Origin: Desulfurivibrio alkaliphilus AHT 2
GTDB taxonomy: Bacteria; Desulfobacterota; Desulfobulbia; Desulfobulbales; Desulfurivibrionaceae
Assembly (NCBI RefSeq): GCF_000092205.1
Contig: NC_014216.1
Span: forward strand, 372,001-436,000
Direction: 5' to 3'
Length of the DNA stretch: 64,000 nt
The notes under the pieces were generated by a model. That model was not told the origin of the DNA, did not search any database, and worked only from the letters and a program-made list of their open reading frames with translations. Of this stretch, positions 1-64,000 are shown one piece after another (within the stretch, counting starts at the first letter, position 1; the number at the start of each line of letters is the position of its first letter). The translations under genes were made by a program, and so were the position numbers.

Positions 1-540
1 AACCCGCTGAAAAGCGGCCTGCCCAGCGAAGAGCTGCGCCGCCGCCTGGCCCGCGATCTCTCCCCCCGGCTGTTTCAGATTCTGCTCACCGAGCTGCTGA
101 AACAAAAGCGGGTGGTCCAGGAGGAGTCGCTGATCCGCCTGGCCTCCCACCAGGTCTCTTTAGCCGGCGACGCCGAAACCCTGCGCCGGGAACTGGGGCA
201 GTTTTATCATCGGGCGGGGCTAAGCGCCCCCACCATTAAGGAGACCCTGGAAGCCCACGGCAAGTACCCCGCCGAACTGGTGCGGGAGTTGCTGGCGGTA
301 ATGGTGCGGGAAGAGGAGCTGGTCAAGGTCAGCGAAGATCTCTACTACGACGCCCGGGCCCTGGCGCAGCTCAAGGAAAAACTGGTCGCCTTTCTGCAAG
401 CGGAGGGCGAAATCGATGCCCCCCGCTTCAAAAACCTCACCGGTCTCACCCGCAAGTTTTCCATTCCCCTGTTGGAATATTTCGACCGCACCAAGGTTAC
501 CCTGCGCATCGGCGACACCCGCAAACTGCGGAGCGGGTAA
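1..540 (+). CDS. selB: Selenocysteine-specific elongation factor SelB, C-terminal part (5' end outside window)
   Basis: The reading frame is open from base 1 and ends at a TAA at 538-540, giving 179 visible residues. The visible part is the winged-helix C-terminus of SelB, which binds the SECIS hairpin of selenoprotein mRNAs while the missing N-terminal GTPase domains carry Sec-tRNA(Sec). The diagnostic stretch is the final winged helix (FKNLTGLTRKFSIPLLEYFD followed by RTKVTLRIGD), a pattern I recognise from bacterial SelB. Its presence implies that the organism makes selenoproteins. The start codon and GTP-binding motifs lie upstream of the window, so completeness cannot be judged. An isolated selB-like fragment is possible but nothing suggests decay. 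Confidence 0.93.
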   Translation, partial: NPLKSGLPSEELRRRLARDLSPRLFQILLTELLKQKRVVQEESLIRLASHQVSLAGDAETLRRELGQFYHRAGLSAPTIKETLEAHGKYPAELVRELLAVMVREEELVKVSEDLYYDARALAQLKEKLVAFLQAEGEIDAPRFKNLTGLTRKFSIPLLEYFDRTKVTLRIGDTRKLRSG

Positions 541-634
541 CGGGAAACAACAGCACAAGCAGGTCGACCGCTAGCCGCCGGCATCGAGGCAATAGGGTTA
601 TTTGAATTGGCTCGGGAGATTGCCGGGGAGCCGC

Positions 635-671
635 TTGACAGTAAGTTACACAAAGTGTAACCTGTTGTACC
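635..671 (+). promoter_or_regulatory. AbiE promoter with operator-like inverted repeat
   Basis: A TTGACA hexamer at 635-640 and a weak -10 (TAACCT, 658-663) are 17 bp apart. The spacer holds a perfect inverted repeat, GTTACACAAAGTGTAAC at 645-661 (7-bp arms, 3-bp loop), which overlaps the -10. Transcription would start near 670, so the abiEi ATG at 672 would be almost leaderless. AbiEi antitoxins are known to repress their own operon by binding inverted repeats; the assignment here is inferred from position. Confidence 0.6.
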
Positions 672-1238
672 ATGATGCCGACACCACACCCCCAACCCGG
701 CCGCCGCTTGGCCGCTGTGCTTGAGGAATTGGCCAGCCCCGAGCACTATCTCTTTACCTCGGCCGATCTGCGCGGAGCCCTGCCGGAAATCAGTGCCGGG
801 GCCTTCAAAACCCTGCTGAGCCGGGCCGAAAAGCGCGGCCTGCTGCGGCGGATCTGTCGCGGCCTCTACCTTTACCCCCGGGTTGATTATCCCCGCGATC
901 TGCTGCTGTTCCACGCCGCCGCCCGGCTGCGGGCCGATGCCTTCAACTATATCAGCCTGGAGACCGCCCTTAGCGATGCCGGGGTGATCTCGCAGATTCC
1001 GCTCAACTGGATCACCCTGATGAGTTCCGGCCGGCGCAACATCGTGCGCTGCGGCCATTTCGGCACCATCGAGTTCGTCCATACCAGCCGGCAGCCGGCC
1101 ACTCTGGCCAATGAACTGACCTATGACCCCCGCTGCCGGCTCTGGCGGGCCTCGGTGGCCCTGGCCCTGCGGGACATGCGCGCCACCCGGCGCAATCTCG
1201 ACCTGATCGACGAGGAGCTTACCCGTGAATCTGCTTGA
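672..1238 (+). CDS. abiEi: Type IV antitoxin AbiEi-family transcriptional regulator
   Basis: This 188-residue protein matches the AbiEi antitoxin architecture. An N-terminal winged-helix DNA-binding region (about 1-75, including FKTLLSRAEKRGLLRRICRG and the LYLYPR turn) precedes a C-terminal domain that neutralises the toxin. It lies directly upstream of, and overlaps by 14 bp, an AbiEii-type nucleotidyltransferase, the usual order. The product should repress its own operon through the inverted repeat at 645-661 and counteract the downstream toxin. Two consecutive in-frame ATGs (672, 675) occur; the first is used here. The pair may be a phage-defence or addiction module. The assignment rests on the combination of gene order and motif resemblance. 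Confidence 0.85.
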   Translation: MMPTPHPQPGRRLAAVLEELASPEHYLFTSADLRGALPEISAGAFKTLLSRAEKRGLLRRICRGLYLYPRVDYPRDLLLFHAAARLRADAFNYISLETALSDAGVISQIPLNWITLMSSGRRNIVRCGHFGTIEFVHTSRQPATLANELTYDPRCRLWRASVALALRDMRATRRNLDLIDEELTRESA

Positions 1239-2130
1239 ACAACTGGCGGGGGAAGCCCTCCGCCACCGTCCGGAACTCTCTTTGCTGCGGCCGGCGGTGG
1301 AAAAGGAACTGCTGCACCACGATATCCTGCGCCTGCTTAATGAAGCCGGTCTGCTCTCCGGCCTGACCTTTATCGGCGGCACCTGCCTGCGGGCCTGCTA
1401 CGGTGCCGAACGCCTCAGCGAAGACCTCGACTTCAGCGGCGGCCACGACTTCCGCCGGGAAAGCATGGCCGGCCTGAAAGCAGCCCTGGAAAACGGCCTA
1501 GGTGCCAAGTACGGCCTTGAGGTGGAGGTAAAAGAGCCGGTGCGCGAGGCGGGCAACACCGATACCTGGAAGATCCGCATCATCACTCGCCCGGCCCGCC
1601 GGAACCTGCCGGCCCAGCGGATCAATATCGATATCTGCGCGGTGCCGAGCCACGACCGCCGACCGCTGATGCTGCGCAACCATTACGGGGTGGAAATGGG
1701 CACCTCCGGCCTGATCCTCCAGGCCGAAAGTCGCGAGGAAATTCTGGTGGACAAACTGCTGGCCCTGGCCCTGCGCCCCAACCGGGTCAAGAACCGCGAC
1801 CTGTGGGATATCGTGTGGCTCAAGCGCCACAATATCAACTTGTCCGCCGCCCTGCTCGCCCGCAAGATCGCCGACCGCCGTCTGGCCCCAGAAGATTTTC
1901 TTAACTACCTGGAGCAGCGGCAGCAACTGCTGGCCGGCGGCCCCGATCCCCGCCGGGACTTTATCCACGAAATGACCCGCTTCCTGGCGGCCGCCACCGT
2001 CGAGCAAACCGTGGCCAGGGAAGATTTCTGGTCCTATCTGCTCGACTCCATCGCCGACGAATGCCGACAGGCACGCACCCTGCTGGAAAACTTACCCCAA
2101 GCCGATAATGGCGTCCCCCGCGACTCTTGA
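1225..2130 (+). CDS. abiEii: AbiEii/AbiGii-family nucleotidyltransferase toxin
   Basis: This is a 301-residue nucleotidyltransferase of the AbiEii/MenT superfamily. The catalytic signature GGTCLRACYG followed by RLSEDLDF is intact (residues about 52-72), as are the ESREEILVDKLLAL segment and the later basic RVKNRDLWD motif, which are conserved in the family. Known members inactivate tRNA or otherwise transfer nucleotides to stop growth; the substrate here is unknown. A GTG start at 1225 lies inside the antitoxin gene, so the two are probably translationally coupled. Nothing suggests inactivation. The pair sits at the border of a mobile-looking island next to selB. Confidence 0.88.
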   Translation: MNLLEQLAGEALRHRPELSLLRPAVEKELLHHDILRLLNEAGLLSGLTFIGGTCLRACYGAERLSEDLDFSGGHDFRRESMAGLKAALENGLGAKYGLEVEVKEPVREAGNTDTWKIRIITRPARRNLPAQRINIDICAVPSHDRRPLMLRNHYGVEMGTSGLILQAESREEILVDKLLALALRPNRVKNRDLWDIVWLKRHNINLSAALLARKIADRRLAPEDFLNYLEQRQQLLAGGPDPRRDFIHEMTRFLAAATVEQTVAREDFWSYLLDSIADECRQARTLLENLPQADNGVPRDS

Positions 2131-2169
2131 CGTTGCGGAATCTGCCGCCGCCCTGGCCCTGCAAATTAG

Positions 2170-2187
2170 CGTACGATTTGGCGTACG
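2170..2187 (+). promoter_or_regulatory. Candidate toxin-antitoxin operator (paired CGTACG palindromes)
   Basis: Two identical CGTACG palindromic hexamers occur at 2170-2175 and 2182-2187, 12 bp apart, just upstream of the AGGAGG ribosome site (2191-2196) of the small toxin-antitoxin operon. Such spacing would place two half-sites on one DNA face, as in many antitoxin operators. No convincing -10/-35 pair is visible around them. Operator function is an inference. Confidence 0.35.
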
Positions 2188-2201
2188 CAAAGGAGGCGCC
2201 A

Positions 2202-2285
2202 ATGAGCACAATTACTGCAAAGGAATCGATCTTTGAAGGCATGAAGACGCCGGTTGCAGAGTGCGATGAGGAATTGGACTGGTGA
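2202..2285 (+). CDS. 27-residue mini-ORF, candidate antitoxin or leader peptide
   Basis: An ATG at 2202 preceded by a perfect AGGAGG at the right distance opens a 27-codon frame that begins MSTITAKESIFEGM and ends in an acidic tail EELDW. Its TGA overlaps the GTG start of the Txe/YoeB toxin (GTGA at 2282-2285), the coupling expected of an antitoxin-toxin pair. It is far shorter than Phd/YefM antitoxins (about 80 residues) and lacks a visible DNA-binding domain. It might be a truncated antitoxin, a miniature neutralising peptide or a translational leader. No homologue is recognised with certainty. Confidence 0.55.
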   Translation: MSTITAKESIFEGMKTPVAECDEELDW

Positions 2286-2545
2286 ACTGGAAGCTGGTCT
2301 ATACCAAGCAGGCCCCAAGAGATGCCGAAAAGCTTGCCGCTGCCGGCTTGAAACCGAAAGCGCAGCAATTACTTGACATCCTTGTCGACAATCCCTTCCA
2401 AAATCCGCCGCCATGCGAAAAGCTCGTCGGTGACCTGGCCGGTGCCTGTTCACGGCGCATCAACATCAAACATCGGCTGGTCTATCAAATTCTCGAAGGT
2501 CTGCGCACCGTGAAGGTGCTGCGGATGTTGACCCACTACGAATAA
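2282..2545 (+). CDS. Txe/YoeB-family mRNA interferase toxin
   Basis: This 87-residue protein has the Txe/YoeB fold signature. It carries the C-terminal run RRINIKHRLVYQI followed by VKVLRMLTHYE, and Glu46, Arg65 and a C-terminal His85-Tyr86 correspond to the catalytic residues of Escherichia coli YoeB (E46, R65, H83, Y84). Members cleave mRNA on the ribosome. The GTG start overlaps the stop of the preceding mini-ORF by 4 bp. No full-length antitoxin of the usual YefM type is adjacent, which is odd because an unneutralised intact toxin should be lethal. The mini-ORF or an unlinked antitoxin must provide protection, or expression is very low. Confidence 0.88.
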   Translation: MNWKLVYTKQAPRDAEKLAAAGLKPKAQQLLDILVDNPFQNPPPCEKLVGDLAGACSRRINIKHRLVYQILEGLRTVKVLRMLTHYE

Positions 2546-2892
2546 CCTCAGCCAGCTTATCCTGGCGGAGCGAGGGGTTATGTCAGCGGTAACCTGAAAA
2601 TGCATGAAAACGGGCCTACGGATTCAAGTCGTATGATATGCTGAAAATGGCGCTTTATCATTCGTTTGGCGATTTGCCTACGCCAAAATTTACCCACAGA
2701 TTTTGCTGAGGAGCCCTTCTCTTTTTTCTGCGGTGATTATTTTTTGCTTGACACTTTGTTGTTAGGCGATTTCAGTGGCGCCTGTTGCCCTTTTGTGAGT
2801 TAGGCTTGTTGGGGGATGTCGGCGTGGTTCTCTTTTTCTGAAACAGTCAATGGCTCGTTTTAGTGTTCTTTTATCATCTCGGGGGGGGGATA
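2546..2892 (+). other. AT-richer intergenic leader of the giant RHS gene, with G9 tract
   Basis: I see no gene in this 347-bp stretch. A TTGACA hexamer lies at 2748-2753 but no good -10 follows at 17 bp. A run of nine G residues (2881-2889) lies immediately before the tandem ATGs at 2893 and 2896, where the Shine-Dalgarno sequence should be. An upstream in-frame GTG at 2863 would read through the G tract. A segment at about 2662-2688 resembles the operator region at 2170-2190 in part. Confidence 0.5.
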
Positions 2893-5800
2893 ATGATGAA
2901 ATCAAGACAACGCGCTTTCAAGTGCAAGTCATGGTTGGCTCCGCTGCTGCTGTTGGTGGGGATTCTACTCCTTGTCGGCGTTTCGCATACGGCCACGGAC
3001 CTTGTTCTTGGTCCCGAACCCACCGCCATTGCCATTCATCCGGATTCGGAGATGGCGATTATTTCCCACGAGAAGGACAACCGGGTTACCCTGCTCAACC
3101 TCAACAATGTTGAGGAAAAGGTGACCCTTCCCGTTGGCCGCGCTCCCATGGGGGTGGCGATCAACGAGGCCACCAATACCGGACTGGTGTGTAACAGCAA
3201 GGATAAGAATGTCTCGGTTATTGATCTTGAATTTTTTCGCGAACTCTACTCGATGGAGGTGGGCGGCCGGCCTCGGGCGGTGGCGGTGGATTCCAGCCGG
3301 AACCGGGGGATGGTGGTCAATCGCCAGGATGGCACCGTTTCCGAGCTCGATCTCTATCTCGGCCGCGAGGATGCGGTCATTCCGGTGGGCCGGCTGCCCG
3401 TGGCCATCGCCGTGGATCCGGGCCTGAATTATGCCGTGGTGGTCGATGATGTCAGTCCGGCCCGCGACACGGTTGCGATTATCGACCTCGACAGCCGTCA
3501 GGTCATCAACAAGGTGGAAGTGGGCCGGGGCCCGGTGGCGGTGGATATCGACCCCGACAGCCATCTCGCCGTGGTGGCCAACGAGCGCAGTTCAAGTCTC
3601 ACCGTAATCGATCTTGCCACCTGGGAATCCCGCCACATTCCCCTGGAATACCGGCCGGTGGATGTGGCCACAAGCCGGGTAACCGGCCAGGCTCTGGTTC
3701 TCTCAAGGCTGAACAACCTGCTGCTGGCGGTGGACCTTGCCACCGGCGAGATCGGCAAGACCTACCCGGTAAAACACCGGGCCGCGGCCCTGGCCGTCTC
3801 GCCTTACAGCAACCGGGCCGCCGTGGTCGACGCCTCGACCAACAGCCTCTCCCTGATCCAGCTCGACAACCCGGTCCCCATCCTCCAGGAGGTCGCTCCA
3901 GCTTCGGCCGATCTCTTCAGTGTGCCCAAAACCGTCACCCTTGTCGGCCACCGCTTTCTTAAAAGCGCCGAGGTGCGGTTGGAAAAGGACGGCGCCATCC
4001 TGCAGCTTCCGTTTCGCTTCATCGATCACCGCACCCTGGAAGTCGATCTGCCCGACGAGGTAAGGAGCCGGCCCGGCCAGTATCTCTTTCGGGTGGTAAA
4101 CCCGGAACCGGTCGGCGGCAGCAGCGACCCGGTCATGTTCGAGGTCCGCAATGTCATCAAGCTCGAGATCACCAGCCCCGCCGACCAGAGCGAGGTGGAT
4201 GTCGCCGGTCTGACGGTAAGCGGCACGGCCATTTCCGGCTACCCCATTACTTCGGTGATGGTAAACGAGGTGGCCGCCGTTTACGAAAACGGAATATTCA
4301 CCGCCGAGATCGTGCTCGCGCCCGGGGAAAACAGCATTACCGCCGTGGTCCAAGATCAGGGCGGCGATACCGCCTCTAGCGCCATCACGGTAAATTACAC
4401 GCCCAAGGGACCACCCGACCCGGTGGAGGAGGCGCCGCCGCTGAACACCACCGAGGCCACCGACATCGCCGCCGCCACCGAGTTTCTCTACACCGGCCCC
4501 AACCCGGTCCAGACCGGAGTCGAGCCGGAAACCATCGAGGCCAGGAGGGTGGCAGTTCTGCGCGGCAAGGTGCTAAACCGCAATAATGTTCCCCTTGCCG
4601 GGGTGACCGTCACCATACTCAACCACCCCGAATACGGCCGGACCCTGAGCCGGGCCGACGGCCTGTTCGACCTGGCGGTCAACGGCGGCGGCCTGGTCAC
4701 CATCAACTACGAAAAGGAAGGCTACCTGCCGGTGCAGCGCCAGGTCCAGACCCCCTGGCGGGATTACGTTTGGGCTCCCGACGTGATCATGATCCCGCTG
4801 GACGGCAGGGTTACGGTTATCGACCTGGCGGCGGCCGAGACCATCCAGGTGGCCCAGGGCAGCGAGGTGGCCGACGAAGACGGCGCTCGCCAGGCCACCC
4901 TGCTTTTCGCCCCCGGCACCACCGCCGAGATGGTCCTGCCCGACGGCTCCAGCCAGCCGCTTTCCACCATCAGCGTGCGGGCCACCGAATACACCGTGGG
5001 CGACAACGGCCCGGAAGCGATGCCGGCCGTCCTGCCGGCCAACATCGCCTACACCTACTGCGTCGAACTGAGCGTGGACGAGGCCATGGCCGCCGGCGCC
5101 ACCGAAGTGCGCTTCAGCCAACCGGTCACTTTCTACCTGGACAACTTCATCGATTTCCCGGTGGGCGGGATCGTCCCCTCCGGTTATTACGACCGGGTCC
5201 GGGGCGTCTGGGTGCCGTCGGAAAACGGCCGGGTGGTAAAGGTAATCGGCATCAACAACGGCCTGGCCGAACTGGACATCTCCGGCAACGGCCAGGCGGA
5301 CAGCGCCGAGGCCCTGGCCGAACTGGGTGTTACCACAGAGGAGCGGCAAAACCTGGCCGAACTGTATGAACCCGGCAAAAGCCTCTGGCGGGTGCCGATC
5401 TCCCACTTTACTCCCTGGGACTGCAACTGGCCATACGGCCCGCCGCCGGATGCCGTGCCGCCGCCCTACGATCCGCCCCGGCCGGAGGATCGGGACAAGC
5501 CCGACGACCCCACCGAGTGCCGGGGCTGCGTTATCGAGGCTGAAAGCCAGGTGCTGGGAGAGTCGATCCCGATCACCGGCACGCCACACACCCTCAACTA
5601 CCGCTCCGACCGGGTACCAGGCTATACCGGAGGACGCACCATCGAAATCCCCTTGAGCGGCTCCTCGGTGCCTGGCTCGCTTAGGCGTATCGAGCTTGAA
5701 ATCCGGGTGGCGGGCCAGGTCCATCGCGCCAGCTTCGCCCCTCTGCCCAACCAGCGCACCACCTTCACCTGGGACGGCAAGGACGGCTATGGTCGGCCGG

Positions 5801-8800
5801 TGCAGGGTGCGGTTGAACTCACCTATCACCTGCGCTTTGTCTATCCGGTGGTTTACCTCGGTCCCGCCAATTTCCGCGCCGCTTTCGGCCGGGCCGGGGG
5901 CGCGGCCATTGGGGGCTCTCGCGGGGCTGCGGTTCTGGATTTTTCCAGGATGCATACCGTTACGTTGACCGGGTCTGTTGTCGACATCAGCGGTGTCGGT
6001 CGCTGGTCCCTCGACCGGCACCATTTTTACAGCGCTAAAGACAACACCACTTACCGAGGTGACGGCACTCGGCAGAGCGCGACGATTCTTGGGCCAATCA
6101 TTGAGACGATTGCTGGCACTGGCTCTTGGGGGCATTCCGGCGGCCTCGCCGTCAACGCACGACTTTATCGGCCAAGTTGTGTCTCCATTGACCCCGACGG
6201 CACCATATATATTGCTGACACAGGAAATCATCGTATCCGATCGGTGGGAACTGACGGAATTATTACCACCCACGCCGGCTCCGGCTTCCGTGCTGGTGGC
6301 CTCGGTGATAGTGGTTACTCCGGCGACGACGGTCCGGCCGTCAACGCACGGCTTAATTCGCCAACTGATATCGCCCTTGGCCCCGACGGCAGCATCTATA
6401 TTGCTGACTCAATAAACCACCGCATCCGCCGGGTGGGAACGGACGGCATTATCACCACCGTCGCTGGTACCGGCCCGACCGGTTGGTGGAGCGGGGGGTT
6501 CAGCGGCGACGGCGGCTCGGCCGTCGAGGCACGGCTTGATAGACCACATGCTGTCGCCATCGGCCCCGACGGCAGCATCTATATTGCTGACACATATAAC
6601 CACCGCATCCGCCGGGTGGGAACGGACGGCATTATCACCACCATCGCCGGTACCGGCTACCGGGGTTTCAGCGGCGACGGCGGTCCGGCCGACGAGGCAC
6701 GGCTTTTTGGGCCAATTGCTGTCGCCATCGGCCCCGACGGCAGCATCTATATTGCTGACACATATAACCACCGCATCCGCCGGGTGGGAACGGACGGCAT
6801 TATCACCACCGTGGCCGGTACCGGCAGTTTGGGTTATAGCGGCGACGGCGGCCCGGCCACCGAGGCGAGCTTTAGCACTCCAAGTGGTATTACGTTCGGC
6901 CCCGACGGCAGCCTTTATATCGCGGCCAACCACCGCATCCGCCGGGTGGGAACGGACGGCATTATCACCACCATCGCCGGTACCGGCTACCGGGGTTTCA
7001 GCGGCGACGGCGGTCCGGCCGACGAGGCACGGCTTGGACCAAGAGGTGTCTCCCTCGGCCCCGACGGCAGCATCTATGTTGCTGACTCAAACAACCATCG
7101 TATCCGCCACATTCGGCAACCTATAACTTCTTTAGCTTATGACGAAATTCTGATTGCCGCCGCCGATCATGACGAATACTACGTTTTCACACCCAGCGGT
7201 CGCCATCTGCGCACCTTGGACAGCCTGACCGGCACCACGCGCAAGACCTTTTCCTATGACGAACAGGGCCGTCTTGTCCGCCTGGAAGATGGTGACGGCA
7301 ACGCCACACTTATTGAACGAAACAGCGACGGCGACCCCACCGCCATCATTGCCCCCGATGGCCAGCGCACCGAATTGGCGCTGGACGCTAACGGCTACCT
7401 CGCCTCGGTCACCAACCCCGCCGGCGAAGCCTATCGCCTGGCCCACACCCCGAGCGGGCTCCTGACCAAAGTCATCAAACCGACCGGCGCGAAGTACACC
7501 TACAATTACAACGCTGTTGGCCGGCTTACCCACACCAACGATCCCGACGGCGGCGGCTGGACCATCGCCCGCACCAAAACCGGCACCGGCACCGGCGGTC
7601 GTATGACCAGCGCCGAGGGTCGGACTTGGAGTTTCGACGTCGATCGCCTGAGTAAGACGGAACTGCTGCGAACCTCCACCAATCCCGACGGCGCCGTTTC
7701 CACCCGGCGCATTACCACCACCGATTCGGAAATAACCGAGGTGGCCAATACCGCTGACGGCACCGTGCGCACCTTGCGCAAAGGCCCGGACCCCCGGATG
7801 GGGATGAGCGCGCCGGTGCTGGAATCGGCAATCACGACCCTGCCTTCCGGCCTGCAATCCACGATCAATTTCGCTCGGCTGGCAAATCTTGAGGACCAGG
7901 ACGACCCCCTCAGCCTGGTAAGCCTCACCGACACGGTCAACATCAACGGCCGCACCCTCACCAGCGTCTATCAGGCGGCGAGTCGCACTTACACCACCAC
8001 CACCACCGCCGGCCGAACGAGTTCGCTGGTGCTCGATGCCAATGGCCGGATCAGCCAAAGCCGGCCAGCCGGTCTCCTGGAGGTGGGCTACCATTACGAC
8101 CTCCGGGGGCGGTTGAGTTCCATCGCTCAAGGGGATGGCGCCCAGGGGCGCTACCTGGACTTCACCTACGACAGCCAGGGCTATCCCGCCGCCATTAGCG
8201 ACGGGCTGGGCGTTCTGGCCGCCTACGAGTACGATTTGGCGGGCCGGGTCACCCGGCAGGAGCTGGCCGACGGCCGGGAGATCCGCTACGGCTATGACGC
8301 CAACGGCAACCTTACCGCCATCACCCCGCCGGGCCGCAGCCCCCATCTCTTCACCTACACCGCCACCGACCGGCAGCAGGAGTACCTGCCGCCGGCAGCG
8401 GGGGCGCAACCCGCCGCCACCCGTTACGCCTACAACCTCGACGGCGAGTTGACCCAAATCACCCGCCCCGACGGCCAGACCCTGGAACTGGGCTATTCAG
8501 GCTGCTGCGGCAAGCTCGCTTATCTCGACCTGCCTCACGGCCGAATCGATTACTCATATCATTCCGCAACCGGCCGGCTCAGCGGGATCACCACCCCGGA
8601 GAACAATACCCTGGCCTTCACTTACGACGGCTTCCTGCCGCTGACCCAGTCCTGGACCGGCGAGATCAACGGCAGCGTGGCCCGGGGCTACGATAACAAT
8701 TTCCAGCTCCAGTCCCTGAACGTAAACGGCCAGACCATCACCTACGGCTACGACAGCGACGGCCTGCCCATCCAGGCGGGCGATCTCACCCTGGCGCGCG

Positions 8801-10215
8801 ACCCCGCCAACGGCTTTCTCACCGGCACCAGCCTGGCCGGGGTAGCCACCACCCAAGCCTACAACGGTTTCGGCGAAATGACCGCCTTCAGCGCCTCGCA
8901 TGACGCCACCGAGCTGTTCAGCACCAGCTTCAGCCGGGACCAGCGCGGCCGGATCACCGAAAAGACCGAAACCATCGCCGGGACAACCACCACTTTCGGC
9001 TATCTCTACGATGAGGCCGGCCGCCTGATCCGGGTAACCCAAGACGGCGCTATAGTTGAATACACCTATGACCAAAACGGCAACCGCCTGCAGCACAGCG
9101 CCGGCGGCACCACCATCACCGGCAGCTACGAAGCCCAGGACCGGATGACCGCCTACGGCAACGCCACTTATCAGTACACCGCCAACGGCGAACTGCTCAG
9201 GAAAACCCAAGGCACCCAGGTAACCAGCTACACCTATGACGTCCTCGGCAACCTCAAGGCCGTAAATCTGCCCGATGGCCGCAATATCGAATACATCATC
9301 GACGGCAGCAACCGCCGGATCGGCAAGAAGATCGACGGCGTCCTGGTTCAGGGCTTCCTTTACCAGGACCAACTCAACCCGGTGGCCGAACTCGACGCCA
9401 ACGGCCAGGTGATCAGCCGCTTCATCTACGCCAGCCGAGCCAATGTACCGGACTACCTGATCAAAAACGGCACCACCTACCGGATCATCACCGATCACCT
9501 GGGCAGCCCTCGGCTGGTGGTCAACACCAGCACCGGTGAAATTGCCCAAAGAATCGATTATGATGAATTCGGCAACGTCCTCCAGGACACCAACCCCGGC
9601 TTCCAGCCCTTCGGTTTCGCCGGCGGCCTCCACGACCGGGACACCAACCTGACCCGCTTCGGCGCCCGCGACTACGACCCCCAAACCGGCCGCTGGACCG
9701 CCAAGGACCCAATCCTGTTCGCCGGCGGAGACACCAACCTGTACGGGTATGTCCTGAATGATCCAATTAATTGGATCGATCCAGAGGGGAAAATTGGGAT
9801 TGCCGGAGCAGCTGTCGGTGGCGTGATAGGCGCAGTATCTGGCGCACTTGGCGCTTATACATCAGGAGGAAATAGCTGGGATATTGCCTCTGCGGCCTTT
9901 ACTGGCGGTTTGGGGGGCGCAGTCTATGGTTTTTTGCCAGGTGCCGGACTGCTTGCACATATCGGGAAGGGTGCGGCAATCGGTGGAATTCAAAATTTTG
10001 GCGCCCAATTTATGGGTATTTTGAATGACCCCTGCCAGAGATTTAACTACGGCTCGCTTGCCGGATCCATTTTAGGTGGAGCAATTGGCGCTGGAAGGGC
10101 GAATGCTGTTAAGGGTTTGGATAGTAGTGCGCTAGGGCAAATTAGCCAAGGCATTCTAGCACTGGGTCCGAGTTTGGCTTTCGGTGCCCTAGGGACCTCG
10201 CTGGGTAATTTGTAA
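2893..10215 (+). CDS. Giant secreted YVTN/NHL/RHS-repeat protein with polymorphic glycine-rich tip
   Basis: From tandem ATGs at 2893/2896 this encodes about 2,440 residues. A signal peptide (basic start, then the LLLLVGILLLVG core) is followed by YVTN-type propeller repeats (about 33-330), an IPT/TIG-like domain (about 330-420) and a glucodextranase-B-like Ig domain (about 420-503). Then come a carboxypeptidase-regulatory-like fold (about 553-623), six NHL repeats (about 1067-1411) and YD/RHS repeats (about 1435-2295) ending in the RHS-associated core (DHLGSPRLV, then [13 protein letters not shown] and NWIDPEG). After IDPEG, composition changes abruptly to a 141-residue glycine-zipper-like hydrophobic tip. 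RHS cores encapsulate C-terminal toxins, so the tip is inferred to be a membrane-acting effector. An AT-rich two-TM gene follows 4 bp later. A start at GTG 2863 is possible but would destroy the signal peptide N-terminus. Confidence 0.88.
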   Translation: MMKSRQRAFKCKSWLAPLLLLVGILLLVGVSHTATDLVLGPEPTAIAIHPDSEMAIISHEKDNRVTLLNLNNVEEKVTLPVGRAPMGVAINEATNTGLVCNSKDKNVSVIDLEFFRELYSMEVGGRPRAVAVDSSRNRGMVVNRQDGTVSELDLYLGREDAVIPVGRLPVAIAVDPGLNYAVVVDDVSPARDTVAIIDLDSRQVINKVEVGRGPVAVDIDPDSHLAVVANERSSSLTVIDLATWESRHIPLEYRPVDVATSRVTGQALVLSRLNNLLLAVDLATGEIGKTYPVKHRAAALAVSPYSNRAAVVDASTNSLSLIQLDNPVPILQEVAPASADLFSVPKTVTLVGHRFLKSAEVRLEKDGAILQLPFRFIDHRTLEVDLPDEVRSRPGQYLFRVVNPEPVGGSSDPVMFEVRNVIKLEITSPADQSEVDVAGLTVSGTAISGYPITSVMVNEVAAVYENGIFTAEIVLAPGENSITAVVQDQGGDTASSAITVNYTPKGPPDPVEEAPPLNTTEATDIAAATEFLYTGPNPVQTGVEPETIEARRVAVLRGKVLNRNNVPLAGVTVTILNHPEYGRTLSRADGLFDLAVNGGGLVTINYEKEGYLPVQRQVQTPWRDYVWAPDVIMIPLDGRVTVIDLAAAETIQVAQGSEVADEDGARQATLLFAPGTTAEMVLPDGSSQPLSTISVRATEYTVGDNGPEAMPAVLPANIAYTYCVELSVDEAMAAGATEVRFSQPVTFYLDNFIDFPVGGIVPSGYYDRVRGVWVPSENGRVVKVIGINNGLAELDISGNGQADSAEALAELGVTTEERQNLAELYEPGKSLWRVPISHFTPWDCNWPYGPPPDAVPPPYDPPRPEDRDKPDDPTECRGCVIEAESQVLGESIPITGTPHTLNYRSDRVPGYTGGRTIEIPLSGSSVPGSLRRIELEIRVAGQVHRASFAPLPNQRTTFTWDGKDGYGRPVQGAVELTYHLRFVYPVVYLGPANFRAAFGRAGGAAIGGSRGAAVLDFSRMHTVTLTGSVVDISGVGRWSLDRHHFYSAKDNTTYRGDGTRQSATILGPIIETIAGTGSWGHSGGLAVNARLYRPSCVSIDPDGTIYIADTGNHRIRSVGTDGIITTHAGSGFRAGGLGDSGYSGDDGPAVNARLNSPTDIALGPDGSIYIADSINHRIRRVGTDGIITTVAGTGPTGWWSGGFSGDGGSAVEARLDRPHAVAIGPDGSIYIADTYNHRIRRVGTDGIITTIAGTGYRGFSGDGGPADEARLFGPIAVAIGPDGSIYIADTYNHRIRRVGTDGIITTVAGTGSLGYSGDGGPATEASFSTPSGITFGPDGSLYIAANHRIRRVGTDGIITTIAGTGYRGFSGDGGPADEARLGPRGVSLGPDGSIYVADSNNHRIRHIRQPITSLAYDEILIAAADHDEYYVFTPSGRHLRTLDSLTGTTRKTFSYDEQGRLVRLEDGDGNATLIERNSDGDPTAIIAPDGQRTELALDANGYLASVTNPAGEAYRLAHTPSGLLTKVIKPTGAKYTYNYNAVGRLTHTNDPDGGGWTIARTKTGTGTGGRMTSAEGRTWSFDVDRLSKTELLRTSTNPDGAVSTRRITTTDSEITEVANTADGTVRTLRKGPDPRMGMSAPVLESAITTLPSGLQSTINFARLANLEDQDDPLSLVSLTDTVNINGRTLTSVYQAASRTYTTTTTAGRTSSLVLDANGRISQSRPAGLLEVGYHYDLRGRLSSIAQGDGAQGRYLDFTYDSQGYPAAISDGLGVLAAYEYDLAGRVTRQELADGREIRYGYDANGNLTAITPPGRSPHLFTYTATDRQQEYLPPAAGAQPAATRYAYNLDGELTQITRPDGQTLELGYSGCCGKLAYLDLPHGRIDYSYHSATGRLSGITTPENNTLAFTYDGFLPLTQSWTGEINGSVARGYDNNFQLQSLNVNGQTITYGYDSDGLPIQAGDLTLARDPANGFLTGTSLAGVATTQAYNGFGEMTAFSASHDATELFSTSFSRDQRGRITEKTETIAGTTTTFGYLYDEAGRLIRVTQDGAIVEYTYDQNGNRLQHSAGGTTITGSYEAQDRMTAYGNATYQYTANGELLRKTQGTQVTSYTYDVLGNLKAVNLPDGRNIEYIIDGSNRRIGKKIDGVLVQGFLYQDQLNPVAELDANGQVISRFIYASRANVPDYLIKNGTTYRIITDHLGSPRLVVNTSTGEIAQRIDYDEFGNVLQDTNPGFQPFGFAGGLHDRDTNLTRFGARDYDPQTGRWTAKDPILFAGGDTNLYGYVLNDPINWIDPEGKIGIAGAAVGGVIGAVSGALGAYTSGGNSWDIASAAFTGGLGGAVYGFLPGAGLLAHIGKGAAIGGIQNFGAQFMGILNDPCQRFNYGSLAGSILGGAIGAGRANAVKGLDSSALGQISQGILALGPSLAFGALGTSLGNL
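6090..7125 (+). repeat. Six NHL-propeller coding repeats, partly near-identical at DNA level
   Basis: Six tandem coding units (about 105-190 bp each) encode IYIADTYNHRIRRVGTDGII-type blades with GFSGDGGPA linkers. Units at about 6600-6705 and 6931-7034 share about 100 bp that read as identical, including silent positions, and the unit at 6731-6800 copies the one at 6562-6635. The identity implies recent duplication or gene conversion within the gene. One unit (about 6905-6935) has lost four residues of the blade motif. Confidence 0.85.
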
Positions 10216-10219
10216 GCTT

Positions 10220-10717
10220 ATGCTTAATGTACCTGAAAAACAAATATGGGTTGATAACAGGCTAGGAGCCAACGGGCGATGGGCATGGTATGTACCGCTT
10301 TTTATTTTGGTATTGTTTTATCAACTTTTCATTGCCATAAAATTTCTATTTTATAGAGGAATATATGGAGAAGCTCCCTTGGTTGCAGTAGTTGGCATAT
10401 TAGTTCTATTGTTCTTATTGATAGGAGCTATAAATTTTTGCCGCGATAGCCCAAGAATTGCGCAATCAATAATTTTTGAAAATGAAAAAATTGTCATTAG
10501 GTTCTATCTTGGGAGGCAACAGATATATAAAAGATCAGAAATAGAATTAATAAAAAATATTAAAATTTATCCATATTTCAGGATAATAACATTATTTGAC
10601 TTAAAAAAAGACAATTATAAGATCAAAACTAAAGAAGGCGATTATTTTTACATAAGTGGTGCAATGCCTATGAATTCATCATTGCTCCAACTGCTATCTC
10701 GTAAAATTGAAAACTAA
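10220..10717 (+). CDS. AT-rich two-TM protein, candidate immunity protein for the first RHS tip
   Basis: This 165-residue protein has two hydrophobic helices (about 22-43 and 52-74), then a soluble C-terminal domain of alternating beta-like segments (EKIVIRFYL, YKIKTKEGDYFYI) resembling a bacterial PH-like fold. It begins 4 bp after the RHS stop codon. Its base composition is strikingly AT-rich compared with the GC-rich RHS core, as is usual for horizontally moving toxin-tip and immunity cassettes. No family is recognised. The immunity role is inferred from position, composition and membrane topology, which would suit protection against a membrane-active toxin. Confidence 0.72.
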   Translation: MLNVPEKQIWVDNRLGANGRWAWYVPLFILVLFYQLFIAIKFLFYRGIYGEAPLVAVVGILVLLFLLIGAINFCRDSPRIAQSIIFENEKIVIRFYLGRQQIYKRSEIELIKNIKIYPYFRIITLFDLKKDNYKIKTKEGDYFYISGAMPMNSSLLQLLSRKIEN

Positions 10718-10742
10718 TTTTGTCGGGGCATAAGGGGCAAAC

Positions 10743-11621
10743 ATGACAAACACGCCTCACCAAGCCTGCTTAGACGCACCAGCCGCCACCCGTTACGCCT
10801 ACAACCTCGACGGCGAGTTGACTCAAATCACCCGCCCCGACGGTCAGACCCTGGCTCTGGGCTATTCAGGCTGCTGCGGCAAGCTCGATTACCTCGACCT
10901 GCCCCACGGCCGGATCGATTACGCCTACCACCCCGCAACCGGCCGGCTCAGCGGGATCACCACCCCGGAAAACAACACCCTGGCCTTCACTTACGACGGC
11001 TTCCTGCCGCTGACCCAGTCCTGGTCCGGCGAGATCAACGGCAGCGTGGACCGGGGCTACGATAACAACTTCCAGCTCCAGTCCCTGAGCGTAAACGGCC
11101 AGGCCATCACCTACAGCTACGACAGCGACGGCCTGCCCATCCAGGCGGGCGATCTCACTCTGGCGCGCGACCCCGCCAACGGCTTTCTCACCGGCACCAG
11201 CCTGGCCGGGGTAGCCACCACCCAAGCCTACAACGGTTTCGGCGAAATGACCGCCTTCAGCGCCTCGCATGACGCCACCGAGCTGTTCAGCACCAGCTTC
11301 AGCCGGGACCAGCGCGGCCGGATCAGCGAAAAGACCGAAACCATCGCCGGCATCACCACCCACTACGTCTACCATTACGACCAGGCCGGCCGCCTGATCC
11401 AGGTAAACAAAGACGGCGGCACCGCCGCCACCTACACTTACGATGACAACGGCAACCGCCTGCAGCACAGCGCCGGCGGCACCACCATCACCGGCAGCTA
11501 CGACGCCCAGGACCGGATGACCGCCTACGGCAACGCCACTTACCAGTACACCGCCAACGGCGAACTGCTCAAGAAAACCCAAGGCGCCCAGACAACCAGA
11601 TACACCTACGACGTCTGTTAA
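10743..11621 (+). pseudogene. Second RHS tip cassette, left part (interrupted by IS21-family element)
   Basis: After a short unrelated start (MTNTPHQACLDAP) the frame becomes nearly identical to the region of the first RHS gene beginning at about 8410, and continues until the IS insertion at 11616. It lacks signal peptide, propellers and the upstream half of the RHS shell, so it looks like an orphan cassette able to recombine into the main gene. The frame stops six bases into the IS. Removing the IS and one copy of the 5-bp duplication restores YTYDVLGNLK exactly as in the intact gene, joining this part to 14272-15174. An ATG at 10743 exists but whether it is translated is unknown. Confidence 0.85.
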
Positions 11622-11664
11622 TGATCACCCTAATGGAGCCACCCATGATCAGCTAATGGAGCCA
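11622..11664 (-). repeat. Left-end transposase-binding repeats of the IS (two copies)
   Basis: Two copies of the terminal motif occur at 11622-11641 and 11646-11664. The second is exactly TGATCAGCTAATGGAGCCA, the reverse complement of the right-end repeat unit. Confidence 0.85.
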
Positions 11665-11699
11665 CCCTCAAGTGGCCATTTTGGGGCTCCGGACGGTTT

Positions 11700-12485
11700 T
11701 TAATTTTTGCCTTTTTTAACGTTTTCGGCAACCTCGTTTTTGGGGTATTTGGGCAGCGGCCTGGCCGCTCGAAAACTTTTGCCGTCCAAGAGCAGGGAGT
11801 AAGCGCCGTGGCGGATGCGGTCGATGGTGGCCGAGCCCAGCAGTTTATTGGGGAAGGCGTCGCCCCACTCGTTGAGATCCAGGTTGCTGGTGATGATGGT
11901 GGAACGGCGCTCGTAACGTTCTCCAATCAGATCATGGATATCCTCATCCTGGGGGGTACGCAGGGGTTTGAGGCCAAAGTCGTCAATGATCAGCAGGTCG
12001 ACCTTGGCCAGGGCGTTAAGCCGCCGTTCATAGGCGTTGGTGGCGCGGGCGGCGTGGAGTTGGCCCAGCATCTTGGTCTGGGTGGTGAAGAGCACATCGT
12101 AGCCCATTCTGACCGCGCAGTGGCCGATGGCCTGGGCGATATGGCTCTTGCCGGTGCCGCAGGGGCCGACCACCAGCAGGTTGGCGCCCTCTTCCAGGAA
12201 ACGGCAGGTGGCCAAGTCCATGATCAGGGCGCGGTTGATGTTGGGGTTGAAGGAGAAGTCGAACTCCTCCAGGGTTTTGTGGTTACGGAAGTTGGCCCGG
12301 CGGACACGCATGGCGAACTTGCGCTGGGAACGGCGGGCGACTTCGTCCTGTACCAGCATGGCCAGGAAGTCGGTGTAGGCCAGCTTTTCCTCGATGGCCT
12401 GGCGGTTTCTGGCTTCCAGGGAATCAAGGATGCCGGAGAGTCGCAACTGTTTGAGCATGGGGATCAGTTCGGGCATGGGGTTCAT
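11700..12485 (-). CDS. istB: IS21-family transposition helper ATPase IstB
   Basis: A 261-residue AAA+ ATPase of the DnaC-like IstB family. It has Walker A GPCGTGKS and Walker B DLLIIDDFGL, with the N-terminal alpha-helical region (LRLSGILDSLE, RNRQAIEEKLAYTDFL) typical of IstB. It works with IstA, stimulating transposase assembly and target choice through ATP-dependent remodelling of target DNA. It starts 15 bp after the istA stop with a good AGGAGG-type ribosome site, so the two are one transcription unit. Length and motifs are complete. Confidence 0.95.
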   Translation of the reverse strand: MNPMPELIPMLKQLRLSGILDSLEARNRQAIEEKLAYTDFLAMLVQDEVARRSQRKFAMRVRRANFRNHKTLEEFDFSFNPNINRALIMDLATCRFLEEGANLLVVGPCGTGKSHIAQAIGHCAVRMGYDVLFTTQTKMLGQLHAARATNAYERRLNALAKVDLLIIDDFGLKPLRTPQDEDIHDLIGERYERRSTIITSNLDLNEWGDAFPNKLLGSATIDRIRHGAYSLLLDGKSFRAARPLPKYPKNEVAENVKKGKN

Positions 12486-12500
12486 TAAGCTTCCTCCTTA

Positions 12501-14009
12501 TCAGTGAAAAAGTTGTTGGCGCTGGAAGCGGCCCTGGCCGCGGTAGGCCACGCCGGCCGCCACCGGTTCCGTTTCCGGGGGCTGTTGGTCAAGCCCCTTG
12601 CCGAGGATGGTTTTGACCGTGATGTATTGGGGGCTGTCGTAGATCAGCGCCCGGTGACAGGCGGCTTCCAGCCGCTCCGGGCCGTATTTGCCGGCCAACC
12701 GGAGCACCCCCTGGGCCGCCCGGAGATGATCAACCACCCGGTGGCTCAACAGCCGCTTGACCAGGTGGTGGCAGCGGGGACCGATCTCACCGGCCTGTTT
12801 GAGGCACCACTGGGGATCGCGCATCAGGTAGGCGACGGCGTCCGGTGGTAGGTGGTCGACACAGGTGGCCTTCTGGCCGGGTCGGGCACAGCGGGGATGG
12901 ACCGCCACCTGTTGATGCTGGTGGTAGATCTTGACGGTGGTTTCCGTCGCCTTGACCCACAGCTTTTTGTGCACCAGCTTGAAGGGGGCGGAGTAGTAGG
13001 CTTTGTCGAACTGGAGATGGCAGTTGCCGTGCAGCTTGTGCTCGGCCCAAACCGCCAACTCCGGGGCCACGGCGGGCAAAGGTTTAAGAAAAGCCTTCTC
13101 CGCCTCGGCGAACATGACCAGCGGCTTTTGCTTGGTGGTGCCGTGGCTACGGTTGCCGGCCGTTGCCAGCACCCACTCCTTAAGCTGACGATTGGCGTCG
13201 ACCAAGCTACGGAACTCGCGCAAGGGCAGGAAGTTGTTTTTGACGTATTTGACGCCGGATTCCACCCGCCCCTTCATCTGGGGTTGGCGCGGCGGGCAGG
13301 GCGAGATCAGAAAGCCGTAACCTTCGGCAAACTCGGCGTAGGAACGGTTCACCGCCGGATCGTGCCAGCAGGCCTTGATGATCCCGGCCTTGAGGTTGTC
13401 GATCATCACCTTGGCCGGCACCCCGCCGAAGAACTCGAAGGCCCGGCGGTGACAACCCAGCCAGGTCGCCACCTTCTGGTCGCGGACGATCTCGGCGTAC
13501 TGGTGCCGGCTGAAGGCCAGGGTCATGACGAACACCCAGGTGGAAAACGGCTTGCCGGTCTGGGAATCAAGCAGCTTGGGGCCGGAACCGAAGTCCACCT
13601 GGGCCGCTTCGCCGGGAGCAAAGTCCAGCATTACCGTGGCTTGAGGGTTGTCCTCTTTGAGGGTCTTAAGAAAACGTCTGACCGAGGAGTAGCTGCCGGT
13701 AAAGCCATGCTCACGCACCAGGGCCTGGTACATGGTGGTGCCGTTGATCCCGGCCGCCTGCCAGGTCTTGAGCTGCTCCTGGTACGGCAGCAGCATCGGC
13801 ACCGCCGATTCGCCCGGGGCCGGCAGCGCGAGCACCTTGGCCAGCTCGGCATCATCCGGCAACTCTTGGGCGGGATCGAGCCAGCCCTGCTGCTGAGCCA
13901 AGGCCCGTAACTGCGCGGCCTTGCGGCGGCCCATCAGCTTAGCCTTGGCGATCTGGCGGTCGGATTGAACCGACCGCATTTGGGTAAGAACTTGACGGTA
14001 TTGAAACAT
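12501..14009 (-). CDS. istA: IS21-family DDE transposase IstA
   Basis: This transposase has about 502 residues when started at the ATG at 14009, which has AGGAGG at 14016-14021, six bases upstream. A longer reading from 14030 would bury this ribosome site in the coding region. The N-terminus has the helix-turn-helix region (IAKAKLMGRRKAAQLRAL). The rve integrase core carries the catalytic acids in MLDFAPGEAAQVDFGSG, KVMIDNLKAG and MKGRVESGVKYVKNNF (the DDE triad). A C-terminal Mu-transposase-like beta-barrel follows. It catalyses strand transfer of the element using the terminal repeats at 11622-11664 and 14121-14260. No frame damage is visible. Confidence 0.95.
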   Translation of the reverse strand: MFQYRQVLTQMRSVQSDRQIAKAKLMGRRKAAQLRALAQQQGWLDPAQELPDDAELAKVLALPAPGESAVPMLLPYQEQLKTWQAAGINGTTMYQALVREHGFTGSYSSVRRFLKTLKEDNPQATVMLDFAPGEAAQVDFGSGPKLLDSQTGKPFSTWVFVMTLAFSRHQYAEIVRDQKVATWLGCHRRAFEFFGGVPAKVMIDNLKAGIIKACWHDPAVNRSYAEFAEGYGFLISPCPPRQPQMKGRVESGVKYVKNNFLPLREFRSLVDANRQLKEWVLATAGNRSHGTTKQKPLVMFAEAEKAFLKPLPAVAPELAVWAEHKLHGNCHLQFDKAYYSAPFKLVHKKLWVKATETTVKIYHQHQQVAVHPRCARPGQKATCVDHLPPDAVAYLMRDPQWCLKQAGEIGPRCHHLVKRLLSHRVVDHLRAAQGVLRLAGKYGPERLEAACHRALIYDSPQYITVKTILGKGLDQQPPETEPVAAGVAYRGQGRFQRQQLFH

Positions 14010-14120
14010 CTCGAACCTCCTGTTGGCCATCGGCTATCCCTCCTGAAAATGGGTTTTTCAGGGGGATATAGCCGATCCGCAGAAAGTCCGGGACCCGTTT
14101 ATGAACTTAAGGGAAGGGGT

Positions 14121-14260
14121 GGCGCCATTAGCTGATCCGCAAGTGGCTCCATTAGCTGATCACGCCATGGCTCCATTAGCTGATCACGCCATGGCTCCAT
14201 TAAGCTGATCCTTAACTGGCTCCATTAGCTGATCACGAAGTGGCTCCATAGGGGTGATCA
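14121..14260 (+). repeat. Right-end transposase-binding repeats of the IS (six copies)
   Basis: Six copies of TGGCTCCATTAGCTGATCA or close variants start at about 14121, 14144, 14168, 14192, 14217 and 14241, mostly 24-25 bp apart. The last merges into the outer inverted repeat. IS21-family ends normally carry two or three such sites, so six is a large array. Confidence 0.85.
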
Positions 14261-15174
14261 TTAACAACGTCCTCGGCAACCTCAAGACCGTAAATCTGCC
14301 CGACGGCCGCAATATCGAATACATCATCGACGGCGGCAACCGCCGGATCGGCAAAAAGATCGACGGCGCCCTGGTCCAGGGCTTCCTCTACCAGGATCAG
14401 CTCAACCCGGTGGCCGAACTCGACGCCAACGGCCAGGTAATCAGCCGCTTCATCTACGCCGCCCGGGCCAACGTCCCCGACTACCTGATCAAAAACGGCA
14501 CCACCTACCGGATCATCGCCGATCACCTCGGCAGCCCCCGGCTGGTGGTCAACACCGCCACCGGTGAAATTGCCCAAAGAATCGATTATGATGAATTCGG
14601 CAACGTCCTCCAGGACACCAACCCCGGCTTCCAGCCCTTCGGTTTCGCCGGCGGCCTCCACGACCGGGACACCAACCTGACCCGCTTCGGCGCCCGCGAC
14701 TACGACCCCCAAACCGGCCGCTGGACCGCCAAGGACCCAATCCTGTTCGCCGGCGGGGATACCAACCTGTACGGCTATGTCCTTAATGATCCGATTAATT
14801 GGATTGATCCGGAGGGACTCTGGTACATTGATCTGAATTTGACAGGATCAGCTAGAGGATCTCTTGGACCAGGTGGTACAATAGGACTCCAAATAGGAGC
14901 TTCTGGAATAAATTTTTATTACGGATTTGGTCTGGGAATGGGCGCTGGAGTCTCTGCAACGTTAAATTTAGGAGAGATGACCAATTGTAGCAGTGTGGAT
15001 GTCGGGGTTACTTTCTCAGGTGGTTACCCCGTGTTAGGTGTGCCGATTGGAGCCCACGGAAATATATCTACCGATGTGGAGGGTAATATAACCCCTGACT
15101 TTGGCGTCGGTTTAGGATTAGGCTTTGGAGTTGCTGCCGGCGTGACACATACAATTCCTGTTTTGAGATGGTAA
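14254..15174 (+). pseudogene. Second RHS tip cassette, right part with alternative glycine-rich tip
   Basis: From 14272 this continues the interrupted cassette: the RHS core ([29 protein letters not shown]) is nearly identical to 9241-9788. It diverges immediately after IDPEG into a different 120-residue AT-richer tip. That tip is dominated by glycine and small hydrophobics ([20 protein letters not shown], later [13 protein letters not shown]) and resembles a beta-rich or pore-like domain. The GTG at 14254 is supplied by the IS end, so a tip-bearing fragment could be translated from IS-derived sequence, but no good ribosome site is seen. A small membrane protein follows 12 bp downstream. Toxin function is inferred only from the RHS-core/tip arrangement. 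Confidence 0.82.
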
Positions 15175-15186
15175 GGGTATTAACTT

Positions 15187-15444
15187 ATGGCCCCTTTAAC
15201 AGAAAAATTAATTCCAGGAATCGTTGCTTTATTGTCAGGAATTATCCTTACAATTTATTGGAGAAGTGTCATTGAGGCGGTTTTAGCTTCTCATTCGAGA
15301 TTTTGGGTAGAATTGCTAAAACTGGACAATGGCGTAAACACCTTTAGCCGCCTTTTTCTTACCACCTTCGTTTTATTGCTAGGGGTTGGCCTTATATTTG
15401 CGGGATTATTGCTACTTTATAAGTACTGGTCTGCAACTCATTAA
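15187..15444 (+). CDS. Small two-TM protein, candidate immunity protein for the second RHS tip
   Basis: An 85-residue protein with two clear hydrophobic helices (about 9-31 and 58-79) joined by a short polar loop. It starts 12 bp after the stop of the second RHS tip, the same arrangement as the 10220-10717 gene after the first tip, and is likewise AT-richer than its surroundings. No family is recognised. The immunity role is inferred from position and from the parallel with the first module: both partners are two-TM membrane proteins. Confidence 0.65.
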   Translation: MAPLTEKLIPGIVALLSGIILTIYWRSVIEAVLASHSRFWVELLKLDNGVNTFSRLFLTTFVLLLGVGLIFAGLLLLYKYWSATH

Positions 15445-15467
15445 AAAGCTGTCAACTCCCCACGAAT

Positions 15468-15545
15468 AGGGAGAAAAGGGGGCTGACCCAGTGATGTCCG
15501 GTTAGAAAATAAGGAAAAAGCGAAAAAGGGGACAGAACTATATTA
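15468..15545 (+). repeat. REP/RAYT-type flanking sequence remnants
   Basis: The stretch contains GAAAAGGGGGCTGACCC and AAAAAGGGGACAGAACTA, G-rich motifs of the kind that flank REP-associated transposases, and the first resembles the palindrome inside priA at 53525-53545. It sits next to the decayed RHS copy and 1.2 kb from a truncated REP-associated transposase. Confidence 0.4.
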
Positions 15546-15548
15546 TTT

Positions 15549-15977
15549 TTCTTACACCACGACTACCTCCCACCGGCCGGACAAGTTTGCTGGCGCCCGA
15601 TGCCACCGGCCGGATCAGCCAAAGCCTGCCGGTCTCCTGGAGGTGGGCTACCAATACGACCTTCGGGGGCGGTTGAGTTCCATGCCGGGACGTAGCCCCC
15701 ATCTCTTCACTTACACCGCCACCGATCGGCAGGAGGAGTACCCGCCGCCACCCGTTACGCCTACAACCTCGACGGCGAACTGACCCAAATTACCCGTCCC
15801 GACGGCCAGACCCTGGCAATGGGCTATTCAGGCTGCTGCGGCAAGCTCGATTATCTCGATCTGCCCCACGGCCGGATCGATTACGCCTACCACCCCGCAA
15901 CCGGCCGGCTCAGCGGGATCACCACCCCGGAAAACAACAGCCTGGCCTTCACTTACGACGGATTCCTGCCGCTGACA
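15549..15977 (+). pseudogene. Decayed third RHS copy
   Basis: This stretch matches the first RHS gene from about 7987 to 8650 but with internal deletions. One removes the equivalent of about 8128-8330 and another the equivalent of about 8385-8405; frameshifts follow. It carries no tip. It begins and ends abruptly, the right end breaking inside the codons for FLPLT. It is the third RHS copy at this locus and marks past recombination. Confidence 0.8.
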
Positions 15978-16137
15978 GGCCCAAAGCGGTAACCGAAAAT
16001 TTCAAGAAACACCAGCAGGCCCGGCAAGGGTGAGGAGTGCTGTTGCTTGCCGTTCCGTAATTGTCGCGGTATAACCGAAACATGGTCGTATTTTGTTAAA
16101 AGTTTTCTATATAGCCTAAGCTTTCAGGGGCGGCGCC

Positions 16138-16643
16138 ATGCATAAAAGGAAGCTCTATCTTGATAAAATATCGCCGTTTATTGACAAGCCGCTAATTAAG
16201 GTCGTGTCCGGGTTGCGCCGGTGCGGGAAGAGCACCTTCATCAAAATGGTGATGGAACGACTTGCTGAAAAAAAGGTACCGCCGCGAAATATTGTCCATA
16301 TCAACATGGAGCTGGTGGAGTTTGAGTTTATCACCGATCATCGGGAACTTTACCGGTTTGTGAAGGGGCGTTTGCCGGCGGGCGGCGGTCGGAAATACCT
16401 GTTTATCGACGAGGTGCAGGAGATTCCGGGCTGGGAAAAGGCGGTGGGTTCGCTAATTGTGGTAGCATCACCAGCGCCAAGAAGATTGCCGATTACCTGA
16501 AGTCCCAGCGGCTGAAATGCGGGGTCGAAACCGTGCAGAACTACATCGGCTATCTGCAGGATGCCCATCTGGTCCATAAAGCGCGGCGGTTCGATCTCAA
16601 GGGCAAGCGGCATCTGGAATTTTACGAGAAAGATGGGGACTGA
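16138..16643 (+). pseudogene. Remnant of AAA/DUF4143-type ATPase
   Basis: The first part (ATG at 16138) encodes the start of an AAA-family ATPase of the DUF4143 group: VVSGLRRCGKST is the Walker A and KYLFIDEVQEIPGWE the Walker B region. After about residue 107 most of the protein is missing. A different frame then continues with GSITSAKKIADYLKSQRLKC and YIGYLQDAHLVHKARRFDLK, a conserved C-terminal region of the same family, ending at a TGA at 16641. Intact members are about 400 residues, so a large internal deletion plus a frameshift have inactivated it. The 120-residue frame up to 16500 could still be translated but would be non-functional. Confidence 0.82.
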
Positions 16644-16708
16644 GATGGGGACTGGGACGGACTTAAAAACTTGAATTAATCCCGCTCCTTTGCCACTATC
16701 TCTCTCCC

Positions 16709-16813
16709 ATGCCACGAACCGCCCGCATCGTTATCCCCCATCTGCTCCAGCACGTCATCGTGCGCGGCAACGAACGACGCGCCATCTTCGTCGATGACGA
16801 CGATCGCCGGTAA
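16709..16813 (+). pseudogene. N-terminal fragment of REP-associated (Y1) transposase
   Basis: Thirty-four codons beginning MPRTARIVIPHLLQHVIVRG match the characteristic start of REP-associated tyrosine transposases (RAYTs), then end in a stop at 16811-16813. The HUH motif and catalytic tyrosine are absent. The preceding GGGGACTGAGATGGGGACTG at about 16635-16654 resembles the G-rich REP sequence these enzymes recognise. It is the border remnant of the island before cooS. Confidence 0.75.
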
Positions 16814-16830
16814 TTCTTACCTTATAGTTG

Positions 16831-18714
16831 TCACTTTGGCAGCCCCAGAGCTTTACGCTTGCTGACAATACGTGCCTCCAGCAGGTCGGCGGCTTTGTCC
16901 GGGTCCGGCTCCACCACGAAGCTTGCGCCCACCAGCGATTCCAGGCCGTTCAAGGCCAGATCGGTCACTGCCGGAGAACCCAGGATGTTGGGCGGCAGGC
17001 CGAGGTGGGTGTAGATCCCGCTGGCCACGGCATAAAGACCGATGGCGGCGGCTTTCTCCGAGTACCACTCGGGCGAGGAGGCGGCCACCGGCAAATCTGA
17101 GATGTCCACTCCCAACTCTTCGGCGATCAGGGCGCAGAGGTGGATGATACGGGAGTTATCCACGCAACTGCCGAAATGGACCACCGGCGGGATCCCTAAA
17201 GCACCGCAGATCTCTTGCAATCCCGGCCCGGCCTGGTCGATGGCTTGGGGCAGCAGCAGCCCCGCCTTGCCGGCGGCGGTGGTCACGCAGCCGGTGACCA
17301 GCACCAGGATGTCGCGCTGGATCAGGGCCTTGGTAAGGCCGATATTGCCGGAGTCCTGCTGAAATTTGGGGTTGTTGCAACCGACGATCCCCACCACCCC
17401 GCGAATCTTGCCGGCCTTGATCGCCTCCAGCAGCGGCGTCAGGCTGCCGCCTAAAGCGTTCAGGATGGCCTCGTTGCTGAATCCGGTCATGATCTCCACC
17501 GGCTGACTGGGGATTTCCACCCGCTGGGGATCCCTTTTTGAGAAGCCATCGATGGCCAATTGCACGATTTCCTTGGCCTGGGCCAGGGCGGTGGCCGGCT
17601 TGATGTCGAAATGCACCGCGCCGCTGAACCTGGCCTTGTTGGCGGTGGTAATAAATTGGGTGTGGTAACAGCCGGCGGCCTGGAGCAGGCTGGGCATGAT
17701 GCACTGGTAGTCCACCACCACCGCTTCCACGGCGCCGGTGACCACGGCCAGTTCGGTCATCAGGTGGTTGCCGGCCATGGGAATGCCCCGGCGGGCCAGG
17801 ATCTCATTGCCGGTGCAGCACAGGCCGGCGACATTGATCCCGCCGGCGCCGGCGGCTTCAGCCCGGGCCAGCATTTCCGGGTCGTTGGCGGCGGCCACGA
17901 TCATCTCGCTGACCACCGGGTTGTGGCCGTGCACCAGGATGTTGACCTGCTCCTGGTTGATTACCCCCAGGTTGACGGTGGATTTTTTGGGGCTGGGGGT
18001 GCCGAAGATCACGTCGGAAAGCTCGGTGCCGATCATCGAGCCGGCCCAGCCGTCGGCCAGGGCGGTGCGGGCGGCGTGGATCAGGGTGCTGGCGGCATCG
18101 TTGTCGCAGCCCATGTGGGTGCGGTGCATCATCTCGGCGATCTCCCGGTCCACCCCCCGCGGGGTCATGCCCAGGGATTGCCAGATGGCCCGCCGCTTTT
18201 CCGGCACCCGGCCGAGGAAGGCCACCTCCTTTTTGCGGCTGCCGAAGTCGGCATAGAGAATCTCCATCACCGCCCGGGCCACGGCCGCCAGCGCACCGCC
18301 GCCGGCATCGGCCACCCCCAGCTCGCCGGCAATACGGCGCAGCTTGGCTTCGTCCTTTATTTGATAGTCCTTGGTTTCCCCTTCAACAATGGCCTCCAGT
18401 ACTTCGATTAAATCGCGGCCATGGTCGGAATGACCCGCGGAACCGCCGGCGATAAAGCGGCCGAAGTTGCGGGCCACCACCACGTCGGCATCGGCGCCGC
18501 AGACCCCGCGGGGCATTTTGGCGGTGATCCGGCAGGGGCCCATCACGCAGTTGCGGCAACTGGTGCCCAACTCGCAGAATTTGCAGTGGGGGGTCTGCTG
18601 TTCCAGCCGGTCCCAGGCCGTTTCCACCCCGTCCTGCTCGGCCTTGCGCAGCATGGCCCGGGCATCTTCCCACAGCGATTTCTCTTCGATGGATTTTTTG
18701 TTTTTCTCCGCCAT
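16831..18714 (-). CDS. cooS: Anaerobic carbon monoxide dehydrogenase catalytic subunit CooS
   Basis: A 627-residue Ni-Fe CO dehydrogenase, which interconverts CO and CO2 in the cytoplasm. The N-terminal cluster motif HCKFCELGTSCRNCVMGPC plus Cys72 supplies B- and D-cluster ligands. C-cluster ligand motifs are present in order: ILVHGHNP, GLCCTGNE, VDYQCIMPSL, GIVGCNN, VTGC and HFGSCVDNSR. Cys44 and Cys47 form a CxxC pair instead of the longer-spaced pair I remember from Carboxydothermus and Rhodospirillum enzymes, which may mean a [2Fe-2S] D-cluster. It starts with a good GGGAGG ribosome site. No cooF, cooC or acs gene is adjacent, so the electron partner must be elsewhere. Length is normal. 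Confidence 0.96.
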   Translation of the reverse strand: MAEKNKKSIEEKSLWEDARAMLRKAEQDGVETAWDRLEQQTPHCKFCELGTSCRNCVMGPCRITAKMPRGVCGADADVVVARNFGRFIAGGSAGHSDHGRDLIEVLEAIVEGETKDYQIKDEAKLRRIAGELGVADAGGGALAAVARAVMEILYADFGSRKKEVAFLGRVPEKRRAIWQSLGMTPRGVDREIAEMMHRTHMGCDNDAASTLIHAARTALADGWAGSMIGTELSDVIFGTPSPKKSTVNLGVINQEQVNILVHGHNPVVSEMIVAAANDPEMLARAEAAGAGGINVAGLCCTGNEILARRGIPMAGNHLMTELAVVTGAVEAVVVDYQCIMPSLLQAAGCYHTQFITTANKARFSGAVHFDIKPATALAQAKEIVQLAIDGFSKRDPQRVEIPSQPVEIMTGFSNEAILNALGGSLTPLLEAIKAGKIRGVVGIVGCNNPKFQQDSGNIGLTKALIQRDILVLVTGCVTTAAGKAGLLLPQAIDQAGPGLQEICGALGIPPVVHFGSCVDNSRIIHLCALIAEELGVDISDLPVAASSPEWYSEKAAAIGLYAVASGIYTHLGLPPNILGSPAVTDLALNGLESLVGASFVVEPDPDKAADLLEARIVSKRKALGLPK

Positions 18715-18894
18715 TGGTGCCTCCCGGATTATGGTTTTATTTACGGGCGATAACCGCCGTTTTTTTCACCGGGCCATCAGCGCCGGCAATCGCTTGACCC
18801 TAAAGAACAGAAGCCGCTGCCTTGGCCACTCGATCACGGTAGCAAAGCGGTAAAGGGGCGTCAAGCAACGAATCCGGCCAGGTTGTGCCGTAGA

Positions 18895-20544
18895 TTAACT
18901 CCTCTTGCGGCGGTAAAACCAGTCGTACAGGCCGGTGAGCGAGAGCAGCAGCAGGCCGACGCCGCCGATGGGAACGATCAGCATGTAGCTCATCCCCAGC
19001 CATTTTTCGAAGATGCGGCCGTTGTGCAACTCAAAAAGCCAGTGCCACAGCGACATCGGGGTGTCGCGGCCGATTTCGGCGGGCATGGGCGGCGGCCGGC
19101 GATAGTCGCGGGGGTCGGTGGCCATCAGGCCGTCGTGGTAATCCACGCGGAAGCGGGGCCATTGGCCGGTTCCGGCCCCGGCCGGGACCTGTTCCATGAC
19201 CACGGCGCTGAGCAGGTCGTTGCTCATGTATGGGTTGCCGCCCACAAGCCCGGGCCGGGGCAGCCGTTGGGTGCGGCCGCTGGCCTCTTCCCAGAGATAG
19301 AGCCCCATGAAGGAGCCCACCAGAATCATCCCCGGCTCCATTTCTGCTAAAACCGTCACCCCCATGCCGTGAATCGGCACCGGCACCCGCCGGGGCGAAA
19401 AAGGGTGGCTGAAGTCGGCCGGGCCCTGGAAGAAGCCGCCCTGGGTGGCCAGTAATATCTGGTCGCTGTCGCTCAGGTAGAGGGCCTTTTGGATATTGCC
19501 GCCAAAGTCGTCGCTGCGGGGGGAAAAGGCCAGCAGGGGGTGGTCCTGGCTCAACGAATAGGGTGCCAGGGCGATGAGCAGCGGCGGCCGTACCAGCGCC
19601 CCGCTGACCCCCAGGATAACCAGGAAAGCCATGGCGTAAACGCCGATCTTTAAGTGCCAGGGCCAGCAAAAGGTAAAAACCCGACCCGGTCGGCGTCGCC
19701 ATTTTTTCAGCCAGCGGCTGCGCCAGGGCACGTACCAGATCACCAGGGCGCTGAGGCTGAGAAAAATCAGGGCCACCGCCACCAGATCCAGCAGCCATTT
19801 GCCCGCCGGGCCGATGATGTCGCCGTTGTGCATATCGTGCAGAATCCGGAACCAGGGTACCGGTCGCGGTTGGGTGGTCGGGGCCGCCGCCAGGTCGGCG
19901 GCGGTGAAGCGGTAGGTGCCCTTTGCGGCGCTTGGGGCCGCCCCGGACGGACGGTCGTGGGCCGGCAGGGGGCTGCGATAGGCACCCGAGCGAGTAAAGG
20001 CCACCAGCTCCCGGTCGGTGGCCACGATATCAACCACCGCCTCGCCCCGGGCCCCCGGCAATTCCACTGCTTGCCAGGGTTGCCGTGGCGGCTGGTGGTA
20101 AAGGCCGGAGCGGGTGGCGGCCAGCAGTTCAAGCGCCGGACCTTGGTTACCTTCAACTTGCGGGGAGGCCGTTTCGGCACCGGGGGGCGGCGGCAGGACC
20201 AGCAGCCCCAGGGTGTCGCGCCGGTAAGGGGTCGCCGGGAAGCCTTGGTCCAGCATGGTAAAAGTGCGACCGCCATCGGGACTGTGTACCACGCCGGGCT
20301 TGCCGGCCAGGAACCAGTCATCACCAATGATGGTGCCGGCACGCAGGTACATGCGGTTCCAGTTGCGGGGCTGGTAGTTGTCCGGAGTAACGGCCCAGGG
20401 CACCGACAGCGAGCTGATCGGGCCGGGGTTGTTGAGCAGCAGGCCGCTGAGGCCCATGGGCAGCAGGTAGATCAGCAGCAGCAGGCCGAAGTATTTGTGC
20501 AGGGTTTTGGAAACGCGGAAGATAAAGCGGAAAATAAAAGACAA
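18895..20544 (-). CDS. PepSY-associated TM helix membrane protein
   Basis: A 549-residue integral membrane protein of the PepSY-TM (iron-regulated membrane protein-like) type. TM1 is at about 15-38, a large periplasmic region contains a GGRTF turn reminiscent of sortilin-like propeller blades, and TM segments follow near 258-280 and 305-330. The C-terminal TM is in LMLIVPIGGVGLLLLSLTG-like sequence at about 520-540. Paired HDMHNG and FELHNG motifs before TM segments are typical of the family. Family members are linked to iron or siderophore reduction and to redox at the membrane. The function here is unproven. It is transcribed divergently from hflX and ends 180 bp upstream of cooS on the same strand. 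Confidence 0.72.
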   Translation of the reverse strand: MSFIFRFIFRVSKTLHKYFGLLLLIYLLPMGLSGLLLNNPGPISSLSVPWAVTPDNYQPRNWNRMYLRAGTIIGDDWFLAGKPGVVHSPDGGRTFTMLDQGFPATPYRRDTLGLLVLPPPPGAETASPQVEGNQGPALELLAATRSGLYHQPPRQPWQAVELPGARGEAVVDIVATDRELVAFTRSGAYRSPLPAHDRPSGAAPSAAKGTYRFTAADLAAAPTTQPRPVPWFRILHDMHNGDIIGPAGKWLLDLVAVALIFLSLSALVIWYVPWRSRWLKKWRRRPGRVFTFCWPWHLKIGVYAMAFLVILGVSGALVRPPLLIALAPYSLSQDHPLLAFSPRSDDFGGNIQKALYLSDSDQILLATQGGFFQGPADFSHPFSPRRVPVPIHGMGVTVLAEMEPGMILVGSFMGLYLWEEASGRTQRLPRPGLVGGNPYMSNDLLSAVVMEQVPAGAGTGQWPRFRVDYHDGLMATDPRDYRRPPPMPAEIGRDTPMSLWHWLFELHNGRIFEKWLGMSYMLIVPIGGVGLLLLSLTGLYDWFYRRKRS

Positions 20545-20807
20545 GTGGCCGTCTCCTCAAAAACTGGTTGGTTGGCAAGCGAAGGTGGTTGGGACCGGGA
20601 TTCCTTTACCCTACTATGAACCCCTGTCAATGCCCTTGTTCCGGCCTGCCGGCAGTTTAACGATTTTTTAACCCCCGCCGCAGTGACTGCGCCACGCCAT
20701 ATTTCTCTCTTGCGGTCCGGGCCTCTCTCCACTAAACTTCGGGGAATTTCACACCCCCGGTATTCCGGCAACATGGGCAGCAAAGCCGTTTTTTTGAGGA
20801 ACCAGAG
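20545..20807. promoter_or_regulatory. Divergent promoter region between PepSY gene and hflX
   Basis: The 263-bp gap holds no gene. A weak promoter toward hflX is possible: TTGCGG at 20710-20715, 17-bp spacer, TAAACT at 20733-20738. A short CCGGCCTGCCGG palindrome lies at about 20642-20653. No clear promoter is visible for the leftward gene. Confidence 0.3.
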
Positions 20808-20858
20808 ATTACAACGATAAGCGGTAACACCGCCGGCCTTAAGTCGGCTCAACTGAAG

Positions 20859-22481
20859 ATGCTGGAACGCTTGGGGCGGCGCCGGCTGGATCCCGACCAT
20901 ATCATGACTCCGGAGATGGCTCGCCCCATGAGCGAACTTTCCCGGGAAATCGGGCGGCAACTGGGCCTGATCATCGACCGCTCGGGTCAGGTGGAACTGC
21001 TGCTGGTGGGGGATCACCGCTCCATCATGATCCCGGCCCTGCCCCAGAACCGGGTCGCCGGCGCCCGTCTGCGGGGGTTGCGCTGCCTGCACACCCACTT
21101 GGGCGGCGAAAAGCTCACCCAGGACGACTTCATGGACCTGCTCTTCCTGCGCCTGGACCTGATGAGCGCGCTGGAGGTCGATAACCAAGGGCGTCCCGGT
21201 AAATTGCACAGTGCCCACCTCAACCCCAGGGCCATGGGCGAACGGGATCCCGGTGCCGCCGCAGGAGCTGCCAAGGCAGAGGTCAAACCCTGGATTCTGC
21301 TCCCGCCCCAACAGGTTTCTCGGCAGCCGGACAACCTGCGGGAGCTGATCTCTTCCCTGGAGGCGGAGTTCAGCCGCCTGCGGCCGGTGCGCGAGGTGGA
21401 TAAAGGGCGGGACCGGGCCATCCTGGTCAGTGTCAGCAGCGTCCCGCGGGCGGTGGCCGAGGAGTCCATGGCGGAACTTAAGGAATTGGCCGCCTCCGCC
21501 GGCGTTATGGTGCTGGCCGAGGTGATCCAGCGCCGCGACAAGATAAATCCCCGCCTGATTCTGGGCCGGGGCAAACTGGGAGAGATCATGCTGCAGGCCC
21601 TGCAGCTTAATGCCAACCTGCTGATCTTCGACCAGGAGCTTAATCCCTCCCAGGTACGTTCCATCACCGATCATACGGAAATGCGGGTCATCGACCGCAC
21701 CCAGTTGATTCTCGATATCTTTGCCCGCCGGGCCCTGAGCCGGGAGGGGCGGTTGCAGATCGAAATGGCCCAGCTCAAATATCTGCTGCCCCGGCTGGGC
21801 ACCCGCGACGACGCCCTTTCCCGGCTTACCGGCGGCATCGGCGGCCGGGGACCCGGCGAAACCAGGCTGGAAATCGACCGCCGCCGCACCCGCGACCGGC
21901 TCAATACGCTGGCTGCCAAGCTCAAGGCGGTGAGTAAGGAGCGTTACCGCCGCCGGGAGCGTCGGCGCAAAAAAGAGATTCCGGTCCTCTCTTTAGTGGG
22001 TTATACCAACGCCGGCAAGTCCACGCTGTTAAACGCCCTTACCGGCAGCGACATTCTGGCCGAAGACAAGCTTTTCGCCACCCTGGATCCCACCAGCCGT
22101 CGCCTGCGCTTCCCCGAAGAGATGGAGGTGATCATCACCGATACGGTGGGCTTTATCCGCCACCTGCCGGCGGAGCTGCTGCAGGCCTTCAAGGCCACCC
22201 TGGAAGAACTGGGCGAGGCCGATGTGCTGATCCACGTGGTGGATATCAGCAACCCTCGCTTTACCGAGCATATCAAGGTGGTGGAGGAGTTGCTGCGGGA
22301 ATTGGAGCTGGATTTACTGCCCCGCCTTACGGTCTTCAATAAGGTTGACCTGTTGCCGGATCATGAGTGGGTGGCCGCCGAGGCGGCCCGTTACGACGCG
22401 GTGGTGGTCAGCGCCCTGGCTCCGGAAACCCTGCCGCCGCTGCTGGAAAGGGCGCGTCAGGCAATACTGAAAAACTGGTAA
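20859..22481 (+). CDS. hflX: Ribosome-associated GTPase HflX
   Basis: From ATG 20859 this is 540 residues. HflX rescues stalled ribosomes by splitting subunits with its G domain. The HflX N-terminal domain contains the glycine-rich loop LGRGKLGEIM and IDRTQLILDIFARRA, followed by a coiled linker. The Obg-like G domain has P-loop VGYTNAGKSTLL, switch region TDTVGFIRHLP and NKVD. The frame is open upstream to 20736, and codons 20808-20858 read ITISGNTAGLKSAQLK, which resembles the conserved start of related HflX proteins, yet no ATG, GTG or TTG lies there. A GAGGA at 20796-20800 sits seven bases before an ATT at 20808. The true start may therefore be non-canonical. DUF4390 and ntrY follow. Confidence 0.92.
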   Translation: MLERLGRRRLDPDHIMTPEMARPMSELSREIGRQLGLIIDRSGQVELLLVGDHRSIMIPALPQNRVAGARLRGLRCLHTHLGGEKLTQDDFMDLLFLRLDLMSALEVDNQGRPGKLHSAHLNPRAMGERDPGAAAGAAKAEVKPWILLPPQQVSRQPDNLRELISSLEAEFSRLRPVREVDKGRDRAILVSVSSVPRAVAEESMAELKELAASAGVMVLAEVIQRRDKINPRLILGRGKLGEIMLQALQLNANLLIFDQELNPSQVRSITDHTEMRVIDRTQLILDIFARRALSREGRLQIEMAQLKYLLPRLGTRDDALSRLTGGIGGRGPGETRLEIDRRRTRDRLNTLAAKLKAVSKERYRRRERRRKKEIPVLSLVGYTNAGKSTLLNALTGSDILAEDKLFATLDPTSRRLRFPEEMEVIITDTVGFIRHLPAELLQAFKATLEELGEADVLIHVVDISNPRFTEHIKVVEELLRELELDLLPRLTVFNKVDLLPDHEWVAAEAARYDAVVVSALAPETLPPLLERARQAILKNW

Positions 22482-22491
22482 TCTGCTAATC

Positions 22492-22557
22492 GGGGCACCC
22501 CGTGACCGCTTACTCCTTGGAAGATCGTCACGCAGGGGGTGTCCCGTGATCAGTTAC
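22492..22557 (+). repeat. Two short palindrome-containing repeats downstream of hflX
   Basis: Two related units (22492-22513 and 22535-22557) have the plan GGGGnnnCCCCGTGA followed by a short AT-rich stretch and TTAC. Similar units occur at 37726-37751 and 48192-48213. They lie between hflX and the next gene. Confidence 0.45.
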
Positions 22558-22634
22558 TTGGCAACCGCTGGCGATGGATTGTCGCCCCCGGTCAACGGTT
22601 ACGGTGACCAGTTATATCTGTGGAGGTTTGGTTG

Positions 22635-23198
22635 GTGCGTATTTTCCCGGGCCTGCTGTGCTGGCTGGCCGTTATTATATTGCTGCTGCCCGGACCGTCG
22701 GTTGCCAACGAGGGGCGGATCGACGAGATGGTGGTGACCAACTCCGACCGGGAGGTGCTGCTTTACTTTCAGGTGCGCGACTTCATGACCCCGGAAATGG
22801 AAGAGGGGGTCAAAAGCGGCCTGCCGCTGACCATGATCTTCCTGGTCGAATTGCACCGGCAACGCTGGGGCTGGCGAGACAGGAAGCTGGTGGAGCTGGA
22901 GTTTACCCATGTCTTAAGCTACGACAGCCTGAAGGATGAATATCGGGTAACCAGGGAAGAAGAGGAGGGCAGGGTGGTCTCCACCGCTTCCTTGGCCGAG
23001 GCCCGGCGGCTGCTGGGGCGGGTCAGTGGGCTTGCGGTGCTGCCCCTTTCGGAGCTGGAGCCCGACCAGACCTACTCCCTGAGCGCCAAGGCCAGGCTGG
23101 CGGAGAAAAGCCGCCCGCCGCTGCTGGGGCGCCTGTTGCCTTTTCGCCGCCTGTGGAGCTTTGAAACCGACTGGCACAGTGTAGAGTTTTATTACTGA
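22635..23198 (+). CDS. DUF4390-family exported protein
   Basis: With the GTG at 22635 (GGAGG at 22622-22626, eight bases upstream) this gives 187 residues. It has a signal peptide (LLCWLAVIILLLPG, then a PSVAN cleavage-like region) and a beta-rich domain of the DUF4390 family (INEMVV-like start IDEMVVTNSDREVLLYFQV, then a C-terminal SFETDWHSVEFYY-like end). DUF4390 genes typically precede an NtrY-type kinase, as here, where ntrY starts one base after the stop. The protein is presumably periplasmic and may modulate the kinase; this is inferred from gene order only. A longer reading from GTG 22620 would include the ribosome site. Confidence 0.85.
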   Translation: MRIFPGLLCWLAVIILLLPGPSVANEGRIDEMVVTNSDREVLLYFQVRDFMTPEMEEGVKSGLPLTMIFLVELHRQRWGWRDRKLVELEFTHVLSYDSLKDEYRVTREEEEGRVVSTASLAEARRLLGRVSGLAVLPLSELEPDQTYSLSAKARLAEKSRPPLLGRLLPFRRLWSFETDWHSVEFYY

Positions 23199-23199
23199 G

Positions 23200-25449
23200 A
23201 TGACCGGGATCAACTACGAAGATATCCGCGAGGAGATCGTTGCCCAGGATCGCCAGCGCCGCCGCCGGCGCCGCCGCTGGATTGTGCTTGCGCTGCTGGC
23301 CTTTTTCGCCCTGCTTACGTACTTCGAGGCCACGGTCTTCGAGTTGGGCGAACTGGATCTGCCGGTCAGCGGCAACCTGTTGGTCTTTATCATGATCAAC
23401 ATTAATATCCTGCTGCTGGTGGCGGTGGTTTTTCTTGTGCTGCGCAGCCTGGTGGAGCTTATTTTCGAGCGCCGGCGCCGGGTGCTGGGTACCCGGCTGC
23501 GCACCAAGATGGTCATTTCTTTTGTTTCCCTCACCCTGATTCCCACCGGCCTGCTGTTTTTTGTTTCCCTGCAGTTTGTTTCCACCAGCATCGATTACTG
23601 GTTCAATATCAACGTTGAGCATTCCCTGGTGGAGTCCCTGGATCTGGCCCGGGATGTCTACCGGGACACCCGGACCGAAACGGTGCGGGAGGGCGAGGCC
23701 ATTGCCGCCCTGTTGCAAACGCGGCGCTACCCTTATCGGCCGGATCAGATTACCCAGCCTTTTTTGCGCGACACTTTGAACAGCCATGGTTTGAGCGGGA
23801 TCGAGATCATCGGTGAGGAGCGCAGCAGCCTGGCCGCCGTTTATTTGCCGGAGTTGGCCGCCGCCGGGGTGCCGGAGGTGCCGGCGGACCTGCTGCGCCA
23901 GGCGCTGGGGGGGGAAAGCGGCCTGTCGGTGATCCAGGAGGTTGCCGCCGGGGAACTGGTGCGGAGCCTGACCCCCTTTACCTGGTCGGGCCTGCAGCAG
24001 GAGGAAAAGGCAGTACTGGTACTCTCGCGCCTGATTCCCGCCGAGCGCCTGGAGCGGATGGCCGCCATCTCTTCGGGCCTGGAAAGTTACCGGCAGTTGA
24101 TGCTTTTTCAAACCCCCATTAAAACCAGCCTGCTGGTTACCCTGCTGATCGTGACCCTGCTGATTGTCTTTTGCGCCATCTGGTTCGGCTTCTACGTGGC
24201 CTCCGGGCTTACCGGCCCGATCCGCAAACTGGCAGAGGCGACCCGCCGGGTGGCCGATGGTGATCTGGAGTTTGAGCTGGAAAAAACCTCCGGCGATGAA
24301 ATGGGCACCCTGGTGGATTCCTTTAACCGCATGACCCGGGATCTGCTGGCCAGCCGCCGCCAGATAGAACAGACCGCCCAGGAACTGGATCGCCGTCGCC
24401 GCTATACCGAAACCATTCTGCAGAACGTGGCCGCCGGGGTGATTTCGCTGGACGACTCCGGCCGGGTAATTACCATCAACCGCTTTGCCGGAGAGCTGCT
24501 CAAGGTGCGCCAGGAGGAGATTGTCGGCCGCCATTACCGGGCCATCCTGCACCGTGAACACCTCAAGGTCCTGGAAGGCTTCCTGCAAGAGTTGGCCCGG
24601 TCGGGCAAAAATTCCATCCAGCGCCCCCTGCGCCTCACCGTGGAGGAAGAGGTCCTGTCGCTGCGGATCAACTTTACCCGGCTTTATGATGAAGAGGGGC
24701 GCCCCCTGGGGGTGGTGCTGGTGTTCGATAATTTAAGTGAACTGGAAAAGGCCCAGCGGATGGCGGCCTGGCGGGAAGTGGCCCGCAGTATTGCCCACGA
24801 GGTGAAAAATCCGCTCACCCCCATCCAGCTCTCCGCCCAGCGGCTGCGCAAAAAATATCTTGAGCGCCTGGCGGGCGATAACGAGGTCTTTGATCTCTGC
24901 ACCCGCACCATCATCAGCCAGGTGGAGGAATTGCAGCGGCTGGTCAGTGAGTTTTCCAACTTTGCCCGCATGCCGGCCATTGCCAAAAGCCTGAATGATC
25001 TGGTGGTCATGGTGGATGATGTATTGGTGCTTTATCGCGAGGGGCACAAGGAGATCAGTTTCCGCCGGGAGGGGGAGGAGTCGGTGCCGCTGCTTTTCGA
25101 CCCCAAACAGATGAAACGGGTGTTGATCAACCTGCTGGATAACGCGGTGGCGGAGGTGCCGGCCGGCCAGGGCGAGATCAAAGTGCTCTTGAGCCACGAC
25201 CGGGAGCGCGGGGTGGCGGTGCTGGAGGTTTGCGACAACGGGCCGGGGATTAAAGAGGAGAACAAACCCCGCCTGTTTGAGCCGTATTTTTCCACCAAAA
25301 AGGCCGGCACCGGCCTGGGGCTGGCCATTGCCGGCACCGTGGTGACCGATCATGGCGGTACTATTCGGGTGCGGGACAACCAGCCCCACGGGGCCTGTTT
25401 CGTGGTGGAGTTGCCGTTGAGCGGGCAGAGCGAGCCGGAAGAAGTGTAA
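23200..25449 (+). CDS. ntrY: NtrY-type membrane sensor histidine kinase
   Basis: A 749-residue kinase. Three TM helices lie near the N-terminus (about 27-46, 59-82, 107-128), then a periplasmic sensor region, a fourth TM (about 308-330), HAMP (about 330-380), PAS (about 395-500), a HisKA phospho-acceptor in ARSIAHEVKNPLTPIQ (His533) and an HATPase domain (DNAVAEV, DNGPGI, GTGLGLAI). This matches NtrY. The cognate regulator ntrX lies 3 kb downstream, separated by two signalling genes. It is the third gene of the hflX-DUF4390-ntrY run and probably controls nitrogen, redox or envelope genes with sigma-54. No catalytic residue is missing. Confidence 0.92.
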   Translation: MTGINYEDIREEIVAQDRQRRRRRRRWIVLALLAFFALLTYFEATVFELGELDLPVSGNLLVFIMININILLLVAVVFLVLRSLVELIFERRRRVLGTRLRTKMVISFVSLTLIPTGLLFFVSLQFVSTSIDYWFNINVEHSLVESLDLARDVYRDTRTETVREGEAIAALLQTRRYPYRPDQITQPFLRDTLNSHGLSGIEIIGEERSSLAAVYLPELAAAGVPEVPADLLRQALGGESGLSVIQEVAAGELVRSLTPFTWSGLQQEEKAVLVLSRLIPAERLERMAAISSGLESYRQLMLFQTPIKTSLLVTLLIVTLLIVFCAIWFGFYVASGLTGPIRKLAEATRRVADGDLEFELEKTSGDEMGTLVDSFNRMTRDLLASRRQIEQTAQELDRRRRYTETILQNVAAGVISLDDSGRVITINRFAGELLKVRQEEIVGRHYRAILHREHLKVLEGFLQELARSGKNSIQRPLRLTVEEEVLSLRINFTRLYDEEGRPLGVVLVFDNLSELEKAQRMAAWREVARSIAHEVKNPLTPIQLSAQRLRKKYLERLAGDNEVFDLCTRTIISQVEELQRLVSEFSNFARMPAIAKSLNDLVVMVDDVLVLYREGHKEISFRREGEESVPLLFDPKQMKRVLINLLDNAVAEVPAGQGEIKVLLSHDRERGVAVLEVCDNGPGIKEENKPRLFEPYFSTKKAGTGLGLAIAGTVVTDHGGTIRVRDNQPHGACFVVELPLSGQSEPEEV

Positions 25450-25549
25450 AAAAAACCTTTTATTTTATACCAAGGTCCCATATAGTCATTTTGTTGTCGT
25501 TCCCTGGGGCTCTGGGTGGCCATAATAATAATTTTTTGCAGAACGACTG

Positions 25550-27367
25550 GTGAATATGGCGTTTGATCAGTTGTGTGCCATGGAAATCTGTGTGGTGGAC
25601 GAGGACCCGGTACGGGCCCAACGGCTAAGCGCTTTGTTGCGGGATGAAGGAGATTTTACCGCCGTCAGTTGGCTGGATTCCCAGGAAGCCTTGCGTCAAC
25701 GCTTTTCCCCGGCCAGTCCGTTTGATCCCCCCCGGCCTCTGCATCTGGCTTTGCTAAGCGACTCTCTCCCCGCAGATAATGTGCTTTCCTTGTGCAAAAT
25801 GCTGGATGAGCAAGGTGTCACTTCGGTGTTGATGGCGGATGCCGGTGGGGCTTGGCGAGGTGCGGAGGCCAACCGGGTGTTTGATGCCGGGGCGGTGGAT
25901 ATCCTGTTCCGACCCTGGTCGGAAACCGAGGTGATACCGCGGATCTTCCTGGCCCTGCGCTTGCACCAGGAGCGACTTGTCCGCCGTCGGCGGGAAGTGC
26001 ACCTGGAAAAGGAGTTGGCGGAGCGCCGGGTGATGGAGGCCCGCCTGAAGCACCGGGTAGGGCATGATGAGCTTACCGGGCTGCCCAACCGCAGCCAGCT
26101 GGAAGGGGCCCTGGAACTGGCCCTGATCAGGGCCCAGAACTTTCAGCGCTCCGGGGCCCTGCTGTATCTTGATGTTGATCATTTCAAGTTGCTCAATGAC
26201 ACCGAAGGGCATGAGTCCGGCGACAAACTGCTCACCGGGGTAGCCGGTGTTTTGCGGCGCCGGGTGTTGCCTCGCCATCTGGCCGTTCGTATCGGCGGCG
26301 ACGAATTTGCCGTGCTGCTGGAAAACACCACCACCGAAGATGTCCTGAAGTTGGCCGAAGAGCTGAGGGAACTGCTGCACGAATACCGCTTCGAAGGTTG
26401 CCTGGGGTGCTACAACCTGGGGGCGAGTATCGGGGTGGCGCTGATGTCGCCGGGTGAATCGTTGCAGGCCGGTGAACTGCTGTCGCGGGCCGACCAGGCC
26501 TGCCACGTGGCCAAAAGAAGAGGCCGCAACCGGGTGCACTGTTACGATCCCGAAGACCCTGAAGTGGTCGGGCTGAAGCGTGATGCAACCTGGGTGCCGA
26601 TGTTGCGACAGGCCCTGCGCAACGGCAGTTTTGCCCTGGAATTTCAGCCCATCGTACGGGCGCGGGATGGCGCCTGCTGCCACTACGAGGCCCTGATCCG
26701 GCTGCTGGAAAACGGCAAGATGTACAGCCCCGGGGAGTTCATTCCCTCGGCGGAGAGGATGGGTCTGATCCACCAACTCGACCTCTGGGTGGTGGAGGCG
26801 GCGGTTGACCGGCTGGCGGCCATGCCGCTCACCGAAGGGCAAGAGCCAATCCGCCTGAGCATCAACCTGTCGGCTTACGCCCTCCGCAATCCTGTTCTGA
26901 TGCCCCTGTTGGAGCGCAAGCTGGAAATGACCGGCCTCTCACCGCGGCGCCTGATGTTTGAAATTACCGAAACCACGGCGGTAACTCAACTGAAACAGGC
27001 CCGGGAGCTGGTGGAACGCATGCGGAGCCTTGGCTGCCGTTTTGCCCTCGATGATTTTGGTTCAGGCTTTTCCACCTTCAATTACCTGAAACATTTTCCG
27101 GTGGATATGCTGAAAATCGACGGCTCTTTCGTGGTTAACATGCTCAAAAACCCAACCGATGAATTGCTGGTGCGCTCCATGGTGGAACTGGCCCACAGCC
27201 TGGACAAGCAAGTGATCGCCGAATTTGTCGAAGATGAAGCAACGGCCCGGCGGCTGCGGGAGATAGGGGTTGATTATCTCCAGGGTTTTTACCTGGGTCG
27301 GCCGCAATCCCGCATGGAATCCTTGCTGCCGCCTTCTTTCCTGGGTGCTGCCAGGGCAGGGAGCTAA
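25550..27367 (+). CDS. Receiver-like/GGDEF/EAL cyclic-di-GMP signalling protein
   Basis: A 605-residue protein with three parts: an N-terminal receiver-like domain (about 12-130, ICVVDEDPVRAQRL), a GGDEF diguanylate cyclase domain (about 170-335, RIGGDEFAVL intact) and an EAL phosphodiesterase domain (about 355-600). The EAL residues look complete (EALIRL, INLS, EITETT, DDFGSGFSTF, LKIDGSF, QGFYLGRP). The usual AEGVE motif reads AEFVED. The I-site RxxD ahead of GGDEF is absent (LPRH), so product inhibition is unlikely. A GTG start at 25550 is used; an ATG at 25556 or 25580 is possible, and the ribosome site is weak. It sits between ntrY and ntrX with an HDOD gene directly downstream. Confidence 0.92.
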   Translation: MNMAFDQLCAMEICVVDEDPVRAQRLSALLRDEGDFTAVSWLDSQEALRQRFSPASPFDPPRPLHLALLSDSLPADNVLSLCKMLDEQGVTSVLMADAGGAWRGAEANRVFDAGAVDILFRPWSETEVIPRIFLALRLHQERLVRRRREVHLEKELAERRVMEARLKHRVGHDELTGLPNRSQLEGALELALIRAQNFQRSGALLYLDVDHFKLLNDTEGHESGDKLLTGVAGVLRRRVLPRHLAVRIGGDEFAVLLENTTTEDVLKLAEELRELLHEYRFEGCLGCYNLGASIGVALMSPGESLQAGELLSRADQACHVAKRRGRNRVHCYDPEDPEVVGLKRDATWVPMLRQALRNGSFALEFQPIVRARDGACCHYEALIRLLENGKMYSPGEFIPSAERMGLIHQLDLWVVEAAVDRLAAMPLTEGQEPIRLSINLSAYALRNPVLMPLLERKLEMTGLSPRRLMFEITETTAVTQLKQARELVERMRSLGCRFALDDFGSGFSTFNYLKHFPVDMLKIDGSFVVNMLKNPTDELLVRSMVELAHSLDKQVIAEFVEDEATARRLREIGVDYLQGFYLGRPQSRMESLLPPSFLGAARAGS

Positions 27368-27374
27368 CTTATTC

Positions 27375-28247
27375 ATGTCTTATTCGCCGCTTACCGATAA
27401 CTCGTTCGATCACGTCCCAGTATCGCTTTCTCCCCGGGATCTGGTGCGGGGAGAAATCACCTTGGCCTCGCTGCCGGCGCTGTACCATGAGTTGAACCGG
27501 GTGGTGGCCACGCCCGGCAGTGTCGCCCAGGATGCCGCACTGGTGATCGAACGTGATCCGGCCCTGGCCGCCCGCCTGCTGGCCCTGGTGAACAGCGCCT
27601 ATTACGGTTTGGTCCGCCAGGTGGATACCATTGCCCATGCCATTACCCTGGTGGGCTTGGAGGAGCTTCGCACTCTGGTGCTGGCCACGGTGGTGGTGGA
27701 AAAATTCAGCGGCCTGCCCAATGAGTTGGAGGACATGGCCGATTTCTGGCGCCAGAGCCTGGTCTGTGCCGTGGTCGCCCGCGGGCTTTCGTTAAAAACC
27801 GGTCGGGCCTCGGTGGCCGGCCGGCTGTTTACCGCCGGTTTGCTGCATCGGGTGGGTGACCTGTTGATTTTTCGCCGTTTGCCGGAGCTGGCCCGCCAGG
27901 CCCTGTTACATCACCGTGACAATGGCCTTCCCCGCTGGGAGGCCGAGCGGCGGTTGCTGGGGTTTGATTATGCCCAGGTGGGAGCGGAGTTGGCCCAATG
28001 GTGGCAATTTCCGCCGGAGCTGGTAGAGCTGCTGGCGCTTCAGCAGCAGCCGGAAAAGGCCAGTATTTGTCAGCAGCATTGCGCCCTGCTTTGTTTGGCG
28101 GTCAATGCCGCTCATGGCGGGGAGCTACCGCCGGCGGCCGCCAGTTGGCAATTGGCCGAGGTAAGCCCGCAGGTTTTAGCCGGAATTCTGGCTGAGGCTG
28201 ATCGGCAGGTGGCGGAAATCGCCGGAGTATATGGTATATCCTGTTAA
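27375..28247 (+). CDS. HDOD-domain signalling protein
   Basis: A 290-residue HDOD (HD-related output) protein started at ATG 27375, eight bases after the preceding stop. The HDOD core is visible in LPALYHELNRVVATPGSVAQ, ALAARLLALVNSAYYGLVRQ, TIAHAITLVGLEELRTLVLA and the later AGLLHRVGDLLI. HDOD proteins lack the HD metal-binding residues and act as scaffolds in c-di-GMP, motility and stress signalling. The short spacing to the GGDEF/EAL gene indicates one operon. A longer frame reaching back to 27270 overlaps the upstream gene and is rejected. Confidence 0.88.
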   Translation: MSYSPLTDNSFDHVPVSLSPRDLVRGEITLASLPALYHELNRVVATPGSVAQDAALVIERDPALAARLLALVNSAYYGLVRQVDTIAHAITLVGLEELRTLVLATVVVEKFSGLPNELEDMADFWRQSLVCAVVARGLSLKTGRASVAGRLFTAGLLHRVGDLLIFRRLPELARQALLHHRDNGLPRWEAERRLLGFDYAQVGAELAQWWQFPPELVELLALQQQPEKASICQQHCALLCLAVNAAHGGELPPAAASWQLAEVSPQVLAGILAEADRQVAEIAGVYGISC

Positions 28248-28430
28248 GCTGCATTTCTTGTGCTTGCTTTTTCCTTCCTTTCCTGATCCTCCCGCCGGCC
28301 CCATCAGGCCAAAATGTTTGCCCGGCCGCGGCGGCTGGGCTATGCCCTTATTGCTTAGCAAAACATTAAATCCGGGATCACTTGGTTTATCTTGCGGTTG
28401 GGTGATGAGGTCGGTACGAGGTGTTTTAAG

Positions 28431-29825
28431 ATGAAAACGGAACAACAGCGTCGCATACTGGTCGTTGATGATGAGGCGGGGATTCGCGAGTCCATGGCCG
28501 GCATTCTGGCCGACGAGGGTTTTGTCGCCTTAACGGCCGAAAATGGTGAACAGGGTCTGGAGTTGCTGGAAAATGAGCCGGTGGATCTGGTGTTGCTGGA
28601 TATCTGGATGCCGGGGGTCGATGGCATGGAGATTCTGGGTCGCCTCCGGGACTTGTATCCCCACCTGCCGGTGATCATGATTTCCGGCCACGGGACCATC
28701 GAAACCGCCGTGCAGGCAACCCGCATGGGGGCCTATGACTTCATCGAAAAACCGCTTTCCTACGATAAGGTGATTCTGGCCATCAATAACGCCCTGCGCC
28801 TCTCCCGTCTGGAAGAGGAAAATTTTATATACCGGCAGCAGGCCAAGCGCCATGCGCTCACCGGCGAATCAGCTCCCATCAGGCAACTGCGCCAGCAGAT
28901 CGAGCGGGTGGCTCCCACTGAAGCCTGGGTGTTGATCCGGGGCGAGCACGGTACCGGTAAGGAGCTGGTGGCGCAAACCATTCACCGGCTGTCGCCGGCG
29001 GCCAATCAGCCCATGGTGGAACTCAACTGTGCGGCGATTCCCGAGGAGTTGATTGAATCGGAGCTGTTCGGGCATGAAAAAGGTTCTTTCACCGGCGCTG
29101 CCACGGCCAAGCGGGGCAAGTTCGACCAGGCCGACGGCGGCCTGCTTTTTCTTGATGAAATCGGCGACATGAGCCTGGCCACCCAGGCCAAGATTCTGCG
29201 GATTCTGCAGGAGCAGAAGTTTGAACGGGTGGGGGGGGCGAAAACCATCAAGGTCAATGTGCGGGTGCTGGCGGCCACCAACAAAAACCTGGAAGAAGAA
29301 ATAGATAAGGGAAACTTTCGGGCCGACCTGTTTTATCGCCTCAATGTGGTGCCCATCTTTGTGCCGCCCCTGCGCCGGCGCCGGGAAGACATTCCCCTGC
29401 TGGTGGCCGATTTTGTCGCCGAGTTCAGAAACAAGAGCCTGGGGGGCAAAGATTTTACCCCGGAGGCGGTGGCGGTGATGCAGGAGTACGATTGGCCGGG
29501 TAATGTGCGCGAGTTGCGCAACTTTGTCGAGCGCACCCTGATTATGAGTCCCGAAGAGCGGATAGAGGCCGCCATGGTGCGCCAGTTGTTGGCTCTGCCG
29601 GGGGCGGCAGCCGGGGCGGCGGTGGACCCGGGCAGCTATCTAGAGCTGAGCTATAAAGATGCCAAGCGCTCTTTTGAGCGGGAATATTTAAGGATGTGCC
29701 TGGCCGCCAACAATGGTAATATCTCGCAGACGGCGGAACAGATCGGCCTGGAGCGCAGTCATTTGCATAAAAAATTGAAAACCCTGGAGCTTGAACCCGA
29801 GGGAAACGCTCCCCAGGGCCAGTAA
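28431..29825 (+). CDS. ntrX: NtrX-type sigma-54-dependent response regulator
   Basis: A 464-residue protein from ATG 28431. It has a receiver domain (VVDDE, phospho-acceptor Asp57 in LLDIWMPG, Lys in FIEKPL), an AAA+ sigma-54 activator domain (GEHGTGKE Walker A, GSFTGA loop, LLFLDEIGDM Walker B) and a C-terminal Fis-type helix-turn-helix (ISQTAEQIGLERSHLHKKLK). The sigma-54 contact loop reads GSFTGA instead of GAFTGA, a tolerated variant. This is the partner of ntrY at 23200. Its start is 183 bp after the HDOD gene, so it may have its own promoter. The ClpX-like gene follows 21 bp later. Confidence 0.94.
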   Translation: MKTEQQRRILVVDDEAGIRESMAGILADEGFVALTAENGEQGLELLENEPVDLVLLDIWMPGVDGMEILGRLRDLYPHLPVIMISGHGTIETAVQATRMGAYDFIEKPLSYDKVILAINNALRLSRLEEENFIYRQQAKRHALTGESAPIRQLRQQIERVAPTEAWVLIRGEHGTGKELVAQTIHRLSPAANQPMVELNCAAIPEELIESELFGHEKGSFTGAATAKRGKFDQADGGLLFLDEIGDMSLATQAKILRILQEQKFERVGGAKTIKVNVRVLAATNKNLEEEIDKGNFRADLFYRLNVVPIFVPPLRRRREDIPLLVADFVAEFRNKSLGGKDFTPEAVAVMQEYDWPGNVRELRNFVERTLIMSPEERIEAAMVRQLLALPGAAAGAAVDPGSYLELSYKDAKRSFEREYLRMCLAANNGNISQTAEQIGLERSHLHKKLKTLELEPEGNAPQGQ

Positions 29826-29846
29826 ACGGTTGATTTAAGGAAGGTC

Positions 29847-31631
29847 ATGAGCGACACCGAAGATGTAAATTTTCCCAGCCAGAAGGAACTGGAGCGGGAA
29901 ATCAGTGAATATTTGAGCAATAAGTACGGCAAAAAAGTGCGCATCATTTCCGCCGGCCAGTTTCCCATGGCCGGCCAGGCTCCGGCCGGGGACGAAGAGC
30001 ATGCCGGCCAGCCGGCGGCAGTGCCGCCGGATTTTCACTTCGATCTGGCCCCGGAAGAGTTGATTGCGCATCTTGACCAGTATGTGGTGGGGCAGGAGGA
30101 GGCCAAGGCGATCCTGGCCACCAAGATCTGCACCCATTTCAACCGTATCAGCCGCAGTCTGTCGCGCCCCGGCGGCGAGGCCGGCAGCGGCCGCAACGTA
30201 GGCAGAATCAAGAACAACGTGCTGCTTATCGGCCCCACCGGGGTGGGCAAAACCTACCTGATCAAGCTGATTGCCCAGCACATCGGGGTGCCCTTCGTTA
30301 AAGGGGATGCCACCAAGTTCAGTGAAACCGGCTACGTGGGCGGCGATGTCGAGGATCTCATCCGTGATCTGGTCCGGGAGGCGGATAACGACCTGGAGCG
30401 GGCCCGGTTCGGCATTGTTTATCTCGATGAGGTGGACAAGATCGCCGGCGGCGTCGACCGCCGGGGACTGGATGTTTCCCGCAGCGGGGTGCAGCGGGCC
30501 CTGCTCAAGCCCATGGAAGAGACCGAGGTGGAGATGAAGGTGCCCCACGACCCCATCGCCATGATGGAGGCGGTGGAGCATTACCGGCTTACCGGCAAGC
30601 GGCAGCGCAAAAGCATCAACACCCGCCATATCCTGTTTATTATGAGTGGCGCCTTTTCGGGGCTGGATGAAATCATCGGTCGCCGCCTGCAGCAGCGTTC
30701 CATCGGTTTTGAAAATACCGTGGCCGCGGCCGCCCCGGCCCGTCCCGGCGCCTTGATGGCCCGGGCCCGGGCCGAGGACCTGGTGGAGTACGGTTTTGAA
30801 AGCGAGTTTATCGGTCGGCTGCCGGTGCTGGCGGTACTCTCCGAGTTGAGCGAAGACGATCTCTACGAGATTTTAAGCAGCCCCAACAGCGCCGTGGTGG
30901 TGGGCAAAAAGCAGGATTTCCGGGCTTATGGCATTGAGCTGCGCTTTGAAGACGCCGCTTTGCGCAAGCTCGCTGCCTTGGCGGCCCGGGAAAGCACCGG
31001 GGCCCGGGCGCTGGTCAGTGTGATGGAGAGGGTGCTGCTGCATTTTGAGAAAAAACTGCCCTCCACCGATATCCGCCAGCTGGTGGTAACTCCCGAGTTG
31101 GTGGCCGATCCGGCCGGGGAGTTGGCCAAGCTGCTCAAGGACAGCCGGGTTCGCAAGCGCCACAGCAAAAAATGCGAAAAGCTGGCGGCCGCGGAGCAGG
31201 AACGACTGATGACCTTTATCCGCGAGCGGCTGGGAGATTACCTGGAGAACCACGATGTGCTGCCCACCCCGGAGCGACTGCGGATGATGGCCATGGAAGT
31301 GGAAGCGGAAGACCTTGAGCCCGCCGAGGTCTGCGAGCGTTTCATCGACCTGGTGGCGCTGGTAAACGACCGGGCTCGGCAGGTGTCCCGGGATTGCGGG
31401 CTGGAGTTGAGTTTCAGCGAAGAGGCGGTGGATCGCCTGCTGGCCCGCATGCCCCGCAGCGAAGAGACGGTGGGGGAGGCCTGCGACCAGGTGCTGCAGG
31501 CCATGGAATACGGCCTGCGGCTGCTCAGCCAGCGCCGCCGGGCCCCGGAACTGGTAATCCCCGCCGACGGAGTGGACGCCCCGGACAGCTTTATCAACCA
31601 GGTGGTGAACAAAACCTTCAAACTGGAGTAA
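29847..31631 (+). CDS. ClpX-like AAA+ unfoldase without zinc finger, with long C-terminal extension
   Basis: A 594-residue paralogue of ClpX. It has Walker A GPTGVGKT, pore loop GYVG, Walker B IVYLDEVDKI, sensor/box VII YGFESEFIGRLPVLA and the ClpX C-domain STGARALVSVMERVLL. The ClpP-docking loop IGF is retained (RSIGFENT), suggesting that it could still engage ClpP or another peptidase. The N-terminal C4 zinc-binding domain of true ClpX is replaced by about 75 residues without paired cysteines. About 150 residues extend beyond the usual ClpX end. It follows ntrX by 21 bp, so its substrates may belong to the NtrYX regulon. Function is inferred; true clpX is presumably elsewhere. Confidence 0.88.
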   Translation: MSDTEDVNFPSQKELEREISEYLSNKYGKKVRIISAGQFPMAGQAPAGDEEHAGQPAAVPPDFHFDLAPEELIAHLDQYVVGQEEAKAILATKICTHFNRISRSLSRPGGEAGSGRNVGRIKNNVLLIGPTGVGKTYLIKLIAQHIGVPFVKGDATKFSETGYVGGDVEDLIRDLVREADNDLERARFGIVYLDEVDKIAGGVDRRGLDVSRSGVQRALLKPMEETEVEMKVPHDPIAMMEAVEHYRLTGKRQRKSINTRHILFIMSGAFSGLDEIIGRRLQQRSIGFENTVAAAAPARPGALMARARAEDLVEYGFESEFIGRLPVLAVLSELSEDDLYEILSSPNSAVVVGKKQDFRAYGIELRFEDAALRKLAALAARESTGARALVSVMERVLLHFEKKLPSTDIRQLVVTPELVADPAGELAKLLKDSRVRKRHSKKCEKLAAAEQERLMTFIRERLGDYLENHDVLPTPERLRMMAMEVEAEDLEPAEVCERFIDLVALVNDRARQVSRDCGLELSFSEEAVDRLLARMPRSEETVGEACDQVLQAMEYGLRLLSQRRRAPELVIPADGVDAPDSFINQVVNKTFKLE

Positions 31632-31777
31632 ACGAACCGCAGCACCGCATCTTCGGGCGATCAGCCAGGCTTACGTACAGGGGGTACGCTGCGCCTGGCT
31701 GCTTGCCCGAACCTGCGGCACTGCTGTTCGTTTACGGCCCGTTAAATCAGCAGTTATTGGCTCTGGTAAACGATTAC
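31628..31777 (+). repeat. 150-bp hairpin-tail element, copy A
   Basis: Hairpin 31628-31735 (outer arms GTAAACGAAC and GTTCGTTTAC, inner CAGCCAGGC/GCCTGGCTG and CGTAC/GTACG) is followed by a tail ending GTAAACGATTAC at 31766-31777. The element overlaps the stop codon of the ClpX-like gene and ends 21 bp before hemB, pointing toward hemB. Confidence 0.9.
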
Positions 31778-31798
31778 AAACTGGATTAGGAGCAAACC

Positions 31799-32767
31799 AT
31801 GATTTATCCCGATTATCGCCCCCGGCGCCTGCGGCGGAATGAAAACCTGCGCTCCCTGGTGCGGGAAACGGTGCTTACCCCGGCCCAGTTGATCTACCCC
31901 CTCTTTGTGATGCCCGGCAAGAACAAGCGCGAGGAGATCTCCTCCATGCCCGGGGTCTTCCGGCTGTCGGTGGATCAGTTGGCCAAAGAGGCTAAAGAGT
32001 GCCGCAAGCTGGGGGTCAACCATGTCATTCTTTTCGGTTTGCCGGAAAAAAAAGACCGGGTGGGCTCCGGGGCCCATGCCACCGATGGCATTATCCAGCG
32101 GGCCATCAAGGAGCTCAAGAACAAAGCGCCGGAACTGACGGTCTCCACCGATGTCTGCCTGTGCGAATATACCAGCCATGGTCATTGCGGGATTATTCAT
32201 GAAGGCATGGTGGACAACGATGCCACCGTCGAGGTGCTGGCCCGTACCGCCCTGTCGCATGCCAAGGCCGGGGCCGATATCGTCGCCCCGTCGGACATGA
32301 TGGACGGCCGGGTGGGGGAGATCCGGGCCGCCCTGGACGAACACAACTTCGACCAGGTGGCCATCATGTCTTACGCCGTCAAGTACGCCTCGGCCTTTTA
32401 CGGCCCCTTCCGGGACGCCGCCGACTGCGCCCCCCAGGAGGGTGACCGCCGGGGGTATCAGATGGACCCGGCCAATGCCCGGGAGGCCCTGCGTGAGGCC
32501 ACCCTGGATGTGGAAGAGGGGGCCGACATCCTGATGGTCAAGCCGGGGATGCCCTACCTCGATATCATCCGGCTGCTGCGCGATGAATTCGACCACCCCA
32601 TTGCCGCCTACCAGGTCAGCGGCGAGTACGCCATGCTCAAGGCCGCCGCCATCAACGGCTGGCTCGACGAAGAGCGGGTGATGGCCGAAAGTCTGCTCTC
32701 TTTGCGCCGGGCCGGGGCCGATATGATTCTGACTTATTTTGCCAAGCAGATGGCCAAGTTGTTGTAA
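31799..32767 (+). CDS. hemB: Delta-aminolevulinic acid dehydratase (porphobilinogen synthase)
   Basis: A 322-residue HemB that condenses two 5-aminolevulinate molecules to porphobilinogen in tetrapyrrole synthesis (haem, sirohaem, cobalamin, F430-type cofactors). The metal site [14 protein letters not shown] has the three cysteines of the zinc type. The two active-site lysines are in [15 protein letters not shown] and [12 protein letters not shown]. Length is standard. The ATG at 31799 follows an AGGAG site. It lies 21 bp after repeat copy A and is followed by the lipoprotein protease operon. Confidence 0.97.
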
Positions 32768-32817
32768 CAGTGCCGGCCCGGTGGGCGCTGCGGTAAATTT
32801 ATCTCCGGGGAGGGATT

Positions 32818-33657
32818 TTGTTTATTTTTTCTGTTTTACCATGGTCGCTCAGGTTGGCGGTTGTGGTGGGGCTGGCGCTGCTGCTTGGCGGCTGCGGTTC
32901 TTCCCGCCTGGTACTGGCTGAGCAAAGCGAGCTGACCCAACTGCATGAAGAGCTGCAACGGCAGCAACTGCAACTGGCCGAGTTGGCCCTGGCCCAGGAT
33001 GAAACCCATTTCAGCCTGCTGGATGCCGCTGAGGAAATGAGGCGGCAGCTGGCCGAGATAGCTGCCGACCAGAAGGGGATGCTGACCAGGCAGCAGGAAT
33101 GGGAAGAGTTTGTCCGCGATAATCACCTGCTGAGATCGGCCCAGGAAGAGCAAAAAGCGGCTTTGCAGGTTGAACTGCCGGCCTTTGCCAGGACGGCCGA
33201 CGACAAACAACTGGTTGGCGCCGTGGAAAAGGTGTTTCTTGCGCCGCCCGGTTCCATGTTTTCCGCCCGGATCGATACCGGTGCCACCACCTCATCGCTG
33301 GATGCCCACGATATTGAACGTTTTGAGCGAGACGGCGAGAGCTGGGTGCGCTTTGTCCTGGTAGATCCCGAAGACGACCGCCGGATCACCATGGAGCGCA
33401 AGGTGGTCCGTCATGCTCGGATCATTCAGGCGGTGGCGGAGGATCCCGAGCGCCGGCCGGTGGTGAAGCTGGGGGTGACCGTGGGGCATAACACCCAGAC
33501 CGCCGAGTTTACCTTGTCCGATCGTCGTCACCTGGAGCATCCGGTCCTGATCGGCCGCAATATTCTCCGGGATATCATGGTGGTGGATGTAAGTCAGCGC
33601 AATATTGCCCCGCCCCGCCCTCCCGAGGAGTTTGTCCACCCCCTGCCTGAGGAGTAA
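32818..33657 (+). CDS. Lipoprotein with retropepsin-like protease domain (ATP-dependent zinc protease family)
   Basis: A 279-residue protein with an N-terminal signal and lipobox (LALLLGGC, Cys about 27), a coiled coil (about 38-105, rich in Q, E and L) and a C-terminal retropepsin-like domain with the DTGA motif in SARIDTGATTSSLDA and a later LIGRNILRD strand. Family members are annotated as putative ATP-dependent zinc proteases, although the DTGA motif indicates an aspartyl-protease fold. It begins a three-gene operon with an inactive transglutaminase-7TM protein and an ATP-grasp ligase. That trio is known from comparative genomics and thought to build or process a peptide-like molecule at the envelope. 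A TTG at 32818 is used; an upstream GGGGAGGG precedes it. Confidence 0.86.
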   Translation: MFIFSVLPWSLRLAVVVGLALLLGGCGSSRLVLAEQSELTQLHEELQRQQLQLAELALAQDETHFSLLDAAEEMRRQLAEIAADQKGMLTRQQEWEEFVRDNHLLRSAQEEQKAALQVELPAFARTADDKQLVGAVEKVFLAPPGSMFSARIDTGATTSSLDAHDIERFERDGESWVRFVLVDPEDDRRITMERKVVRHARIIQAVAEDPERRPVVKLGVTVGHNTQTAEFTLSDRRHLEHPVLIGRNILRDIMVVDVSQRNIAPPRPPEEFVHPLPEE

Positions 33658-33661
33658 TTTT

Positions 33662-35209
33662 TTGCGGTCCCGCCTTCTTTTTTACCTGCTGGTGCTGGCC
33701 ATGATCATGGCCGGCGGTTTCATTGCCTGGCAGCGCCACCTGCAGACCGGCATCCCGCTGTTGCCCGGGGAACAGGCCCCGGTCTGGCTGGTGGAGGCCC
33801 GGGTGGATTTCAACGCCGATGGCGGGGCGGTAACCGTCAACCTGGATATTCCCGATGATCCGCCGGGTTTTTTTCTCCTGGCGGAACAGACCGCCTCGCC
33901 GGGTTACGGTTTTTCCATTTTGGAAGATAACGGCAACCGCCGGGGCGAGTGGACGATCCGCCGGGCTTCAGGGCCTCAAACCATGTACTACAAAATCCAG
34001 CTGGTGCCCTGGGGCGGGCAAATGGCGTCGCCCGCCGGGGCCGAGGAACGACGGGCGGCGACCAGGGCATCGGTGCCCGAGCCCGTCGATGTTTTCTGGG
34101 AGGAGGCGGAGGCGGTGGCCGCCCGCCAATTGCTGGCCGTGGCTCGGGAACGCTCCAGCACGCCGGAGAGTTTGACCCGGGAGCTGATTAAGCTGCTGGC
34201 CGCGGCGGAACCCGACCAGAATGCCGCCTTGCTGCTGGCCTCTTCTTCACTGGTGCCTTTGCTGGAAAAATTGCTCAACTACAGCCGGTTGCCCACCCGC
34301 GTTGTCAATGGTTTGTACCTGGAAGACGGCCGCCGCAATCAGCAGCTGACCCCCAAGCTGGAGGTATTTGTCGGTGGACGCTGGCAGCTGTTCGACCCGC
34401 ACACCGCCCGCCAGGGCGTGCCGGACAATTTTCTGCTTTGGAATCAGGACCGCCGCTCACTGCTGGATGTAAGTGGCGGTTATAACTCCCAGGTCCGTTT
34501 TGCCATGCTCAGCCAGTACGTACCGTCGGTGCAACTGGCCCGCACCACTGCCGGCGGTTCCGGCTTTGACCTGTTTGGGGTGCACAGTCTGCCGGTGGAA
34601 GAGCAGGCCATGCTGAAGATGCTGCTGTTGCTGCCCGTCGGCGCCCTGGTGCTGGTTTTTATGCGTATTATGGTGGGGGTGCAGACTTCGGGCACCTTCA
34701 TGCCCATTCTCATCGCCCTGGCTTTTCTGAAGACCACGCTGCTGCCCGGCCTGATCAGTTTTGTCTCCATCGTCGCCTTCGGGCTGCTGCTGCGGGGCTA
34801 TCTTTCCGGTTTGAACCTGCTGCTGGTGGCCCGCATCGCCACCATTGTCATCATCGTCATTTTCATTATCGTCCTCTCCAGTCTTCTTGGTTATCAACTG
34901 GGCTTCAACACCGGGATGACGGTAACCTTCTTTCCCATTATTATCATCGCCTGGACCATCGAGCGCATGTCCATTCTCTGGGAAGATGAAGGGCCCTGGG
35001 AGGTGTTGAAGCAGGGCGGCGGCAGCCTGCTGGTGGCGGTGCTGGCCTATCTTCTGATGCAGTGGCCGGTGATGGCCCACTGGAGTTTCCACTTCCCGGA
35101 GATCAACCTGATCGTCGTGGCCCTGATCATGCTGATGGGCAACTATACCGGTTACAAGTTGCTTGAGTTGCACCGTTTCCGGGCGTTGGTTCGATCGGAG
35201 GAGGCGTGA
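33662..35209 (+). CDS. Inactive transglutaminase fused to seven TM helices
   Basis: A 515-residue protein from TTG 33662, which has GAGGAG seven bases upstream overlapping the end of the previous gene. An N-terminal signal anchor (LLFYLLVLAMIMAGGF) is followed by a periplasmic transglutaminase-like domain (about 150-280, LPTRVVNGLYLEDGRR and RWQLFDPHTA). The expected catalytic Cys is absent. A C-terminal block of about seven TM helices starts near residue 318 (MLKMLLLLPVGALVLVFMRI, then several more). It overlaps the downstream ATP-grasp gene by 4 bp. The protein probably binds a peptide substrate for the neighbouring protease and ligase. The function is inferred from the known gene trio. Confidence 0.88.
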   Translation: MRSRLLFYLLVLAMIMAGGFIAWQRHLQTGIPLLPGEQAPVWLVEARVDFNADGGAVTVNLDIPDDPPGFFLLAEQTASPGYGFSILEDNGNRRGEWTIRRASGPQTMYYKIQLVPWGGQMASPAGAEERRAATRASVPEPVDVFWEEAEAVAARQLLAVARERSSTPESLTRELIKLLAAAEPDQNAALLLASSSLVPLLEKLLNYSRLPTRVVNGLYLEDGRRNQQLTPKLEVFVGGRWQLFDPHTARQGVPDNFLLWNQDRRSLLDVSGGYNSQVRFAMLSQYVPSVQLARTTAGGSGFDLFGVHSLPVEEQAMLKMLLLLPVGALVLVFMRIMVGVQTSGTFMPILIALAFLKTTLLPGLISFVSIVAFGLLLRGYLSGLNLLLVARIATIVIIVIFIIVLSSLLGYQLGFNTGMTVTFFPIIIIAWTIERMSILWEDEGPWEVLKQGGGSLLVAVLAYLLMQWPVMAHWSFHFPEINLIVVALIMLMGNYTGYKLLELHRFRALVRSEEA

Positions 35210-36162
35210 GCTGGTGGATCAGTCCGCAGCGGTTGCGGCGGCTGGGGATTTTGGGGATGAACTGCCGCAATGTGGATTTCATTGGCCGCTATAACCCGCG
35301 CCGGCTTTATCCCTTGGTGGATGACAAGCTCAAGACCAAGATCCTGGCTGAAAAGCATGGAATTCCCGCCCCGCAGCTCCTGTTTTCGGTGCGGGAGCAG
35401 TTTCGGCTGAGAAAGCTTGCCGAGCTTTTACAACCCTTGACCGGTTTTGCCGTTAAACCCGCCAAAGGCTCTGGTGGCAAAGGGATCCTGGTAATTCAGG
35501 GGCAGCAGGACGGGGTTTACCTGAAGGCCTCGGGCCGGCGCTTGGGGCTTGAGGATGTTAAACGCCATATCTCCAATATTCTGGCCGGGCTTTACTCCCT
35601 GGCCGGGACCCCCGATGCCGCCATCGTCGAACAGCTGATCCAGTTGGACCCCCGCTTCGAAAATTACTCATACCAGGGTATTCCCGATATCCGGGTGATC
35701 GTCTTTCAGGGTTACCCCGTCATGGCCATGTTGCGCCTGGCCACCCAGGCCTCCGATGGCAAGGCCAACCTGCACCAGGGGGCGGTGGGGGTGGGTCTGG
35801 ATATTGCCACCGGGCGCTGCCTGAAGGCGGTCCAGTATTCCCTGCCGCTAACCAGGCACCCGGATACCGGGGCGGACTTTACCCGCCTGCAGATTTCCGA
35901 CTGGCCGGAGTTGCTGACCATGGCCGCCCGCTGCTATGAGGTGACCGGCCTGGGTTATCTGGGGGTGGATATCGTGCTGGACAAGCAGCGCGGGCCGCTG
36001 GTGCTGGAGCTTAACGCCCGCCCCGGGCTGGCCATTCAGGTGGCCAGCGAGCAGGGCCTGCTGGCCCGCTTGCGGCGGCTGGAAAACCTTGACCGGCGCC
36101 ATGACAGCGTGGCCCAGCGGGTGGAGTTTACCCGCCGGTTTTTTGCCGGGGAGCCCGTGTAG
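35206..36162 (+). CDS. RimK-like ATP-grasp ligase (alpha-L-glutamate ligase-like)
   Basis: A 318-residue ATP-grasp enzyme starting at GTG 35206, overlapping the preceding stop by 4 bp. Visible ATP-grasp elements are GFAVKPAKGSGGKGILVI (phosphate-binding loop), AIVEQLIQLD, IRVIVFQGYPVMAM and the metal-binding VLELNARPGLAIQ. It would form an amide or isopeptide bond with an acidic amino acid, the nature of which is unknown. It is the last gene of the protease/transglutaminase-7TM/ATP-grasp operon and meets ttcA-like convergently. Length is normal for TIGR02291-type members. Confidence 0.9.
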   Translation: MSWWISPQRLRRLGILGMNCRNVDFIGRYNPRRLYPLVDDKLKTKILAEKHGIPAPQLLFSVREQFRLRKLAELLQPLTGFAVKPAKGSGGKGILVIQGQQDGVYLKASGRRLGLEDVKRHISNILAGLYSLAGTPDAAIVEQLIQLDPRFENYSYQGIPDIRVIVFQGYPVMAMLRLATQASDGKANLHQGAVGVGLDIATGRCLKAVQYSLPLTRHPDTGADFTRLQISDWPELLTMAARCYEVTGLGYLGVDIVLDKQRGPLVLELNARPGLAIQVASEQGLLARLRRLENLDRRHDSVAQRVEFTRRFFAGEPV

Positions 36163-36191
36163 GGCGAGGGTAATCGCTGATCAGCGGGTGG

Positions 36192-37067
36192 CTACAGCAG
36201 ATAATCGCTGCGTACGTTGCCCAGGGCGGCGAAGATGTTGGCGGTGATGCGCGGGTCGTCGGCGGTGAGCTGCCTGACCATGGTGCGGACCGTGTGGCGC
36301 TTACTGAGATCGGTAAGCGGGCAGGGGTTGGGGACCGCTGCCACCGCGAACAGTCGCCCCAGCTGCTGGATCATCTCCTTGCTCAGCAGGGCCAGGGGGC
36401 GGATCAGGTGCAGCCGGCCGGCAAAAAGTCGCTGGTTGGGGATCATCGTGCTGATATTGCCGCCATAGAGCAGGTTGAGGAAAAAGGTTTCAATGATATC
36501 TTCCTGGTGATGTCCCAGGGCCAGTTTGTTGCAATTGTGCTCCCGGGCCAGGGCAAAGAGGCGGTTGCGGCGCCTTGAGGAGCAATGGTAACAGCCGTTT
36601 TTGCCCTCTTCGGCCGCCAGCGCCTCCGGCCCGTAGGTGGTTTCTTCAATCAGGTAAGGCAGGCCCAGTTTTTCAAGTTGCTCCTGCACCGCTGCACCGG
36701 TGCCGGGCAGCGGGGGCAGCAGGCCGTCGGCCTGGAGCGCTCCGGCCTCGGGCGGCAACGGGCCCCCGCCATACAGTCCCGGCCGGGGCCGGTAGCCGGC
36801 AAAACCCATGTCCAGGTGGACCGGCAGCAGTTCGTAATGGATGGGGGCCTTGCGCCGCCAGAGATCCAGCAGCCGGCAGAGCACCAGGCTGTCGATGCCG
36901 CCGGAAACGGCGATCATCACCCGGTCGCCGTCGGCCAGCATCCCGTAACGGTGCATGGCCTTGCCCACCAGGCGGTTGATTTCCGCCGGCAGACGGGTTG
37001 GCTTGGCCGCGGCTTCTTCGCAGCCGCCTGGTGGCGGCTGGCTTGCTGGCTTGCTTGGGGCGTTCAT
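36192..37067 (-). CDS. TtcA-like PP-loop ATPase (tRNA 2-thiolation type)
   Basis: A 291-residue N-type ATP pyrophosphatase with PP-loop SGGIDSLVL, the CxxC pair in GCYHCSSRRR and GHHQEDIIETFFLNLLYGG, as in TtcA, which installs 2-thiocytidine in tRNA using an iron-sulfur cluster. A low-complexity Gly/Pro-rich insertion (about residues 96-125) follows the HLDMGF strand and is not usual for the family. The N-terminal 25 residues are also low complexity, so the start could be later. It lies 6 bp downstream of hisB on the same strand. The assignment to TtcA rather than another PP-loop thiolase is moderately sure. Confidence 0.85.
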   Translation of the reverse strand: MNAPSKPASQPPPGGCEEAAAKPTRLPAEINRLVGKAMHRYGMLADGDRVMIAVSGGIDSLVLCRLLDLWRRKAPIHYELLPVHLDMGFAGYRPRPGLYGGGPLPPEAGALQADGLLPPLPGTGAAVQEQLEKLGLPYLIEETTYGPEALAAEEGKNGCYHCSSRRRNRLFALAREHNCNKLALGHHQEDIIETFFLNLLYGGNISTMIPNQRLFAGRLHLIRPLALLSKEMIQQLGRLFAVAAVPNPCPLTDLSKRHTVRTMVRQLTADDPRITANIFAALGNVRSDYLL

Positions 37068-37073
37068 GGTTGA

Positions 37074-37670
37074 CTACAGCATTCCCTTGGAAGAAAGGGG
37101 GCCGGAAAGCCGGGGGTCGACCGTGACCGCCTGGTTTAAAGCCCGGCCCAAAGCCTTGAAGATCGCCTCGATAATATGGTGGGAGTTGTCGCCGTGGGCC
37201 AGTTCCACGTGCAGGGTCAGGCCGCCGTGGAGGCTGAAGGCCCGGAGGAATTCCTTGGCCAGCGAGGTGTCGAAGTTGCCCACCTTTTGTTCCGGCACTT
37301 CCACCCCGTAGTGCAGATAGGGCCGATTGGAGCAGTCCAGGGTAACCCGGACCAGCGTCTCATCCATGGGCACGGCGGCGGCGCCGTAGCGCGCGATCCC
37401 CTCCTTGCCTCCCAGGGCCTGCTGCAGCGCCTGGCCCAGGGCGATGCCGAGATCCTCGACCGTGTGGTGGTCATCCACCTGGGTGTCGCCACGGGCGGTT
37501 ATCTCCAGGTCGAAAAAACCGTGCACCGCCAGCAGGGTCAGCATGTGGTCCATAAAGCCCACCCCGGTGCTGATTTTGTTCCGGCCCCGGCCGTCCAGAA
37601 CCAGGGTAAGGTCGATGTCGGTTTCTCCGGTGCGGCGCTGGATGCTGCCCTGGCGTGTTGTTGTGCTCAT
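37074..37670 (-). CDS. hisB: Imidazoleglycerol-phosphate dehydratase
   Basis: A 198-residue HisB catalysing the seventh step of histidine synthesis. Metal-ligand motifs are GVGFMDHMLTLLAVHG, DDHHTVEDLGIALGQAL and HGDNSHHIIEAIFKALGRAL. The ATG at 37670 begins MSTTTRQGSIQRRTGETDID, the expected N-terminus. The frame stays open far upstream but that part translates the repeat element B and the promoter region and is not protein. The ttcA-like gene follows 6 bp downstream. A 26-bp palindrome lies at 37726-37751 just upstream. Confidence 0.95.
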   Translation of the reverse strand: MSTTTRQGSIQRRTGETDIDLTLVLDGRGRNKISTGVGFMDHMLTLLAVHGFFDLEITARGDTQVDDHHTVEDLGIALGQALQQALGGKEGIARYGAAAVPMDETLVRVTLDCSNRPYLHYGVEVPEQKVGNFDTSLAKEFLRAFSLHGGLTLHVELAHGDNSHHIIEAIFKALGRALNQAVTVDPRLSGPLSSKGML

Positions 37671-37725
37671 GGTTGGCTTCCTTGTTCGGGCGTGATTTGC
37701 GGGATAAGTTGGTAAATTACAGTAT

Positions 37726-37751
37726 GCGATCACCGGGTGCCCCGTGATCGC
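37726..37751 (-). repeat. Short near-perfect palindrome upstream of hisB
   Basis: Arms GCGATCAC and GTGATCGC enclose CGGG/CCCG-type inner arms. Related units occur at 22492-22513, 22535-22557 and 48192-48213. It lies 55 bp before the hisB start and could be an operator or part of a dispersed repeat. Confidence 0.5.
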
Positions 37752-37805
37752 TTGCCCACAATCTACCAGCAATTTGGGCGGGAAGGCAATAGTCTGTGTT
37801 TTTTG

Positions 37806-37834
37806 TTGACAAGCAACCGGTACACTGTTATAAA
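37806..37834 (+). promoter_or_regulatory. Strong sigma-70-type promoter for tRNA-Gly / rplM region
   Basis: TTGACA at 37806-37811 and TATAAA at 37829-37834 are separated by exactly 17 bp. Transcription would start near 37841 and run through repeat copy B into tRNA-Gly at 38029, and possibly rplM-rpsI. It is the best promoter match seen in the window. Confidence 0.75.
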
Positions 37835-37873
37835 CCCCCCTTTGAACACGGCGCCCGCGGCGCCTGCTGAGCG

Positions 37874-38023
37874 GTAACCGTTCGCCAGGGTGTAAACCTG
37901 TCAGGCATAACGTGCCGTAAACGTTCAGCAGTGCCGCAGGTTCGGGCAAGCAGCCAGGCGCAGCGTACATCAGTACGTAAGCCTGGCTGATCGCCCGAAG
38001 ATGTGGTGCTGCTGGACGTTTAC
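37874..38023 (-). repeat. 150-bp hairpin-tail element, copy B
   Basis: Reverse orientation: hairpin 37917-38023, with the tail ending at GTAACCG (37874-37880). It lies inside the leader transcribed from the promoter at 37806 and ends 5 bp before tRNA-Gly. Its tail points toward hisB on the minus strand. Confidence 0.9.
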
Positions 38024-38028
38024 GCTGA

Positions 38029-38103
<75 letters not shown>

Positions 38104-38125
38104 ACTTGTGATCAGCAAAGGTTCG

Positions 38126-38146
38126 AAAAGGTTTCGGGCCTTTTTC
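38126..38146 (+). terminator. Putative rho-independent terminator after tRNA-Gly
   Basis: AAAAGG (38126-38131), loop TTTCGGG, CCTTTT followed by further T residues. The stem is short but U-rich, so read-through into rplM is possible. Confidence 0.5.
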
Positions 38147-38235
38147 TCTTTTGGTCGGCGGTATCTGCTGTGTAACCGCCTGTGGCGGCCGACGCCTTTG
38201 AAATAAAATCAGTAAGTTTTGCTAAGGGAACTAAC

Positions 38236-38664
38236 ATGAAAACCCATCTGGCTCCGGTCAAGGATATCGATCGCAAATGGTACGTGGTGGACGCCGAGGA
38301 TTTGATTCTGGGCCGTCTGGCTTCGGAAGTTGCCACCCGCCTGCGGGGCAAGCACAAGCCGATCTACTCCACTTTCATGGATACCGGTGATTTTGTGGTG
38401 GTGCTCAATGCCGACAAGGTGAAACTCACCGGCAATAAGTGGGCCGACAAGGTATACTACCGGCATACCGGCTACATAGGCGGCATTAAAGCCGAAACCG
38501 CCGAAAAACTGCGGGACCGTAAGCCGGAAGAACTGGTTTACCGGGCGGTTAAAGGGATGCTGCCGAAAAATCCCCTGGGGCGCAAGCAGCTCAAGAAGCT
38601 CAAGGTTTATGCCGGCAGCGAGCATCCGCACCAGGCCCAGCAGCCGGAAACCCTGAAGTTTTAG
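38236..38664 (+). CDS. rplM: 50S ribosomal protein L13
   Basis: A 142-residue L13 starting [20 protein letters not shown]. Family motifs are [48 protein letters not shown] and [21 protein letters not shown]13 is an early assembly protein of the 50S subunit. A reading that starts at 38182 adds 18 residues without support. It is followed by rpsI, the conserved pairing. The 92-bp gap to rpsI holds a lone copy of the tail motif seen in the hairpin elements (GTAAACGGTTAC at about 38706-38717). Confidence 0.98.
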
Positions 38665-38756
38665 TGTTCCCCAGTTAAGTTTTTTTAGTTAAGGTTTTAA
38701 GCCTGGTAAACGGTTACAAACTTTAAATCAGCGCAGACAAGAGTTTGGAGAGATCA

Positions 38757-39152
38757 ATGGCAGATAACGGTATTTACGCCACCGGCAAACGCAAGACCGC
38801 CGTGGCCCGGGTGTGGTTGAAACCGGGTAGCGGCAAGATCCTGGTGAACAAGCAGGCGGTGGAAGAATATTTTGACGGCGGCGCCTTCTCGCGGGCAGTG
38901 GTGGAAAAACCCCTGTTGCTGACCGAAACCCAGGCCAAATTTGATGTTATGGCCACCCTCAAAGGCGGCGGCAAGAACGCCCAGGCCGAGGCTCTGCGCC
39001 ACGGTATTTCCCGGGCGCTGACGGAAGCCGACCCCGAGTTGCGGCAAGCCCTCAAGCGGGCCGGTCTGCTGACCCGGGATCCCCGGAGCAAGGAGCGGAA
39101 AAAGTACGGTCAGCGCGCTGCGCGGGCCAGCTTCCAGTTCTCCAAGCGTTAA
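38757..39152 (+). CDS. rpsI: 30S ribosomal protein S9
   Basis: A 131-residue S9 with typical [21 protein letters not shown]-terminus, [14 protein letters not shown] and the basic C-terminal tail ending FSKR that reaches the P-site tRNA. An ATG at 38757 with GGAGAG upstream is chosen; an ATG at 38745 adds four residues. It is co-transcribed with rplM and followed by a strong terminator at 39210-39244. Confidence 0.98.
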
Positions 39153-39209
39153 CCGGAGAGCAGCGCCGCTTACGGCGACTGTCTATCGATTGCCTATGGA
39201 AAACTATCA

Positions 39210-39244
39210 GGGAAGGCGCTCAGATGAGCCCCTTCCCTTTTTTT
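39210..39244 (+). terminator. Rho-independent terminator after rpsI
   Basis: Stem GGGAAGG (39210-39216) with CCTTCCC (39231-39237), inner GCTC/GAGC arms, followed by seven T residues. It ends the rplM-rpsI operon 58 bp past the rpsI stop. Confidence 0.9.
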
Positions 39245-39292
39245 GTGCGCCGCTCTCTGCGGCCGTTAGGAGTGAATGATGGGGGAAGTTAA

Positions 39293-40330
39293 ATGATACG
39301 AGTGGGAATCATCGGGGCCTCAGGGTATACCGGGGCCGAGTTGGTGCGTCTGCTGGCCAATCATCCCGGGGTGGAGTTGACCCTGGTTACCTCCCGGCAG
39401 TACGCGGGGAAACCGCTGGCGGCAGTCTTTCCCCACCTCACCGGGAGCACCGAGCTGGTTTGTGAAGATCCCACCGGGCTTAAGACTGCCGGGCGGGCCG
39501 ATGTTTTTTTCACCGCCGTGCCCCATCAGACGGCCATGGCGGTGGTGCCCGAGCTGCTGGCCAGCGGTGCCAAGGTGGTCGACCTGTCGGCGGATTTTCG
39601 CCTTCATCAGCAACAGGTTTACGAGCAGTGGTACCAGACCCATTCGGCGCCGGAACTGCTGGCCGAGGCGGTCTACGGGCTGCCGGAGTTGCACCGGGCG
39701 GCCATTGCCCAAGCCCGCCTGGTGGCCAATCCGGGTTGTTACCCCACCAGTGTGCTGCTGGCCTTGGCGCCCCTGCTCAAGGCCGGTTGCCTGGACCCCG
39801 GCAGCCTGATTATCGATGCCAAAAGCGGCACCTCCGGGGCCGGGCGGGCGGCCCAGACCGGTACCCTGTACTGCGAAGTGACCGACGGTTTCAAGGCTTA
39901 CAAGGTCGCCGAACACCGCCATACCCCGGAGATCGAGCAGGAACTGGGCAAGCTTTGCGGGCAGGAGCTTACGGTCAGCTTCACGCCCCATCTGGTCCCC
40001 ATGTCCCGGGGGATGTTGAGCACCATTTACGCCACCCTGGCCGGTGACTATGGGCAGGGCGAACTGGAGACCATCCTGCGGGATTATTATCGAGAGGAGC
40101 CCTTTGTCCGGGTGCTTCCCGCCGGCCAATTGCCCGCCACCCAGTACGTGCGGGGCAGCAATTTCTGCGACCTGGCCCTGCGGGTGGATCGTCGCAATGG
40201 CCGGGTGATTGTGCTCTCCGCCATTGACAACCTGGTCAAGGGGGCCGCCGGTCAGGCGGTGCAGAACCTGAACCTGCTCTGCGGCCTGCCGGAAGCGCAG
40301 GGCCTGGGAATAGTACCGCTGTTCCCCTAG
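39293..40330 (+). CDS. argC: N-acetyl-gamma-glutamyl-phosphate reductase
   Basis: A 345-residue ArgC, which reduces N-acetylglutamyl phosphate to the semialdehyde in arginine synthesis with NADPH. The nucleotide-binding start [18 protein letters not shown], the catalytic Cys in [15 protein letters not shown], and the [18 protein letters not shown] and [15 protein letters not shown] motifs are intact. No other arg genes are adjacent. Its stop codon is the first bases of repeat copy C, and truA follows in the same direction. Confidence 0.97.
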
Positions 40331-40480
40331 TAATCGTTCAGCAGCACCGCATCTTCGGGCGATCAGCCAGGCTTACGTACAGGGGGTACGCTGCGCCTGG
40401 CTGCTTGCCCAAATCTGCGGCACTGCTGAACGATTACGGCTCGTGAAACCGGCAGGTTAGTACCCCTGGTAAACGTATAC
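40330..40480 (+). repeat. 150-bp hairpin-tail element, copy C
   Basis: Hairpin 40330-40437 (outer arms GTAATCGTTCAGCAG and CTGCTGAACGATTAC), with the tail ending GTAAACGTATAC at 40469-40480. It fills the whole argC-truA gap: it starts on the last base of the argC stop and ends on the base before the truA ATG. Confidence 0.92.
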
Positions 40481-41239
40481 ATGGTTAAGGTAAAGTTGAC
40501 CATCGCCTATGACGGCACCGATTTTGCCGGCTGGCAGCGCCAGCTTAACCGACCCACCATCCAGGCCGTCGTTGAAGAGGCGTTGGCTCGGATGCTGGGT
40601 GAGCAGGTGGTGTTGCACGGGGCCGGCCGAACCGATGCCGGGGTGCATGCCCTGGGGATGGTGGCCAGTTTTAATGCCCCCCGGCGACTGCCCCTGGCGG
40701 CTTATCGTCTCGGCCTGAACAGCATGCTGCCGCCGGCGATCCGGATCATGGCGGCCGACGAGGCGGCAGACGATTTTCATGCCCGCTTCAGCGCCAAAGG
40801 CAAGCTCTACCGCTACTGCTTTTCCACCGCCGCCGTAATGCCGCCCTGCCGGCGCCTGTACCGGGCCCACCTGCCGGGGCCCTTTGCAGCGGAGCGGGTG
40901 CGGCAACTGCTGCCGCAAATGCTGGGAGAGCACGACTTTTCCACCTTCGAGGCCGCCGGCTCCCGGGATCGTGACCGGGCAGGCGGCCGGGGCGGGGTGC
41001 GGCGGCTGAACCTGTTGCAACTGGAGCAGGAAGACCCGGCCGGGCAAGAATTTTGTTTTGAACTTGGGGGCGATGGTTTCTTGCGCCATATGGTGCGCAA
41101 TATCGTCGGCACCCTGGTGGCCATCGGCCAGGGCCGGCCCCTGGCCGAGCCGGTGGCTTTACTGGTCGGCAGGGATCGTGCCCGGGCCGGTCCCACCGCG
41201 CCGGCCTGCGGCTTGACCCTGGTCAAGGTGATTTATTGA
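40481..41239 (+). CDS. truA: tRNA pseudouridine(38-40) synthase
   Basis: A 252-residue TruA that modifies uridines in the anticodon stem-loop of several tRNAs. The catalytic Asp52 is in GAGRTDAGVHALG. The motifs KVKLTIAYDGTDFAGWQRQ, HARFSAKGKLYRYCFST and FLRHMVRNIVGTLVAIGQGR are as expected. The ATG at 40481 abuts repeat copy C, so its upstream ribosome site would have to lie in the tail of that element, where none is obvious. The initiation may therefore depend on the element or use a leaderless start. Length and motifs are complete. Confidence 0.96.
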   Translation: MVKVKLTIAYDGTDFAGWQRQLNRPTIQAVVEEALARMLGEQVVLHGAGRTDAGVHALGMVASFNAPRRLPLAAYRLGLNSMLPPAIRIMAADEAADDFHARFSAKGKLYRYCFSTAAVMPPCRRLYRAHLPGPFAAERVRQLLPQMLGEHDFSTFEAAGSRDRDRAGGRGGVRRLNLLQLEQEDPAGQEFCFELGGDGFLRHMVRNIVGTLVAIGQGRPLAEPVALLVGRDRARAGPTAPACGLTLVKVIY

Positions 41240-41319
41240 TGATCGATTGTGGGGGATGCGACGGCTGCCTCACTTAATTTATTCCAGTTTAACGTTTAAT
41301 GGAGGTTGCAACAGGGCTT

Positions 41320-42531
41320 ATGGACGCTCCCATCATCGAACTGGCGGCACGGGTCAAAGAGATTAAGGCATCGCCCACTCTGGCGGTGGATGCCAAGGCC
41401 AAGGCCCTGAAGGCTGAAGGGGCCGATGTTTTGAACTTCAGCGTGGGAGAGCCGGATTTTGATACCCCGCCCCATGTCTGCGAGGCCGGCAAGGCCGCCA
41501 TTGATGAGGGGTTTACCCGTTACACCCCGGTTCCCGGGATCCTGCCCCTGCGGGAGGCGGTCTGTCATCGTCTGGCCACCGATCATGGCTGGCGTTATCA
41601 GCCTGACCAGATTCAGGTAAGCTGCGGCGGCAAGCACGGGCTGTACAACATGGCCCAGGCCCTGTTCGGCCCCGGTGATGAAGTGCTGATTCCTGCGCCC
41701 TACTGGGTCAGTTATCCGCCCATTGTGCAACTGGCCGGGGCGACCCCGGTGATCGTGCCCCTGGATGAAGCCAGCGACTTCGACCTGGATCCGGCGGTGC
41801 TGCAGCAGTACGCCACCCCCCGCACCCGGGGCATAATCCTCAACAGCCCCTCCAACCCCACCGGTTCGGTGCTTTCCGCCCGGGCCCTGGAGGCCATCGG
41901 CAAAATGGCCCTGGAGAACAGTTGGGTGGTGATCAGCGATGATATCTACGACACCATCGTTTACGGGGATGACAAGCTGCCCCATATCCTGGAGGTTGAT
42001 CCCCGCCTCAGTGAGCAGACCCTGATCTTAAACGGCGTTTCCAAATCATTTGCCATGACCGGCTGGCGGATCGGCTACACCGCAGGCCCCAAGCACATCA
42101 TTGCGGCGATGAACAAGATTCAGAGCCAGTCCACCTCCAATCCTTCGTCGGTGGCGCAAAAGGCCGCCCTGGCCGCGCTCAACGGGCCGCAGGATTTTCC
42201 CCGCCAGATGCGAGATGCCTTTGTGCCCCGGCTCAACTTCATCATGGAAGCCCTGACCGCCATTGAAGGCGTCACTTGCGTACGGCCCCGGGGTTCTTTT
42301 TACGTCTTCCCCAACCTGTCGGCCTATTTCGGGCGCCAGAGCCAAGATGGGCGGGTGATCGGCGATTCGGTGGCCCTGGCCGACTATCTGCTGGAAGAGG
42401 CGCTGCTGGCCACGGTCCCTGGGGCGGCTTTCGGGGCCGACCAGTTCGTTCGTTTTTCCTTTGCCACGTCGATGGGGGTGCTGGAAGAGGGGATGAAGCG
42501 GCTGGCTGACGCCCTGGCAGGGTTGCGCTAG
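41320..42531 (+). CDS. Aspartate aminotransferase (class I PLP-dependent)
   Basis: About 403 residues from ATG 41320; a reading from ATG 41299 adds seven. The GGAGG at 41301-41305 favours the later start although the spacing is long. It is an aspC/aatA-type fold-type I enzyme: substrate loop NFSVGEPDFDTP, PAPYWVSYPP, NSPSNPTGS, DDIYDTIVYG and the PLP lysine in NGVSKSFAMTGWRIGY, with the Arg-containing VRFSFATS near the end. It should transfer amino groups between aspartate and 2-oxoglutarate. Aromatic or prephenate specificity cannot be excluded. Repeat copy D follows 3 bp after the stop. Confidence 0.93.
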   Translation: MDAPIIELAARVKEIKASPTLAVDAKAKALKAEGADVLNFSVGEPDFDTPPHVCEAGKAAIDEGFTRYTPVPGILPLREAVCHRLATDHGWRYQPDQIQVSCGGKHGLYNMAQALFGPGDEVLIPAPYWVSYPPIVQLAGATPVIVPLDEASDFDLDPAVLQQYATPRTRGIILNSPSNPTGSVLSARALEAIGKMALENSWVVISDDIYDTIVYGDDKLPHILEVDPRLSEQTLILNGVSKSFAMTGWRIGYTAGPKHIIAAMNKIQSQSTSNPSSVAQKAALAALNGPQDFPRQMRDAFVPRLNFIMEALTAIEGVTCVRPRGSFYVFPNLSAYFGRQSQDGRVIGDSVALADYLLEEALLATVPGAAFGADQFVRFSFATSMGVLEEGMKRLADALAGLR

Positions 42532-42534
42532 GCG

Positions 42535-42675
42535 GTAAGCGCTCAGCAGCACCGCATCTTCGGGCGATCAGCCAGGCTTACGTACTGATGTACGCTGCGC
42601 CTGGCTGCTTGCCCGAACCTGCGGCACGGCTGTTCGCTTACGGCACGTCAGACCGGCAGGTTGGGTTACCGCTAG
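42535..42675 (+). repeat. 150-bp hairpin-tail element, copy D
   Basis: Hairpin 42535-42641 (outer arms GTAAGCG and CGCTTAC), with a diverged tail to about 42675. It starts 3 bp after the aminotransferase stop. Unlike the other copies, no co-oriented gene starts downstream. Confidence 0.85.
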
Positions 42676-42737
42676 GCAACCCTGCCGCGATGAGGGATGA
42701 GAGTGGGGTGCGAAGAAGAGGGTGGGTTGCCTGGAGG

Positions 42738-42941
42738 TTACTGGTCGGCAAATCCGGAAGGGCTGGTGTGGCTGGGCTCGCTCAGGGCCCAGGTCCAACC
42801 GTCCAGGGGACGTTCCCTGGACAGGGCCTTGCGGCCGTTACTGGTGTAACAGACATAAACCCACTCCGAACCGCTGGTAAACACCCTGATCAGACCCAGA
42901 GTGGGGTGGGTGTACCATCCTTCCTGAAACGTCCCTTCCAT
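42738..42941 (-). CDS. Small hypothetical protein downstream of the DtxR-type regulator
   Basis: From ATG 42941 (MEGTFQEGWYTHPTLGLIRV) this gives 67 residues, with a GAGGG ribosome site close upstream. It starts 53 bp after the regulator stop on the same strand. The middle looks beta-rich with aromatic residues (SEWVYVCYTS, DGWTWAL), suggesting a small SH3-like or barrel fold. No family is recognised. Codon usage looks normal. Confidence 0.5.
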   Translation of the reverse strand: MEGTFQEGWYTHPTLGLIRVFTSGSEWVYVCYTSNGRKALSRERPLDGWTWALSEPSHTSPSGFADQ

Positions 42942-42994
42942 TGCGGCCCTCTTTGTCGCTGTTACCGGCTGATTGGCAAACGGTCGTGCCGGTG

Positions 42995-43489
42995 TTATTG
43001 GTTGTCGTTGGTGTTCTGGCATTCCCGGCATTTGTCGGGGGTCTTGCCGGTCTGGCAGTAACGGTTGAAGTTTTTAATCCAGTCCGCCCCGCCCTGGGGG
43101 CATTCATCCAGGTAGTTCATCAGCAGGCTGAGCCGTTCAATGATCGGCCGCGGGGCCGTATGTTCGATCTGGCAGGCCCCCTCTTCGGCCAGTTCTTCCT
43201 CCACCGCCAGCACCCGGAGAAAAAAATCCTTCAAGGCCTGGTGGCGCCGGATGACGTCCCGCGCCACTTTGGTCCCCGCCGGGGTCAGGGTGATGACCTC
43301 GTAAGGGGCGTAGTTGATCAGCCCTTTCTGGGAAAGCGAGCGGAAGGCCTCGGTCACCGAAGAGCGGCTGACCTTGAGCCGGGTGGCGATTTCCTTGGCC
43401 CGGGCCACCTGTTTTTCCTCCACGATATGGTGAATGGTTTCCAGGTAGTCTTCCAGGCTGGCGCTAAGGCGCTTCCCACTTCTAGGCAT
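42995..43489 (-). CDS. DtxR/MntR-family metal-dependent transcriptional regulator
   Basis: A 164-residue regulator with an N-terminal winged helix (about 5-70, LEDYLETIHHIVEEKQVARA, KVSRSSVTEAFRSLSQKGLI) and a dimerisation/metal domain with GTKVARDVIRRHQALKDFFL and CQIEHTAPRPIIERL, including the C..E..H ligand pattern of the family. A cysteine-rich tail (CQTGKTPDKCRECQ) follows, as in some iron-responsive feo-linked regulators. It probably senses Fe(II) or Mn(II). Two overlapping inverted repeats upstream (43508-43550) suggest autoregulation. No transporter is adjacent. Confidence 0.9.
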   Translation of the reverse strand: MPRSGKRLSASLEDYLETIHHIVEEKQVARAKEIATRLKVSRSSVTEAFRSLSQKGLINYAPYEVITLTPAGTKVARDVIRRHQALKDFFLRVLAVEEELAEEGACQIEHTAPRPIIERLSLLMNYLDECPQGGADWIKNFNRYCQTGKTPDKCRECQNTNDNQ

Positions 43490-43507
43490 GCGGTTGATTC
43501 CTTGATT

Positions 43508-43556
43508 AATTATTTTCGGATAAGCTAAAATAATTCAGGCATCAGCTTATTGTCAA
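43508..43556 (-). promoter_or_regulatory. Promoter/operator of the DtxR-type regulator
   Basis: Read on the minus strand, TTGACA (43556-43551) is followed at about 18 bp by TATTTT. Two inverted repeats overlap it: AATTATTTT/AAAATAATT (43508-43516 and 43527-43535, perfect 9-bp arms) and ATAAGCT/AGCTTAT (43520-43526 and 43544-43550). This is a likely autoregulatory site. Confidence 0.6.
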
Positions 43557-43569
43557 GCATTTACCCACA

Positions 43570-45852
43570 CTACCATATTTCCCGCAGGCCCTGCTGCTTG
43601 CGGGCCAGATCAACCAAGCGTTCCAGCTCCACCTGCCAGGAGGCATGTACCCGGGCGGCGGAGGGGGCGATGAGTTCCGGCAGGCCGTAGACCAGCCGGT
43701 CGGAAGCCCCGGAGGCCTCGATCACCGCCTCGATGGAACGGGCCCCGAACTTGTATTCGGCCAGCAGCAGCCGCAGCAGCAGCCCCGAGGTCTTGCGGGC
43801 CGCCTTCTTCCAGTGGGTATCCATCTGGTGGGCGATGATGAAGGCCCGCTTGATCAGAATCCGCCGAAGTTTGGCCAACTCCTGGGGGCCGGCCTGGTTG
43901 CAGAGCAGGTCCCGGGGGATCTCGATGTCGTCGATGTCCAGCACAACCCGCAGGCGGCTGAGAAAATCGGGAATTTTCAGGGTGCGCACCAGTTGCCGGG
44001 TGGCCGGCTCGGCGCTTTCCAGCAGTGCGGCCATCCCGTCGTAGCTGGACTTGACCCCGCCGGCAAAGACGAAAATCGAGCGGCCGATGTTGTAGGGCAC
44101 CCCGTGCACATAGGTAATGCCGTCCTGCATGGAGGGCAGGAAGTAGCGCAGGTAGCCGAACTCGTGGTTGTCGTAGCGGCAGTCAAACTCGTCCCAAAAG
44201 ACGATGGGCACTTTGCCTTTGGCCACCGAGGCCCGGATGGCGTCAATGGCGCTGTTGATCTCTTCGGGGCCGTCAAACTGGGTGAGGTTGAACTCGAAGA
44301 AGTCAAAGGGGCTGATGTCGAACCGCCGCCCGATGACCTTGGCCACTTCTTTAACGGCAAATGACTTGCCCGACCCCGGCGGCCCGAACACCCCCACGCA
44401 CAAGGGGCGCTGCACCTGCTCCCGGGAAACATAAGAGTCCATTACGTTCTGCAGGGTCACCACCGGCTCGATCTCCGCCGGATCGGTGGTGCGCAGGTTG
44501 CCGACGCTGAACATCCGCAGGTCGGCAAAACCGTTTTTCCAGCTAACCTCGTTTTTCAAGTAATGCAGCACCTCGGCGATTACCCCGATGCAGTCGTTGG
44601 CCATGCTGCCCATCTGCTCCTTAACGTAAGAGCTCACCGGCCAGGGAAAAAGGCCGCGTACCGCTTCCTTTTTGGTTTCATGCCACTGCTGGCAGGAGAC
44701 CACGTCCAGTTCCTGTTCAAATTCCGGGGTCAGCTGGGCCAGGTCGATGAAACAGGAGTCGCTTTTGGTCTCGACAAAAGAGCAGGGGGTGCCGTCGGGG
44801 AAAGTGGAGGAGAAATCCAACTCCGGAAAGCGCAGCCCGCCGTCGAAGGCGTAGCCGCTTTGATGCAGCAGTTGCCAGTTGTTGAGCAGCCGGGTGGAGT
44901 AGTCGAAAAAGGCGTTGCGGCAAAAATAGGGGCCGCCGGCCTGCAGCCAGTCGCTGGCCAGCAGGCTGGTGGCTAAAGTGTCGTAGCAGGGAGCGGAGCC
45001 TTTGTGCCGGGGCGAGCTTTTCTCCGGCAGGCAGCCGGGCCGGTGGCGGAAATAACCGCCGTCCGGGCCCAGGTACATGATGCCGTGGGGGAACATTTCC
45101 ACGATGATATGGCACGTGAAGCGGCCGTTTTTCCACAGCCCCACCTCGGAGGTCTTGAGCGCTCGCAAGGTCATGGCCACGATGGTTTCCCAGATCACCG
45201 AGCTGTCCATCTCCATGCGGGTGGTTTCCAGATCGGAGAGCCGGCAGAACAGGCAGAATTTGTCGCCGAACTGCTTGGCCCAGCTCTGCCAGTGGGCCAC
45301 CCCGATACCCAGGGCGATGACCCAGGCGTTGGGGTTGAGCTGTTTGAACTCATCACTGGCCGCCGGCGGCCGGCCGCTGTCGTCGATGACCATGATACCC
45401 TGGTTGCCTGCCAGTTGCGGCCGGTTGTCGGGGGTGATTTCCAGTTGGCGGGTGCTGGCTTTGCGGCCCTCCGGGGGCAAAAACTGCTGGAACATGAACC
45501 AGCCATCGGCAGGATCGGTTTCCCGGTCGGCCCGGCGATTCCGGAAAATTTGAAAAATTTCCTTCTGTTCGCCGTAGGTGTGGGAGTCGATGGCGGGGTT
45601 AAGCCCGACCCGGCCCAGGTAAGTGCTCAGCCAGGTGCCGGTCTGTTCCAGGCGCCCCTCTTCGATGCTGATCCGGCCGGCCAGCAGTTCGATCTGATCA
45701 CCGGGATTGTAGCCGTAGGCCGGCAGGCTGCCTTCCCGCAGCAGGCTGACTTCTTTCACCGGCAGGTTGGTAATCTGAACCTTGGATCCCAGCAGCAGCA
45801 GCTTGCTTGCCGGTGCCGCAGAGGCGGTCTGTTTGTTCTGCTCTATGTCCAT
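43570..45852 (-). CDS. Large AAA+ ATPase with unrecognised N-terminal domain
   Basis: A 760-residue protein from ATG 45852, chosen because AGGAGG lies six bases upstream (45859-45864). The C-terminal half has an AAA+ core: Walker A GVFGPPGSGKSFAVKEV (about residue 500), Walker B PIVFWDEFDCR and sensor-like FVFAGGVKSSYDG. The N-terminal half (about 120-330) contains MVIDDSGRPP, NAWVIALGIG and MFPHGIMYLGPDGGYF. From memory this recalls a ribokinase-like domain found fused to AAA+ modules in some bacterial proteins, but confidence in that is low. The middle region has several Cys residues. It stands alone between gdp-fucose genes and the DtxR regulator. Function unknown. Confidence 0.8.
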   Translation of the reverse strand: MDIEQNKQTASAAPASKLLLLGSKVQITNLPVKEVSLLREGSLPAYGYNPGDQIELLAGRISIEEGRLEQTGTWLSTYLGRVGLNPAIDSHTYGEQKEIFQIFRNRRADRETDPADGWFMFQQFLPPEGRKASTRQLEITPDNRPQLAGNQGIMVIDDSGRPPAASDEFKQLNPNAWVIALGIGVAHWQSWAKQFGDKFCLFCRLSDLETTRMEMDSSVIWETIVAMTLRALKTSEVGLWKNGRFTCHIIVEMFPHGIMYLGPDGGYFRHRPGCLPEKSSPRHKGSAPCYDTLATSLLASDWLQAGGPYFCRNAFFDYSTRLLNNWQLLHQSGYAFDGGLRFPELDFSSTFPDGTPCSFVETKSDSCFIDLAQLTPEFEQELDVVSCQQWHETKKEAVRGLFPWPVSSYVKEQMGSMANDCIGVIAEVLHYLKNEVSWKNGFADLRMFSVGNLRTTDPAEIEPVVTLQNVMDSYVSREQVQRPLCVGVFGPPGSGKSFAVKEVAKVIGRRFDISPFDFFEFNLTQFDGPEEINSAIDAIRASVAKGKVPIVFWDEFDCRYDNHEFGYLRYFLPSMQDGITYVHGVPYNIGRSIFVFAGGVKSSYDGMAALLESAEPATRQLVRTLKIPDFLSRLRVVLDIDDIEIPRDLLCNQAGPQELAKLRRILIKRAFIIAHQMDTHWKKAARKTSGLLLRLLLAEYKFGARSIEAVIEASGASDRLVYGLPELIAPSAARVHASWQVELERLVDLARKQQGLREIW

Positions 45853-45923
45853 AAGGGGCCTCCTGGTGCGTTGTAACTTAATCAAATTTTAATCTGTAGA
45901 GCAAACCGTGAAAAGGGTATCGG

Positions 45924-46895
45924 TCAGCCAAGGGCGCTTTCCTGGTGGGCCAGCAACCAGTGATAGGTCTCGCGCAGCCCTCTTTCCAAGGGGATTTGCG
46001 GTTGCCAGCCCAGAGCCTTGATCCGGGAAATATCAAGCAGTTTGCGAGGGGTTCCGTCAGGCTGGTTGCGGTCAAAAACCAGCCGGCCGGTAAAACCGGT
46101 GATATTGGCGATGGTGGCCGCCAGTTCGGCAATGGTGCAGTCAAGTCCTGTGCCCACATTAACATAGGAGCGCATGGGCCGGGTTTGCGCAGCCCAGTCC
46201 TCCCGGGGGAGATTCATCAGGAAGACGGCGGCGGTGGCCAGGTCGTCAACATGGAGAAATTCTCGCCGGGGACTGCCGCTGCCCCAGATAACCACCTCGT
46301 CGGCACCGGTTTCCCTGGCCTGGTGAATACGGCGCAGCAGAGCAGGGATCACATGGCTGTGGAGCGGGTGAAAATTGTCGTTGGGGCCGTAAAGGTTGGT
46401 GGGGATAATGCTCCGATAATCGCGGCAATGCTGGCGGTTGTAGCTTTCACACAGCTTGATGCCGGCAATCTTGGCGACGGCGTATGGCTCGTTGGTGGAT
46501 TCCAGGAAACCGTCAAGCAACGCTTCCTCGCGCATGGGCTGGGGGGCCAATTTGGGGTAAATACACGAGGAACCGAGGAAAAGGAGTTTGTTTACTTCAG
46601 CGGTATGGGCGGCATGGATGATATTGCACGCGATCATCAGGTTTTCATAAATAAATTCGGCCGGGTAGCTATTGTTGGCCAGAATACCGCCGGCTTTGGC
46701 TGCCGCCAGATAGATCTGGTCAATTGCGGTGGCCCGGAAAAAATCAGACACCTGCTTTTGGTCTTGCAGATCAAGCTCACTCCGGTCGCGGGTAATGAGT
46801 TCAATGTGCTTGCAAGGGGCAAGCTGCCGGACAATGGCTGAGCCCACCATGCCGCGGTGGCCGGCCACGTAAACACGCTGTTTGGTGGTCAACAC
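45924..46895 (-). CDS. fcl: GDP-L-fucose synthase
   Basis: A 323-residue epimerase/reductase of the short-chain dehydrogenase family that converts GDP-4-keto-6-deoxymannose to GDP-L-fucose. The NADP-binding [14 protein letters not shown], the catalytic [11 protein letters not shown] (YxxxK), [21 protein letters not shown] and [15 protein letters not shown] are typical. It lies 39 bp downstream of gmd on the same strand, the standard pair for making GDP-fucose for surface glycans. Length is normal. Confidence 0.95.
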
Positions 46896-46934
46896 TGATC
46901 TCCCGTTGTGTTCCAGTGAGGCAACCGTAGCTGG

Positions 46935-48017
46935 TTATTCATGATAATTGCAGGTATCGTAGCCGTGCCGTTTAACCAGGTCGTCACGTTCGGCGGTCTT
47001 TAGATCTTCTCTTACCATTTCAGCCACCAGTTCCTTAAAGCTGGTCTTGGGTGTCCAGCCCAGCTTTTCCCTTGCCTTGCCGGCATCGCCAAGCAGGGTA
47101 TCCACCTCGGTGGGTCTGAAGTAGCGGGGGTCTATGGCCACTATGCAGTGCCCGTCGGCATCGTAACCCTTTTCCGCCACCCCTTCCCCTTGCCAGTTTA
47201 AGCTGATACCCAACTCCGCCGCAGCGGTGTTGACAAAGTCCCGCACCGAATAATGCCGGCCACTGGCAATGACAAAGTCTTCCGGCTGTTGCTGCTGCAG
47301 CATCAACCATTGCATTTCCACGTAATCCCGGGCGTGCCCCCAGTCCCGACTGGCATTCAAGTTGCCCAGGTATAAGCGTTCCTGGAGTCCGAGTTTGATC
47401 CGGGCCAGCGCCCGTGTAATTTTGCGGGTTACGAAGGTTTCGCCCCGTACCGGTGATTCATGATTGAACAGGATTCCGTTGCAAGCGTACATTCCGTAGG
47501 CTTCGCGGTAGTTAACCACAATCCAGTGAGCGTAGAGCTTGGCCACGGCATAGGGGCTGCGGGGGTAGAAAGGGGTGTTTTCCCGCTGGGGGGTTTCCTG
47601 TACCAGGCCATACAACTCAGAAGTCGAGGCCTGGTAAAAGCGGGTTTTATTTTCCAGGCCCAAGATGCGGATGGCCTCCAGCAGGCGCAGCACTCCGAGG
47701 GCGTCGGAGTTGGCTGTATATTCAGGTTCTTCAAAGGAAACCGCCACGTGACTTTGAGCAGCCAGGTTGTAGATCTCGTCGGGCTGCACTTGCTGAATAA
47801 TGCGGATCAGGCTGCTGGAGTCGGTCATGTCGCCGTGGTGAAGAATAAAACGCCGGTTTTTGATCTCCGGCCCTTCATAAAGGTGGTCTATGCGGTCGGT
47901 ATTGAAAAGAGAGGTGCGCCGCTTGAGACCATGTACTTCGTATCCTTTTTGTAAGAGCAATTCAGCCAGATAGGCGCCATCCTGGCCGGTGACTCCGGTG
48001 ATAAACGCTTTTTTCAT
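46935..48017 (-). CDS. gmd: GDP-mannose 4,6-dehydratase
   Basis: A 360-residue enzyme that makes GDP-4-keto-6-deoxymannose from GDP-mannose. It has the NADP-binding [15 protein letters not shown], the active-site [16 protein letters not shown] and the substrate-binding [20 protein letters not shown] and [17 protein letters not shown]. The fcl gene follows. The product should feed the glycosyltransferase cluster at 56.8-64 kb, about 9 kb away. Confidence 0.96.
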
Positions 48018-48191
48018 TGCTGGTTACCTCTAACCCTGGGAGTTGTCGAATGTCTTGGCGCCAGTTTGCTGCAAAGAGCAATCTCCGTCAATTGGTTTTT
48101 CTTGCCGCCACGAGTTAAGTTGGATGATTCGCTTGTTGAAAAAACATTGCCGTTCTTTTAAGCCAACAGCCGTAAAAGAGTAACTGTTTAT

Positions 48192-48213
48192 GGGGTACCC
48201 CGTGATTGCTTAC
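48192..48213 (+). repeat. Short palindrome-containing repeat upstream of gmd
   Basis: GGGGTACCCC followed by GTGATTGCTTAC. It is related to the units at 22492-22513, 22535-22557 and 37726-37751. The rest of the 257-bp gap between gmd and pgpA holds nothing that I recognise. Confidence 0.45.
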
Positions 48214-48274
48214 GTCGCCGGCAGCCTGTCGTCTAATGTGCCAAATATCGGCGCACTGCGTGTTGCTGTGCGGT

Positions 48275-48742
48275 TCAAGCGCCGCCGATGGCCGGGAAAA
48301 AGTACAGCAGCAGATGGATGCAGCCCAGGGCGTAAAGGCCGGCCAGCAGGTCGTCCAGCACGATGCCCAGGCCGCCGTGGCAGCGCCGGTCGATGAAGCG
48401 GATGGGGAAGGGCTTTAAGATGTCGAAGAATCGGAACAGCACAAAGGCAAGCAGCCAGGCTGTGAAAGTGGCGGGCACGGCAATCAGGGCGATCAGCATC
48501 CCGGCGACCTCGTCGATCACCACCATGCCGGGGTCGGGCCGATCGAGAATTTTTTCAGCCATGCCGGAGATGATCACCGCCAGCACAATGATCCCCGCCA
48601 GGCTCAAAGCGTAAAGCTGCCAGGACAGGCCCATGATGGCCCAGTGCACCGGAAAGGCCGCCAGGGTGCCCCAGGTACCGGGGGCCTTGGGCAACCGGCC
48701 CAGGCCAAAGCCGGTGGCCAGCAGCATGATCAATTTATCCAT
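48275..48742 (-). CDS. pgpA: Phosphatidylglycerophosphatase A
   Basis: A 155-residue membrane enzyme that removes phosphate from phosphatidylglycerophosphate. The N-terminal motif GLGRLPKAPGTWGTLAAFP, the acidic VVIDEVAGM and the RFFDILKPFPIR motif are diagnostic, and about three or four TM helices are present. The ATG at 48742 overlaps the end of larC by 8 bp, indicating translational coupling. Longer upstream readings run inside larC and are rejected. Confidence 0.93.
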   Translation of the reverse strand: MDKLIMLLATGFGLGRLPKAPGTWGTLAAFPVHWAIMGLSWQLYALSLAGIIVLAVIISGMAEKILDRPDPGMVVIDEVAGMLIALIAVPATFTAWLLAFVLFRFFDILKPFPIRFIDRRCHGGLGIVLDDLLAGLYALGCIHLLLYFFPAIGGA

Positions 48743-49958
48743 TGGGCTTCTCCTCCTGACCGGGGGCGGGGCATGGTCGGCACTGCTCCGGCGGCATGGC
48801 GGCCACCAGCGTATGGACTTGCAGCAGCGGCACCTTATGGCGCAAGGCCGCGGCCCGGCAGGATTCATATTCGGGGTAAAGGCGTTCTCCGCCCGGGGCT
48901 TTGACCTTTTTGACCGCGATCTCCCCCCATGGGGTGGTCACCACTCCCGTTTGCCGGGGCAGGGTTTGGCGCTGCTGGCGATGAAAACGCAGGCCGATGG
49001 CGGTGGTTTCACTGAGCAGGCATTCTTTAAGGGCCGGGGCTGCCGCCGGTTCGCCAAGTACCCGCAGCAGGTAGCCGGGCCGGCCCTTTTTCATCAGCAG
49101 CGGGGTCAGGGAGACATCCAGGGCGCCCAGGCTGAAAAGGCGGTCGCAAAGATGGGGGAAACCCTCGGCGGCCCAGTCGTCAAGCTGGGTTTCGATAACC
49201 TCCACCGCCTGGGCCTCGGCCACCGGTTCCGAGCGGCCGAGCAGCAGCCGCAGCAGGTTGGGTTTGCCGTCGGGGCGCTCCCGGCCGCCGGCCCCGTAAC
49301 CGACTTGCTCAATGCTCATGGGCGGCGGCGGCCCAAAATCATCCGCCAGGGCCTTGATGACCGCCGCGCCGGTGGGGGTAACCAGTTCCATCTCCAGATC
49401 CAGGCCGTAAACCGGCACCTCGCGCAACAGTTCCAGGGTGGCGGGGGCCGGCAGGGGCAGAGGGCCGTGGCTGCTCTCCACCCAGCCGCGGGCTAGAGGC
49501 AGCGGGGAGCAGACCAGGCGTTCCAGCCCGAAGTAATGCAGACCGGCCGCCACCCCGACGATGTCGACCAGGGAATCGATCGCCCCCACTTCATGGAAAT
49601 GCACCTTTTCCGGCGGTTGGCCGTGAACCTTGCCTTCGGCGGCGGCCAGAGCGGCGAAAACGGCCAGGGCGTGGTCACGCACGCCGGCATCCAGCCGGGC
49701 CCCCTCAAGCAGAGCCCTGATGCTCTGCCAGTCGCGCCGGGGCTGGACGGCGGTATCGTCCTGGACAACCTGCAGTCGCCCGCTTTGCAGTGCCCCCCGC
49801 TGCACCCGGGTAAATTCCAGCCGGTAGCCGCGCAACCCCAGCCCGGCCAACTGTTCATCAAGATAAGCGCGGGGCAGCCCGGCATCCAGCAGCGCCGCCA
49901 GCAGCATATCCCCGGCAACCCCGGAAAAACAGTCCAGATAAGCAATGTTACCGGTCAT
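48735..49958 (-). CDS. larC: Nickel pincer cofactor biosynthesis protein LarC
   Basis: A 407-residue LarC, the CTP-dependent cyclometallase that inserts nickel into the pyridinium dithiocarboxylate pincer cofactor of LarA-type racemases. The start MTGNIAYLDCFSGVAGDMLL, the metal-binding VHFHEVGAIDSLVDIVG and the C-terminal domain ETQLDDWAAEG and ALDVSLTPLLMKKGRPG are characteristic. In Lactiplantibacillus larC is split by a programmed frameshift; here it is one continuous frame. It is followed by pgpA with an 8-bp overlap. The other lar genes are not in the window. Confidence 0.94.
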   Translation of the reverse strand: MTGNIAYLDCFSGVAGDMLLAALLDAGLPRAYLDEQLAGLGLRGYRLEFTRVQRGALQSGRLQVVQDDTAVQPRRDWQSIRALLEGARLDAGVRDHALAVFAALAAAEGKVHGQPPEKVHFHEVGAIDSLVDIVGVAAGLHYFGLERLVCSPLPLARGWVESSHGPLPLPAPATLELLREVPVYGLDLEMELVTPTGAAVIKALADDFGPPPPMSIEQVGYGAGGRERPDGKPNLLRLLLGRSEPVAEAQAVEVIETQLDDWAAEGFPHLCDRLFSLGALDVSLTPLLMKKGRPGYLLRVLGEPAAAPALKECLLSETTAIGLRFHRQQRQTLPRQTGVVTTPWGEIAVKKVKAPGGERLYPEYESCRAAALRHKVPLLQVHTLVAAMPPEQCRPCPAPGQEEKPNG

Positions 49959-49959
49959 G

Positions 49960-50109
49960 ATAAACGCTCGCCAAGGCCGCTTGCCATTTGCTTTACGGGC
50001 TGTAAACCTTCAGCAGTGCCGCAGATTCCGGCAAGCAGCCGGGCGCCGCGTACCCCAGGTACGCAAGCCGGGCTGCTTGCCGGAAGATGTGGTGCTGCTG
50101 GAGGTTTAC
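49960..50109 (-). repeat. 150-bp hairpin-tail element, copy E (divergent)
   Basis: Reverse orientation: hairpin 50002-50109, with tail 49960-50001. It fills the fmt-larC gap almost exactly. Stems that read TTCGGGC/GCCCGAA and CAGCCAGGC/GCCTGGCTG in other copies read TTCCGGC/GCCGGAA and CAGCCCGGC/GCCCGGCTG-type here, so both arms have changed together. Confidence 0.88.
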
Positions 50110-50112
50110 CGG

Positions 50113-51069
50113 TCATGTTCCTAGTTTTTGGCCCAGCTTCAGGGGGTGGCCGCGGTGAAAGGCGCCGATGGGCAGCCGTTTGCCGCCTTCCCGCTGGATT
50201 TCCTCCACCAGCAGGCAACCTTCACCGGTGGCGATCCCCAGCAAATTGTTTTCCGGTTGCAGCATGGTGATGGTGCCCGGTGGCGCGCCGGCGGGTTCCG
50301 AGGCCGTGGCAGGTTTGAAGAGCCGGAGGATTTGACCTTCCAGGGTGGTTCGGGCCAGGGGCCAGGGGTCCAGGCCGCGGATCAGGCAGGAGATTTTGGT
50401 TGCCGGCAGCTTCCAGTCGATATCCGCCATGGTCTTGCACAGCAGCGGGGCCATGGTGGCCTGTGTATCGTCCTGTTTAATCGGGGGGAGTTGGTCGGCC
50501 TTGAGCAGCTCCAGGGCTTCCACCAGGGCCTGGCCGCCTAAAGCGGACATCCTGGCCGCCAGGCTGCCGCTGGTGTCGTCGTCATGGATGGGCATTCGCC
50601 TTTGCAGGAGAATATCGCCGGTGTCCATGCCCTCGTCCATCTGCATGATGGTCACCCCGGTTTCCGCCTCGCCGTTGATGATCGCCCACTGGATGGGGGC
50701 CGCCCCCCGGTAGGCCGGCAGCAGGGAACCGTGGATATTGATGGTGCCCAGGGGCGGCAGATTCAGCAGCGGCCCGGGCAGGATGCGACCGTAGGCCGCC
50801 ACCACCAGCAGATCGGGCTGGTAACTTCTGATTTCGTCCAGGAACTCGTCGGTCCTGATCTTGCTGGGCTGCAGCACCGGAATACCCTTGTGCTCGGCCA
50901 GTTCCTTGGTGGGCGGCGGGCTTAGTTTCTTGCCCCGCCCCTTGGGCCGGTCGGGTTGGCAAACCACCGCCGCAACCTCTTCGCCGTGATCCAGCAAGGC
51001 CTGCAGGGGGGCGACGGCAAACTCCGGGGTGCCCATGTAGATGATTCGGTAGGGCCGGCTCCGGCTCAC
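50113..51069 (-). CDS. fmt: Methionyl-tRNA formyltransferase
   Basis: A 318-residue Fmt that formylates initiator Met-tRNA using 10-formyltetrahydrofolate. The motifs IYMGTPEFAVAPLQAL, catalytic INIHGSLLPAYRGAAPIQWA and GVTIMQMDEGMDTGDILL are present, followed by the C-terminal barrel domain. It overlaps def by 4 bp, the usual def-fmt coupling, and ends the galU-priA-def-fmt run. Length is normal. Confidence 0.97.
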   Translation of the reverse strand: MSRSRPYRIIYMGTPEFAVAPLQALLDHGEEVAAVVCQPDRPKGRGKKLSPPPTKELAEHKGIPVLQPSKIRTDEFLDEIRSYQPDLLVVAAYGRILPGPLLNLPPLGTINIHGSLLPAYRGAAPIQWAIINGEAETGVTIMQMDEGMDTGDILLQRRMPIHDDDTSGSLAARMSALGGQALVEALELLKADQLPPIKQDDTQATMAPLLCKTMADIDWKLPATKISCLIRGLDPWPLARTTLEGQILRLFKPATASEPAGAPPGTITMLQPENNLLGIATGEGCLLVEEIQREGGKRLPIGAFHRGHPLKLGQKLGT

Positions 51070-51668
51070 GGTTTTTCCTCCGCCTGCATAATTTTTTTCA
51101 GTTTTTTGCGGTAGAGGGTGCGTTTCAGCGGGCTGATGCGGTCGATGAACAGGGTGCCGTCGAGGTGGTCCAGTTCATGCTGGATCACCCGGGCGAAAAA
51201 ATCTTCGGCGACAAAATCCAGCGGCTGGCCGCTCAGGTCCTGGGCTTTGACCCTGATCCGGGCAAAGCGTTTGACGTTGGTGGCGTACTCGCGGACGCTG
51301 AGGCAGCCCTCCTCGTCCACCTGCTGCCCCTCGGCCTCGACAATTTCGGGGTTGATTAGCACCAGTGACGGCGCCAGCTCTTCCTCGGAAGGGGGGGAAG
51401 GGGGGGAGGGGGCCGCCTCGCCGGCCTCGCCGTGCTCCTGGGCCAGGGCCGCCCGCTGTTCTTCGTCCAGGGTCACCCGGCCGGCGATTACCACCACCCG
51501 CAGGGGCACCCCGATTTGCGGCGCCGCCAGCCCCACCCCGGGGGCGGCGTGCATGGTCTCGATCATGTCGAGGGCCAGCCGCCGCAGTTCATCGTTGAAT
51601 TCGCTCACCGGTTTGGCCCGGCTCTTAAGGGAGGGCACCGGAAATTGGACAATGGGTTGAATAGCCAT
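51066..51668 (-). CDS. def: Peptide deformylase with low-complexity insertion
   Basis: A 200-residue deformylase that removes formyl from nascent N-termini. All three motifs are present: GVGLAAPQIGV, EEGCLSV and the metal-binding VIQHELDHLDG. An insertion of about 35 residues (about 80-115) separates the first two motifs. It includes a PSPPSPPSEEE-type stretch that is encoded by closely spaced runs of seven, seven and five C on the coding strand (G runs at 51391-51412 as shown). Typical deformylases are about 165-175 residues. The insertion lies in a surface loop by homology. It is coupled to fmt and follows priA by 6 bp. Confidence 0.95.
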   Translation of the reverse strand: MAIQPIVQFPVPSLKSRAKPVSEFNDELRRLALDMIETMHAAPGVGLAAPQIGVPLRVVVIAGRVTLDEEQRAALAQEHGEAGEAAPSPPSPPSEEELAPSLVLINPEIVEAEGQQVDEEGCLSVREYATNVKRFARIRVKAQDLSGQPLDFVAEDFFARVIQHELDHLDGTLFIDRISPLKRTLYRKKLKKIMQAEEKP

Positions 51669-51674
51669 GGGGTT

Positions 51675-54245
51675 CTATAGCATATTTTCCGGATCAACGT
51701 CCAGACTCAATTTAACCGTGGAAGCGCCGGCCAGGCGAGCATATTCGCCCAGCAGCGCCTGGCAGAGCCGGTGCAGCGGGGCAACCCCCCGGCCCTTGAG
51801 CAGCAACTGCCAGCGGAAGCGGTCTTTCAGCCGAGACAGCGGCGCCGGGGCCGGGCCCAGTACCTTGATGCCGGAGTCGGCCCGGCCCCGGGCGATTTCT
51901 CCCAGGCGCAATGCCAGTTCCCGCACCTTCTCTTCCTTTTCGCCGTCGAAACGCAGGTTGATCAACCGCCCCCAGGGGGGAAAGCCCAGGCGTTGCCGCA
52001 GAGCGATCTCCTGCTCATAAAGGCCCTGGTAATCGTGGGCCCGGGCCAGGGCAATGCTGTAGTGCTCGCTTTGCAGGGTCTGCACCAGCACCCGGCCCGG
52101 CTGCTCACCTCGGCCGGCCCGGCCGGTGACCTGGGTAAGCAGTTGAAAGGTGCGCTCCGCCGCCTTGTAGTCGGGAATTCCCAGCCCGGCGTCGGCCCAG
52201 ACGATGCCCACCAGGGTCACCCGGGGAAAGTGGTGGCCCTTGGTAATCATCTGGGTGCCGATGAGGATATCCACCTCGTGGTCCCGTACCGCCTTAAGCA
52301 CCTTGAGAAACTCCTTGCGGTCGCGGCTGGTGTCCTGGTCCAGGCGAGCCAGGCGGGCGGCGGGAAAATGGCGGCGCAGTTCCTCCTCCAGGCGCTCGGT
52401 GCCGAAACCCGCCGGGACCAGGGTGCCGGAGTGGCAATGGCCGCACAGGCTGGCGCGCGGCTGGCGGTAGCCACAGTGGTGGCAGAGCAACAGGTCGGCT
52501 TTTTTGTGGTAAGTCAGGGTGACCTGGCAGTGGCGGCACTGCACCGGCCGGCCGCAATCCTTGCACAGTACCAGGTTGGCAAACCCCCGGCGGTTCAAAA
52601 AAACCAGCGACTGCTGGCCGGCAGCCAGGTTTTCCCGCAAAGCCCGGATCAGTTGGGGGGAAAAAAGCGGCGGCAGGCCGGATACCGTTCTCACTGCTTT
52701 CAGGTCGACGATTTCCACCGCCGGCAGGGGGCGGTCCTCCACCCGGCGGGTCATTTGCAGCAGCTCAAACTTGCCCTGCCGGGCGGCGTGGTAACTGCTC
52801 ACCGCCGGGGTGGCCGAACCCAAAAGGACCGTGGCCTGCTGCTTGACCCCGCGCAGCAGGGCCAGATCGCGGGCGTTGTAGCGCAGACCATCCTCCTGCT
52901 TGTAGGCTGGGTCGTGCTCTTCATCGACGATGATCAGGCCGGGGTCGGCCAGCGGCGCGAAGATCGCTGAGCGGGCACCGATGGCAATTTGGGCCTCGCC
53001 GCTGAGCAGCAGGCTCCACTGGTCGTAGCGCTGGCCGCCGGACAGCCCGCTGTGGAGCAGGGCCACGGCGTTGCCGAAGCGGGAACAGAAGTGCCCCTCC
53101 AGTTGGGTGGCTAAAGCAATTTCCGGCACCAGCACCAGCACCTGGCGGCCGGCGGCCAGGGCGGCTTCGGCGGCCCGCAGATAGATTTCGGTCTTGCCGC
53201 TGCCGGTAATGCCGTGCAGCAGAAAGGGGGTATATTGCCGGCCTTCGATGGCCGGGGTCAGCCGCGCCATGACGGCGCTTTGTTCGTCGGTAAGCCTTTC
53301 AGGCCGGGGAAAAAAGGGCGGCGCCTCCCCGAAAGGGTCGCGGTAGCGGCGCTGCTCGAAGGTGCTGATCTGGTTGCGGGCCAGCAGCCCCTTCAGGGCC
53401 CGTCCGGCGCCGGGATAACGCTTGAGCAGCTCCCGCCGGGGAACGCCGTTGGGGTTGTTGGCGGCCAGTTCGGTAAGCAGGGCCAGGGTTTTGTCTTCCG
53501 ACGGCTTAAGCGCCACGGAAGAAGAAAAGGGGTCTGACCCCTTTTTTGTTGTATGTTTTTTGATGTTGGCCGCGGCGTCCGGCGGTAATTTCGCGGGTGG
53601 AAGCGCCGGCAGGAAAATGATGGTTTCGGTCTGGGCTCGGACACTTTCCCGGCGTAGCCGGTTATCGATCTCAATCAGCCCTTCATCCTGCCAGCGTTTG
53701 AGTTCCGGCGGCCGACGGCGGATTACCGTGGCGCTTTTGGTAGCGCTCAATTCGCCCCGGGCCAGCAACTCGGGTAGCCAGTCGGAGAGCGGCAAAGGGG
53801 AGTTGCGTTTGCTTGCGGTGGATTGGGCAAGCGAGGGCAGTTTTTCGGCGCCCCGGTCGGTGAGCTTGATGATTCTGGTGCTGCGGCGGCTGAGGCCGGC
53901 GGGCAGGGCGTTTTGGATCACCTCGCCGATGGGATGGTGGTAGTAATCGGCGATCCAGCGGAAAAAGGGGACCATGGCGGCGGGGAACAGTGGTTCGTCG
54001 TCCAGCACTTCCAGGGCGGCCCGGATTTTGCCGCCCGGTTGCCGGTCGTTGCCGCCGTCCTTGAGAGCCGGTGGTTGTGCCGCGCAGTCCAGCAGGTAGC
54101 CGGTGACTTGCCTTCGCCCCAGGGGCACCAGCAGGCGGTGGCCGGGGGGGAGTTGGGCAACTCCCGCCGGCGGGGCGTAGGTAAGGGTCTGGTGAATAGG
54201 GGCTGCCACCGCCACTTCAAAGTATACGGGAGTCTGCTTGCTCAT
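51675..54245 (-). CDS. priA: Primosomal replication restart helicase PriA
   Basis: An 856-residue 3'-5' helicase that reloads the replisome at stalled forks. It has an N-terminal 3'-DNA-binding domain (about 1-110), helicase motifs GITGSGKTEIYLRA (Walker A) and IIVDEEHD (DEAH-type), the zinc-binding cysteines in CKDCGRPVQCRHCQ and CHHCGYRQPRASLCGHC, and motifs V-VI in VTGRAGRGEQPG. It is longer than the usual 730-800 residues, partly through a stretch near residue 235-245 (KKGSDPFSS) encoded by a 21-bp perfect palindrome typical of REP elements. galU lies 9 bp upstream and def 6 bp downstream. Confidence 0.96.
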   Translation of the reverse strand: MSKQTPVYFEVAVAAPIHQTLTYAPPAGVAQLPPGHRLLVPLGRRQVTGYLLDCAAQPPALKDGGNDRQPGGKIRAALEVLDDEPLFPAAMVPFFRWIADYYHHPIGEVIQNALPAGLSRRSTRIIKLTDRGAEKLPSLAQSTASKRNSPLPLSDWLPELLARGELSATKSATVIRRRPPELKRWQDEGLIEIDNRLRRESVRAQTETIIFLPALPPAKLPPDAAANIKKHTTKKGSDPFSSSVALKPSEDKTLALLTELAANNPNGVPRRELLKRYPGAGRALKGLLARNQISTFEQRRYRDPFGEAPPFFPRPERLTDEQSAVMARLTPAIEGRQYTPFLLHGITGSGKTEIYLRAAEAALAAGRQVLVLVPEIALATQLEGHFCSRFGNAVALLHSGLSGGQRYDQWSLLLSGEAQIAIGARSAIFAPLADPGLIIVDEEHDPAYKQEDGLRYNARDLALLRGVKQQATVLLGSATPAVSSYHAARQGKFELLQMTRRVEDRPLPAVEIVDLKAVRTVSGLPPLFSPQLIRALRENLAAGQQSLVFLNRRGFANLVLCKDCGRPVQCRHCQVTLTYHKKADLLLCHHCGYRQPRASLCGHCHSGTLVPAGFGTERLEEELRRHFPAARLARLDQDTSRDRKEFLKVLKAVRDHEVDILIGTQMITKGHHFPRVTLVGIVWADAGLGIPDYKAAERTFQLLTQVTGRAGRGEQPGRVLVQTLQSEHYSIALARAHDYQGLYEQEIALRQRLGFPPWGRLINLRFDGEKEEKVRELALRLGEIARGRADSGIKVLGPAPAPLSRLKDRFRWQLLLKGRGVAPLHRLCQALLGEYARLAGASTVKLSLDVDPENML
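53525..53545 (+). repeat. REP-like perfect palindrome inside priA
   Basis: AAAAGGGGTC, a single T, then GACCCCTTTT: 10-bp arms with a 1-nt loop, in frame within priA. The same G-rich pattern appears next to the REP-associated transposase remnants at 15.5 and 16.6 kb. Confidence 0.75.
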
Positions 54246-54254
54246 GGGGGTTGC

Positions 54255-55127
54255 TTAAAGGGCCGCGCAAACCTCCTTGAGGTGTTGGCGGAATTCCGGG
54301 CCCAGGGTGGGATGGCAGCGGGCAAAGGCGATGATCGCTTTCAGGTAGCCCAGCTTGTCGCCGGCGTCAAAACGGGTGCCTTCAAACTCGTAGGCGTATA
54401 ATGGCCGCTTTCTGGCCAGGGCCATCAGGGCGTCGGTGAGCTGGATCTCGCCGCCGTGGCCGGGGGTGGTTGTCTGCAGCAGGTCAAAGATGTCCGGCTG
54501 CAGCAGGTAGCGGCCGATGATGGCCAGGTCGGAATCGGTGGTGCCGGGGGGTGGTTTTTCCACCATCCGCTGCACCTTGTGCACCCGGTCCCGGACCGGT
54601 TCGCCCTCGACGATTCCGTACTGGCCGGTTTCCTCCGGGGCCACGCGCTGGATGGCCACAATGGACTCCTGCACTTCGTCATAGAGGTTGAGCATCTGCC
54701 GGCAGCAGGGCAGGTTGTCGGAAAGCACCAGGTCGTCGCCCAGCAGCACCAGGAAGGGCTCGTGGCCCACCACGTTGCGGGCACTCCAGATGGCATGCCC
54801 CAGCCCCAGCGGTTTTTTCTGGCGCACCGCGATGATGTCGATGAGGTTGGAGATATGGCGCACCTCTTCGTACAGTTCGGGCTTGTTTTTCTGGCGCAGC
54901 ATGGTGTCCAGCTCGAAGTCGTAATCGAAGTGGTTTTCAATGGCCGACTTGCCTTCGCTGGTCACAAAGATGATCACCTCGATGCCGGAATTGACCACCT
55001 CCTCCACGATATACTGGATGGTGGGCCGGTCGACGATGGTCAGCATCTCTTTGGGGATGGCCTTGCTGGCCGGCAGAAAACGGGTGCCCAGCCCGGCGAC
55101 GGGAATTACGGCCTTGCGAACTTTCAT
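54255..55127 (-). CDS. galU: UTP-glucose-1-phosphate uridylyltransferase
   Basis: A 290-residue nucleotidyltransferase making UDP-glucose for envelope polysaccharides. The nucleotide-binding VIPVAGLGTRFLPASKAIPK, the LGDDLVL metal site and the VEKPPPGTTDSDLAIIGRYLL and YAYEFEGTRFDAGDKLGYL motifs are typical. The ATG at 55127 with GGAGGAG upstream is chosen over an in-frame ATG 13 codons earlier. It heads the galU-priA-def-fmt operon. Confidence 0.96.
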   Translation of the reverse strand: MKVRKAVIPVAGLGTRFLPASKAIPKEMLTIVDRPTIQYIVEEVVNSGIEVIIFVTSEGKSAIENHFDYDFELDTMLRQKNKPELYEEVRHISNLIDIIAVRQKKPLGLGHAIWSARNVVGHEPFLVLLGDDLVLSDNLPCCRQMLNLYDEVQESIVAIQRVAPEETGQYGIVEGEPVRDRVHKVQRMVEKPPPGTTDSDLAIIGRYLLQPDIFDLLQTTTPGHGGEIQLTDALMALARKRPLYAYEFEGTRFDAGDKLGYLKAIIAFARCHPTLGPEFRQHLKEVCAAL

Positions 55128-55195
55128 CTTGCTCCTCCTGGTTGACGGGGTCCTGCCACCGGCCAAGGTTGACCTGGCATCGGCGAAAAATTAAC

Positions 55196-55346
55196 GTAAT
55201 CGTTCAGCAGCACCGCATCTTCGGGCGATCAGCCAGGCTTACGTACAGGGGGTACGCTGCGCCTGGCTGCTTGCCCGAACCTGCGGCACTGCTGAACGAT
55301 TACGGCACGTTAAACTGTTAAGTTAATACCATTGGTGAACGCTTAC
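55196..55346 (+). repeat. 150-bp hairpin-tail element, copy F
   Basis: Hairpin 55196-55303 (perfect 15-bp outer stem GTAATCGTTCAGCAG with CTGCTGAACGATTAC), with the tail ending GTGAACGCTTAC at 55335-55346. It points toward tilS and its last bases overlap the -35 of the tilS promoter. Confidence 0.92.
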
Positions 55347-55360
55347 AAATTAACTATAAT
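55332..55360 (+). promoter_or_regulatory. Promoter for tilS
   Basis: TTGGTG at 55332-55337 and a perfect TATAAT at 55355-55360, 17 bp apart. The -35 lies inside the tail of repeat copy F. Transcription would start near 55367, about 74 bp before the ATG. Confidence 0.6.
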
Positions 55361-55440
55361 ATGTTGCACATTGCCCATCTTGGCAACCGTTTTGAGGCAG
55401 GTGGGGTGGATGGCAGATTAACCCGGAGGTCTTGAAGAGC

Positions 55441-56484
55441 ATGCATCCGCTGGAGAAAAAAGTCAAAAAGAGTATCGCCGGCCACCGCCTGATCGCCGCC
55501 GGCGAGCTGGTGGTGGTGGGAACCTCCGGCGGGCCGGACTCCATGGCCCTGCTTTATGCCCTCAAGACTTTGTCGGCGGCCATGCACTTCAACCTGCTGG
55601 CGGTTTATGTTGACCATGGCCTGCGACCGGAAGAAAGCCGGGAGGAAGAGCAACTGATGGCGGCGGTGGCCGCCGCCCTGGAGATTCCCTGGCGCGGCGG
55701 CCGGGTGGCGGTGCGCGATTATGCCCGGCAGCAGGGCCTTTCCTTGGAACACGCGGCCCGGGAGTTGCGTTATCGTTTTTTTGCCCAAGTGGCGGCGGAA
55801 ACCGGGGCGGCCAAGATCGCCGTGGCCCATACCGCCGATGACCAGGCGGAAGAGCTGTTGCTGCGCCTGCTGCGGGGAACGGCCCGGGGAGGGCTCAGCG
55901 GCATGGCGCCGCTGGCTCGGGGGCGCATCATCCGGCCGCTGTTGGCGGTGAGCAAGGCCGAGGTGCTGGCCTACCTTGCCCAGCGTAACATCGCCTTTGC
56001 CCGGGACAGCTCCAACCAGGACCTGCGCTTTGTTCGCAACCGGGTGCGGCTGGAACTGGTTCCCTGGCTTAAGCAGCGTTTCAACCCCCGCCTGCGGGAA
56101 ACGCTCTGCCACACCGCCACGGTGCTGCAGGACGAGGAGGAATTGCTGGCGGCCATGGCCGACGAGGCTTACCGCCAGGCCCGGGTCGCCGGTGAACCGG
56201 CCAAGGCGGCGTTAACCCTCTCTTTGCCGTTTTTTGCCGCTCAACCCCGGGCCCTGCAGCGCCGTCTGCTGGAAATGGCCCTGCTTGAACTGCAGCTTAA
56301 ACCCGCCGGGCGTCAGATCGAGCAACTGCTGCACGGCGCCGATCGGGGCGGCAAAGGGGTGATTGGCCATTTGGCCGGCGGGGTGACGGTCTACAAAGAC
56401 GCCAAATCTCTGCGCTTCCACCGGGAAGCTCCGGGCCCCCGCCGCCGCCCGCCGGCAAGCGGTAAAAGCACTAATCAGCCATAA
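55441..56484 (+). CDS. tilS: tRNA(Ile)-lysidine synthase
   Basis: A 347-residue TilS from ATG 55441 (a TTG at 55432 is too close to the GGAGG at 55425-55429). It attaches lysine to C34 of tRNA-Ile(CAU). The PP-loop GTSGGPDSMALLYAL, AVYVDHGLRPEESREE, AHTADDQAEELLLRLLRGT and RDSSNQDLRFVRNRVRLELVP motifs are conserved. It is shorter than the E. coli enzyme (432) because the C-terminal domain is minimal, as in many anaerobes. tRNA-Arg lies 103 bp downstream. Confidence 0.95.
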   Translation: MHPLEKKVKKSIAGHRLIAAGELVVVGTSGGPDSMALLYALKTLSAAMHFNLLAVYVDHGLRPEESREEEQLMAAVAAALEIPWRGGRVAVRDYARQQGLSLEHAARELRYRFFAQVAAETGAAKIAVAHTADDQAEELLLRLLRGTARGGLSGMAPLARGRIIRPLLAVSKAEVLAYLAQRNIAFARDSSNQDLRFVRNRVRLELVPWLKQRFNPRLRETLCHTATVLQDEEELLAAMADEAYRQARVAGEPAKAALTLSLPFFAAQPRALQRRLLEMALLELQLKPAGRQIEQLLHGADRGGKGVIGHLAGGVTVYKDAKSLRFHREAPGPRRRPPASGKSTNQP

Positions 56485-56587
56485 TGGTTGCGGTCGGCAA
56501 TACGGCGGACCGCGACAAAAATCTTTACGCCCAGTCCGATCCGTGGTAATGAAGCGTGCAACCCGTCACGGCGGGCAACAGATAAGT

Positions 56588-56664
56588 GGGCGGGTAGCTC
56601 AGCTGGATAGAGCGTTAGCCTCCGGAGCTAAAGGTCGTGGGTTCGAATCCCGCCCCGCTCACCA
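56588..56664 (+). tRNA. tRNA-Arg (anticodon CCG)
   Basis: The acceptor GGGCGGG pairs with CCCGCTC (one G-T wobble). The anticodon stem TTAGC/GCTAA encloses loop CTCCGGA with anticodon CCG at 56622-56624. The T-arm is GTGGG TTCGAAT CCCGC. CCA is encoded. Confidence 0.97.
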
Positions 56665-56672
56665 CGAAAATT

Positions 56673-56714
56673 AAAGGGAAATCAGGCGGTTAGGCTTGGT
56701 TTCCCTTTCTCTTT
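56673..56714 (+). terminator. Terminator after tRNA-Arg
   Basis: Arms AAAGGGAAA (56673-56681) and TTTCCCTTT (56700-56708) are perfect complements with an 18-nt loop, followed by CTCTTTT. The stem is symmetric and could serve both this tRNA and the convergent glycosyltransferase gene. Confidence 0.75.
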
Positions 56715-56772
56715 TGGTACCACAGATTTTCACTCAAATAGCCCTTTTGTGTCCCAAGTGTCGGCGTACTTT

Positions 56773-57843
56773 TTAATCCCTGGTTAGTGGCTTACGTAGC
56801 GCGGTCATGATAATTCCCAGCGTTACCTTTAGCATGTAGTATATCCCCAGCAACCCGCTGATGGATGAGTCCCCCCCTTGCCGTTCACGCATCTCCGTCG
56901 CTTCTTCTGTAATTTTAAAGCCGTTGCGCCCCAGCAGGATCACTGCTTCTGGTTCGGGGTAGTCGGTGGGATAATGTTTTGCTAAAAAACGGATCGCCGG
57001 CTGGCTGTAGGCGCGAAAACCGGAGGTGTTATCGGTGATTTTTTGCCCTATCAGCAGCGAGTTGAGCAACTGGAAGGTGCGGATGCCGAGTCGCCTTACA
57101 AAGGTGGAACGGAATCCCGCGTGCTTATGCACGAAACGGGAACCGATTACCAGATCGGCGTGGCGCGCCTGTATAGCTTGTACCAACTTGGGCAGTTCGG
57201 AGGCCAGGTGTTGGCCGTCGCCGTCGAATTGGACGGCGATTTGGTAGTTGTGGCGGGCGGCGTATTTGAAGCCGGTTTGGACCGCCCCGCCGATGCCAAG
57301 GTTTTTGGGCAGGTCGATGACCAGTGCCCGGCCGGTAGCCCGGGCTGCCGGCCCGGTGTGGTCGATGGAGCCGTCGTTGATTACCAGCACGTCCAGTGGC
57401 AGCCCGGCATTGTTTAGCAGGTCCGTAATCACTTCGACGATGTTGTTTCCCTCGTTATAAGCCGGCACAATCACCAGGATATCGGCATTTTTTTTCGCCT
57501 CTTCCAGTTTCCCCAGGCCCATTTCCTGGATCAGCTCATTGTTCTGTTCCGAGAGGCGGGTAACCACCACCGATAAATGAACCAGTACCAGAAAGGTGAA
57601 ACCGGTGGTCAGCAGCATCAGCACACTGGGCGGGTATGCAACCCCCACCAGTGCCCCCAGCCGATCAATAGCATAGCGATCGACGGACATGTAAAGGAGA
57701 AAGAGGCTCATGAAAAACCAGAGCAGAGAATACTCCTCCTTCATCCGCCGTTTTTTTACCAGATTGAAGATGAACCCCAAAATGAACAGGCTAAAAATAA
57801 TGGAAACAAACTGGATTCGGTCAAAAACGAAAAGTTCACTCAT
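56773..57843 (-). CDS. DUF2304-glycosyltransferase family 2 fusion protein
   Basis: A 356-residue protein with two parts. Residues 1-110 hold three TM helices in the DUF2304 pattern (FSLFILGFIFNLVKKRRMKEEYSLLW, LYMSVD). Residues about 120-356 form a GT2 (GT-A) glycosyltransferase of the dolichol-phosphate-mannose-synthase type (VIVPAYNEGNNIVEVI, VLVINDGSIDHTG, AVQFDGDGQH, SGFRAYS). The two domains usually occur as separate neighbouring genes, so the single frame is a fusion. It likely moves a sugar from a nucleotide to undecaprenyl phosphate at the membrane. Its role in the nearby polysaccharide cluster is inferred from position. Confidence 0.9.
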   Translation of the reverse strand: MSELFVFDRIQFVSIIFSLFILGFIFNLVKKRRMKEEYSLLWFFMSLFLLYMSVDRYAIDRLGALVGVAYPPSVLMLLTTGFTFLVLVHLSVVVTRLSEQNNELIQEMGLGKLEEAKKNADILVIVPAYNEGNNIVEVITDLLNNAGLPLDVLVINDGSIDHTGPAARATGRALVIDLPKNLGIGGAVQTGFKYAARHNYQIAVQFDGDGQHLASELPKLVQAIQARHADLVIGSRFVHKHAGFRSTFVRRLGIRTFQLLNSLLIGQKITDNTSGFRAYSQPAIRFLAKHYPTDYPEPEAVILLGRNGFKITEEATEMRERQGGDSSISGLLGIYYMLKVTLGIIMTALRKPLTRD

Positions 57844-58106
57844 GGCCTACAGCCTCGCTTGCATACGATTGCCCGGCTTTTGTGCCCGCCTTAATCCTGT
57901 AACGCTGCAGCCCATGATCGGGCATGTTCCTGACAGGAATGGGTGAAATCCCCAACTTTTTACCTCCAAATTGACCAACTTGGTTATCAGCAATTGCCTT
58001 GTTAGGCTTAATTCACCGAAAATACGAAATTATATTTTCACCCAAAACGTGGCACATTTGTTGCTTAACACAAATTTCAAGACAACCAGCAACGGAGCAG
58101 AAAACC
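57844..58106. other. AT-richer intergenic region, no gene seen
   Basis: No convincing gene, tRNA or terminator is visible. The stretch is AT-richer than its surroundings and separates the DUF2304-GT2 gene (leftward) from a small rightward ORF. No promoter pair was convincing. Confidence 0.4.
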
Positions 58107-58235
58107 ATGAACCCCAGGCAAGCTATCAGCATACTGCTTCTCAGCCCTTTCTACCTTAGGTTGCCGCCCACCGCCAGGCTGGCACTGGTCCGCGAATTTT
58201 GTGCCAATTTCGCCTCATCAGAGTCCAATAGCTGA
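58107..58235 (+). CDS. Small 42-residue ORF, possible conserved peptide
   Basis: ATG 58107 with GGAG nine bases upstream encodes 42 residues with a compact hydrophobic-basic pattern (AISILLLSPFYLRLPPTARL, then ALVREFC). The SPFYxRL and LVREFC segments resemble a short conserved protein type that I believe occurs in other delta-type bacteria, but I cannot name a family. It runs against the flanking glycosyltransferase genes. It could be a remnant or a chance frame. Confidence 0.4.
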   Translation: MNPRQAISILLLSPFYLRLPPTARLALVREFCANFASSESNS

Positions 58236-58312
58236 TTGCCATCAGCATCTTTTGTCCACAGTTTTACAAAACAAACCCAAAGTCGGCAGCCCATGGCAGG
58301 GCTGGATGGCCT

Positions 58313-59128
58313 TTAGCTTGGTTTCAGCCAGCGGTAGGCCAATCGGGTCCGCCAGCTCAGAATATGAGCCAACCCCACGGCCAGCTTGCCCTTTAGGCCA
58401 AGCTCGGCGGCATGTTCCCGGGCGGTGACCAGGGCGGCGTCTAGTTGAGCGCCGGTCTGGCGGCTGCCTTTGGCCGCGCCATGAACTCGGAAGTCGGCCA
58501 GGTATTCGGTCAGGACCTGCGGGTCGGTGATCCGTGCGAAGCGCAGCCAGAGGTCGTAGTCCATATCGAGATGGCGGTTGATATCCAGCGGCCCGGCCAG
58601 TTCCCACAGGGGACGGTTCCAGAAAACCGCCATCTGGGGAATGAAGTCCTCGGTCAGTAGCTTGAGTCGGGAGAAGCGCCGGCCACGCCAGTTCTTGTAC
58701 CAGACGATCAGGCTACCGTGGGGCCGGCTCAGTTCGTCGATCATGCCCGCCCGCCCGTACAGCCAGCGAGGCTCTTCTGAGGCCAGCCACCCGCTGATCT
58801 TTGCCAATGCCCCCGGCTGCAGCCGATCATCGGAATTAAGCCAGGCAAGTATCCGCCCGTGGGCCAAGTCAAAACCGCGGTTAATGGCATCGGACTGCCC
58901 CTGATCGGGCTCGAAGTAAAGCCGCAGCTTCTCCCCATACTCCTCCCTCAGCTTCAACAGCAGTTCCCGGGAGCCATCGGTGGAGCCGGGATCCATGACC
59001 AGCAGCTCAACCTCGACTCCTGCCTGGTCCAGCACCGAGCGCACGGCTTCTTCGAGAAAGGTCGCCTGCTGGTAGCTGGGCATGGTGATGGAAATCAGCG
59101 GTTTCGCTAAAATCTTTTCGGGATTCAC
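58313..59128 (-). CDS. Glycosyltransferase family 2
   Basis: A 271-residue GT-A enzyme: SITMPSYQQATFLEEAVRSV, LLVMDPGSTDGSRELLLKL, DQGQSDAINRGFDLAHGRIL and AWLNSDDRL (the DxD-type metal site) are visible. The C-terminal part (about 200-271) may contact the membrane. Donor and acceptor are unknown. It is the last gene of the minus-strand cluster that starts with the DegT aminotransferase, 32 bp after a GT4 gene. Confidence 0.92.
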   Translation of the reverse strand: MNPEKILAKPLISITMPSYQQATFLEEAVRSVLDQAGVEVELLVMDPGSTDGSRELLLKLREEYGEKLRLYFEPDQGQSDAINRGFDLAHGRILAWLNSDDRLQPGALAKISGWLASEEPRWLYGRAGMIDELSRPHGSLIVWYKNWRGRRFSRLKLLTEDFIPQMAVFWNRPLWELAGPLDINRHLDMDYDLWLRFARITDPQVLTEYLADFRVHGAAKGSRQTGAQLDAALVTAREHAAELGLKGKLAVGLAHILSWRTRLAYRWLKPS

Positions 59129-59160
59129 AATTTACACTATCAATTCTTTTTATTGTTTGG

Positions 59161-60294
59161 CTAGCCAGCCTGGTCCAGCAGCAGATGATATACCCGGAGG
59201 GTTTCCATTGCTGTCGCCTGCCAACTGAAAGTTTGACTGCGGGATCTTCCTTTGTGACTTAGTTCAATGCGCAGGTCTTCATCTTCCAGCAGTCGCCTCA
59301 TTCCTTTGGCGATTTCATCAACAGAAGTTGGATCGACCAGTATAGCCGCATCTCCCGCAACTTCGGGAAGCGAGCTCACATTAGAAGTCAGCACCGGTGC
59401 CCCATGACTCATGGCTTCGAGGACGGGAAGTCCAAACCCTTCATACAAAGCCGGAAAAACAAGACCATGGGTTCGCTGATAGAGTGCCCCGAGTTCCAGG
59501 TCGCCGATATAACCTGTAAAAACGACACCACTGTCACCTACGACGGCATCGCGGACGGATAAAAACTCCTCATTTTCTCCCCAACTCGGAGGCCCGGCAA
59601 TCACGAGTTTGGCTTCAGGATGAGTACGATGCACAATAGCGAAAGCTTTCAGGATGCGCTGGATGTTCTTGCGCGGATGCAAGGCGCCAACTGACATTAG
59701 AAAGGGTGGAACCACTCCCAATCGCTCCATGGCTTTTTCTACCTGTTTCCTTGACAAGTCATTGGGGGGAGCAACCCCCTCCAAGGTGACGTGCACTTTC
59801 GCTGCGGGAAATTTATAGAATTTGATGAGATCGGCAGCCGAGGCCTGACTGACCGTAAAAATAGCATCGCTGTTGCTGCCGGCCCTCTTAACTAAAGTAG
59901 CGAACACCATGCGGGTCAGCAATTGCTGAATTTGGGGATAAACGGCCGGCAGGGCATCGTGGATGGTGGTGACTCGAAGATAACCACCTTTGGGCGCAAG
60001 GAACGGAGCGATGCCGCAGGGATCATGCAGGATATCCAAGCGGAGCCGGGTTGCGGCTCGATGCAACTCCAGGTTGCCCAGGGTCGCGGCCAATGGCAGC
60101 TTCCGCAGATGCGGCAAAGGATGGGATGGGAATTCCTGGTACCAGGGATGGTCCGATTCGGGATAGGGATTGAGCAGGATTATTTCCAGGTCGGGCTCGA
60201 TCTTACTGAGGGCCCGGGTCAGTTCCACGGTATAGCGGGCGATACCGGTCATTCGCTCGCCATGGATTCCGTATGTAAAAAAACCTATTTTCAC
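59161..60294 (-). CDS. Glycosyltransferase family 4 (group 1)
   Basis: A 377-residue GT-B enzyme. The N-terminal acceptor domain begins MKIGFFTYGIHGERMTGIAR. The C-terminal donor-binding domain has FLMSVGALHPRKNIQRILKA, VVFTGYIGDLELGALYQRTH and the EX7E-type FPALYEGFGLPVLEAMSHGAPVL. It overlaps the upstream GT4 gene by 4 bp. Specificity cannot be read from sequence; mannosyl or related transfer is common among similar enzymes. Confidence 0.93.
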   Translation of the reverse strand: MKIGFFTYGIHGERMTGIARYTVELTRALSKIEPDLEIILLNPYPESDHPWYQEFPSHPLPHLRKLPLAATLGNLELHRAATRLRLDILHDPCGIAPFLAPKGGYLRVTTIHDALPAVYPQIQQLLTRMVFATLVKRAGSNSDAIFTVSQASAADLIKFYKFPAAKVHVTLEGVAPPNDLSRKQVEKAMERLGVVPPFLMSVGALHPRKNIQRILKAFAIVHRTHPEAKLVIAGPPSWGENEEFLSVRDAVVGDSGVVFTGYIGDLELGALYQRTHGLVFPALYEGFGLPVLEAMSHGAPVLTSNVSSLPEVAGDAAILVDPTSVDEIAKGMRRLLEDEDLRIELSHKGRSRSQTFSWQATAMETLRVYHLLLDQAG

Positions 60295-61514
60295 GGAACT
60301 TGCTCTTTTCCGGTGGTCGTTGCAGCCGACTTATTCTCAGATCCAGGTCCGATTTTCAGCAGTTGATCGATCCGGTCGAGCATTGCTCCAGTGCTGAACC
60401 GTTCCCGCACCATTTTCCGCGCGTTTACGCCCATCACTTGCCTTTCAGGCTCTTGGTCAATAAGGGTCTCGATGCTGCGGGCAAAACCAGCCAAATCGTT
60501 TAGCGGATGCAGCAGGCCAGCCTGGTACTCAGCCAACTCCGGGACATGACATTCTTCCGAGGCAATCTGCGGACGGCCTAAAGCGGCAACTTCCAGTATG
60601 GTCAGCGGCAGCCCTTCGTCGCGGGAGGTGAAAAGAAAAAAGTCGCAGGACTTCATAACCCGCATTTTTTCTTCCCCTTCCAAAATGCCGGCGAATATTA
60701 CTCGGTCTTCGAGACCGCTTGTTTGCACCTGCTGTTTGAGCCGACTCATTTCCCCTTCGTCAGGGCCGATGACCAGAAAGGAAAAAGCCAGGCGGTCCTT
60801 GAGGGTTTCCAGGACCGTTAGGGAGATGTCCAGCCCTTTGATGTAGGCCAATCGCCCGATAAAACCAATGATCTTATGATTCTGTGGAATATTGTACCTG
60901 CGATGCAGATCTGTTCCAGGTATATCCGCAAATTCCGCCGGATTCAGCCCATTGGGGATGACCACAACTTTGGCCGCCAGGGACGGATCGAGGGTCTCGA
61001 TCCCTTTCTTTTCTTCTACGGTCAGGGCGATGATGTTACGGGCACCGCGCAGGATTCCAAGGAAGAAAAAAATGAGAAGCCGTTTAACGGCGGCAAACCT
61101 GGCGGATCGCCGCAAAGCGGAAAGCGAGCCATGAGGCTGGAGCAGCAAGGGGATCTGGTAATAACGGCTCAGCCAACCGGCAGCGACTGTCGGCAAAGAA
61201 AAAAAGTCATGGCAGTATATAACATCGAATCGCCGGCAATTTCTGGCCAGCCAAGGGATTAGCAGCACCGGCAGATAACCGTTGCATTTTTTTGCTAGCT
61301 TGTTGCTGATATTACGGAAGCGCAGAACACTGATTCCTTCCATGACTTCCGTTGTCCTACCAACTCGGCTGGTAGCATCCAAGGCGTCGGTGGTAGCCAC
61401 CGTGACCTCATATCCTCTGGCAACCAGACCTCGGGCAATCTCGTAAGCAACTTTGACCGGCCCCCCGTAGCTGATTGCCGGCATAAAATATGGAATTACC
61501 AGTAGAATCTTCAT
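60291..61514 (-). CDS. Glycosyltransferase family 4 (group 1)
   Basis: A 407-residue GT-B enzyme with the N-terminal MKILLVIPYFMPAISYGGPV, donor-site IIGFIGRLAYIKGLDISLTV and VIFAGILEGEEKMRVMKSCD, and the EGLPLTILEVAALGRPQIA motif. It overlaps its neighbours on both sides by 4 bp (ATGA-type junctions), so the three GT4 genes are one translationally coupled block. The sugar is unknown. Confidence 0.93.
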   Translation of the reverse strand: MKILLVIPYFMPAISYGGPVKVAYEIARGLVARGYEVTVATTDALDATSRVGRTTEVMEGISVLRFRNISNKLAKKCNGYLPVLLIPWLARNCRRFDVIYCHDFFSLPTVAAGWLSRYYQIPLLLQPHGSLSALRRSARFAAVKRLLIFFFLGILRGARNIIALTVEEKKGIETLDPSLAAKVVVIPNGLNPAEFADIPGTDLHRRYNIPQNHKIIGFIGRLAYIKGLDISLTVLETLKDRLAFSFLVIGPDEGEMSRLKQQVQTSGLEDRVIFAGILEGEEKMRVMKSCDFFLFTSRDEGLPLTILEVAALGRPQIASEECHVPELAEYQAGLLHPLNDLAGFARSIETLIDQEPERQVMGVNARKMVRERFSTGAMLDRIDQLLKIGPGSENKSAATTTGKEQVP

Positions 61515-62731
61515 GTTGCTGCCGCTGGCCTGATGGGCTTTTTCCCACCTTTATCTGTTGTCAGCCCGGCAACAATCTCTTCCAGCCGCTGGTTGAACTG
61601 GGGTTGTTTCCACTGGGCCGCTCTGGCCTTGCCACGTTCGCTAAGATCGGCACAAAGCCCGTCATCGGTCCACAACCGCCGAATGCAGTCCGCCATTTCA
61701 GCCACTGAATCCTGGTGGAAGACCAGGGCCGCGTCTCCTACCCGGTCGGGCATGCAGGTCACCTTGGCCAGGGCCATCGGGCAACCCAGGGCCATTGCTT
61801 CCAGAGGCGGCAGGTTGGTCGGGCCGTAGCAGGAGGCGTAAATCAGGGCCCGGGCCCGGCGATAAAGCTCCGGCATGTCCGCGTCTGGAACGTAGCCCAG
61901 AATAAGAACATGCTCGGCCAGGTCCAGTTCTTTGATCAATTGGAGGACCGAGTCCCAGGCATTTTTAGGAGAGCCGACCAGGACCAGCTTGAGGTCGGGC
62001 AATTCTGGCTTCAGCGTGGCTAACGCCCGGAGCATTTTTTTATGGTTTTTGTGTTCCCAGAACTGGGCCGGGTAGAAAAGATATTTTGCCGGCAGCTGGT
62101 AGCGGAGTTCGAAATCCGGTGGAGTCTTGGCTACTTCAATGTAACGAGGCACAACCATCGGCATGATGTGAATACGTTCCTCTGCCAGGTGGAAGGATTC
62201 CATTACCTGCTGCTTGTCGATTGGAGAAAGGACGATCACCCCTTTGGCCCAGCGGCAGATGTTGGCATATAGTGGGATGCGATACAGCAACTCCCAGCGC
62301 GAAGCGGCCTCGGGGAAGCGCTGACCGTCATAAAGGTGGGCCACATCCAGTACCGTTACCAGGGCCGGCACCGGCATCTGAAAGCTGCGAGCATCTTGGG
62401 CCGGGAAAATCCACAGGTCGCATTGCTCCTTGAGCATTGCCTTGGCCATGGGGTGAAACCAGGGGCAGAGCCGGCGCCATGGTCCCATGGGCAAACGCAG
62501 CAGCAGCCAGGCCAGTCCCAGGGCCCGGCCCCAGAAGCCGCGGGGAATGTGAATTTTCTTCACACTGGTATAGGGCTCCAGGTAATCCCGCCAGACTGTA
62601 TCGACATAACCGGCCACCACCGTAAAGCGGTCCCTCGGCAGAGCCGCCACCGCGTCGAGCATGGTCTGAGTGTATTGGAACGTGCCGCCAAAATGGGGCG
62701 GTACCTCCAGGAAAATCCCGATCTTTTTCAT
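61511..62731 (-). CDS. Glycosyltransferase family 4 (group 1)
   Basis: A 406-residue GT-B enzyme. The C-terminal domain has YLFYPAQFWEHKNHKKMLRA, LKLVLVGSPKNAWDSVLQLI, HVLILGYVPDADMPELYRRA and the SCYGPTNLPPLEAMALGCPM donor motif, while the N-terminus begins KKIGIFLEVPPHFGGTFQYT. It overlaps the methyltransferase gene upstream and the next GT4 gene by 4 bp each. Confidence 0.92.
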   Translation of the reverse strand: MKKIGIFLEVPPHFGGTFQYTQTMLDAVAALPRDRFTVVAGYVDTVWRDYLEPYTSVKKIHIPRGFWGRALGLAWLLLRLPMGPWRRLCPWFHPMAKAMLKEQCDLWIFPAQDARSFQMPVPALVTVLDVAHLYDGQRFPEAASRWELLYRIPLYANICRWAKGVIVLSPIDKQQVMESFHLAEERIHIMPMVVPRYIEVAKTPPDFELRYQLPAKYLFYPAQFWEHKNHKKMLRALATLKPELPDLKLVLVGSPKNAWDSVLQLIKELDLAEHVLILGYVPDADMPELYRRARALIYASCYGPTNLPPLEAMALGCPMALAKVTCMPDRVGDAALVFHQDSVAEMADCIRRLWTDDGLCADLSERGKARAAQWKQPQFNQRLEEIVAGLTTDKGGKKPIRPAAAT

Positions 62732-63501
62732 GTTGCTCGCTTTCTTGCTACCACGGCGATGTTCCAGCTGGTGGGCGAGAAATCCTCAGCCATAAATGTA
62801 CCGCGGTGGATCAGGTCGAAGCCTCCTAGCTCCAGGTAGGTTTCGATTTCGCGGAAGAAAAAATAGCGCACCCGGTGTTGTTCACGGAACTCATGCTCGC
62901 TTTGGCCCGCGACCAGGCAGCGAAACTGAAAGTTTACCTCGGCGATCTGTTCGACGAGATCGAGTCGGGTGGTGGAGGTGCGGTGAACCTCGAGGTTGCC
63001 CCGCCGCTTGCGCAGCTCCCGCACCGGTGAGTAATTGTTGATTACTGCGTTACCGTTCCAGTAATCGAAGACAAACAGGCCGCCGGGGGGCAGCAGCTGG
63101 CTGACATTTTCCAGAGCGGTCGTCAAGTCGTGATGGCCGGTCAGGTAGTCGATGGCCGAGAACATGGAGATGACCGCGTCAAAGCGCTTGCCAATTTTGG
63201 CCGCCTCTTGAAAGGAGTGGTTGTAAAAGGTTGCCTGGCTGGCCCGGGCGGCAGCAGCGGCCTGGGCCCTGGCAATCATCGGCGCGGAGATATCGCTGCC
63301 TGCAACCTGGTAGCCCATGGCCTCCAGTTCAAAACAGTGACGCCCGGTGCCGCAAGCCAGATCCAGGACGGTGCGCACCGACCCGGCGGGATCGGCGTAA
63401 CGGTTCAGCAGATCGGCGATGAAGCGCGCCTCGTCCGGGTAGGGCTTGTCTTCGTAGAGCAGATCGTAAAATTCGGAATAATCGGCAAAGATATCCGGCA
63501 T
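62728..63501 (-). CDS. Class I SAM-dependent methyltransferase
   Basis: A 257-residue methyltransferase from ATG 63501 (MPDIFADYSEFYDLLYEDKP). Motif I is VLDLACGTGRHCFELEAMGY, motif II DISAPMIARAQ, then ISMFSAIDYLTGHHDL and GGLFVFDYWNG. Enzymes of this type in polysaccharide clusters methylate a sugar. The stop overlaps the next GT4 gene by 4 bp, and the start is 5 bp after the DegT gene. A longer reading is antisense to nothing but overlaps DegT and is rejected. Confidence 0.93.
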   Translation of the reverse strand: MPDIFADYSEFYDLLYEDKPYPDEARFIADLLNRYADPAGSVRTVLDLACGTGRHCFELEAMGYQVAGSDISAPMIARAQAAAAARASQATFYNHSFQEAAKIGKRFDAVISMFSAIDYLTGHHDLTTALENVSQLLPPGGLFVFDYWNGNAVINNYSPVRELRKRRGNLEVHRTSTTRLDLVEQIAEVNFQFRCLVAGQSEHEFREQHRVRYFFFREIETYLELGGFDLIHRGTFMAEDFSPTSWNIAVVARKRAT

Positions 63502-63506
63502 GGGTC

Positions 63507-64000
63507 TCAGGTGGCCGCTACGGCGGTCAGCAGTTGTTCGGCGATATGGGCGATTTGCTCTTGGGCCAGCACTGGCCCGGAGGGCAGATAAAAGCCGCGC
63601 TGGGCCACCGCGTTGGCCCGGGGGCAATCCTCCCGGCCAATGTGGGCGGCCAGGGGCAGGTGTTGCTGGAGGTTGTATGGAATGAAGGTTTCCCGGGTTT
63701 CGATTCCGGCGGCCGCCAGCTTCGCCATGACCTCGGCCCGCCGGCCCGCCGCATGTCCGGCCAACACTACGTGGTACATCCAGTAAACGTTGTGGGCGTA
63801 ACCCTTCTCCACCGGCAACTGCAGTTCGGGGCAATCGGTCAGCAGCCGGTTGTACTCCTGGGCTACTTCCCGCTTGAGTTGGATAAGCTGCGAGATTTTT
63901 GCCATTTGGGCGCAGCCGAGGGCGGCCTGGAGGTTGGTCATCCGGTAGTTGAAACCGACCGCGCTGTGCATGAATTTGTTTTCGCTGCCGAAAGCCAGCG
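63507..64000 (-). CDS. DegT/DnrJ/EryC1/StrS-family aminotransferase, C-terminal part (start outside window)
   Basis: The frame is open to the window end, giving about 164 residues of the C-terminal half. FMHSAVGFNYRMTNLQAALG is the classical segment after the PLP lysine of DegT-type sugar aminotransferases, followed by KREVAQEYNRLL and the C-terminal LPSGPVLAQEQI. The lysine and N-terminal domain lie beyond the window. The enzyme would make an amino sugar for the surface polysaccharide. It starts the tightly spaced methyltransferase-GT operon as seen here. Confidence 0.93.
   Translation of the reverse strand, partial: LAFGSENKFMHSAVGFNYRMTNLQAALGCAQMAKISQLIQLKREVAQEYNRLLTDCPELQLPVEKGYAHNVYWMYHVVLAGHAAGRRAEVMAKLAAAGIETRETFIPYNLQQHLPLAAHIGREDCPRANAVAQRGFYLPSGPVLAQEQIAHIAEQLLTAVAAT

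What the first reader, a model, noticed from the sequence alone, without database searches (positions are those of the whole stretch)
2893..15444. Two RHS tip/immunity modules with glycine-rich, membrane-type tips
After the identical NWIDPEG core, two different tips occur: a glycine-zipper-like hydrophobic 141-residue domain and a 120-residue Gly-rich beta-like domain. Neither shows a nuclease, deaminase or ADP-ribosyl motif. Each is followed within 12 bp by an AT-rich two-TM protein. The shared membrane character of both partners suggests pore-forming or envelope-targeting effectors, less common than nuclease tips, and both tips may be undescribed families.
Basis: partly seen in the sequence, partly recalled or inferred. 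Interest (0 to 1): 0.68.

Follow-up and report, generated by a model that had tools for sequence, protein, structure and literature searches.

The report
Bacterial teneurin toxin with spare tip
A sulfur-metabolising soda-lake bacterium carries a large secreted toxin shell, related to the teneurin proteins of animal nerve cells, with a probable membrane-attacking tip and matching protection gene, followed by a silent spare tip with its own protection gene that a mobile element has split from its start.

Summary
The two tip/partner modules are real, but they are not two equal RHS genes. The first (2863-10215, 2450 aa) is a complete bacterial Teneurin-like protein (TLP): TTR, FN-plug, NHL and YD-shell match, and it scores 1525 bits to the solved Bacillus TLP. 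The second is a displaced "orphan" cassette. It ends in tip2 plus a small two-TM gene. TLPs are already described as polymorphic toxins, and a hydrophobic, membrane-permeabilising TLP tip (BiTLP) has been shown experimentally. Neither tip nor partner matches Pfam, NCBIfam, PHROGs or PADLOC. Tip1 has one distant relative, in another TLP locus; tip2 has none that is convincing. Both tips are among the most hydrophobic of 83 TLP tips. Two-TM partners are not special to pore-formers: 19 of 44 other TLP-tip partners have two or more TM segments, against 24 of 315 control genes. Best reading: tip1 is a membrane-depolarising toxin with an inner-membrane immunity protein, and tip2 is a stored alternative. 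New families within a known kind.

The parts
2863..10215 (+). Teneurin-like protein (main toxin carrier), 2450 aa from GTG 2863 or 2440 aa from ATG 2893: N-terminal hydrophobic (signal-like) segment, beta-propeller, Ig-like, TTR, FN-plug, NHL repeats, YD-shell, DPxG autoprotease motif, tip1
   Evidence: Pfam TTR_TEN1-4 1.3e-27, FN-plug 1e-3 (below cut-off), TEN_NHL 4e-45, TEN_YD-shell 2e-36; 1525 bits to PDB 9pt5/9ifo Teneurin-like protein
5527..5529 (+). Codon for Cys889 at the FN-plug autocleavage position (Ser724 in BiTLP)
   Evidence: alignment A1: Ser in 17 of 18 TLPs, Cys only here; alignment to BiTLP
9700..9789 (+). Core end with bipartite aspartyl-protease motif (KDPI...NWIDPEG); predicted cleavage that frees tip1
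   Evidence: aligned to BiTLP 2083-2143 at 74.9 bits; cleavage after this motif shown for BiTLP (PMC13018210)
9790..10212 (+). Tip1: 141-aa Gly/Ala-rich hydrophobic toxin candidate, predicted all-alpha with five TM-length helices (low confidence)
   Evidence: no Pfam/NCBIfam/PHROGs match; distant relative L078:15518-15967 (34% identity; 0 of 500 shuffles as good)
10220..10717 (+). Imm1: 165-aa candidate immunity protein, two TM segments (25-43, 53-71) plus C-terminal soluble part, GC 31%
   Evidence: 4 bp after tip1 stop; no family match
10778..11615 (+). Orphan core fragment, 5' part: homologous to 8409-9243 of the main gene, 92.4% DNA identity, no N-terminal part
   Evidence: dN/dS 0.38, frame open
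11616..14266 (-). IS21-family insertion sequence, 2651 bp, inverted repeats TGTTAATGATCACCC, 5-bp target duplication ACGTC, repeated GGCTCCATTAGCTGATC units near the ends
   Evidence: istA and istB by NCBIfam
12501..14030 (-). istA, IS21 transposase
   Evidence: NF033546 1e-76
11700..12485 (-). istB, IS21 helper ATPase
   Evidence: NF038214 7e-79
14267..14817 (+). Orphan core fragment, 3' part, up to NWIDPEG: 94.9% identical to 9239-9788 of the main gene; the likely recombination substrate
   Evidence: dN/dS 0.11
14818..15174 (+). Tip2: 118-aa Gly-rich tip, predicted all-beta (pLDDT 46), silent orphan toxin candidate
   Evidence: no family match; no convincing relatives
15187..15444 (+). Imm2: 85-aa two-TM candidate immunity protein, GC 38%
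   Evidence: 12 bp after tip2 stop; no significant family match

Best explanation
The locus is a bacterial Teneurin-like polymorphic toxin with one loaded and one stored tip. The TLP has an N-terminal Sec-type hydrophobic segment and is probably exported and displayed. Its YD-shell encloses tip1, and the core cuts itself at the DPEG motif so that tip1 can be released (inferred from BiTLP and other RHS proteins). Once delivered to a neighbour, tip1 (five predicted TM-length Gly/Ala-rich helices) inserts into the inner membrane and depolarises or permeabilises it. Imm1, an inner-membrane protein with two TM segments and a soluble part, blocks it in the producer. Tip2/imm2 is a displaced orphan cassette: it has no evident start or export signal, and an IS21 insertion has cut off the 5' part of its core, so it is silent now. 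The 550 bp of 95% identical core that remain next to tip2 would let homologous recombination put tip2 on the full-length carrier. Tip2 is probably also an envelope-acting toxin; its activity is less certain. Shown here: domain architecture, cassette structure, IS insertion, hydrophobicity, partner topology statistics. Inferred: export, cleavage, release, membrane insertion, immunity, recombination.
For: TLP domains and PDB match. The core-end motif aligns with BiTLP. Identity between the copies ends exactly at DPEG, the module boundary. The core copies diverged under purifying selection (dN/dS 0.11-0.38), with no stops in the compared pieces. Extra core-tip junctions occur in 15 of 62 TLP loci/strands examined, this one included. 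A Salmonella rhs locus with a 522-bp, 95% identical main/orphan overlap was reported to recombine and deploy the orphan toxin (PMC3967940). BiTLP-CTD is hydrophobic and, when exported, made E. coli permeable to propidium; TLPs carry downstream immunity genes (PMC13018210). Tip hydropathy ranks 2nd and 4th of 83. Polytopic partners are enriched at TLP tips, odds ratio 9.2, P=1e-8. Analogous membrane-depolarising toxins have membrane immunity proteins: EsxX/TspA/Tse5, CDI ionophores with 72-100-aa two-helix immunity proteins, Tse5-CT on an Rhs shell.
Against: No homology between tip1 and any tested pore-former; the apparent extension of the BiTLP match into tip1 adds only about 7 bits. Structure models of both tips are of low confidence (pLDDT 42 and 46), so no fold search was meaningful. 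Glycine-zipper spacing in tip1 is no more than composition gives. Co-occurrence of each tip with its partner could not be tested: no relative of imm1 or imm2 was found, and the only tip1 relative lies at a contig end. The same Gly/Ala-rich composition could belong to a translocation segment rather than a toxin.
Confidence: 0.6

Rival explanations
1. Tip1 is not a pore-former but an envelope enzyme or inhibitor domain, or mainly a membrane-translocation segment, and the membrane partner merely marks the place of action.
For: Polytopic partners also accompany TLP tips that look, by motif, like phospholipase A2 (L046), L,D-transpeptidase/Tlde1 (L037, L112) and TseH/NlpC-like (L109) enzymes.
Against: Tip1 has five predicted TM-length hydrophobic Gly/Ala-rich helices, no enzyme family match, and the immunity gene starts 4 bp after its stop, so no domain is missing downstream.
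Confidence: 0.2
2. Tip2 belongs to the Gly-rich beta tips that resemble outer-membrane beta proteins (the 'OMP' class of TLP CTDs) and acts by inserting beta structure into the target envelope.
For: Low-confidence all-beta model. Gly-rich beta-like tips on other TLPs (L056, L076, L087) and on an ordinary Rhs protein (L143) form a real family (0 of 100-500 shuffles), and tip2 scores z=4.1-4.8 against L076. OMP-like CTDs are reported for Paenibacillus oryzisoli and Desulfosudis oleivorans TLPs (PMC13018210).
Against: No profile match to that family, z only 1.1-2.6 against its other members, and the start of the L076 alignment is out of register with the cleavage site. Tip2's partner is a two-TM protein, those of L056, L087 and L143 one-TM anchored. 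An apparently unrelated tip (L082) reaches z>5 against tip2 as well.
Confidence: 0.35
3. The whole second cassette is a decaying pseudogene with no role; imm2 is kept, if at all, only as protection against outside toxins.
For: No evident start or export signal, core split by IS21, no relatives of tip2 in the same genus, family or order sample.
Against: Both remaining pieces and imm2 are open, and the low dN/dS of the cores and single clean IS suggest recent loss. Orphan cassettes are common in TLP loci and can be reactivated in Salmonella.
Confidence: 0.35
4. The TLP works mainly as a surface adhesion or signalling protein, as in animals, and the tips are not toxins.
For: N-terminal propeller, Ig-like and TTR modules; the authors of PMC13018210 leave a communication role open.
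Against: Polymorphic tips replaced exactly at the cleavage motif and paired with small AT-rich genes are the signature of toxin/immunity modules; several TLP tips are toxic in E. coli (PMC13018210).
Confidence: 0.07

Closest known systems
Bacillus inaquosorum Teneurin-like protein BiTLP (PDB 9ifo, 9pt5; PMC13018210)
   Same: Same TTR/FN-plug/NHL/YD-shell architecture, core-end cleavage motif, hydrophobic C-terminal tip with predicted TM segment
   Different: BiTLP tip is about 93 aa and not detectably homologous to tip1; its FN-plug cleavage residue is Ser, Cys here; no orphan cassette is mentioned in the main text
Salmonella Typhimurium rhs main/orphan locus STM0291/STM0292 (PMC3967940)
   Same: Full-length carrier with immunity gene, followed by a start-less core fragment with another tip and its own immunity gene; about 0.5 kb of 95% identity between them
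   Different: Carrier here is a TLP; the orphan core is additionally split by an IS21 element; recombination is not shown here
Tse5-CT of Pseudomonas aeruginosa (PMC9637101, PMC10684867)
   Same: Pore-forming tip of similar size encased in an Rhs shell, with membrane-bound immunity protein Tsi5
   Different: Tse5 is a T6SS effector; no sequence similarity of the tips was found
Glycine-zipper depolarising toxins EsxX, TelE, TspA (PMC12744356)
   Same: Gly-rich hydrophobic toxin domain; membrane immunity proteins act against the external toxin
   Different: T7SS substrates with other N-termini; tip1's zipper spacing is not above composition; no family match
CDI ionophore toxins and 72-100-aa two-helix CdiI proteins (PMC11630599)
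   Same: Imm2 (85 aa, two TM) has the size and layout of these immunity proteins
   Different: Those toxins are alpha-helical with entry domains, whereas tip2 looks beta; different delivery protein

Membership tests
Bacterial Teneurin-like protein (TLP) | Superfold of FN-plug, NHL and YD-shell, preceded by TTR | tested here: met
   TTR, NHL and YD-shell over Pfam cut-offs, FN-plug below its cut-off (19.8 vs 27.8 bits), but the whole TTR-to-FN-plug region aligns to BiTLP 361-934 at 652 bits and NHL-YD at 727 bits
Bacterial Teneurin-like protein (TLP) | DPxG core-end autoprotease motif followed by a variable tip | tested here: met
   KDPI...NWIDPEG, 74.9 bits to BiTLP 2083-2143; tips differ exactly after it
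Bacterial Teneurin-like protein (TLP) | Small immunity gene immediately downstream | tested here: met
   10220-10717, 4 bp gap; neutralisation itself not testable here
Bacterial Teneurin-like protein (TLP) | Conserved Ser at the FN-plug autocleavage site (reported as highly conserved, not as a criterion of membership) | tested here: not met
   Cys889 in place of Ser; Ser in 17 of 18 aligned TLPs. A Cys may keep the function
Rhs-type orphan toxin/immunity cassette | Downstream fragment sharing the carrier's core, lacking its N-terminus, with its own tip and immunity gene | tested here: met
   92.4% and 94.9% identical core pieces, then tip2 and imm2
Rhs-type orphan toxin/immunity cassette | Can recombine with the carrier | not testable with these tools
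   needs passage or strain comparison; 550 bp at 94.9% identity remain
Glycine-zipper depolarising toxins (EsxX/TelE/TspA) | Extended glycine zipper | tested here: inconclusive
   7 motifs in tip1, shuffled mean 4.7, P=0.19
Glycine-zipper depolarising toxins (EsxX/TelE/TspA) | LXG or similar T7SS N-terminus | tested here: not met
   carrier is a TLP
Glycine-zipper depolarising toxins (EsxX/TelE/TspA) | Membrane depolarisation | not testable with these tools
   bench assay needed
OMP-like TLP tip class / Gly-rich beta tips (L056, L076, L087, L143) | Sequence relation of tip2 to the family | tested here: inconclusive
   hhalign probability 1.9%; z 4.1-4.8 to L076 but 1.1-2.6 to others
OMP-like TLP tip class / Gly-rich beta tips (L056, L076, L087, L143) | Confident antiparallel beta fold | tested here: inconclusive
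   six predicted strands, pLDDT 46
CDI ionophore immunity (two-helix CdiI) | 72-100 aa, hydrophobic, two TM helices | tested here: met
   imm2 is 85 aa with TM-like segments 11-29 and 59-77; layout only, no homology shown
CDI ionophore immunity (two-helix CdiI) | Cognate alpha-helical ionophore toxin after a CdiA entry domain | tested here: not met
   tip2 is predicted beta and sits on a YD core

The most novel reading that the evidence does not exclude
Tip1/imm1 and tip2/imm2 found two new toxin/immunity families: tip1 a five-helix Gly/Ala-rich ionophore, tip2 a small Gly-rich beta toxin that inserts into the target envelope and is blocked by a two-helix inner-membrane protein. The host could switch its teneurin from one to the other by recombination past a transposon.
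Probability: 0.35. Interest if true: 0.55.

Novelty: new member of a known kind. Interest (0 to 1): 0.4.

Why it matters
Bacterial teneurins are the likely source of the animal teneurin receptors, and their toxins are only beginning to be tested. This locus adds a complete example in a sequenced, cultured haloalkaliphile, with two tips that no family library names. It also shows that the main/orphan tip storage known from enteric Rhs loci is frequent in teneurin loci (15 of 62 examined), and that TLP tip partners are strongly enriched in polytopic membrane proteins, which points to the envelope as a usual target of this toxin class.

Tried and rejected
Profile searches of tips and partners in Pfam, NCBIfam, PHROGs and PADLOC gave nothing significant (tip1 was not sent alone to PADLOC but as part of the whole TLP). 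PDB searches of the tips alone gave nothing for tip1 and only antibody chains for tip2. Tip and partner searches of plasmids, phages and viral contigs: no match. Genome searches of order and phylum for tip1 (order only), tip2 and imm1 gave only weak matches; those whose context was read (L005/L047, L006, L007, L131, L132, L137-L139) lie outside any RHS core or in spurious frames. Idea that tip1 is homologous to the BiTLP tip: rejected, the extension past the core adds about 7 bits. Idea that tip2 is a plain member of the L056/L076/L087 Gly-rich beta family: not established. Idea that two-TM partners by themselves indicate pore-formers: rejected by the TLP-wide count. Structure-library search not run: both models are of low confidence.

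Full report
WHAT IS THERE. The window lies in a single-contig genome of 3,097,763 bases. Size and GC (60.4% in the window) agree with the published Desulfurivibrio alkaliphilus AHT2 genome (3,097,763 bp, 60.29%; PMC5016858), so the host is very probably that haloalkaliphilic sulfidogen; this is an inference from size and composition.

The first gene (GTG 2863 or ATG 2893 to 10215) encodes 2450 or 2440 residues. Pfam finds teneurin TTR, NHL and YD-shell domains, with FN-plug below its cut-off. The best solved relatives are the Bacillus Teneurin-like protein structures 9pt5 and 9ifo (1525 bits, E=0), ahead of animal teneurins at about 345 bits and T6SS Rhs shells. The RHS core ends in KDPI...NWIDPEG. 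The pattern occurs only twice in the genome, and the Rhs core profile also finds only these two places.

After the first motif come 141 residues (tip1), a stop, 4 bp, and a 165-codon gene (imm1). Then follows a second, incomplete copy. Its core is homologous to the main gene from 10778 (92.4% over 838 bp) and again from 14267 to 14816 (94.9% over 550 bp), followed by 118 different residues (tip2), a stop, 12 bp and an 85-codon gene (imm2). Between the two core pieces sits an IS21-family element, 11616-14266, with istA and istB on the minus strand, matching inverted repeats and the 5-bp duplication ACGTC. The flanks were not joined. The second copy lacks the N-terminal three quarters of the carrier, so it has no export signal and no evident native start. 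It is an orphan cassette, not a second RHS gene.

COMPARISON ACROSS TLP LOCI. The window's TLP is absent from the sampled same-genus and same-family genomes, while 18 of 395 sampled phylum genomes (this one included) have one. A scan of the GTDB contigs with the alignment of the TTR-FN-plug region (A1) found 313 relatives, of which 80 loci were kept. From these and the phylum loci I extracted 85 core-tip junctions and the genes that follow. Tips are extremely diverse. Fifteen of 62 loci/strands, this one included, hold two or more core-tip junctions, so orphan cassettes are usual. Recognisable tips include Hint, TseH-like, Tlde1/YkuD, phospholipase A2 and glucosaminidase domains. Of 44 close partners outside the window, 19 have two or more TM-like segments, against 24 of 315 control genes (Fisher P=1e-8). 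TM segments were called by a simple hydropathy threshold and the control genes are mechanically called ORFs, so the ratio is approximate. This says that many TLP tips act at the envelope and that their partners sit in the membrane; it does not single out pore-formers.

THE TIPS. Tip1 and tip2 rank 2nd and 4th in hydropathy among 83 TLP tips. No library names either tip or either partner. Tip1 has one supported relative, an orphan tip next to a Competibacteraceae TLP (L078; 34% identity, 0 of 500 composition shuffles as good). AlphaFold2 with these two sequences gives five helices of 19-24 residues, at low confidence (pLDDT 42). Tip2 is predicted all-beta (pLDDT 46). Other TLPs carry a genuine family of Gly-rich beta-like tips (L056, L076, L087; also L143 on an ordinary Rhs protein), but tip2's relation to it is not established.

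HOW IT PROBABLY WORKS. Published work shows that TLPs are polymorphic toxins whose shell encloses the tip, that BiTLP is cut at the core-end DPxG motif and in the FN-plug, that the hydrophobic BiTLP tip makes E. coli permeable to propidium when exported, and that downstream genes act as immunity genes (PMC13018210). By that model tip1 is released from the shell in or at a neighbour and disturbs its inner membrane, and imm1 protects the producer. Gly-rich or hydrophobic depolarising toxins with membrane immunity proteins are well documented (EsxX, TspA, Tse5; CDI ionophores; Tse5-CT in an Rhs shell). For the second cassette the precedent is the Salmonella main/orphan rhs locus, where recombination across 522 bp of 95% identity deploys the orphan toxin (PMC3967940). 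Here 550 bp at 94.9% identity remain directly upstream of tip2, on its side of the IS, so the insertion does not remove that possibility. The core copies show dN/dS of 0.11-0.38, as expected if both were once part of functional carriers.

WHAT IS NEW. The kind of system is known. New here are two unnamed tips with two unnamed partners, the IS21-split orphan in a teneurin locus, the count of orphan cassettes and polytopic partners across TLP loci, and a Cys in place of the otherwise conserved Ser at the FN-plug cleavage site. Pore formation remains an inference; neither tip has a confident structure or an experimentally tested relative.

Noticed in passing
window 5527-5529 (residue Cys889 of the TLP): The residue aligned with the self-cleavage Ser724 of BiTLP is Cys here but Ser in all 17 other aligned TLPs; two neighbouring cysteines conserved in many others are also missing in this protein.
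   Followed up: partly
window 672-2545: Upstream of the TLP lie an AbiEi/AbiEii type IV toxin-antitoxin pair and a YoeB-like toxin gene, so the TLP sits beside other conflict genes.
   Followed up: partly
window 6138-7108: NHL-repeat part of the TLP consists of tandem DNA repeats, 70-78% alike, probably a source of repeat-number variation.
   Followed up: no
window 16138-16500: Start of an AAA_14-type ATPase gene whose open frame ends after 120 codons; probably truncated or frameshifted.
   Followed up: no
L143 (positions in reverse complement: tip ends near 1914): An ordinary Rhs protein carries a tip of the same Gly-rich beta-like family as TLPs L056/L076/L087, followed by a one-TM anchored small protein: the family is shared between Rhs and TLP carriers.
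   Followed up: partly
L040, L045, L067, L088, L109, L112: TLP loci with three or four successive core-tip junctions, i.e. arrays of stored tips.
   Followed up: partly
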